33,590 nucleotides of DNA. Source: Sphaerochaetaceae bacterium. Its GTDB lineage: Bacteria > Spirochaetota > Spirochaetia > Sphaerochaetales > Sphaerochaetaceae. This document shows, one piece after another, positions 1 through 33,590 of the stretch; positions within the stretch are counted from its first letter, which is position 1, and each line of letters starts with the position of its first letter. Below the pieces are notes generated by a model that worked only from the letters and a program-made list of their open reading frames with translations, was not told the origin of the DNA and made no database searches. The stretch spans positions 1 to 33,590 of the forward strand of contig JAIKXP010000016.1 of NCBI GenBank assembly GCA_024684115.1, written 5' to 3'. The position numbers were made by a program, and so were the translations under genes.

Positions 1-1647
1 AACTGTGATTCTTCCCTTAACCTGACCGTAGTCTTCAGCTGTAATTTTGCCTTCAAGACCATCGATAATGTAGTTAATCAGAACCTGGTTATCAAGCATG
101 ACATTATCGAGGAGGTACATATTGTCTGTGAACATTGTGAAACCATCACCCATATCCTGGAGGAGGTAGTTGTGGCAAGCAAGTGTATATTTTGCTTCTG
201 GAACAATCGGTGTCCATCCTTCTTCTTCAGAACCGACCATAACGTCCTTAACTCTTCTATCTCCTGCAACTCCAGCAAAGAATCCATTCTCATCTTCAAT
301 ACATGTTGATGCAACTGATGTATCAATTGTGTACTTGAGACCAGATACCTGGAGGAAGCCACCTAATTCACCAAGAGCTTTTCCTGCGCCGTCATCAGCC
401 TGAGCAAGAGTTGATCTTGAAGCCCACTCAAGAGCATCAAGGATTTCCTGACCAGTTGCTTCACACATACAGAGCATGTTTCCATAAGGATGAACCTTGA
501 TGATTCCGTCAAGAGTAATATCTCCAGCAGCAATAGTAGCACGGATACCACCACCGTTAACAAATGCAATCTGAGCACCAGACATATATCTGTAAGCATC
601 TGCACAAAGATCACCGATAGCTGTTTCTCTGTTTCTTACTGCTCTTGCACCTGTTTCAGGGTTCTTAATGTTGAGTTCAATGTCAGAAACTGCAACCGGT
701 GTGTTTACAAGATCAAGATACTGACTTTCAATTGCAGCAACTACTGCAGCTGTCTCTGGATCCTGAGCTTCAGGATGTACAAACTCTGCTGTAATTTCTC
801 TGTAAGGATAGATTGTCAGCATACCGAGATTTTCAAGCTTTGTTCCGGTCTGTGAATAGAGAACCTTGCGTCCTGCAGCATCCTGAACATATGAGCTCTC
901 AACTACTGAATGTGAGTGACCATCAAGAAGGACATCAATACCCTTTGTATTTGCAATCAGGTCTGTTGCTCTGTCTGGTGCAGATTCTTCTTCAAGTCCA
1001 AGGTGGGACATGACAATAACATAATCAGCGCCAAGAGCTCTGACTTCATCAATGTAACTCTGTGTTACTGCATAAAGCTCTTCACCTGTGGCAAAATTGT
1101 AAACAAATTCACCATCTTCCATGAAGTACTTAGGAGTAGACTTAACAAGAGTTTCATGGGTAGAAACACCGATGAAAGCAACAGTTGTAAGACCATAATT
1201 TACGAGCTTATATGGCTTTGTATCTGCAAGAAGGTTAGTATTCTTACCACTGTATGTAATTGTTGCGTTCAGGTATTCATAATCAGCCTTATCAATGAGC
1301 TCTGCAAGTCTGTCCATACCATAGTCAAACTCATGGTTTCCAAAGATTGCAAGATCGTAACCAGCTGCATTCATCATGTCTACAAGATATTCGCCTGTAG
1401 AAACTGTACCTACTGTTTCGCCCTGTATTGCATCTCCATTATCAATAAGGGTTACATAAGGTGTAACTTCAAGCATCTGTTTCTTGTAGTCAGCAACAGA
1501 AGCAATATTGATGTTCTTATTGTATCCGCAGTGAACGTCATTTGTGTAAAGAATTACGATTGGCGTTTCAAGCTGTGCCTGAGCGAAAAGCATGGCAGAT
1601 CCAAAAAGAACCAGCAGAAGAGTAAAGGCAATTAATCTTTTCTTCAT
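1..1647 (-). CDS. Secreted 5'-nucleotidase / metallophosphoesterase family protein (3' end cut by window)
   Basis: This is a periplasmic or surface nucleotide phosphohydrolase of the UshA/5'-nucleotidase family, expected to release nucleosides from nucleotides or related phosphoesters. The reading frame is open from ATG at 1647 to base 1 (549 codons seen); the last residues match the usual C-terminal end, so little is missing. A signal peptide fills about residues 1-22 (hydrophobic stretch ending FAQA), with no lipobox Cys. The metallophosphoesterase motifs are in order: TNDVH (D37, H39), NGD (71-72), GNHEFD (103-108), SHLG and DGHSHS. The C-terminal substrate domain has NGGGIR. A good AAAGGAG ribosome site precedes the ATG. 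It lies 93 bases downstream of the LysM/LytM gene on the same strand. Its substrate range cannot be read from sequence, so no symbol is given. Confidence 0.92.
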   Translation of the reverse strand, partial: MKKRLIAFTLLLVLFGSAMLFAQAQLETPIVILYTNDVHCGYNKNINIASVADYKKQMLEVTPYVTLIDNGDAIQGETVGTVSTGEYLVDMMNAAGYDLAIFGNHEFDYGMDRLAELIDKADYEYLNATITYSGKNTNLLADTKPYKLVNYGLTTVAFIGVSTHETLVKSTPKYFMEDGEFVYNFATGEELYAVTQSYIDEVRALGADYVIVMSHLGLEEESAPDRATDLIANTKGIDVLLDGHSHSVVESSYVQDAAGRKVLYSQTGTKLENLGMLTIYPYREITAEFVHPEAQDPETAAVVAAIESQYLDLVNTPVAVSDIELNIKNPETGARAVRNRETAIGDLCADAYRYMSGAQIAFVNGGGIRATIAAGDITLDGIIKVHPYGNMLCMCEATGQEILDALEWASRSTLAQADDGAGKALGELGGFLQVSGLKYTIDTSVASTCIEDENGFFAGVAGDRRVKDVMVGSEEEGWTPIVPEAKYTLACHNYLLQDMGDGFTMFTDNMYLLDNVMLDNQVLINYIIDGLEGKITAEDYGQVKGRITV

Positions 1648-1664
1648 ACATTTCTCCTTTTAAA

Positions 1665-1694
1665 ATCTATAGCATTGAATCAAAATTTGATTCA
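1665..1694 (-). promoter_or_regulatory. Putative promoter with overlapping 9-bp inverted repeat upstream of the 5'-nucleotidase gene
   Basis: A perfect inverted repeat, TGAATCAAAATTTGATTCA (1676-1694, one central base), lies next to an extended -10-like element that reads TGCTATAGA on the minus strand (1666-1674). The repeat covers the position of a -35 element, as a repressor operator would. The stem is AT-only in its inner half and has no following T-run, so a terminator for the upstream gene is less likely. The -10 is very close to the ribosome site, so the true start of transcription is uncertain. Confidence 0.35.
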
Positions 1695-1740
1695 TACACT
1701 GTCAGTCTAAGAATAAATCCTGAGGTATTTCATTGTCAAA

Positions 1741-2841
1741 TTATTTATAAATGAAGTCGCCCGGGTTAAGAGGCACACCGTCCAGTTCGATCCTGAAGAA
1801 AATGGCTGGATAGTCGAGTAAAGTATTGTTTTCCTTAACTGTTCCTATAACCTCACCTGCTGAAACTCTCTGGCTTACGGTAATGTTGATTGAGGAAAGG
1901 CAGTTAATGAATGAGGTATAGCCTCCGGCATGTGAGAACTTAACTGCATAGGTTCCGTTCTGGTTAATCTGAATGTCTACTACTGTTCCACCAAGGACTG
2001 ATTTGACAGGTGAACCGGCTACACATTTAAGAATCACTCCATCAAGAACAGTACTTTCTCCGGTAAGAGGATCAGTAAATGACTGATTGAAAAGGCCTGT
2101 AATCTCAGCAACATCTACAGGCATGTAGAAACTCAGAAGCTCTGATGATGATTTATCAGAAGTTGAAACATAATATTCGTCTGAAGGTATGAAAAGTCTG
2201 GTACCTACAACAAGCTCATCTGAAGAGAGACTGTTAAGGACCATAAGGGTTTTAGGAGAAATCTTAAGTAAGAGCTTTGAAATAACTGACTCAAGTGTAT
2301 CTCCTTCCTGGACTGTATATACAGAGCCGTTTCTGTCAGGGATTATCAGTATATCTCCCTCTTCTATCGACCTTCTTATACTGTTTACGGCATAGATGGT
2401 CTTAATTGAAATACCGTAAGAAGCTGCTATCTGTGCAACGGATTCCCCTGCTTTTACTGTGTGTTCATAATAGACAACGGGAGTTATTTCTGTCTGTGAA
2501 TCCTGCTTTGATTCTGAAAGGGAAAGAGCTACGGCCGGTACTGCAGGTTCTGCAGGAACAACGGCCTTACTGCTGCCTTCACTTACGGCAAAGTCACTCT
2601 TGACTTCAGGCATTTCAAAGTAAGTATCACTTGTTGTAACTGTTGTAACGGTTTCAGGCTGAACTGTTTCAGTCTTCTCTTTTGCAGTCGATTCTGATGA
2701 TGGTTTGATAGATGTCCAGACAAGAACAGCTCCGATACAGATCAGGATTGCAAGCAGTATAAATGCAAGCACAAGCCTTGATGAACCGCGCGGGTTGTAT
2801 CCGGAGTCTACATCTGAATAATCATCATAATCTCTTCCCAT
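1741..2841 (-). CDS. Membrane-anchored LysM and degenerate LytM (M23-like) protein
   Basis: This is an envelope protein with a short acidic cytoplasmic N-terminus, one transmembrane helix (about residues 22-43), a Ser/Thr/Glu-rich periplasmic linker, two LysM-type glycan-binding repeats (about 127-169 and 173-219) and a C-terminal LytM/M23 beta domain (about 240-366). The domain fold cues are clear (GSPVKSVLGGTV, RVSAGEVIGTV, GVPLNPGDFI). The zinc ligands of active M23 enzymes are missing: the HxxxD position reads LDGVI, and the HxH position reads AIF. It is therefore more like EnvC/NlpD-type amidase activators than a hydrolase. ATG at 2841 is chosen; a TTG at 2859 would add six residues, and neither has a strong ribosome site. 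It is divergent from the PBP-like gene. Confidence 0.8.
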   Translation of the reverse strand: MGRDYDDYSDVDSGYNPRGSSRLVLAFILLAILICIGAVLVWTSIKPSSESTAKEKTETVQPETVTTVTTSDTYFEMPEVKSDFAVSEGSSKAVVPAEPAVPAVALSLSESKQDSQTEITPVVYYEHTVKAGESVAQIAASYGISIKTIYAVNSIRRSIEEGDILIIPDRNGSVYTVQEGDTLESVISKLLLKISPKTLMVLNSLSSDELVVGTRLFIPSDEYYVSTSDKSSSELLSFYMPVDVAEITGLFNQSFTDPLTGESTVLDGVILKCVAGSPVKSVLGGTVVDIQINQNGTYAVKFSHAGGYTSFINCLSSINITVSQRVSAGEVIGTVKENNTLLDYPAIFFRIELDGVPLNPGDFIYK

Positions 2842-2887
2842 TCCAAAAACACTCGACAATTAATGTAATAAAAATAATAATAAAATT

Positions 2888-3937
2888 ATGTCATCTTCAA
2901 CGCAAAAAAGCAATATAGGGACATTTCTCATGGGGCTGTCCATAGTGGCTGTTCTGGCTCTTGTCGTACTTGCCATGTATGATGTTTTCTCAGGAGAAAT
3001 GAGGAGTGGTAAATATATAGATCCTCAGGTTGCAGAAAAAACCGTAGAAGGAACCATATATGACAGAGAAGGAAGAGCTCTTGCCATTGAGGTTCCTGTT
3101 TATGAAATCTATATAAATCTGGAGAAGATAGACAACACCCAGCTTGAACTGCTCGCTCAGACAATAGGACTCTATACCGGAGAATCCATGGCTTCAATTC
3201 TGGCAAAGTGTAATCAGTCAGAGTCCATGCTTGTATACATTTCTTCCGTAGAAGATGAAAGTGAGTATCTGAGGATTATGGATGCCGTATCTTCCTACTC
3301 CCTTGAGGGCTTTGTACAGACTAAAAAAGGCTCAGAAAGAATCTATCCGGCACAGTTCCATATGGCCCAGCTCATCCTTGAGGTTGAAGACGTTTTCTAT
3401 GACGTTCTGAACCCGAGGCCGGCTTTTGATTCTCAGATAACATATGGAAATGACATAAGCCTTACCCTTGATCTTGATATACAGTATTTTTCAGACCTTG
3501 CAGTACAGAAGGTCTACAGCCTTCAGAATCCTGAGCTTGCAGTCTGTTTTATCTACGACTGTAATACTTCAAGGATTCTCGGGCTCAGTACATATCCATT
3601 CTACGACATAAACACAACTTCAACTGGCATGAAGAATTATGCCTATCTTTCATCCTTTACTTATGAAGGAAAGCAGTACAACGCCTCAGTAATTATGGAT
3701 AGTGAACTATCCGGGCAGTTTAACTCTGCTCATCAGGATACTCAGTTCATAAAAGATCTTTTCAGCAAGTACAGCGAAAAGCATTCAAGCTGCATAGTAA
3801 GAAAGGTCAAGGGTTCATCCAGTGAGTATATTCTCTTCGTAGCAAGCCTTAATCCAAGGATTAATACAGGAAAAGAGGCTGTTGAGGAAGCTGTAAAGAT
3901 TATTGAAGACGGCCTTGTAGCCCAGTCAAAGATTTAA
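2888..3937 (+). CDS. Shortened penicillin-binding-protein-like (FtsI/PBP2-type) membrane protein without active site
   Basis: The protein has a single N-terminal transmembrane helix (about residues 16-35), then elements of the class B PBP pedestal: EGTIYDREGRALA (54-66, as in RGxIxDRxGxxLA), RIYP (151-154), DISLTLDLDIQ (189-199), a DCNTSRILGLSTYPFYDIN stretch (224-242, as in DPxTGxILAMxxxPxFDPN). Only about 107 residues follow, where a transpeptidase domain of about 300 is expected. No SxxK, SxN or KTG triad is visible; RKVKGSSSEYILFVASLNP (305-323) may be the remnant of the KTG strand. At 349 residues it is well short of FtsI (about 570-600). No ribosome site precedes the ATG at 2888; ATG at 2930, with AGGGA upstream, is an alternative. 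It probably has a structural or regulatory role in wall synthesis (inference). Confidence 0.72.
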   Translation: MSSSTQKSNIGTFLMGLSIVAVLALVVLAMYDVFSGEMRSGKYIDPQVAEKTVEGTIYDREGRALAIEVPVYEIYINLEKIDNTQLELLAQTIGLYTGESMASILAKCNQSESMLVYISSVEDESEYLRIMDAVSSYSLEGFVQTKKGSERIYPAQFHMAQLILEVEDVFYDVLNPRPAFDSQITYGNDISLTLDLDIQYFSDLAVQKVYSLQNPELAVCFIYDCNTSRILGLSTYPFYDINTTSTGMKNYAYLSSFTYEGKQYNASVIMDSELSGQFNSAHQDTQFIKDLFSKYSEKHSSCIVRKVKGSSSEYILFVASLNPRINTGKEAVEEAVKIIEDGLVAQSKI

Positions 3938-4405
3938 GTCCATCTCCCCTGTTTCCCTGAGGATTTTTTCCTGCTCAATCAGCATGGGTTCAGTTTCCAT
4001 GTCGTTGGTCTTGTGGTCGAATCCGTTGAGATGAAGGATTCCATGGATGAGAAGTCTTGAAAGCTCTTCATTGTCTGTAATTCCGAAGGTCTCTGCATTT
4101 GCATGCATGATTTCAGGACAGATAATCATATCTCCGAGATTTCTTTTGACCCTGGCAGGAACTACAAAATCAAATCCATCCTCTGAGTCTTCAGCAGCAA
4201 AGCTTAAGATGTCTGTAGGACTGTCAATGTTTCTGTATTCCCTGTTAAGGTTGTGAATATATTCTTCGTCACAGAAAGTAACTGAGAATTCTACATTTTT
4301 GACGGCGAGAAGATTGCAAACCCTGTCAAGATAAGCTTTAACAGCCTTCTTTGGTGCAATTTCAGAGTATTTTTTATCAGTGTATTCAATTACGTATGTA
4401 TTCAT
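3926..4405 (-). CDS. ybeY: Endoribonuclease YbeY (rRNA maturation factor)
   Basis: YbeY is a single-domain zinc metalloprotein involved in 16S rRNA 3'-end maturation and ribosome quality control. The signature HGILHLNGFDH is present near the C-terminus, giving the three zinc-binding histidines, and the upstream motif NREYRNIDSPTDILSFA is also typical. Its length of 159 residues is normal. The ATG overlaps the pgpH stop codon (ATGA), so it is probably translationally coupled as the last gene of a long minus-strand chain. Its 3' end overlaps the 3' end of the plus-strand PBP-like gene by 12 bases. Confidence 0.95.
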   Translation of the reverse strand: MNTYVIEYTDKKYSEIAPKKAVKAYLDRVCNLLAVKNVEFSVTFCDEEYIHNLNREYRNIDSPTDILSFAAEDSEDGFDFVVPARVKRNLGDMIICPEIMHANAETFGITDNEELSRLLIHGILHLNGFDHKTNDMETEPMLIEQEKILRETGEMDLNL

Positions 4406-6501
4406 TTTTTATTTTCCTCATCAGGATATTCTATTCTTGCGTGGTACTGAGCTGTAAGGGTTTTAAGGAGGGATTCACTTATTATGTTAAGGTCCTTCAT
4501 TGAAAGATTACAGTTATCCAGCTGATGGTGCTCAACCTTTGACAGTATTATAGCCCTGATCAGTTTTGAAAATTTTGCCGGAGTAGGATCATTAATTGTT
4601 CTGGCTGCTGCTTCAACGCTGTCGGCAATCATGACTATTGCACATTCCTTTGTTGAAGGCGGCTCAGCGTTATATCTGAAGTCACTCTCCTCAACTATTC
4701 TGTTCTTACCCTTGTTCTCATTTGCTTCATGTAAGAAGTATCTTATGACGTCATTACCATGGTGGTTTGCGATTATATCGATAATCTCTGCAGGCAGCCT
4801 TGCTTCCCTTGCCTTATCGGCTCCGCTCTTAACATGGTTTCTGATGATTGATGCAGAAAGAGTCGGGTTTATTTCATCATGCTTGTTGTTTCCGCTCTGG
4901 TTTTCTACAAAATACTCAGGATGGTCGGTTTTTCCTATATCGTGGTAAAGACCTCCAACCATGGCTATTCCATAGTTTGCTCCAACCTTTGCAGCTGCTT
5001 CCTGTGCAAGCTCTGCAACTGAACGGCTGTGGCTGTAAGTTCCTGGAGCTGCCTTTGCAAGACGCACAAGGAGAGGAGAATCCGTATATGCCAGTTCATG
5101 AAGTCTGAACACTGTCGGCAGATTAAAGACTTTTTCAAGAACAGGAATTGCTCCAAACAGAATGAGGTTTGAAAGAGCTGTTCTTGCTGCAGTAATTACA
5201 AGAATATCCATCATGTCAGGAATTGAACTTGCCTCTATTACTATACAGAAGGTAGTAATCATGACGGAACCTGCTATAGACAGGAAGAACTGAAGAAGTG
5301 AATCAAGTCTTCTGTTCATGAATCTTATTGTATAGCTGCAGAAACTTCCGACAGATACTGCATAGAAGAATGTGTATACATTTGCGCCTGGAGAAATTAC
5401 CATGGCTATTCCTATTGCAGCTGCAGAAATAAATCCAAGACTTTTCTTACTGCTTAAAGCAGTTACCAGCATAGGCACAAAACAGACCGCAAAAAACACT
5501 TCCGTGCTGTTCAGTTCAAGATAGCTGAATTTCAGACTCAGGTATGTGGCAACACCTATAACTAGAAGAGTTGAAACGGTAAATACACCAATGTAAGTCA
5601 TGTAGTGTATTCCTGAATGTCTTGCAACAAAATAGAAGCCCAGAACAGTTGCTATGAAACCTGCAAGACAGAATATACCCTGTCCCCAGTATTCCCTGAT
5701 ATCAAACTTTGAACTGTCTGCAAGACTTCTGATTACGTCTATTTCATTTTCAGTTATAACCGTATCAACCGGTATAATTACCTCTCCCTTGGTATAGCTT
5801 TCAACAACCGGTTCAACCTGAGACATGGCTAAGTCTCTTCTGTATGTTGTAATAACCGTATCCTCAAAAACGTTAACTACAAGACAATATTTAACAAAAG
5901 TAAGAAGTTCCTTGTAATTGGAAGGAGAAATAATATCTGAATATTTTGCAGCCTGTTCAAGAATATACTGATCAATATTTGAGCTGCTTAGCAGACTATC
6001 AGTATCAACAACTCTCTGGCTGTTGGCATAAACATCATAAGGAATGTTGATAATCAATATTTTATTATTTTCCAGGAGCTTCATCTGGGATAATTCAATT
6101 TCATCAAAGTAACCCTGTTTGATAATTTCAGACAGTATTTCATATGCAACCGAGATTATATTCTGGTTTGTAACCTCATTCTGTGAACTGAGATACTCGT
6201 AGTTGTAAAGCATCTTTTCACTGTTTGCCACATTGAAACTGAACACTGTAGGAATCGATAAAGCTGCCTGATTCTTAAGCTCTGCTGTAGCCTTGGCATC
6301 AATAATATCTACGGTTGAATAAACATATACAGTCTCATCTGCTATATAGCCACTTTTAAGGGTGTTTAGATATCTGTTGTATATTGCAGTCGTATTTGTA
6401 GAAATCATTATGGCTGAACCGACAGATGCAGCAGTCAGCAGGATAATGCACAGAAAGACTATCAGGTATGATTTATTTGTATTCTGATTATTCTTCTTCA
6501 T
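4402..6501 (-). CDS. pgpH: PgpH-type 7TM-HD cyclic-di-AMP phosphodiesterase
   Basis: This is a membrane protein with one N-terminal helix (about 12-34), an extracytoplasmic 7TMR-HD domain (about 40-270), a block of about seven transmembrane helices (about 272-455) and a cytosolic HD domain (about 480-690). The metal ligands are visible: H491 in GTYSH, H520-D521 in YHDIGK, the histidines in NHHG (580-581) and D627 in IADS. Proteins of this architecture hydrolyse cyclic-di-AMP to pApA in Listeria and relatives. At 699 residues its length is normal. It sits between phoH (14-base overlap) and ybeY (4-base overlap), the common phoH-pgpH-ybeY order. Confidence 0.92.
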   Translation of the reverse strand: MKKNNQNTNKSYLIVFLCIILLTAASVGSAIMISTNTTAIYNRYLNTLKSGYIADETVYVYSTVDIIDAKATAELKNQAALSIPTVFSFNVANSEKMLYNYEYLSSQNEVTNQNIISVAYEILSEIIKQGYFDEIELSQMKLLENNKILIINIPYDVYANSQRVVDTDSLLSSSNIDQYILEQAAKYSDIISPSNYKELLTFVKYCLVVNVFEDTVITTYRRDLAMSQVEPVVESYTKGEVIIPVDTVITENEIDVIRSLADSSKFDIREYWGQGIFCLAGFIATVLGFYFVARHSGIHYMTYIGVFTVSTLLVIGVATYLSLKFSYLELNSTEVFFAVCFVPMLVTALSSKKSLGFISAAAIGIAMVISPGANVYTFFYAVSVGSFCSYTIRFMNRRLDSLLQFFLSIAGSVMITTFCIVIEASSIPDMMDILVITAARTALSNLILFGAIPVLEKVFNLPTVFRLHELAYTDSPLLVRLAKAAPGTYSHSRSVAELAQEAAAKVGANYGIAMVGGLYHDIGKTDHPEYFVENQSGNNKHDEINPTLSASIIRNHVKSGADKAREARLPAEIIDIIANHHGNDVIRYFLHEANENKGKNRIVEESDFRYNAEPPSTKECAIVMIADSVEAAARTINDPTPAKFSKLIRAIILSKVEHHQLDNCNLSMKDLNIISESLLKTLTAQYHARIEYPDEENKK

Positions 6502-7429
6502 AAGCGTTAATTATCCTCTGCACTATTCTTGACCTTACTGTATCCCTTCCAGAAAAGTTTATAAAGGATATTCCTTCAACATTCTTCAACCTTCTCTGAG
6601 CGTCTACAAGACCACTGGCTTTCTGGTTCGGAAGATCTATCTGTGTAATGTCTCCTGTAATTATAGCACAGGAGTTTTCTCCAAGTCTCGTAAGAAACAT
6701 TTTCATTTGTCCTGACGTAGTATTCTGAGCCTCATCAAGTATTATACATGCATTTGTAATGCTTCTTCCCCTCATATAAGCAAGAGGAGCAATCTCTATC
6801 TGGCCGCTTTCTTCAAGTCTTTTTACGGTTGAAGGACTAAGTGTTGCTTCCATGCTGTCATAAAGAGGTTTGAGATAGGGATTAAGTTTCTGACTGAGGT
6901 CTCCGGGAAGAAATCCAAGGCTCTCCCCTGCTTCTACAACCGGTCTTGTAAGAATTATCTTCTGTTTCCTGCCGCTAAGAAGTTCTCCAAGGCACCAGCT
7001 TACTGCAAGAAAGGTTTTTCCTGTTCCTGCAGGTCCGGTTGCAAAAACAACCTGAGAATTTTCCATGCTGTTTATGTATTCTTCCTGACGGGCTCCTTTG
7101 GGGTAAACTGATCTGGTCCCGATAGTTATGTATTTCTTTCTTATTTCTGATGAATGAAGAGATTCAGAAGTATTTTTCAAAGCCTTGTATTCCATCAGCA
7201 CTTCAGGCTCTGAAATGCTTTCACTTATTGAGGCAAGCTTTTGCAGCCTGTTCATAATGAGGTTGAAATCATTTTCTTTTTCAGGGTCATCACCCGTATA
7301 TTCAACCCTGTTTCCCCTGACCATTATTGAACAGTCCAGAAGATTCTCAAGGTATTCTATATTCGAGTCATTTGGACCGCAGACAGTAGAAAGAACATCA
7401 TGTTCATTAAAGACAAAAGCTGCACCCAT
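6488..7429 (-). CDS. phoH: PhoH-like ATPase
   Basis: This is a cytoplasmic P-loop ATPase of the PhoH/PhoL family, often linked to YbeY and RNA metabolism. The Walker A motif GPAGTGKT is at about residues 132-139, the Walker B-type motif ILDEAQNTT follows, and the arginine-rich C-terminal segment SGRDTVRSRIVQRI is present. The N-terminal part resembles the KH-like region of the family. ATG at 7429 is chosen because it lies one base after the lptD stop with GGGAG just upstream. In-frame starts further upstream would run deep into lptD. This gives 313 residues, the usual size. The 3' end overlaps pgpH by 14 bases. Confidence 0.93.
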   Translation of the reverse strand: MGAAFVFNEHDVLSTVCGPNDSNIEYLENLLDCSIMVRGNRVEYTGDDPEKENDFNLIMNRLQKLASISESISEPEVLMEYKALKNTSESLHSSEIRKKYITIGTRSVYPKGARQEEYINSMENSQVVFATGPAGTGKTFLAVSWCLGELLSGRKQKIILTRPVVEAGESLGFLPGDLSQKLNPYLKPLYDSMEATLSPSTVKRLEESGQIEIAPLAYMRGRSITNACIILDEAQNTTSGQMKMFLTRLGENSCAIITGDITQIDLPNQKASGLVDAQRRLKNVEGISFINFSGRDTVRSRIVQRIINAYEEE

Positions 7430-7430
7430 A

Positions 7431-10352
7431 TCACTTCTCCCATTCTTCATCAACAAGTTTATTTTCACTCTTAAGCTCAGGTATGGCGTTCCACTGAACA
7501 TATACCTTTACTTCCGGAGACCAGTATTTCCCGTCACTGTCTGAGGCAATTGAAGCCTTTGCCTCAATATTCAGGTTCCAGTCATACATATAGTGAACAA
7601 GTTTAAGACTCATGCTGCTGAGGTTGAATCCGGTTGACTTTCTTCCGTTTCCGAAGAAGTCGAAAGACTTTAAGAGATCCTGGAGCATAAGTGGTAAACT
7701 GAAGTTTTCATTTTCATCATAATACCTGTAGAAACTGGTATTTGCAGATGTAGTCTTTAGCTGAAGACTGAGGAATTCATAGATCTCAAAGTTAAGGCCA
7801 AAGTTGAACTTAAGGGAAGAACCGTAAATATTCGAAAATTCTTTGTCATAGTCAGCAGAGAATGAAGCTTCTACACCTATTCTGTTTTCCCAGAAATAAA
7901 GTGGATCTACAGAATAATCAAGATGAACAGTCATTTTTTCAGCTATGAACTGATAGTCGCTGAACTTGAATTTTACGTAATTCTTCTTCCATGAAACACC
8001 AAGATCAAGGCTCTTGTACTTAAAGTCACTCTCAAGTGTAAGAGACTCAGTCAACTTCAGGTTTGAATCAAAGAATGAGAGTGATAAACTCTGAACAAGA
8101 GTATTTCCAAGCCATCCATCCTTGCTGAAATCATAGGTGTCAGTAATCTTGAATTCATAATTACTGTCTTTCTGTATAACAGAGAGGTTTGCCTTTCCTT
8201 TCTTGAACAGCAGGTCTTCTTCAAGATACATCTGAGTAGAACCGGTTATGGTAAAAACTCCCTTTTTAAAGGTAAGACTTGGAGTATTTATTAAATCCAG
8301 CGGCTTAAGCTGCTGCTTGACTGAGAAGCTGAAACTGGAAGTCAGGGATTTTGAGAACTCCACACTGTGGGCGGTAAAGTAATCCTTTTCCCATTTGAAA
8401 CTCTGAATTGTTTCTACATCCTTACTGAACTTATATTTGTAAAGGCTTATGTTCTGAACGTATGAAAGACCTAAAAGATCACTGCTTGCTTTAAGTGAAG
8501 AGGTTATCTTGAAATCCTTTGAAACAGGATAGGTTTCCTTGTCTTCCTTATTGTATACGTATTCAGGAGTTATAGTCTCAGTCAGTGAAATGATATCAAG
8601 TGGAGAGTCAGCCTTAAGGTTTATGTTTCCGTTTGCCTTGAGGTACAGAGTATCATTTATAGCTTCCCTCTTTACATAACCGTTTGCCTTGTAATCAAGT
8701 GAAACTCCGTAAGAATCTGATTTTGTAGATGTATCGCTAAAAGATGTACTGTAGGTACTTACTTCCGCATCCGTATCTGAACTGCGGAAAAGAAGGATCT
8801 TGTTTCTTATCTTCTCATAATCTGTAGAAAGAGACTTTTTTTCCTCCTCTGATGTCGAAGATGACTCGTTAAGTTTTCTATATGTTTCTAGATATTCTTC
8901 AGCAAGGTCATTTGAATATGTAGTCTTCTCTTCCTGACTGGTTTCTTTTCTTAAATTGAAAATTGAACCGCTTAAGGAAGCATTAAGTTCAGGTAGAACT
9001 TCAGTGCTGAGGCTGTAGGCATAATCTGAACTGTCCCATTCATATGTGAGCTCAGTCTTTAAGGTTGAAAGGGAGAACTTCTGAGAGAGAAATTCAAAAG
9101 ATGTATTTAAAGAAGCACTAATCGTGTACTTACTGACCTTCTTATTGGTAGTTGGGACTGTTGCTTCATTTCCAAGTACCGTATCAAGTTCAAAGTCGGT
9201 ATTTCTGTTGTAGAAGTCTGTCTTAACATTCGGGTCACTTATCAGAGGCACGGAGAAAGTAAATGTTGTCTTGTTATTCTTATAGGTGCCTGAAACATCA
9301 AGAGCATATCTTAAAGGATTGTAATAGGATAGAGCCGGTTCAGGCATATAGGCTAGAACTCCGCGGGACTGAAGCTTAAGTTTCTTGTCAAAAAGATTAT
9401 TAAGGGTATCAAAGCCAAGAGCCAGTCCGTAATTTGCGTAGGCATCTGCGGTAACAGCCAGGTAGCTTGAAGTATCCTGGGCCCACTTCTGTAAACCGGA
9501 GTACTCTTCATTATCTTTAGCCGGCCTGTAAATGATTCCGTCACGGATCATTACTCCGTCTTCCTCATTTGAAAGAAGGCTCAAGGCTGAGAAAGCAGCA
9601 GAACTTGCATTGTCAGAACTGTCTGAACTGGAACTTGAAGTAGAAGTTGTACTTTTCTCCCATATAGCAGGATATCTGCCGTAAACTTCAAAGGTTGTAT
9701 TGAGGAACATGCCCTTTGTTCCTGAAATACCTACAGCCGGATTTATAGCAAGTCTTGTATTCGGGTAGTAAAGCACCGGAAGCCAGAAAACAGGCACCCG
9801 GCCAAGTTTGATAAGTGCATTTTTAAAGACAAAATCCGATTCAAGAACAGCAATGTTATCAGCTTTAATGCTCCAGTACGGATCATTTTCCCTGGTTGCA
9901 AGGCTAACACCGCTCATTATAATCGGCCCGTCATCCCCTCCGCCGTAGGATACTTCCTCACCGTCAAGGTAGAAGACAAGATTTGTGCCTGAAGATTTTC
10001 TGTCTATGGAAGAGTTCCCGTTGTAGACCATGAGGTCCAGGCTGTCCCAGTTGAAAACTATACTGTCTCCCGTGTAATCCCTGAGGTCTGCCGCACTGAG
10101 GCTCACATTGCCAGTGGCAACTATTTCTTTATTCTCAGAGGAAATCTCTATCCTGTCTGCAGTTAGCGTTCTGGTTTGCTTGTCAGAATTGCTTCCATCC
10201 GTAGTCAATTCCAGTACAACATGTCCTTCCAGTACAATGTACTTATCTCTGGCTTTCACCAAATCCGCATTACGGATTTTTACATTATAGGTTTCAGCAT
10301 AGAGAGATAGGGAAACAAGAATCAGCAACAGTACTGCAAGAATCTTTTTCAC
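7431..10352 (-). CDS. lptD: LptD/OstA-like outer-membrane protein
   Basis: This is a large secreted protein (973 residues) with a signal peptide (about 1-19, ending LYA), an OstA/LptA-like beta-taco domain (about 22-170: repeated strands such as LEGHVVLEL, LTADRIEI, VATGNVSL) and the LptD hallmark ALIKLGRVPVFWLPVLYYP followed by NPAVGISGTKG. A long C-terminal beta-barrel region rich in alternating aromatic residues follows. A Ser-rich insert (234-251) and a charged Ser/Glu segment further on look like extracellular loops or linkers. The start is GTG at 10352, overlapping the uvrA stop (GTGA), with AAGGAG upstream. LptD inserts lipopolysaccharide in Gram-negatives; in spirochetes the cargo may be another glycolipid (inference). 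Confidence 0.85.
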   Translation of the reverse strand: MKKILAVLLLILVSLSLYAETYNVKIRNADLVKARDKYIVLEGHVVLELTTDGSNSDKQTRTLTADRIEISSENKEIVATGNVSLSAADLRDYTGDSIVFNWDSLDLMVYNGNSSIDRKSSGTNLVFYLDGEEVSYGGGDDGPIIMSGVSLATRENDPYWSIKADNIAVLESDFVFKNALIKLGRVPVFWLPVLYYPNTRLAINPAVGISGTKGMFLNTTFEVYGRYPAIWEKSTTSTSSSSSDSSDNASSAAFSALSLLSNEEDGVMIRDGIIYRPAKDNEEYSGLQKWAQDTSSYLAVTADAYANYGLALGFDTLNNLFDKKLKLQSRGVLAYMPEPALSYYNPLRYALDVSGTYKNNKTTFTFSVPLISDPNVKTDFYNRNTDFELDTVLGNEATVPTTNKKVSKYTISASLNTSFEFLSQKFSLSTLKTELTYEWDSSDYAYSLSTEVLPELNASLSGSIFNLRKETSQEEKTTYSNDLAEEYLETYRKLNESSSTSEEEKKSLSTDYEKIRNKILLFRSSDTDAEVSTYSTSFSDTSTKSDSYGVSLDYKANGYVKREAINDTLYLKANGNINLKADSPLDIISLTETITPEYVYNKEDKETYPVSKDFKITSSLKASSDLLGLSYVQNISLYKYKFSKDVETIQSFKWEKDYFTAHSVEFSKSLTSSFSFSVKQQLKPLDLINTPSLTFKKGVFTITGSTQMYLEEDLLFKKGKANLSVIQKDSNYEFKITDTYDFSKDGWLGNTLVQSLSLSFFDSNLKLTESLTLESDFKYKSLDLGVSWKKNYVKFKFSDYQFIAEKMTVHLDYSVDPLYFWENRIGVEASFSADYDKEFSNIYGSSLKFNFGLNFEIYEFLSLQLKTTSANTSFYRYYDENENFSLPLMLQDLLKSFDFFGNGRKSTGFNLSSMSLKLVHYMYDWNLNIEAKASIASDSDGKYWSPEVKVYVQWNAIPELKSENKLVDEEWEK

Positions 10353-13174
10353 TTCTGAAGAATCTCCTTAAGGAACTGTCCCGTATAGGACTTGCTGCAC
10401 ATGGCTACATCTTCAGGCGTACCCTGAACAACTATATTTCCACCGCCATCACCGCCTTCGGGGCCCATATCTATAATCCAGTCTGCCTGTTTGATTACAT
10501 CAAGGTTATGCTCTATGAGTATAACTGTATTTCCCGCATCAACGAGCCTGTTTACAACTTCCATGAGTTTCTTTATGTCAGCAAAATGAAGACCGGTGGT
10601 CGGCTCATCAAGAATATAGAGAGTCTTTCCGGTTCCTATCTTGCTGAGTTCAAGACCAAGCTTAATTCTCTGGGCCTCTCCTCCTGAGAGAGTCAGGGCG
10701 CTCTGACCGAGCTTTATGTAATCAAGACCTACATCTACCAGAGTCTGAAGCTTTCTTCTGATAGGCGGATAGGCTTCAAAAATCTTAAGTGCTTCTGAAA
10801 CCGTCATATCAAGAACGTCACTTATGCTGAATCCCTTGTACTTAACTGCAAGAGTTTCCTGATTAAAACGCTTTCCATGACATACATCACAGGTTACGTA
10901 AACATCAGGAAGGAAGTTCATTTCTATCTTAAGTGTTCCGTCTCCGCTGCAGTGTTCGCACCTTCCGCCTGAAACGTTGAAACTGAATCTTCCGCTCTTG
11001 TATCCGCGGGCCCTGCTCTCAGGAAGCTTTGCAAAGAGCTCCCTTATCTGGCCGAAAACTTCAACATAAGTTGCAGGGTTTGAACGCGGAGTCTTTCCGA
11101 TCGGGCTCTGGTCTATCCTTATGAGTTTGTCTATGTTATCAAGGCCCTGTATGTCCTTACAGTCCTTGAAATCAGTAGAGTTCTTATTAAAGTAGTCCCT
11201 GAGATTCTCAGCGAGAATCTGGTTGAGTATGGTACTCTTACCGCTTCCTGAAACACCGGTGAGAACTATCAGCTTTCCGAGCGGGAAAGAAACATCTACA
11301 CCGTTAACATTGTTTTTCTTTGCCTTAATAAGCTTAAGGGTCTTTCCGTTACCGGGTCTTCTCATAAAGGGAACCGGTATCTGCATCTTACCGCTTAAAA
11401 ACTGACCGGTAATGCTCTGAGAATTCTTCAGTATCTCTTCAGGTGTGCCCTCTGCTATTACCTTTCCGCCGTTTTCTCCGGCTCCAGGACCCATATCAAC
11501 TACATAATCAGCATTTCTGATTGTAGCTTCATCATGCTCAACTACAAGAACAGTGTTTCCAAGATCTCTTAAGCTTTTAAGTGTGGAAATGAGTTTCTCA
11601 TTATCCCTCTGGTGCAGTCCTATTGAAGGTTCATCAAGAACGTAAAGAACTCCGCTTAAGGCAGAACCGATCTGGGTTGCAAGACGAATTCTCTGTGCCT
11701 CGCCTCCAGAAAGAGTTGCTGCACTTCTGTTGAGTGTAAGATAACCAAGTCCTACATTCATGAGGAACTTAAGTCTTGAAAGTATTTCCTTTCTAATCTG
11801 ACGGCTGATTGTCTCCTGCTCTTTATTGAGATTCAGGGAGAGGAAAAAGTCATAGCTGTCCTTAACGCTCATGGCTGTAGCTTCATTTATATTCTTTCCG
11901 CCAATATATACGGAAAGGGCTTCAGGCCTGAGTTTCTGACCGTGACATACGTCACACTCAACATCTGACTGGAAGTTAGAAATCCATACCTTCATGGCCA
12001 TGCTTTCAGTCTGGGCATAACGGCGTTTAAGATCGTTTATTACTCCATGCCATCTTCTGTTTATATCCATGGAGCCCATCTTATCCTCATAGTGAACAGA
12101 GTACTTTCTGTCTGTTCCGTAGAGTATCTGTTCCTTCTGGATAGGTGTGAGCTTATAGAAAGGTGTATCAAGTGTGAAACCTGCCTGCTTTGCAAATGCT
12201 TCAAAGGCAACCCTGCCCCAGTTTGCATTCGGGTTCATGCTGGCAATTGCCCCGTCATTGAAACTCTTTCTTGCATCAGGAATTATCTTCTTAACATCAT
12301 ATTCCGTCTTGAATCCAAGGCCGTGACACTCAGGACAGGCTCCGAACGGACTGTTGAAGGAAAAGAGTCTTGGCTGAATATCTCCTATGGAAATACCGCA
12401 GTGCGGGCAGCTGTTCTTCTCAGAGTAAATCTCACTGCTCTCAGACCTGTCATCATTTATGTAGACAATCTCAACAAGGCCGTTAGTCATGTCTATTGAC
12501 TTTTCAATTGAATCTGCAAGCCTCATATGGTCGTTTCTGTTGAGAACAAGACGGTCTATTACAATGCTTATGGTGTGTTTGACCTGTTTGTCCAGATTAA
12601 TAGGCTCATCGAGCAGAAGCATCTGCCCGTCTACCTTAACCCTCTGGTAACCGGCCTTCTTCGCATCTTCAAATACTTTTTTATATTCGCCTTTTCTGCC
12701 CAGTGCTACAGGAGCAAGAATCATTATTCTTCCTCCCTCTTCTTTCCTGCGGTAGATTACATCAATAATCTGGTCAACAGACATCTTATCTATGACTCTT
12801 CCGCACTGAGGACAGTGGACTTCACCTATTCTTGCCCAGAGAAGCCTGTAGTAGTCGTAAATTTCAGTAATTGTACCTACAGTAGATCTCGGGTTCTTTC
12901 CTGTGGTCTTCTGTTCTATTGCAATTGCAGGACTTAAGCCTTCAATCAGTTCAACATCCGGTTTATCAAGTCTTCCAAGGAACTGTCTTGCATAGGAAGA
13001 CAGGGATTCTACGTATCTTCTCTGTCCTTCGGCAAATATGGTGTCAAAGGCTAATGAGGACTTTCCGGAACCGGAAATCCCGCTTATTACTATCATTTTA
13101 TTCTTATCAAGAGAAAGGTTTACGTCTTTAAGATTATGTTCGTTTGCCCCTCTGATAATCAGTTTATCATTCAT
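10349..13174 (-). CDS. uvrA: Excinuclease ABC subunit UvrA
   Basis: UvrA is the damage-recognition ATPase of nucleotide excision repair. All expected parts are present in 941 residues: a first Walker A (GISGSGKS, 32-39), an N-terminal CPQCG zinc site, a CPHCG...CPECHG zinc module, a first signature LSGGEAQRIRLA, a second Walker A (GVSGSGKST), a CEHCSGDG...CDVCHG zinc module, a second signature LSGGEAQRIKLG and the LDEPTTGLH Walker B. The ATG overlaps the ispG 3' end by 8 bases and the stop overlaps lptD by 4 bases, so expression is probably coupled to its neighbours. Confidence 0.98.
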   Translation of the reverse strand: MNDKLIIRGANEHNLKDVNLSLDKNKMIVISGISGSGKSSLAFDTIFAEGQRRYVESLSSYARQFLGRLDKPDVELIEGLSPAIAIEQKTTGKNPRSTVGTITEIYDYYRLLWARIGEVHCPQCGRVIDKMSVDQIIDVIYRRKEEGGRIMILAPVALGRKGEYKKVFEDAKKAGYQRVKVDGQMLLLDEPINLDKQVKHTISIVIDRLVLNRNDHMRLADSIEKSIDMTNGLVEIVYINDDRSESSEIYSEKNSCPHCGISIGDIQPRLFSFNSPFGACPECHGLGFKTEYDVKKIIPDARKSFNDGAIASMNPNANWGRVAFEAFAKQAGFTLDTPFYKLTPIQKEQILYGTDRKYSVHYEDKMGSMDINRRWHGVINDLKRRYAQTESMAMKVWISNFQSDVECDVCHGQKLRPEALSVYIGGKNINEATAMSVKDSYDFFLSLNLNKEQETISRQIRKEILSRLKFLMNVGLGYLTLNRSAATLSGGEAQRIRLATQIGSALSGVLYVLDEPSIGLHQRDNEKLISTLKSLRDLGNTVLVVEHDEATIRNADYVVDMGPGAGENGGKVIAEGTPEEILKNSQSITGQFLSGKMQIPVPFMRRPGNGKTLKLIKAKKNNVNGVDVSFPLGKLIVLTGVSGSGKSTILNQILAENLRDYFNKNSTDFKDCKDIQGLDNIDKLIRIDQSPIGKTPRSNPATYVEVFGQIRELFAKLPESRARGYKSGRFSFNVSGGRCEHCSGDGTLKIEMNFLPDVYVTCDVCHGKRFNQETLAVKYKGFSISDVLDMTVSEALKIFEAYPPIRRKLQTLVDVGLDYIKLGQSALTLSGGEAQRIKLGLELSKIGTGKTLYILDEPTTGLHFADIKKLMEVVNRLVDAGNTVILIEHNLDVIKQADWIIDMGPEGGDGGGNIVVQGTPEDVAMCSKSYTGQFLKEILQK

Positions 13175-14204
13175 ATTCAGATATAACCTTCAGGAGCTCT
13201 TCCCTGGCATTTTCAGAGGAGACTTCCCTGTATATTTCTCCATTTTTGTAAATATAGGCCTTTTTGCCTATTCCGCAGACAGCTATGTCTGCTCCTTTTG
13301 CTTCTCCGGGTCCGTTAACCTGACAGCCCATTATGGCTACGCAGATATCTTTGCCGCATGAGAGTATGTCGGACTGTACCTCTGCAAGAAAAGCCTGACT
13401 GTCAAAACTCTTTCTTCCGCACATGGGACAGGCTACAATCCTTGTTCCCTTCTTTCTCAGACCCATGGACTTGAGTAGCTCTGTTCCGGCTATTACCTCA
13501 TCTTCAATCTTTCCGGTAATTGAGTACCTGAGCGTATCTCCTATTCCTTCATCAAGAAGCTTAGAAAGTGTAATTGTACTTCTTACGCAGCTTGTAACGG
13601 CTCCTCCTGCCTCGGTCACGCCAAGATGAAGAGGATAGTCACTCATCTGAGAAAATTTCCTATAGGCAAGGTAGGCCTTATCCGGAGCTGAAGCCTTAAG
13701 GGAAACGACGGTATCGTAGAAACCCAGGTTCTCAAACCATGAAATATACTCAAGAGCTGTGTCAGTCATAAGGGTTGCCATATCAGATCCCTTGATATTA
13801 TGAGGAAGGGAACCGCTGTTAAGTCCTATTCTTACCGCTACATTATTGTCCAGACACTTCTTAATGACTTCTTCTGTCTTCCATCTTTCCCCTATGTTTC
13901 CGGGATTGATTCTGAGTGCTGAGACTCCGCAGTCTATGCAGTCAAGGGCATTTCTGTAGTCAAAATGTATGTCGGCAACAACAGGCATAGGACAGTTGTC
14001 AACAACATATTTAAGCTGTTCATGTTCCCTGATGTCAGGGTATGAGAATCTGATTATGTCGCAGCCCATTGATTTGAGCTTGTTCATTCTGAGTGAGAAG
14101 TTCTCTTCTATTGCAGAGAGAGGCCTGTCATACATGGTCTGTATTGAAACAGGAGAATCTCCTCCAATAAAAATATCTCCGACTTTTACTTTTCTAGTCT
14201 TCAA
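13167..14204 (-). CDS. ispG: 4-hydroxy-3-methylbut-2-en-1-yl diphosphate synthase IspG (GcpE)
   Basis: IspG is the iron-sulfur enzyme of the MEP isoprenoid pathway that converts MEcPP to HMBPP. The [4Fe-4S] ligands are visible: C259 and C262 in ACPMCGR, and C294 plus E301 in MGCQVNGPGEAKGADI. The TIM-barrel start VGDIFIGGDSPVSIQTM and the loop RINPGNIG also fit. The 345 residues correspond to the short bacterial form. The start is TTG at 14204, whose TTGA overlaps the stop of the nucleoside hydrolase; GGAGAG lies just upstream. No other start gives the conserved N-terminus. Confidence 0.96.
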   Translation of the reverse strand: MKTRKVKVGDIFIGGDSPVSIQTMYDRPLSAIEENFSLRMNKLKSMGCDIIRFSYPDIREHEQLKYVVDNCPMPVVADIHFDYRNALDCIDCGVSALRINPGNIGERWKTEEVIKKCLDNNVAVRIGLNSGSLPHNIKGSDMATLMTDTALEYISWFENLGFYDTVVSLKASAPDKAYLAYRKFSQMSDYPLHLGVTEAGGAVTSCVRSTITLSKLLDEGIGDTLRYSITGKIEDEVIAGTELLKSMGLRKKGTRIVACPMCGRKSFDSQAFLAEVQSDILSCGKDICVAIMGCQVNGPGEAKGADIAVCGIGKKAYIYKNGEIYREVSSENAREELLKVISEYE

Positions 14205-15118
14205 GGTAATCTCTCCAGAGCTTTAAAAAACAGGTTCCAGAACTTTTCTGAATCTGCTTTTACAGCCTTGTATACATTCTTGTTTTCTGCTTCCCTCAGG
14301 TCAACGGTAGCACCGTAGTTTAACTGACTTTTGCAGTCAACTGCAACGCGTACCTTTCTGAATTCAAAGATAGACGGATCTGCAAGAAAAGCTATGGTAC
14401 AGGGGTCATGCATGGCCGGATAGTCATGTATGAACTCCTTGCATGATTTAACATAGTATTCCATAGAAGCGAGGAATATCTTCTTGTATGTTGTCTCTTC
14501 GGAATTCCTGACTCTGTTAAGTATGTCTTCATTGAGCATGACCTGAAGAGTTGTATCAAGGCCGAACTGATAGATTTCAACTCCGCTGTCAAAAACAATC
14601 TTTGCAGCTTCAGGGTCAGCATAAACATTAAATTCAGCGGTATTCGTAACGTTTCCACCGCAGGTTGAGCCACCCATTACAATTATTCTTTTGAGGGATT
14701 TTGCAAAACGGGGATCTGATTTAATGCAAACGGCAAGGTCCGTATAGGGACCAACACTTACAAATGTTATTTCTCCGGGATTATTGATGACCGTATCAAG
14801 AGCATATCTTATACCGTTTCCTGCGCTCTTGATCCTGCATGGCGGGAAAACAGGACCTGCAAGTCCGTTCTCTCCGTGAATATTTGCAGCAACTACCCTT
14901 TCTCTTAAAAGAGGCTCGGTTGATCCTTCATAAACAGGTACATCAAGTTCAAGAGCCTGAACCAGATTCAGTGCATTTGTCAGGGTCTTTTCTCTTGTCT
15001 GGTTGCCGAAAGTAGCAATAACAGCTTCGAGCTTGAAGTACTCAGAGAGTCCCTTTGCCATGGCAAGGGCTACAGCATCATCATGACCCGGGTCACAGTC
15101 AAAAATAAATCTTTCCAT
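14201..15118 (-). CDS. Inosine/uridine-preferring nucleoside hydrolase
   Basis: This is a cytoplasmic enzyme that hydrolyses the N-glycosidic bond of ribonucleosides to give ribose and free base. The calcium-binding motif DCDPGHDD (7-14) is at the N-terminus, MGGSTCGGNVTNTAEFN supplies the usual active-site loop, and a C-terminal histidine/aspartate region (YPAMHDP) is present. The 305 residues match the IunH/Rih family. It starts two bases after the deoD stop, which supports a joint role in nucleoside breakdown. Specificity for purine versus pyrimidine cannot be decided from the sequence. Confidence 0.93.
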   Translation of the reverse strand: MERFIFDCDPGHDDAVALAMAKGLSEYFKLEAVIATFGNQTREKTLTNALNLVQALELDVPVYEGSTEPLLRERVVAANIHGENGLAGPVFPPCRIKSAGNGIRYALDTVINNPGEITFVSVGPYTDLAVCIKSDPRFAKSLKRIIVMGGSTCGGNVTNTAEFNVYADPEAAKIVFDSGVEIYQFGLDTTLQVMLNEDILNRVRNSEETTYKKIFLASMEYYVKSCKEFIHDYPAMHDPCTIAFLADPSIFEFRKVRVAVDCKSQLNYGATVDLREAENKNVYKAVKADSEKFWNLFFKALERLP

Positions 15119-15120
15119 AA

Positions 15121-15846
15121 TCAGCCTTCAGTAATTCTGTATGCAGTTTCCAGTGCTACGCGTATCATGTTTGCGTTTCCCTGCATTCTATCTTCATCCT
15201 TAAAACTCTCACCTGTTATGCAGTTATCAGTCATGGTAAGAATTGAAAGAGCTTTTTTATGTGTATACATGGCGTTACAGTACAGGGCTATGGTCTCCAT
15301 ATCTGAGGCCAGTGCTCCCATGTCTGTCCATTTCTGGTATTCCTCCGGTCCTCTTGCACTGTATGTGGAAAAGAGGTCACTTGAGAGTGTCATGCCGCAT
15401 CTGTAATCAAGTTTCAGTTCCTCTGCGCACTTTACTGAAGTATTCAACAGATTCCAGTCTGCACAGGGAGAAAGTGTTCCGGGAATATGGTACTGGTCTG
15501 CCCAGGCAGAATCAGTTGAACAGCACATTGAAAAGATCAGGCAACCAACCGGTATATCTGCCTGAAGTCCTCCGCTGGTACCGATTCTGATTATATTTTC
15601 AACGTCATATTCCGTGAAAAGTTCATATGAATAAATGCCTGCACTCGGAGCTCCCATTCCGCAGCTCATAACAGAAACAGGTACTCCTCTGTATGTTCCC
15701 GTATAACCCAGAACGTTTCTTACGTCTGTTACAAGACGGGCATTTTCCATGAAGTTTTCAGCGCAGTATTTTGCTCTGAGCGGATCACCGGGCATAAGTA
15801 CTGTCCTGGCAAAATCACCTTTGTTTCCTTTGTTGTGTGGTGTCAT
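15121..15846 (-). CDS. deoD: Purine-nucleoside phosphorylase, DeoD type
   Basis: This enzyme splits purine nucleosides with phosphate into base and (deoxy)ribose-1-phosphate. The motifs of the hexameric PNP/UDP family are present: LMPGDPLRAKY (17-27, phosphate binding), MSCGMGAPSAGIYSYEL, IRIGTSGGL, SDMETIALY (ribose-binding Glu) and the TMTDN loop near the C-terminus. The 241 residues are typical of DeoD. ATG at 15846 has AGAGG upstream. It is the first gene of an eight-gene minus-strand chain and follows, after a terminator, the nucleoside transporter operon. Confidence 0.95.
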   Translation of the reverse strand: MTPHNKGNKGDFARTVLMPGDPLRAKYCAENFMENARLVTDVRNVLGYTGTYRGVPVSVMSCGMGAPSAGIYSYELFTEYDVENIIRIGTSGGLQADIPVGCLIFSMCCSTDSAWADQYHIPGTLSPCADWNLLNTSVKCAEELKLDYRCGMTLSSDLFSTYSARGPEEYQKWTDMGALASDMETIALYCNAMYTHKKALSILTMTDNCITGESFKDEDRMQGNANMIRVALETAYRITEG

Positions 15847-15863
15847 ATGTACCTCTGTTAAGT

Positions 15864-15869
15864 ATTTTA
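15864..15869 (-). promoter_or_regulatory. Possible -10 element for deoD
   Basis: On the minus strand TAAAAT lies 18 bases upstream of the deoD start codon, just ahead of the AGAGG ribosome site. A matching -35 element is weak (TATCAA at 17 bases spacing). A new promoter here is expected because a strong terminator separates deoD from the transporter genes. Confidence 0.3.
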
Positions 15870-15904
15870 CATTAACGGTTATTTAATTGATAGTATCTGT
15901 AAAC

Positions 15905-15936
15905 GTAAAAACGGCACAGAACTGAATCTGTGCCGT
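15905..15936 (-). terminator. Rho-independent terminator of the nucleoside transporter operon
   Basis: A perfect 10-bp stem ACGGCACAGA / TCTGTGCCGT (15911-15920 and 15927-15936) with a 6-base loop is followed on the minus strand by TTTTTA. It lies 22 bases after the last permease gene, so it ends the minus-strand transporter transcript before deoD. Confidence 0.9.
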
Positions 15937-15958
15937 CTCATTAAAAATGCAGAACTCA

Positions 15959-16852
15959 TCAGCTTGATGATTTCTCGTAAGGAATACCTGCACTTCTCGG
16001 TGCAAAGTCTTTTCCTGAGAAAGCAATAAGTGCAATAAGAGTAATTGCATAAGGAATGATGTTAAACACTTCTGACGGAATAGATGTTCCGCTGAGGAGA
16101 ACTGAGAGTGCCTGAGAAGCACCAAAGAGCAGAGATGCTCCGAGAACTCCGATTGGTGTCCATCTTCCGAAAGCTACAGCAGCGAGGGCAATAAATCCTC
16201 TACCACCGATAAGTGTTGATGTGAACTGTGTTGTCTGTGTCATAACTGCACAGGCTCCGGCCAGACCGCCGAGAACACCGGAAACGAATACGCCAATGTA
16301 TCTTACTCTTCTTACATTGATACCTACTGAGTCAGCTGCTGCCGGGTGTTCACCACAGGCTCTGAGGTGCATTCCAAACGGAGTCTTGTAGAGTACAAAC
16401 CATGAAAGGGCAACAACAACTATTGCAATGTAGAATGAAGGATAGAATCCGAGTCCATCTGTGTGCATTCTGATAGGAATTGTATCTGTTCTGTCCATTC
16501 CGAAAAGAACCTGACAGGCAAAGATTGTAATACCGTCTGCAAGAAGGTTGATACCTGTACCGGAAATGGTCTGGTTAGCCTTAAGGTCAATTGCTGCTAC
16601 GGCATGAATCAGGGAAATAATGCCTGAGATAACCATGGCAAGAAGAACTCCGACCCATACTGAACCGCCACCGGCTCCACTGCTCTGCATGATGAAAGCA
16701 GTACAGGCAGCAGCACAGGCACCAATACTCATAAGTCCTTCAAGAGCAACGTTAACAACACCGCTTCTTTCACAAATCATACCGCCGATTGCAGTAATGA
16801 GAATAGGAGCAGTAACCATCATGATGGTTGGAATCATACTGAAGATATTCAT
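15959..16852 (-). CDS. ABC transporter permease, BMP/nucleoside family (second permease)
   Basis: This is an inner-membrane permease of the branched-chain amino acid / BMP-type ABC superfamily, with about eight hydrophobic helices in 297 residues. The family motif GLAGACAVMTQ and a conserved internal segment (ACGEHPAAADSVGINVRRVRY) match YufQ/NupQ- and PnrE-like permeases that import purine nucleosides. The ATG sits inside the end of the first permease gene (ATGA-type overlap). It is the last gene of the transporter operon and is followed by a terminator. Confidence 0.9.
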   Translation of the reverse strand: MNIFSMIPTIMMVTAPILITAIGGMICERSGVVNVALEGLMSIGACAAACTAFIMQSSGAGGGSVWVGVLLAMVISGIISLIHAVAAIDLKANQTISGTGINLLADGITIFACQVLFGMDRTDTIPIRMHTDGLGFYPSFYIAIVVVALSWFVLYKTPFGMHLRACGEHPAAADSVGINVRRVRYIGVFVSGVLGGLAGACAVMTQTTQFTSTLIGGRGFIALAAVAFGRWTPIGVLGASLLFGASQALSVLLSGTSIPSEVFNIIPYAITLIALIAFSGKDFAPRSAGIPYEKSSS

Positions 16853-17982
16853 TTTGCAGCCTCCTGTTCTCTCATTTTTTTGATCTTCTGTTTTGCTCTG
16901 TATTCCTGAACTTTTCCAAGACCGGCTCTGAGAGCAATAAAGATAACAATAAGACCTTCAATAATGTTAACAACTTCTCTAGGAATGTTCATGAACTGCA
17001 TAAGTGAATATGCACTTCTGAGTGCACCGAAAAGAATACCTGCAAGGAAGATTCCAGGAGCTTTACTGTTACCGACAAGGGCTACGGCAATACCCATGAA
17101 TCCATAGTTGTCCTGACTCTGCATGATTCTACCGAACTTAAGTGATCCGAGGAGAACACATGCTCCGGCAAGACCTGCAAATGCACCGGCAATAGCCATT
17201 GAAAGGGAGATAGCCTGTGTATCATTGATACCTGAACAGCGGGCTGCATCCTTATTGAAACCGGTTGCTCTGAAACTGAAACCAAGCTTTGTCTTTTCCA
17301 TGACGAACCAGTATACAAGTACTGCAAGAATCATGAAGAAGAAACCTATATTAAGGTTGGATTCAGAAATAAAGATACCTTTCAGCAGAGATGTTGAAGC
17401 AAGATCTGCAGTTCTATATGTTCTGTTTGTAAGACCTGCAGGAAGCAGATAGAGGGCAACAAGTCTGTAGAGATACAGGGCAATGTAGTTAAGCATGATT
17501 GTAGCAACAACTTCTGAAATCTTGAATTTAGCTTTCAGGATACCTACAATACCACCCCAGATAGCTCCGGCAAGAACTGCAACTACCATACAGAAAAGCC
17601 ACTGGCCAGGGAATGCCGGGATGCAGACTGCAAATGCATGGGCAGCAAGCATACCTACTGTATACTGACCTTCAGCTCCAATGTTGAACAGACCTACTCT
17701 GTTTGCAAAACCCATTGAAAGACCACAAAGTACATAAGGAATTGCATATGTAAGTGTATCTCCGAGAGGTCCTATACTCCAGGCTCCCTTACCTTTATTG
17801 TAGTAACCTACAAAAGCCTGCCATATAGCCTTGAAAAGACTTCCCGGGTTCTTACCAATAAGAGCAACAATAAGAGTTCCGGAGAGAATACCAAGAATAA
17901 CAACAAGGACTGATGTTGCTCCTTCACTGGCAAGTATGCGGTCAATAAAAGGCTGTTTTTCTTTTTTAACTGTTTTTGTCAT
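16849..17982 (-). CDS. ABC transporter permease, BMP/nucleoside family (first permease)
   Basis: This inner-membrane permease has 377 residues with about nine to ten hydrophobic segments and a basic C-terminal tail (REQEAAK). Conserved parts include the FNIGAEGQYTVGMLAAH segment, ATGFNKDAARCSGI (the permease-ATPase coupling region) and GAFAGLAGACVLLG. It resembles YufP/NupP and PnrD-type permeases and probably pairs with the second permease to form the channel. The ATG overlaps the ATPase stop codon (ATGA). Confidence 0.9.
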   Translation of the reverse strand: MTKTVKKEKQPFIDRILASEGATSVLVVILGILSGTLIVALIGKNPGSLFKAIWQAFVGYYNKGKGAWSIGPLGDTLTYAIPYVLCGLSMGFANRVGLFNIGAEGQYTVGMLAAHAFAVCIPAFPGQWLFCMVVAVLAGAIWGGIVGILKAKFKISEVVATIMLNYIALYLYRLVALYLLPAGLTNRTYRTADLASTSLLKGIFISESNLNIGFFFMILAVLVYWFVMEKTKLGFSFRATGFNKDAARCSGINDTQAISLSMAIAGAFAGLAGACVLLGSLKFGRIMQSQDNYGFMGIAVALVGNSKAPGIFLAGILFGALRSAYSLMQFMNIPREVVNIIEGLIVIFIALRAGLGKVQEYRAKQKIKKMREQEAAK

Positions 17983-19517
17983 TTATCGGCCCCCTTTGAT
18001 TTTTCACCGGCCATCATGAGACCAATTTCAGAAGCAGTCTTTTCACCGGCTTTAAAGACTCCAACAATAGAACCCTTGGAAATAGCAGCAATACGGTCAC
18101 AAAGGTTCATAATCTCATCAAGCTCAAAGCTGACAAGAAGAATTGCCTTACCCTTGTCTCTTTCAGCAACAAGACGTTTTCTGATGTATTCAATAGCACC
18201 AACGTCAAGACCACGGGTCGGCTGAGCAACAAGAAGTACATCCGGTGAGAGTGAAACTTCACGGGCTACAATAACCTTCTGCTGGTTTCCACCGGAAAGT
18301 GCAGCTGCAGGAGTAATACTTCCCTGACCTGAACGAATATCAAATTCTTTAATAAGCTTATCTGAGTTGGCAAAAATCTTATCATTCATGAGAACGCCGA
18401 ATTTGCCGGAATACTTAGGAGTATAGAAATCCTTGAGAACCGTGTTCTCAGCAATTGTAAGTCCACCGACAAGACCGTGTTTATGTCTGTCCTCAGGAAT
18501 ATGACCAAGACCTGCCTCATTTCTCTCACGGATCTTCATGCCGGTAATATCCTTACCGTTCATGATTATCTTGCCCTTTGTTACAGGAGAGAGACCGCTT
18601 AATGCATAGAGAAGTTCTGTCTGACCGTTACCGTCAACACCGGCAATACCTACTATTTCTCCGGCATGTACATCAAGTGAAAGGTCATGAACTTTCTCGA
18701 CTCCGACAGTGTCATTTACGCTGATATCCTTGATTTCAAGAAGTTTTGCACCAGGTTTACATGGCTGTTTCTCAATATCAAACTTAACCGGTCTGCCGAC
18801 CATCATTGTTGCAAGATCCTGCTCGGATGTTTCCGGAGTAATATCTACGCAATCAATGTATTTTCCTCTTCTGAGAACAGTACATCTGTTTGCAACAGCC
18901 TTTATTTCCTTGAGCTTGTGGGTAATGATGACTATTGTCTTACCTTCTTTCTGAAGGAGTCTGATAATATCCATCAGTTCATCAATTTCCTGAGGTGTAA
19001 GAACAGCTGAAGGTTCATCAAGAATAATGATGTCTGAATCAGAATACAGAGTCTTCAGAATCTCAACTCTCTGCTGCTGACCGACTGTAATGTCTTCAAT
19101 CTTAGCCTTCGGATCAACCTGAAGACCATATTTCTCGGACAGTCTGCGTACTTTCTTTTCAGCTTCATCAAGAGAAAGAATACCAAACTTGTTCTTTGGC
19201 TCTCTTCCAAGAACAATGTTTTCCGTTACGGTATAGTTATGAACCAGCTTAAAGTGCTGATGAACCATACCTATCCCAAGTTCAGTAGCAACGTTAGGGT
19301 TAGTTATCTTAACTTCTTTGCCGTTAATGCGAATTATACCGCTGTCCGGAGAATATGCACCGAAGAGAATTGACATAAGTGTACTCTTACCGGCACCGTT
19401 TTCACCAAGAATAGCGTGAACTTCATTCTTCTTAACAACAAGATTAACGTTGTCATTAGCTATGATACCGGGGAATGTCTTGGTAATTCCCAGCATCTCA
19501 ATTGCATATTCGCTCAC
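17979..19517 (-). CDS. ABC transporter ATP-binding protein, BMP/nucleoside family (two ABC domains)
   Basis: This cytoplasmic tandem ATPase powers the nucleoside importer. The first domain has Walker A GENGAGKST (about 38-46), signature ITVGQQQRVEI and Walker B IIILDEPSAVLTPQE. The second domain has the weak Walker A GVDGNGQTEL and signature LSGGNQQKV, both normal for this family. GTG at 19517 is chosen because GGAGG stands five bases before it; a TTG at 19529 falls on the ribosome site itself. The protein is 512 residues. It is separated from the binding-protein gene by 85 bases that hold a nested hairpin. Confidence 0.92.
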   Translation of the reverse strand: MSEYAIEMLGITKTFPGIIANDNVNLVVKKNEVHAILGENGAGKSTLMSILFGAYSPDSGIIRINGKEVKITNPNVATELGIGMVHQHFKLVHNYTVTENIVLGREPKNKFGILSLDEAEKKVRRLSEKYGLQVDPKAKIEDITVGQQQRVEILKTLYSDSDIIILDEPSAVLTPQEIDELMDIIRLLQKEGKTIVIITHKLKEIKAVANRCTVLRRGKYIDCVDITPETSEQDLATMMVGRPVKFDIEKQPCKPGAKLLEIKDISVNDTVGVEKVHDLSLDVHAGEIVGIAGVDGNGQTELLYALSGLSPVTKGKIIMNGKDITGMKIRERNEAGLGHIPEDRHKHGLVGGLTIAENTVLKDFYTPKYSGKFGVLMNDKIFANSDKLIKEFDIRSGQGSITPAAALSGGNQQKVIVAREVSLSPDVLLVAQPTRGLDVGAIEYIRKRLVAERDKGKAILLVSFELDEIMNLCDRIAAISKGSIVGVFKAGEKTASEIGLMMAGEKSKGADK

Positions 19518-19543
19518 CCTTTCCTCCAAATTGTGATTTACCC

Positions 19544-19593
19544 TTAGGTATTACAAAGACACGCCTCAGCGAGGCGTGTCCATAAATACCTAA
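19544..19593 (-). promoter_or_regulatory. Nested intercistronic hairpin between the binding-protein and ATPase genes
   Basis: The inner stem GACACGCCTC / GAGGCGTGTC (19558-19567 and 19571-19580, 3-base loop) is perfect. It is enclosed by a second perfect 9-bp stem TTAGGTATT / AATACCTAA (19544-19552 and 19585-19593). On the minus strand the inner stem is followed by TTTGTAAT, a weak T-run. This suggests partial termination or mRNA 3'-end protection, which would give more binding protein than membrane subunits. Confidence 0.75.
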
Positions 19594-19602
19594 CGGGATT
19601 AA

Positions 19603-20691
19603 TCAGTCATCAATTGCACCGAGTCCTGCAGGAGCAAGACCTGCTGCCTTTGAAGCTGCGTATGTCTTGTTGACAACAATCTTTCCAGAAAGGATATCAG
19701 CCTTAGCTGCTTCACATGCTGTCTTTGCTTCAGCGCAGAGCTCTGCGTTTGTTGTAGCATAGCCAACACCTTCTGTTGACATATTCTGCTTTACAACGCC
19801 ACCAGCAAATGTTCCGTTCTCAACCTTTGTGAGAGCGTCGATTGTTGAGTTTTCAACCATCTTAAGCATTGATGTGAGAACTGCAGACTTTGTCTTGTCT
19901 CCATAGAGACCTTCTTCATACTGGTCAGAGTCAACACCGATTGCCCATACGTTCTTTCCTGCTGCTCTGTATTCAGCTGCCTGAGCGATTGTACCACCAC
20001 CGGTTCCGCCAGCTGCTGAGAAGATGCAGTATACGCCACTGTCAAACCAGCTCTTAGCCTGTGTCTTTGCAAGTTCAGGAGCACCCCAGCTGTTTGCATA
20101 GTAGTCAACAATCTTTGCATCCGGGAATACAGACTTGATACCTTCAATGTATCCAATCTCGAACTTTGTGATTGTAGCACCTGGTACACCACCGATGAAG
20201 CCGAATACCGGGTTAGCAATACCGTCGTGCTTTGCCTGCATAGCTGCAGCAACACCAACAAGGTATGAGCCCTGCTCTTCTTCATAGATGTACTGAATCA
20301 GGTTAGCTGTCTGTGGAAGATAGTCAACGTCAACAATGATAACCTTCTGGTTTGGATACTCAGCACAGAATGCAGCTACAGCATCTCCCCATGTGAAACC
20401 GGTTGTGATGATGAGATCGTATCCCTGAGCAGCAGCGTTCTTAAGGTTAGGAAGGTAGTCGTCAGATGACTGTGCAGTAATGTTTCTGTACAGTGTTCCT
20501 TCGCCTTCGTTGTTATAGAACTGCTGAATTCCACGCCATGCAGCTGCGTTGAATGACTTATCATCAACACCTGTTGCATCTGTGAGAATGGCTACTGTAG
20601 GCTTGCTTGACTTAGCCTCTTCCTTAGCTCCGTTTGCAAATACAGAGAAAGAAAGCAGAAGAACAAGAAGTACTAACAATGTTTTCTTCAT
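19603..20691 (-). CDS. BMP family nucleoside-binding protein (PnrA-like)
   Basis: This is the periplasmic substrate-binding protein of the importer. It has a signal peptide (about 1-19, ending VFA) and then the BMP/Med domain: VAILTDATGVDDKSFNAAAWRGI, an IITTGFTWGDAV segment, VFGFIGGVPGATITKFEIGYIEG, IFSAAGGTGGGTIAQAA and GVDSDQ. The closest known function is PnrA/TmpC of Treponema pallidum, a purine nucleoside-binding lipoprotein. Unlike that protein, this one has no lipobox cysteine near the cleavage site, so it may be soluble in the periplasm. ATG at 20691 has GGAGG upstream. Substrate identity is inferred from the family and from the salvage genes nearby. Confidence 0.9.
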   Translation of the reverse strand: MKKTLLVLLVLLLSFSVFANGAKEEAKSSKPTVAILTDATGVDDKSFNAAAWRGIQQFYNNEGEGTLYRNITAQSSDDYLPNLKNAAAQGYDLIITTGFTWGDAVAAFCAEYPNQKVIIVDVDYLPQTANLIQYIYEEEQGSYLVGVAAAMQAKHDGIANPVFGFIGGVPGATITKFEIGYIEGIKSVFPDAKIVDYYANSWGAPELAKTQAKSWFDSGVYCIFSAAGGTGGGTIAQAAEYRAAGKNVWAIGVDSDQYEEGLYGDKTKSAVLTSMLKMVENSTIDALTKVENGTFAGGVVKQNMSTEGVGYATTNAELCAEAKTACEAAKADILSGKIVVNKTYAASKAAGLAPAGLGAIDD

Positions 20692-20757
20692 TTAAAAACC
20701 TCCGAAGTTTTTAAGCTTCCCTCAAAGAGAAGCAATTATTTTTTCCATTATGTAATG

Positions 20758-20795
20758 ATTTTAATTCTGTTGCTTTTGAAATGCAACAAAATTAA
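20758..20795 (-). promoter_or_regulatory. Putative promoter with 13-bp inverted repeat upstream of the binding-protein gene
   Basis: On the minus strand TTGCAT (20781-20786) and TAAAAT (20758-20763) are separated by 17 bases and could be -35 and -10 elements. An inverted repeat with arms TTAATTCTGTTGC (20761-20773) and GCAACAAAATTAA (20783-20795), one mismatch, overlaps both. It could be an operator or an RNA hairpin. It directly follows the V-ATPase terminator. Confidence 0.45.
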
Positions 20796-20820
20796 AAAAA
20801 GCCCCGTTTTACCGGGACTT
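20794..20820 (-). terminator. Rho-independent terminator of the V-ATPase operon
   Basis: On the minus strand AGTCCCG and CGGGGCT form a 7-bp stem (one G-U pair) around a 6-base loop, followed by TTTTTTT. It lies 13 bases after the stop of the V-ATPase K gene. Confidence 0.88.
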
Positions 20821-20832
20821 TCAAATAACGTC

Positions 20833-21267
20833 TTACTGTAAAAGAAGAAGACTGAAAACAAGTGTGAACAGTGCAACTGTTTCAACAATACCGATAACGA
20901 TAAAGAAGTTTGCAGTACCCTTACCTGTTTCTCCAAGTGCATCTGCAGAAGCAGCAGCTACCTTACCCTGATAGAGGGCTGACATACCGATTGCAAGACC
21001 TCCGAGAAGACCTGTGAACATGCACAGAAGTGAGCTTGCTCCAGAGGCAGAAGCTGACTTGATGAAGGACATGAGCAGGAAGCCATAAATTGTCTGTGTG
21101 AGCGGAGCACCGGAGAAAGCAACCATAATAAACGGTGCCGGTTTTCCGTTAGCATAACACTTCTTCCATGCTCCGACAGATGAAAGAGCAGCAGCACCGG
21201 CTCCGAAACATGAACCGAGAGCTGAAAGTCCGAGAGCACAAGCCATTCCGATAAATGAAATATCCAT
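20833..21267 (-). CDS. ntpK: V-type ATPase subunit K (membrane rotor ring)
   Basis: This is the proteolipid subunit that forms the ion-carrying ring. The 144 residues form four hydrophobic helices, a double hairpin. The essential carboxylate is E129 in helix 4 (IVETVALF). Side chains that bind Na+ in Enterococcus hirae NtpK are present at aligned positions: T58 and Q59 in PLTQTIYGF, Q100 in YQGKVAAAS, and E129. This suggests sodium coupling, though sequence alone does not prove it. It is the last gene of the operon, 26 bases after subunit I, with a ribosome site (AAGGAG) upstream. Confidence 0.93.
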   Translation of the reverse strand: MDISFIGMACALGLSALGSCFGAGAAALSSVGAWKKCYANGKPAPFIMVAFSGAPLTQTIYGFLLMSFIKSASASGASSLLCMFTGLLGGLAIGMSALYQGKVAAASADALGETGKGTANFFIVIGIVETVALFTLVFSLLLLQ

Positions 21268-21293
21268 TTTATTCTCCTTAAGGTAACTATTAC

Positions 21294-23114
21294 CTATTTA
21301 GTTTTTTCCTTAAAAGGTTCGTAAGCGACACCGGTCCATTCCATACCGAGCTGACCGGAGAATTCAAGAAGATTAAGTCTTACGCCATGTACAACGACAG
21401 ACAGAAGACCCATAACCAGGTTAAGTGCATGACCGATTACAAAAATCAGTATTCCTGCAACTTTAAGCCATCCGTTGAAACCCAAAGCCATATTGTTGAA
21501 GCTCTGGGCAATTGCCAGAGATGCAAGTCCTACAGCAAACAGTCTTATATAACTCATTATGTTACCGAAAGCACTGATTGTGTTGAGGAACACTGTAAAT
21601 GCATCTGCAAGACCTGCCTTAAGGCCCTGTGCAAATGTCTTTTCAGGACTCATTCCGCCGAAAAGAACTACCAGAACAAAGCCGGCAAGAATTACAAGGG
21701 CAACCGGAACAAGGGATATCTCTGCATTTACAACAAGCAGAAGAACAACATAATACAGGGCATTGATTGACAGAAGCCAGCCAATATCTGCTATGAAGCT
21801 CAGATCCTTCTTTCCAAGTTTGGTCCATACATTCATTACACAGGCCAGTGAAAGCTGGATGGTACCAATCATGAAGCAGAACTTCATGATTGTATTCTGC
21901 TGCTGGACTGCAGTGTATCCGAAGTATTCCGGATAGTTTGCAATCTGAGGAATTACCAGTTTCTTCAGCAGAGGAATGCTCATGGCTTCCTCAAGACCGA
22001 ACCAGGTTCCCGTTACAGCACCCCAGGCAATCGTTGCAAAACTCATTACATATATAAGAAGTACAAGATTTGTTGCCTTCTTCTGTTTGAAATGAAGTCC
22101 GAGTGCAACTGCCAGGAAGCAGAAACCGTAACCGGCATCTCCTATAATCATGGCAAAGAACAGTGCAAAGAAGCAGAGGAACCAGAATGAGATATCATAC
22201 TCTCTGTATCCCGGAATTGTTCCAAGAATATCAAAGACCGGTTCCATGAGGGTTGTAATCTTATTGTAACGAACCTTGGTAGGAACCTTTTCATCATCAT
22301 TTTTCGGGTCATCCATAATATAGGCCCAGCTGCATGCCTGTGCAGCATCCGTGAATTCTTTGCAGTTGTCTGCAGGAATGTAACCGCTCAGCCATACAAG
22401 ACCGTCTTCAGATTCAAGTGTACAGTCAGCAGATGAATAAGTTATGTCATTGCTGCACTTGAGGATATAGAACTTGTAGCTTGCAAGGTTTGATGAAGCA
22501 TCTGTAAGATTCTTCCTGCACTGAGAAAGCTCTGAATCGATTTCACCAATCCTCTTTTCTATATCACTGAGACCTTTTTCAGGAAGTTCAAACTCTGTTG
22601 CAGAAACGGAGTTGTCAAGCTTATCCCCTATTACGGCGACAGTTTCCATCTTCTCTACTGAAGAGAGCTTAATAAACCTGACGTTTTCATCCTTTCTGAG
22701 TTTCTCAAGATCCTTCTTACCCATACGGTAGACATGAATCTCAAGTCCCTCATCCTTAAGGGAAAGGAGGTCTGACGGATTGAAATATCCCCATGCCCTG
22801 ATTCTGTCGGCAGCAAGAAGACACTTTGTCCTTTCATCAGAAAGCCTGGTAATAGAGGCTCTTGAATCAGTTACCTTTTTATCAAGTTCTTCAAAGTCAT
22901 TCTCTGAAAGAACCTTCTTTTCATATGAAGAGCCTTCTATTTCCTTAAGGGCACTGAAGTTTCTGTTCAAATCTTCAAAGCGGGCAAGAAGTGCAGAATC
23001 TGCGCTCTTTTTCTCACTTATGTGGAATACTCCGAGTTCCTTGAGTCTGTTTAAAAGCTCTGCTTTGCGTGAAGCCGAAGAAACAACTGAAACAGCTTTC
23101 ATTTTCTCAATCAT
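21294..23114 (-). CDS. ntpI: V-type ATPase subunit I (a-type stator membrane subunit)
   Basis: This 606-residue protein has a cytoplasmic N-terminal half with coiled-coil character and a C-terminal membrane half (from about residue 310) with about seven helices. The half-channel region includes SYIRLFAVGLASLAIAQSFN, which holds the conserved arginine (SYIRLFAVGL) facing the rotor glutamate, and the HALNLVMGLLSVVVHGVRLNLLEF segment typical of the family. The ATG overlaps the stop of subunit D (ATGA). Confidence 0.94.
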   Translation of the reverse strand: MIEKMKAVSVVSSASRKAELLNRLKELGVFHISEKKSADSALLARFEDLNRNFSALKEIEGSSYEKKVLSENDFEELDKKVTDSRASITRLSDERTKCLLAADRIRAWGYFNPSDLLSLKDEGLEIHVYRMGKKDLEKLRKDENVRFIKLSSVEKMETVAVIGDKLDNSVSATEFELPEKGLSDIEKRIGEIDSELSQCRKNLTDASSNLASYKFYILKCSNDITYSSADCTLESEDGLVWLSGYIPADNCKEFTDAAQACSWAYIMDDPKNDDEKVPTKVRYNKITTLMEPVFDILGTIPGYREYDISFWFLCFFALFFAMIIGDAGYGFCFLAVALGLHFKQKKATNLVLLIYVMSFATIAWGAVTGTWFGLEEAMSIPLLKKLVIPQIANYPEYFGYTAVQQQNTIMKFCFMIGTIQLSLACVMNVWTKLGKKDLSFIADIGWLLSINALYYVVLLLVVNAEISLVPVALVILAGFVLVVLFGGMSPEKTFAQGLKAGLADAFTVFLNTISAFGNIMSYIRLFAVGLASLAIAQSFNNMALGFNGWLKVAGILIFVIGHALNLVMGLLSVVVHGVRLNLLEFSGQLGMEWTGVAYEPFKEKTK

Positions 23115-23725
23115 GATGCAGCCCCCTGTAGTTTCTTTTTGGCTATCTTACCTCTGACAACCGCAGAAGTCTGCTGGTCACCGAGGTAGATTCCGATTAC
23201 CCTGATGTTTTCCTTAGCCTCAGGAATCTTGACCTTCTCAAAGAGATTGACACGCTGGCTTGTGGTTCTGAGCTCTTTTTCAAGAAGCTCAACCTGAATC
23301 TGAAGGGTTTTTACAAGGGCTCTGAGCCTTGCAATGTCCTTCAGTTTGAAAACAGCCGTATCAACCCAGAGAGGATAGTCCTCAACGTTGAATTCAACAT
23401 CTTTAAATGCCAGGTCCCTGAATACCGGTATCTTAACACCGGCAATATTGTCAGTGCCGGTTACGACACTCTCAGGTCTGACAAGATTCTCGAGGCGAAG
23501 ATCAGTTTTAAACAGCTGGTTTTCTGCAAAGACTGCAATCCAGTCATCAAGACCGTTCTGCATCTTCAGAAGTTCACTGTTTTTACTTTCAAGTTCAAGA
23601 TTTATGTCCCTTATGACAATCTGAAGCTGCTGTTTCTTGAGCTGCAGTGTAGGCAGATATCTCTGAAACTGCTTCAGCTGGTCTTTCTGGGTCTTGAGCT
23701 CGTTCTTGGTCAGTTTTACTGCCAT
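23111..23725 (-). CDS. ntpD: V-type ATPase subunit D (central stalk)
   Basis: This is the central-shaft subunit, a long coiled coil that turns inside the A3B3 head. The N-terminus MAVKLTKNELKTQKDQLKQF is highly typical of subunit D, and the C-terminal helix (TSQRVNLFEKVKIPEAKENIR) matches the family. The start is taken at ATG 23725 (204 residues), five bases after the subunit B gene. An in-frame start at 23845 would add 40 residues overlapping subunit B and is not supported. Confidence 0.93.
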   Translation of the reverse strand: MAVKLTKNELKTQKDQLKQFQRYLPTLQLKKQQLQIVIRDINLELESKNSELLKMQNGLDDWIAVFAENQLFKTDLRLENLVRPESVVTGTDNIAGVKIPVFRDLAFKDVEFNVEDYPLWVDTAVFKLKDIARLRALVKTLQIQVELLEKELRTTSQRVNLFEKVKIPEAKENIRVIGIYLGDQQTSAVVRGKIAKKKLQGAAS

Positions 23726-23729
23726 CTGA

Positions 23730-25034
23730 TCAGTTCTCCTCTTCTCCTGAAAGCTTCTTAGGCCATCTCTCTCTGATAAGATCTGTTTTAAGACCTGTTT
23801 CGTTAGGTTCGAAACAGTCGGCAAGAATCTCCCAGCCTGTATCAAGAGCCTTCTCGAGTGAGATATTGACCGAAAGGTCCATCATCTTACTTTCAAAAAG
23901 ACTACCGTACTTGAGGAGCTTCTCGTCCCATTCACTCATAAGGAAGCCCATTGATTTCTTCTCAAGGCTTTCCTTGTATGCACTGTAGAGCTTGATCATA
24001 CCGTCCATAAGGGCTCTATGGTCATCTCTTGTGTCTTTGTTAACGTTCTGCTTAAGTCTTGAAAGACTTCCGAACGGCTCAATACGTCCATTCTTAAGAT
24101 AGTACTGACCTTCGGTAATATAGCCTGTGTTGTCCGGTACCGGATGAGTAACATCATCTCCAGGCATGGTTGTAACTGCAAGAATGGTCAGTGAACCTGC
24201 ACCCTCGAAGTCAACAGCCTTCTCATATCTGGAAGCAAGACAGCTGTAAAGGTCTCCCGGATATCCTCTGTTGGAAGGAACCTGTTCCATGGTAATAGCC
24301 GTTTCTTTCTGTGCGTCTGCAAAGTTTGTCATGTCGGTAAGAAGAACAAGAACCTTCTTTCCGTCAAGTGCAAAACGCTCTGCAACTGCAAGTGACATAT
24401 CAGGAACAAGGGTACACTCTACAATCGGGTCTGCAGCAGTGTGGATGAACATGATTGTTCTGCTTAAAGATCCACTCTTTTCAAGTGTGTCCTTGAAGAA
24501 GAGGTAGTCATCATACTTAAGACCCATACCGCCGAGAATGATAATATCAACCTCAGCCTGCATGGCAATTCTTGCAAGAAGCTCATTGTAAGGTTCTCCT
24601 GAAACGGAGAAGATAGGAAGCTTCTGACTTTCAACCAGTGTGTTGAACACGTCAATCATAGGAATACCGGTTCTGATGAGGTTCTTTGGAACAATTCTCA
24701 TTGACGGGTTAACTGACGGTCCTCCGATAGGAATCATGTTCTCCGTAAGGGCCGGTCCGTTGTCTCTTGGAACACCGGAACCTGTGAAGATTCTACCCAG
24801 GAGGTTGTCTGAATAGGAAACCTGCATGGGCTTTCCTAGGAACCTGACCTGGTCTGTGGTGCTTACACCCTGAGCTCCTGCAAAAACAAGAAGTGAAACA
24901 AGGTCCTTATCGAGTTTGATTACGTTTGCGTAGCTGTTTCCGACAAGAGCAAGGTCACCGTTACTGACTCCCTCTGCCCTTACGGTTACAACGTTTCCGA
25001 CAATTGATTCAATTTTTGTATAGACTTTCTGCAT
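23730..25034 (-). CDS. ntpB: V-type ATPase subunit B (non-catalytic head subunit)
   Basis: This is the regulatory nucleotide-binding subunit of the head. In 434 residues it shows the family features [50 protein letters not shown] (the degenerate P-loop position, as expected for B), [14 protein letters not shown] and the [17 protein letters not shown] segment. It lies 10 bases downstream of subunit A. Confidence 0.96.
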
Positions 25035-25044
25035 AATCTTCTCC

Positions 25045-26775
25045 TCAACCCCTTACCTTGCTTTTGTACAGGTCAGTAAGCTTTTTCTGCTGAGCATCAA
25101 ACTCATCTGTTGCCCATACCGTATTGTTCCAGTCAAGGAATTCCTGTCTGACCTGGTTGAAGAAGCTTCTGATATCTTTCTTCTCAACAATATCAAAGTC
25201 GGACAGAAGAATGTCATAAAGAACTTCAAATGTCTTGATTTGTCTTTCCGGAGATACGGCAGCATCAATCGGATCGAATGAGTTCTGCTGCAGATATACG
25301 GAGTCAAGAAGTTCTCCCTTCTGATAGGTAATGTAGTCTTCTGAAGAAGTTCCTTCCTCACCGACAACCTTCATCATCTGGTTAACTTCAGTGCTTCTGA
25401 AAAGAATGCTTCTGGCTTTTTCTACCTTCTTCTGGTCTGCAATTGAAGCATATTTACTCCAGGAATCAAGAGGATGGATGGCAGGATACTTTCTTGCATC
25501 TGAACGCTCTCTTGAAAGACCGTGGAAGGCTCCGACAACCTTAAGGGTTGCCTGGGTAACAGGCTCTTCAAAGTTTCCGCCGGCAGGACTGACTGTACCG
25601 CCGATTGTAACGGATGCGACTTTACCGTTTCTGAGTCTTACCTTACCTGCTCTTTCATAGAATGCAGCAATAACAGATTCAAGGTAGGCCGGGAATGCTT
25701 CTTCTCCCGGAATCTCTTCAAGTCTTCCGCTCATTTCTCTCATGGCCTGAGCCCAGCGGCTTGTTGAGTCAGCAAGAAGGAGAACATCAAGCCCCATCTG
25801 TCTGTAGTACTCAGCCATTGTAACTGCCGTATAAACTGAAGCTTCACGGGCTGCAACAGGCATGGAAGATGTATTACAGATTATGATTGTTCTTTCCATA
25901 AGAGATCTTCCGGTCTTCGGGTCAGTAAGTTCAGGGAACTCCTTGAGAACTTCAACAACCTCACCGGCTCTTTCACCGCAGGCGGCAACAATTACAACGT
26001 CTACTTCTGCGTTCTTTGCTTCCATGTGCTGGAGAACGGTCTTACCTGCACCGAAAGGTCCCGGTACACAGAAGGTTCCGCCCTTTGCAACAGGAAGGAA
26101 TGTATCAATACAGCGAATCTTTGTAACAAGGGCTTCATCCGGCCTGAGGCGCTCTGCATAGCAGTTTACTGCCTTCTTGACCGGCCATGAGAATACCATG
26201 GTAAGTTCTTTTTTATTTCCCTTGCTGTCCTTGATGACTGCAACGGTTGACCTTACGTTGTAAGTGCCCTTTTCTACTACAGACTCTACTGTCCAGTATT
26301 CATCACTGAGTCCGAAAGGAACCATGATCTTATGGTCAAAAAGACCCTCAGGTACGCTTCCTACAGCATCTCCAGGTCTGACCTTGTCACCTTTCTTTAC
26401 ACATGGTGTGAATTCCCAGTCTCTGTTTGGAATAGGATCGAGATAGACACCTCTCTGAAGGAAGAAGCCGCACTTTTCAGCAAGATCCGGAAGCGGATTC
26501 TGAAGTCCGTCAAAAACCTGTGTAAGAAGTCCCGGTCCGAGTTCAACACTCATGAGTTCTCCGGTGAATTCTGCAGGATCTCCAACCTTGATTCCATTGG
26601 TCATTTCATAGATCTGCATACTTGCAGTATCTCCGTTGATACGGATGACCTCTCCTTTAAGTCTGGTGTCTCCGAGTACAATATAGCCGACTTCGTTTTT
26701 TGAAACGGAGCCGTCAAAATGTACGGAAACCATGTTTCCGTTTACACCGGTAACATATCCCTTAATAATATCCAT
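25045..26775 (-). CDS. ntpA: V-type ATPase subunit A (catalytic)
   Basis: This is the catalytic head subunit. The P-loop GPFGAGKT (239-246) is intact, and the Walker B-type region [23 protein letters not shown] and the phosphate-proximal ACGERAGEV motif are present. The non-homologous insert typical of V/A-type A subunits occupies about residues 115-190 ([16 protein letters not shown] onward). The 576 residues are normal. It lies one base after the DUF2764 gene; the ribosome site GGAGAAA is inside that gene's end. Confidence 0.97.
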
Positions 26776-26776
26776 C

Positions 26777-27316
26777 TTATTTCTCCAATCCTATATTCAT
26801 TATCTGCTCCTGGATTGAGTCGTAGAGTCTTGTAAACTCCTTTTTTCCTTTTGCAGTATCAAATATGTTCTGTCTTTCCAATAATCTGAGCTTGACGGCG
26901 TATCCGAAAAGAACATTGTCATCAAAAAAATGCATGGCAACAAGGCTGTCCAGGTATGCAAACTGTGCGTTAAGGAGAATCTTCTCAGCAACGAGCGGAT
27001 TCTCTGCACCCATGGCAGCACTGACTATTTTTTCAATCTCACTGTCCCTGTCGGAATTACCTTCACTCTTCTTTCCGAATTTCTCCCTTCTCCTGCGGTT
27101 CAGTTCAGCTGTCAGGCGGGAATTGAAAGAACTCCACTTTCTGACAAAAGCAATCTGAGACTTTGAAGAATTAGCATCAAGCTCCTTTAAAGTCTTGAAA
27201 GTGCTTTCATTCACAGCACTTCTGCACTGCTCGAGAAAAGCATCATAGCTAATCGGCATGGGTGCATCAGTTCTGAGAGAAGGAAGACTTGAAATCAGGT
27301 AATAGTAGGAAGCCAC
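26777..27316 (-). CDS. DUF2764-like V-ATPase operon protein (possible subunit C/d counterpart)
   Basis: This protein of 179 residues starts MASYYYLISSLPSLRTDAPMP, matching the DUF2764 pattern (YYYLVASLP) found in V-ATPase operons of spirochetes, Bacteroidetes and Chlamydiae. The rest is predicted to be helical and highly charged, without catalytic motifs. Position between E and A is where subunit C/d (and F) is encoded in other operons, so a role as a short C/d-like connector is plausible but unproven. The start is GTG at 27316 with GGAGG upstream. Confidence 0.75.
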   Translation of the reverse strand: MASYYYLISSLPSLRTDAPMPISYDAFLEQCRSAVNESTFKTLKELDANSSKSQIAFVRKWSSFNSRLTAELNRRRREKFGKKSEGNSDRDSEIEKIVSAAMGAENPLVAEKILLNAQFAYLDSLVAMHFFDDNVLFGYAVKLRLLERQNIFDTAKGKKEFTRLYDSIQEQIMNIGLEK

Positions 27317-27327
27317 TTATGCCTCCG

Positions 27328-27888
27328 TCAAATGTTGAGCTCGTTGAAGAACGGAGCAAGAACCTCAGCAATTTCTTCATCAGTACAGTCAAAGAAACCA
27401 CTTCCGTCTTTTGCTGCAACCCTGAAACCTGCCTCAATATCACTTACCGGACAGATCTTGAGACCTTTCTTGATCTCATCTGCAAGCTGAGACTTAACAG
27501 CGCTGTCTGCTTCAGCAATTTCAAGGTTGAGTTTTGAAACATCTTCACCCTGGATAGCTGCCTTTATGAGGGAAGCAAGAGCATCTGTCTTAAGAACTTT
27601 TGCAGTCTGAGCTGTAAGAATCCTCTTGAACTGATTCTCAACTTCTTTTCTGAAAGAAAGCAGGGCATCTCTTTCAGCCTGCTTTGCACCGGCCTTTGCG
27701 CTCTGTTTAAGTGTTTCAATCTTGGTTTCAGCATCTGAAAGAATCTTTGAGGCTTCTTCTTTTGCTGACTTGATAATATCCTCAGCCTTCTGCTGGGCAT
27801 CTGAAATAATAGATGAAGCTTCTTTCTTTGCTTCTTCAATTCCTTCTTTCCTGATTGAGGAAACAAGGTCATTAATCTGTAATTCCAT
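27328..27888 (-). CDS. ntpE: V-type ATPase subunit E (peripheral stalk)
   Basis: This 186-residue protein has a long charged N-terminal coiled coil (residues 1-100, rich in Ala/Glu/Lys: EEAKKEASSIISDAQQKAED) and a compact C-terminal domain (ISDIEAGFRVAAKDGSGFFDCTDE-like region near 150-175), the build of the peripheral-stalk subunit. It is the first gene of the V-ATPase operon and is 11 bases upstream of the DUF2764 gene. No separate subunit G or F was found. Confidence 0.88.
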   Translation of the reverse strand: MELQINDLVSSIRKEGIEEAKKEASSIISDAQQKAEDIIKSAKEEASKILSDAETKIETLKQSAKAGAKQAERDALLSFRKEVENQFKRILTAQTAKVLKTDALASLIKAAIQGEDVSKLNLEIAEADSAVKSQLADEIKKGLKICPVSDIEAGFRVAAKDGSGFFDCTDEEIAEVLAPFFNELNI

Positions 27889-27910
27889 AGATTACCGTCC
27901 TTATCTTTCA

Positions 27911-27939
27911 ATTATTACAAATATTCAGTGGGTACTCAA
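27911..27939 (-). promoter_or_regulatory. Putative promoter of the V-ATPase operon
   Basis: On the minus strand TTGAGT (27934-27939) and AATAAT (27911-27916) are separated by 17 bases and precede subunit E by about 22 bases. Four of six and five of six bases match the usual consensus. It lies in the 53-base gap after the TPR-like gene. Confidence 0.45.
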
Positions 27940-27941
27940 CA

Positions 27942-28244
27942 TTATTTACCATGCTTTTTTTCGTACAATTCTGTCAAATCAAGGTATTCATTGAGGATTT
28001 CTGCAGCCTCTTCATTCCTGCCTGTCTTAGCAAGGCCAAGGGCGTAATTGTGCATGGCTTTAAGTGTGTCTTCGTTATCAGTTCCAAGTATTTTTCTGGC
28101 AGATTCATATATCTGTGCCTCGGTGAGGCAGGCCCTTTCATCTTCATGCTGGTCCCAGAAGGCTTCAGCCAGTTCATTAAGGGCATTTAAGGCATCAAAA
28201 AAATCTTTCTTATCCTGTTCAAGGTCAATCTTCTCTTCTTTCAC
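27942..28244 (-). CDS. Small TPR-like protein
   Basis: This protein has 100 residues, acidic and helical, with one clear tetratricopeptide-like pair: AQIYESARKILGTDNEDTLKAMHNYALGLAKTGRNEEAAEILNEYLDL, similar to the TPR_10/kinesin-light-chain type repeat. No signal peptide or enzyme motif is seen. GTG at 28244 overlaps the stop of the aldolase gene (GTGA), with GGAGG upstream, so the two are probably co-translated. It is most likely a protein-interaction adaptor; its partner is unknown. Confidence 0.65.
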   Translation of the reverse strand: MKEEKIDLEQDKKDFFDALNALNELAEAFWDQHEDERACLTEAQIYESARKILGTDNEDTLKAMHNYALGLAKTGRNEEAAEILNEYLDLTELYEKKHGK

Positions 28245-29266
28245 AGAATTGCCTCCAGAGCTTCAATATCTTCCTTTGTAGTACTCCAGCTGGTTGCAAA
28301 ACGGATGGCAGTATGATTTTCATCTATCGTTTCCCAGAAACCGACGCGTACCTTCTTCTTAAGCTCTTCGTACTTTTTGTTATCAACAGCTACAAACTGC
28401 TGGTTTGTAGGTGAATCCATGAAGAAAGTATAACCTTTATTCTTAAGCAGGGTTTTAAGCTCCTCTGCCCTGTCAATTGCATTTTTTGCAATCCTGTAGT
28501 AAAGGCCGTCAGTGAAAAGAGTATCAAACTGAACACCGAGAAGCCTTCCCTTTGCAAGAAGTGCACCAAGCTGCTTCTTTCTGGCAAGAAAACGCTCAGG
28601 TTTATTATTGTGTGTAAAGACAACTGCTTCTCCGCACAGAGCTCCGACCTTTGTTCCGCCTATATAAAAAACATCTGTAAGTCTTGCTATATCCTTTATG
28701 GTTACATCTGTCTGAAGACTCATAAGTCCGTATCCAAGTCTGGCTCCGTCCAGAAAAAGCTTGAGGTTCTTTTCTCTGCACACAGCACTTAAATCCTCAA
28801 GTTCATCAAGAGTATAGAGAGTTCCGTACTCAGTCGGGTGTGATATATAGACCATGGCAGGTCTTACCATGTGTTCATGGTTTGCATCTGCATAGTAGTT
28901 GTCGGTAAAAGCCCTGACCTGAGAGGCTGAAATCTTACCGTTTTTGTGCTCAAGTCCGAAAACCTTTCTTCCGACAGTCTCTATGGCTCCGGCTTCATGA
29001 CCGTTAATATGACCTGTCTGAGCTGCAATAATTCCATCTCCGTTCATTGTCATGGTTGCAATTACAACCTGATTGGTCTGGGTACCTCCGGTGAGAAATT
29101 CAACCTGTGCCTTTTCATCTGCACATTCTTTCTTAATTTTTTCTGCTGCAGAAATACAGTAGTCATCAAAACCGTAACCGGTCTGACTCTCCATGTTTGT
29201 TTCCATAAGTCTCTTAAGAATTTCAGGATGTGCACCTGTTGTGTAGTCACTTTCGAAGTTGAGCAT
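28241..29266 (-). CDS. Low-specificity threonine aldolase-type PLP enzyme
   Basis: This is a fold-type I pyridoxal-phosphate enzyme of the threonine aldolase / beta-eliminating lyase family, expected to cleave L-threonine or allo-threonine to glycine and acetaldehyde. Seen features are [16 protein letters not shown] at the start, TGGTQTNQ (cofactor phosphate region), [14 protein letters not shown]-like segment ([15 protein letters not shown]), the [10 protein letters not shown] motif and the PLP lysine in [19 protein letters not shown] at 29266 (341 residues) has GAGG upstream; earlier in-frame codons would extend into the promoter. It is the first gene of a minus-strand unit with the TPR-like gene. 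Confidence 0.92.
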
Positions 29267-29280
29267 TTTATACCTCGCAA

Positions 29281-29308
29281 TTGCGTTTGTGTTATAATGC
29301 ATTATAAT
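29281..29308. promoter_or_regulatory. Divergent promoter region with 16-bp perfect palindrome (udp / aldolase)
   Basis: TTATAATGCATTATAA (29292-29307) is a perfect palindrome that provides TATAAT -10 boxes on both strands: plus at 29293-29298 and 29303-29308, minus at 29301-29306. For the plus strand TTGCGT (29281-29286) is 16 bases upstream of the second box. The whole gap between the two start codons is 69 bases, so both genes are probably controlled from here. Confidence 0.6.
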
Positions 29309-29335
29309 GATTCATACAAAAAGGAGAAAGGTTTT

Positions 29336-30115
29336 ATGAGCGACTATATGGGCGGAACAGGTATTCAGTTCCATCTTCGCATCAAGAAAGGAGATGTAGG
29401 ACGTTATGTCATACTTCCGGGAGATCCAAAACGTGTACCTAAAATAGCAGCATACCTTGAAAATCCTATTCTTGTTGCAGACAACAGGGAATATATGATC
29501 TATAACGGCACTCTTGAAGGAGAGACAGTTACAGTCTGTTCAACTGGAATTGGCGGTCCATCAGCAGCCATTGCCCTTACAGAGCTTAACAAGTGCGGTT
29601 CTGATACATTCCTCAGGATGGGAACCTGTGGTGGAATCAGACTTGATGTCATGGGTGGTCATGCAGTAATTGCAACCGGTGCCGTAAGAAATGAAGGAAC
29701 AAGCCGCGAGTATGCACCGATTGAATTCCCGGCAGTTGCAGATATTGATGTATTAAACGCATGTTTGCAGACAGCAAAAGAACAGGGCATTAAATCCCAT
29801 GCCGGAATTGTTCAGTGTAAGGATTCTTTCTACGGTCAGCATGACCCTCAGATCATGCCTGTTTCCTATGAACTTGAAAACAAATGGGAAGCATGGAAAA
29901 GACTGGGAGTTGTTGCCTCTGAAATGGAAGGAGCTGCCCTTATGACTGTTGGTTCTTTCCTCGGAGTCAGGGTTGGCTGCGTCTACTTTGTTGTAGGTAA
30001 CCAGGAAAGAGAAAAAGCCGGGCTGGATAACCCGATCATGCATGATACTGAAGGAGTCATTAAATTCTCAGTAGACTGTATGAGAACACTGATCCTTAAC
30101 GACAGAAAGAAATAA
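29336..30115 (+). CDS. udp: Uridine phosphorylase family protein
   Basis: This nucleoside phosphorylase (259 residues) splits uridine, and perhaps related nucleosides, with phosphate. Family motifs are [20 protein letters not shown] (phosphate binding), [30 protein letters not shown] and [20 protein letters not shown] at 29336 is chosen because a strong AAAGGAGAAAGG ribosome site is just upstream and the family N-terminus begins here; the open frame upstream is the antisense of the aldolase gene. It is one of only two plus-strand genes in the window. It ends two bases from the convergent GIY-YIG-like gene, with no terminator between. Confidence 0.92.
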
Positions 30116-30117
30116 TC

Positions 30118-30369
30118 TCAATTATAGACAGCGCTTCTTTCTTTAAGAAGTTCCTCTAATCTGGACGGGTCTGAAGTCTCTTCCACTGCATCAAAACGGA
30201 AGACTTCCAGACCTGTTTGTGTATAATCCCTCTGAAGCTCTTCACACGGATGAATTCCAAGGTCCAGATTAAAGCGCTGCTTTACAATCTCATCCTGCAT
30301 GTCATCAGCATAGAACAGATAACACCTGTCATTCTTAAGATTTCTGATTTCTACAATTCCGCTTTTCAT
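30118..30369 (-). CDS. Small GIY-YIG-like protein with non-canonical active site
   Basis: This is an 83-residue protein. The layout GIVEIRNLKNDRCYLFYADDMQ... followed by LGIHPCEELQRDYTQTGLEVFRFDAVEE resembles small GIY-YIG family proteins (strand, YIG-like strand, helix, HPNxELQxDW, yGxxxFxFExLE). The GIY position reads GIV and YIG reads YLF, so the catalytic tyrosines are only partly kept and nuclease activity is doubtful. The ATG overlaps the mutS2 stop (ATGA), so it is probably co-translated with it. The family assignment is by recalled pattern only. Confidence 0.6.
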   Translation of the reverse strand: MKSGIVEIRNLKNDRCYLFYADDMQDEIVKQRFNLDLGIHPCEELQRDYTQTGLEVFRFDAVEETSDPSRLEELLKERSAVYN

Positions 30370-32738
30370 CTTATCTTCAGGGTAACATAGGTCTTACCCT
30401 GTCCTCCGTCATCTGGATGAGCAAACTCACAGGCCTCAATAAGAGGGTTGAGTCTTAAATGTGTATGTATTCCGGTACTGAGTATGCCGTCTCCGTAACC
30501 GTGAATGATTGAGAAATTTCTGATTCCGTGTACACAGCAGGATTCAATTTCCCTGTCAACAGCGTCCAGTGCTTCTTCAAGCCTGTAACCCCGCAAGTCA
30601 AGGCTGAGTTTTGGCTGGGGTGCTGAGTAATAGACTGCAGCAGTAATCTTCTTTTCTACAGCCGGAACAACAAGCTCGGATTCCTTGAAGGTAAATCTGA
30701 TAGGTCCGATTGCAACCTGCCACTTACCGTTCTTTTCCTTCCTTACTACGGTTCCTTCCCTCCTGTTCGGTCCGCAGTACACGGTCATGCCGCTTTTAAG
30801 CTCAACATTTGAAGCATCTGTTACAAGCTCTTCCATGTTGATTCTGTCTATTTCATTCTCGTGCTCCAGGGCTTTCTCTTCCCTGCTTTGAAGCTCTTCT
30901 TCTTGCCTGTCTATAAAGGCTTTGACCTTAAGGTTTTTCTCCCTTGTTATCTCCCCTTCCCTTAGTTCCCTGACAAGGTTTTCAAGTTCCCTTCTGTTTT
31001 TCCTGACGTAGGAATCAAACTCTTTTGAATATCTCTTCTCAAGCTTGTTCTCTTCAGCCTTCAGGTGGAGTTCTTTCTGCTTGAGAGAATTAAGTAACTC
31101 ATCAGTTTCCTTAAGCTTCTGCCTTATCTCCTGCTCCTGCTTTTCAGCTTCCCTTCTTCTTGATTCAAGGTTCCTGATAATTGAGCTGATTCTAACAGCT
31201 TCTTTACCGAGGTAGGACTGGGCTGCATGGGTTACTGATTTGGGAAGGTGCATTCTCCTGGCAGTATCTATTGCATGGCTTTCTCCAGGAAGACCGCTGA
31301 TTACCCTGAAGGTTGGTTCGAGTGTGTTTTCATCAAACTCCATTGAAGCGTTGAGAACATTTTCTGAAGCATAGGCGAACTGCTTTAAGACTCCATGGTG
31401 GCTTGTTACCAGGGTAAGGGAAGCCTTTTTCATGCAGTATTCGAGTATCGCCCTGGCAAGGGCTGCTCCTTCCTGAGGGTCTGTGCCGCTGCCAAGTTCA
31501 TCAAGGATTACAAGTGAGTTTTCTGTCATGGTCCTTAGGATGAAGCTGATTCCTTTCATGTGGCCGCTGAAGGTAGAAAGCTGGTTTTCTATGCTCTGAT
31601 CGTCTCCTATGTCGGTAAAAAACCGGTCAAAGAGGTCAAGCGAGCTGCCGTCTGAGGCCGGGATGTAGCCGCAGATCTGGTTTATCATGGCAAAGAGGCC
31701 TACTGTCTTGATTGTTACGGTCTTTCCGCCTGCGTTCGGTCCTGTGAGTACTACTGCCCTGCAGGTTTTGGGAACGCAGAAATCAACAGGCACGCACTTA
31801 CTCTTAAGAAGCGGATGTCTTGCCTTTATGAGGTTGCAGGAGTATTCATCACCGGTAATTACGCGGCAGCAGTTATAACTTCTGCTCCAGGAAGCAAATG
31901 CATATAGAAAGTCAGATTCGGTTACCTGGGCTTCAAGAATCCTCAGTTTCTCTTCGTTTTTCCTGAGCAGGCCGCTGAGCATGCCAATGAGTCTTGCAAT
32001 CTCTATTTCAATTTCCTGCTGAGCAAGGTTTACTTCGTTGTTGAGGTTAACCAGTCTGAAGGGCTCCATAAATACCGTCTGGCCTGTCTGGGAAGCGCCC
32101 TGAATGTAGCCTTCTATTTTTCCGTGAAGGTCGTTTTTAACGGGAAGAACTATTCTTCCGTCCCTGAGAACAGGGTTGGTTCCCGTCATGAAGGAGTTGT
32201 TGTTCCTAACATATTCAGCTGCAAAGTGGCTTCTTTCATCCCTCTTTAAATCTGCAGCTTCCTTGAGTCTTCTGATTGTAGGATAGGTTTCCTTAACGGT
32301 TCCCGGAGCTTGAAGTATGCTGAAAATCTGCTTTGTCATATCAAGTAAATCAAAGTCAATTTCATCAATAATATCTGATACGACAGAAGTCGGGCTTTCA
32401 AGACAGCGAAGGAACTTTCTGAAAATTCGTGCACTGTCAATAAACACGGCAGCATCATAAATCATTGTGCCGTCTATGGGAGAAGCTGGACCTGATTCAA
32501 GAGAATAAAACAGCTCTGTTAAATCCGGAAATGCTTCAATCCTTATGTCCTTTTCAGGAGCCTGGATTATACATGAAATTACCTCAGCAACCTGGTTCTG
32601 CCTGAAGGCCCATGCCTCCCTGTCAAATACAGGACGGGCAGACAGGACCCTCTTTTCCCCTCCTTTTGAAAGGGCATGCTGAGAGACTGTATGTAAAACT
32701 GTATCAAGACCAAGGTCACCTGCTGTTTTTCTGTACAT
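30366..32738 (-). CDS. mutS2: MutS2 family endonuclease / ribosome-rescue ATPase
   Basis: The 790-residue protein shows the MutS2 build: N-terminal core and lever, Walker A GPNAGGKT (333-340), a DELGSGTDPQEGAALARAIL Walker B/signature region, LVTSHHG, a long charged coiled coil (about 500-640) and a C-terminal Smr domain with LDLRG and HGYGDGIL. MutS2 suppresses recombination in some bacteria and rescues collided ribosomes in Bacillus subtilis. ATG at 32738 has GGAG upstream and gives the usual N-terminus (MYRKTAGDLGLDTVL); an in-frame TTG at 32777 would add 13 residues. It overlaps the rsgA 3' end by 23 bases. Confidence 0.95.
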   Translation of the reverse strand: MYRKTAGDLGLDTVLHTVSQHALSKGGEKRVLSARPVFDREAWAFRQNQVAEVISCIIQAPEKDIRIEAFPDLTELFYSLESGPASPIDGTMIYDAAVFIDSARIFRKFLRCLESPTSVVSDIIDEIDFDLLDMTKQIFSILQAPGTVKETYPTIRRLKEAADLKRDERSHFAAEYVRNNNSFMTGTNPVLRDGRIVLPVKNDLHGKIEGYIQGASQTGQTVFMEPFRLVNLNNEVNLAQQEIEIEIARLIGMLSGLLRKNEEKLRILEAQVTESDFLYAFASWSRSYNCCRVITGDEYSCNLIKARHPLLKSKCVPVDFCVPKTCRAVVLTGPNAGGKTVTIKTVGLFAMINQICGYIPASDGSSLDLFDRFFTDIGDDQSIENQLSTFSGHMKGISFILRTMTENSLVILDELGSGTDPQEGAALARAILEYCMKKASLTLVTSHHGVLKQFAYASENVLNASMEFDENTLEPTFRVISGLPGESHAIDTARRMHLPKSVTHAAQSYLGKEAVRISSIIRNLESRRREAEKQEQEIRQKLKETDELLNSLKQKELHLKAEENKLEKRYSKEFDSYVRKNRRELENLVRELREGEITREKNLKVKAFIDRQEEELQSREEKALEHENEIDRINMEELVTDASNVELKSGMTVYCGPNRREGTVVRKEKNGKWQVAIGPIRFTFKESELVVPAVEKKITAAVYYSAPQPKLSLDLRGYRLEEALDAVDREIESCCVHGIRNFSIIHGYGDGILSTGIHTHLRLNPLIEACEFAHPDDGGQGKTYVTLKIR

Positions 32739-33590
32739 TTCTACTCCATACCGGACTTCTGTCTTCAAGGCTTTCAAGAATCCTCAGATAACTCTCATAC
32801 CTGTCAGCATTTATCTTTCCTTCTTCTACAAGTTCCTTTACATGGCAGCCCGGTTCATCTACATGAAGACAGCTGTCATAGGAACAGGACTGGGAAGGAA
32901 TAAAAAACTCAGGAAAGGCCTTTGCAACAAGATGTGGATCATCATGTGGAACGGAGATTTCCCTGAAACCCGGAGTATCGATTATAGAAAAACCATCTCC
33001 TTCAAGCAACAGTGCGTGGTTTGTTGTATGACAGCCTCTGTTGTATTTTTCACTGAGCTCTCCAACCCTCTGTTCTTTTCCCGTTATCCTGTTTACAAGT
33101 GAGCTCTTTCCGACTCCGCTCTGGCCCACAAAGGCAGTTCTCTTGCCCTTGAGAAGTGTTACAAGCTCGTCTATGTTCTCACCGGTTTTAGCACTGACAC
33201 TTAAAATCCTGAAACCAAGCTTTTTATAGAGGGAGAATCTTTCAAACTCATCTTCAGTAAGAAGTATGTCCGACTTATTCATGCAGACAATTATTTCCGT
33301 ATTTCTGCTGCAGGCAATTACCCTGTCTACAAACCTTGGTCTGAAAGGCGGAGTCATGGCACTGCACACACAGATAAGCTGGTCCATATTTGCACAGATT
33401 ACCTGGTTCTTTTCCTTCTTTGCATTCCATCTTGCAAAGAAAGAAGTTCTGTCTATACGGCTTAGAACAAGCCCTTCTTCGGCAGATGTCGGAACAAATT
33501 CAACCTCATCTCCAACAACAATCGGGTTGTATTCTCCTTCAGCCTGTTCAAGGTGCTTACCCTTAATCCTGCAGAGGAAACTCCCTTCAT
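32716..33590 (-). CDS. rsgA: Ribosome small-subunit GTPase RsgA (5' end cut by window)
   Basis: RsgA is a circularly permuted GTPase that acts late in 30S ribosome assembly. The frame is open to the window edge, and the residues beyond the first visible ATG (33387) belong to the conserved OB-fold: FLCRIKGKHLEQAE, NPIVVGDEVEF, VLSRIDRTSFFAR and NQVICANMDQ. The GTPase motifs follow in permuted order: G4 MNKSD, G1 GQSGVGKSS, G3 DTPGF. The C-terminal zinc site CSYDSCLHVDEPGC is complete. The true start codon lies outside the window. It is the first of three overlapping minus-strand genes. Confidence 0.95.
   Translation of the reverse strand, partial: EGSFLCRIKGKHLEQAEGEYNPIVVGDEVEFVPTSAEEGLVLSRIDRTSFFARWNAKKEKNQVICANMDQLICVCSAMTPPFRPRFVDRVIACSRNTEIIVCMNKSDILLTEDEFERFSLYKKLGFRILSVSAKTGENIDELVTLLKGKRTAFVGQSGVGKSSLVNRITGKEQRVGELSEKYNRGCHTTNHALLLEGDGFSIIDTPGFREISVPHDDPHLVAKAFPEFFIPSQSCSYDSCLHVDEPGCHVKELVEEGKINADRYESYLRILESLEDRSPVWSRNVQKNSR

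Follow-up and report, generated by a model that had tools for sequence, protein, structure and literature searches.

In wall-less members of the Sphaerochaetaceae, the division proteins FtsQ, FtsL, FtsW, and FtsI (FtsQLWI) probably form a noncatalytic scaffold in a division that is based on FtsZ and proceeds without a cell wall, a function that we infer from sequence. Loss of the catalytic sites, retention of the partner proteins, purifying selection, and independent repetition of the same outcome were all computed from the genomes. The gene at the center of this analysis lies in a stretch of 33,590 nucleotides (here called the window), which is contig C95 of G000, a Sphaerochaetaceae MAG of 1.58 Mb in 142 contigs that is 93% complete. 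Its nearest named records were MAGs from the rumen and the horse gut that carry the label Sphaerochaetaceae, Spirochaetales, or Sphaerochaeta sp., and by these relatives the organism belongs to the Sphaerochaetaceae, not to the Treponema setting assumed in a first-pass annotation made from the sequence alone. For comparison, 119 genomes of the family, MAGs among them, were searched with several queries.

A reduced FtsI and its divergent LysM/LytM neighbor

By its alignments, the plus-strand protein of the pair listed in Table 1 is a descendant of FtsI and not a transpeptidase. It scored 26.3 bits against PBP_dimer (PF03717; curated cutoff of 24.4), matched FtsI and PBP2 chains of the PDB in a profile search, and gave no match to the transpeptidase family PF00905 in Pfam. 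The membrane anchor and pedestal of a class B PBP, which the first-pass annotation had read from the letters, were thus both recovered, the former as a modeled helix. The same annotation had seen no SxxK, SxN, or KTG in this protein, and the alignment bore it out: all these positions are absent from the window protein, the motifs are missing in 22/22 aligned wall-less FtsI proteins, and they are kept by each of the eight aligned relatives in which PF00905 was matched. Columns invariant across wall-less and wall-making relatives are found both in the pedestal (G55, D59, L65, A66, and R151) and in the N-terminal transpeptidase piece (Q199, Y200, and D203).

The roughly 107 residues counted earlier after the pedestal are related to a transpeptidase, as the first ~60 and the last ~50 residues align with the start and the end of the transpeptidase domain, and it is the segment between these two pieces, active site included, that is missing. 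In the AlphaFold2 model (mean pLDDT of 79, pTM of 0.62), the N-terminal piece folds into a helix (residues 196 to 213) and two strands (217 to 224 and 229 to 236), and the C-terminal piece into two strands (302 to 308 and 313 to 321) and a helix (330 to 345). The model resembles class B PBPs with query-based TM-scores of <0.5, the pieces being short and their relative placement uncertain. A tRNA-Met called by ARAGORN inside ftsI (window positions 3609 to 3700, minus strand) had no Rfam support and was taken as spurious.

Table 1 Features of the divergent gene pair, in positions of the window
Feature	Position	Strand	Basis
LysM/LytM protein: TM segment, two LysM repeats, degenerate LytM domain	1741..2841	-	366 aa from ATG 2841; Pfam
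Two LysM repeats, residues ~130-225 counted from TTG 2859	2185..2472	-	LysM, E 2.6e-20, two stretches
Degenerate LytM/M23 domain, residues ~246-370 counted from TTG 2859	1750..2124	-	Peptidase_M23, E 2.6e-14
Divergent intergenic gap, 46 bases	2842..2887	.	Start picked from alignments of relatives
Pseudo-FtsI, class B PBP without catalytic motifs	2888..3937	+	349 aa; PBP_dimer match
Pseudo-FtsI membrane anchor helix, residues 7-34	2906..2989	+	AlphaFold2 helix 7-34; hydrophobic by eye
Pseudo-FtsI pedestal, residues ~51-178, with conserved GTIYDRxGRxLA and RxYP motifs	3038..3421	+	PBP_dimer on residues 55-163
N-terminal transpeptidase-sheet piece, residues 185-242: LTxDLDIQY helix and two strands	3440..3613	+	Aligns with E. 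coli FtsI 232-285
C-terminal transpeptidase-sheet piece and last helix, residues 300-349	3785..3934	+	Aligns with end of intact relatives

That a genome has a single SEDS protein and a single homologue of FtsI suggests pseudo-FtsI as the partner of the former. As the first family match was PBP2/MrdA, an identity as part of a RodA/PBP2 elongasome was considered and set aside in favor of the divisome because the SEDS gene sits beside ftsA and ftsZ; MreC, found in 0/119 genomes, and MreB proper, found only in g3 and g18 genomes (genera are designated g1 to g18 here), also speak against it. Several of these g3 and g18 genomes carry a tandem triple mreB (e.g., L110, G002:C1:255274-258349).

On the minus strand, the open reading frame tool had placed the start at the TTG at 2859, but the likely start is ATG 2841, which was chosen because relatives align from query residue 6 or 7. 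The 46-base gap given by the first-pass annotation follows from this choice, and both frames of the divergent pair were found where it had put them. A TM scan (one segment), Pfam, and alignment agree with its description of this protein as a TM segment, two LysM repeats, and a LytM fold devoid of zinc ligands. By the zinc-ligand criterion, the protein would not be an M23 metallopeptidase. Its LytM model matched the LytM domain of EnvC (4bh5) with a TM-score by target of 0.86 and an rmsd of 2.1, and dN/dS values indicate that the gene is under selection in the wall-less genomes. LysM domains usually bind peptidoglycan or chitin. The alignment recovered none of the zinc ligands in the window protein and none in wall-making relatives. 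Because the ligands are missing in wall-making genera too, the inactivation of LytM is, on this comparison, older than the loss of the wall and ancestral to the family, which rules it out as a part of that loss.

Peptidoglycan gene loss and the retained division proteins

The wall-less set comprised 53 genomes of genera g1 (the window's own), g7, g8, g9, g11, g13, g14, and g17, and was drawn by genus after the pattern had been seen, leaving 66 others. The wall genes covered were PF00905, MurG, the Mur ligases, Amidase_3 (PF01520), and murF and mraY in the division cluster. There was no PF00905 match in the whole G000 genome nor in any of the 53 wall-less genomes. Seven of the 66 others also had none, five of them incomplete-looking or unusual and the remaining two being G056 and G072 (see below). 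Mur ligase matches numbered 0 to 2 in wall-less genomes (usually one weak match, presumably FolC) versus 4 to 6 in most others, and MurG gave strong matches in the other genomes and only weak ones in the wall-less set. Amidase_3, the only amidase family covered, was found in 0/53 wall-less genomes, G000 included, versus 65/66 others. Finally, murF and mraY stand between ftsL and ftsW at nearly all other loci, and at every one of those that span this interval, and at no wall-less locus. Because the transpeptidase, MurG, the usual Mur ligases, the amidase, and the murF-mraY pair of the cluster are gone together, these 53 genomes appear, by gene content, to have lost peptidoglycan.

A typical wall-making genome has exactly one PF00905 and one SEDS protein. 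Sphaerochaeta reportedly lacks PBPs (a 2012 mBio paper), a statement that plays no part in the argument here. The single transpeptidase counted for S. coccoides (PMC4423922) agrees with the single PF00905 match of most wall-making genomes here. There was one strong Mur ligase match (5.9e-47; G063:C62:3437-4000) in an otherwise wall-less g8 genome that is 80% complete with 4% contamination, and perhaps it is a contaminant or another ligase. Another outlier was G005 (g6), a genome of 3.9 Mb called 86% complete, with three Mur ligases and an amidase and no SEDS, FtsZ, PF00905, or FtsI match, which would make it an incomplete or misplaced genome.

Within the wall-less set, the reduced FtsI was found in 47/53 genomes, a SEDS protein in 48/53, and FtsZ in 51/53. 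Over the whole family, the FtsI homologue occurs in 108/119 genomes and the LytM homologue in 107/119, mostly as divergent neighbors, so that the pair is not the isolated, recently decayed one that the first-pass annotation had named as grounds for abandoning its reading. Every FtsI and SEDS match had an open frame without internal stops. With a simple Nei-Gojobori calculation on genome pairs, leaving out those with saturated dS, dN/dS of FtsI was 0.08 to 0.12 in g1 and g8 pairs, 0.13 in a g17 pair, and 0.12 in a wall-making pair, and dN/dS of FtsW was 0.03 to 0.06 in g1 and g8 pairs and 0.14 in a g9 pair. Both dead enzymes are thus under strong purifying selection. The wide occurrence of the pair in the family and a dN/dS of about 0.1 exclude chance or recent decay.

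On a contig of G000 separate from the window (C78), the division cluster reads mraZ, rsmH, ftsL, ftsW, ftsQ, ftsA, ftsZ. FtsQ (POTRA_1), FtsA, and FtsZ were confirmed by Pfam, FtsL was assigned by its position, single TM segment, and similarity to the FtsL of relatives, and the C-terminal peptide of FtsZ is like that of relatives. The FtsW of this cluster has the FTSW_RODA_SPOVE domain (E of 1.3e-25) and is without the catalytic Asp (D297 in E. coli) and the ECL2/ECL4 residues: it has P at position 297 and E at 243 and 246, and the ECL2 segment is missing. Positions R137, W138, Q147, R246, D297, G380, and G381 (E. coli numbering) are kept in all 25 wall-making FtsW proteins examined, and substitutions at most of them abolish function in E. 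coli (PMC8765783). In wall-less FtsW, ECL2 and most key residues are gone, D297 as well in g1, g8, g9, and g13; some g17 proteins still have D297 and have lost ECL2 and the arginines.

The pattern of what was kept is different. TM1 of FtsW (positions 55 to 69) retains eight of eight conserved positions in both loss lineages, and the ECL4 stretch 265 to 279 around M269-A270 is kept to 80% and 100% in the two, compared with 0 to 25% for ECL2. M269 and A270 correspond to sites where FtsW meets the pedestal of FtsI (PMC8078798), and FtsL touches TM1 of FtsW and, on FtsI, the pedestal plus two parts of the transpeptidase domain (PMC7614612). The dominant-negative forms of E. coli FtsW described in PMC8765783 still bind FtsI. 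Interface positions are E. coli and P. aeruginosa sites carried over by alignment. We take the two transpeptidase parts contacted by FtsL to be the pieces kept here, with assumed offsets between P. aeruginosa and E. coli numbering. The conserved parts of the dead FtsI and FtsW would then be the ones through which, in solved divisomes, the two proteins touch FtsL and one another, and the lost parts the catalytic ones.

Erosion has gone further in some genera. In L120 (G006, g7) and in L121 and L038 (G010, g11), FtsI and FtsW are heavily eroded, with FtsQ, FtsL, FtsA, and FtsZ still detected. Neither FtsI nor FtsW was found in g14, where L192 (G030) and L193 (G043) have FtsA and FtsZ that are very divergent, as in a further stage of reduction. 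Because g14 keeps neither protein, the scaffold is, judged by gene content, dispensable in at least this one lineage.

Number and order of the losses

In a tree of RsmH, FtsA, and FtsZ, g17 falls beside the wall-making g12, and g1, g8, g9, g11, and g13 lie elsewhere; g7 and g14 are too long-branched for placement. Forcing all wall-less rows into one clade was 144 log units worse (AU test, P of 3.6e-59), a test chosen after the tree had been seen and based on three genes from one cluster. The same two groups are separate in a tree of RsmH only, although its g17-g12 interior is not cleanly resolved. A single loss is ruled out by the AU test and the RsmH-only split, and the trees point to at least two independent wall losses, with the same protein set retained after each.

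Two g12 genomes, G056 and G072, are likely intermediates. They have Mur ligases, MurG, and the amidase, and no PF00905 match. Their only FtsI (G056:C30, L221; G072:C102, L222) is an open frame of 474 to 480 aa in which SxxK and KTG are replaced and the SxN segment is missing. FtsW was looked at in G056 only, where it keeps every key residue, and the cluster of this genome keeps murF and mraY. These genomes suggest that transpeptidase activity can be lost first, and they might possibly make peptidoglycan without a D,D-transpeptidase. The two inactivations of the pair do not belong to one event: the ancestral loss of the LytM ligands is an earlier, separate event, and the FtsI truncation came later, its transpeptidase probably being lost with the wall or just before it.

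Possible roles and comparison with known systems

The wall-less Sphaerochaetaceae would still divide by an FtsZ-based machine in which FtsQ, FtsL, FtsW, and FtsI, the core of the septal synthase in the membrane, are retained as a noncatalytic scaffold, the polymerase sites of FtsW and the transpeptidase of FtsI having been lost and the regions that join the members of the complex kept. The window gene would be this reduced FtsI, and the LysM/LytM protein an older noncatalytic LytM factor kept alongside it. If it assembles at the septum, FtsQLWI may link FtsA-FtsZ at the inner membrane with partners in the periplasm or the outer membrane and thereby let the layers of the envelope constrict together; alternatively, it may stabilize the Z ring or signal to it, and membrane coupling, Z ring stability, and signaling are all possible as the nature of its job. 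A job of FtsQLWI without its chemistry, and one that selection preserves, is the most economical reading, and the first-pass suggestion of a noncatalytic scaffold stands as the best account of the FtsI remnant, with its sites lost and the pair conserved. A bolder version, which we hold to be somewhat less likely than its opposite, is that FtsQLWI has a probably ancestral, wall-independent structural role that is masked by the enzymatic one in walled bacteria; here it would be the sole coupler of FtsA-FtsZ to the envelope, with the LysM/LytM protein on another envelope ligand.

FtsW and FtsI could instead have been repurposed for another lipid-linked glycan, the former as enzyme or transporter and the latter as its regulator. 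The tighter constraint on FtsW than on FtsI would suit this, as would the persistence of the FtsW TM core and of the GG/GK motifs of ECL4, and the weak GT28-like matches in some wall-less genomes. We consider it unlikely, given that ECL2, the polymerization arginines, and the aspartate were lost differently in each lineage, unlike in a moved active site, and that the gene order of the division cluster is unchanged. Persistence of a thin or altered peptidoglycan, made by unrecognized enzymes and still regulated by the complex, is a more doubtful proposal. Its room comes from the retained LysM domains and from gene searches that spanned part of the pathway, but transpeptidases, MurG, amidases, the cluster MraY and MurF, and the Mur ligases beyond one weak match are jointly absent, even in genomes called 99% complete (G016). 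Marginally less probable again is that the genes are relics in slow decay, held for now by their embedding in the division operon: the loss of both in g14 and the advanced erosion in g7 and g11 are what it predicts, but all matches are open frames with no internal stops, dN/dS is near 0.1 or below, the pattern spans two independent lineages with genus-level diversity, and FtsI, alone and 10 kb off the cluster, is kept nonetheless. The other first-pass proposal, in which the pair activates amidases or regulates the growth of the wall at the septum or in the flagellar zone, has next to no prospect. The LytM fold does resemble that of EnvC, and an activator role is plausible in wall-making relatives, where a single amidase occurs along with the same degenerate LytM neighbor, but it is practically impossible in G000, which has no Amidase_3, no MurG, and none of the other wall-synthesis genes searched beyond one weak Mur ligase match.

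In walled bacteria, removing FtsW or FtsI stops wall synthesis, and a role outside the wall is therefore hard to probe. Here, at least two lineages would have been stripped of the chemistry by evolution and left with the proteins under strong selection, which makes a nonenzymatic role directly testable; the wall-less lineages mark the segments that would carry it, and the intermediates suggest an order of loss. The findings also hint that diderm bacteria free of peptidoglycan live in animal guts, which would bear on beta-lactam insensitivity in this community. We found no description of retained dead FtsW or FtsI in wall-less relatives in open-access PMC full text, a collection outside which most subscription papers fall.

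The closest counterpart is FtsWIQBL of E. coli and P. aeruginosa, which is alike in FtsQ, FtsL, FtsW, FtsI, the cluster context of FtsA and FtsZ, and the contact segments. Unlike in that complex, both enzymes here are devoid of catalytic residues, FtsI has lost the greater part of its transpeptidase domain, the genome searches turned up no substrate pathway, and FtsB is not among the proteins identified. The LysM/LytM protein shares with degenerate LytM factors of the EnvC/NlpD type a TM or coiled N terminus, a LytM fold without ligands, and a division context; it differs from them in having LysM repeats, in being divergent from ftsI, and in persisting in a genome where the cognate Amidase_3 of such activators is absent. 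In C. difficile, a class B PBP aids septum formation without its catalytic activity, although, unlike here, that bacterium makes peptidoglycan with PBP1 and can dispense with FtsQ, FtsL, and FtsB (PMC12539705). Among wall-less bacteria, the division cluster of Mycoplasma genitalium consists of mraZ, mraW, MG_223, and ftsZ (PMC8475190), and that of Dehalococcoidales/SAR202 of mraZ, mraW, ftsA, and ftsZ (PMC10608941, PMC11994032). As far as these sources describe them, both resemble the present case in that the mur genes are gone and mraZ, mraW (rsmH), and ftsZ are kept, and both have lost FtsW and FtsI, as g14 has, whereas the other wall-less Sphaerochaetaceae kept FtsL, FtsW, FtsQ, and FtsI through what would be at least two losses of the wall.
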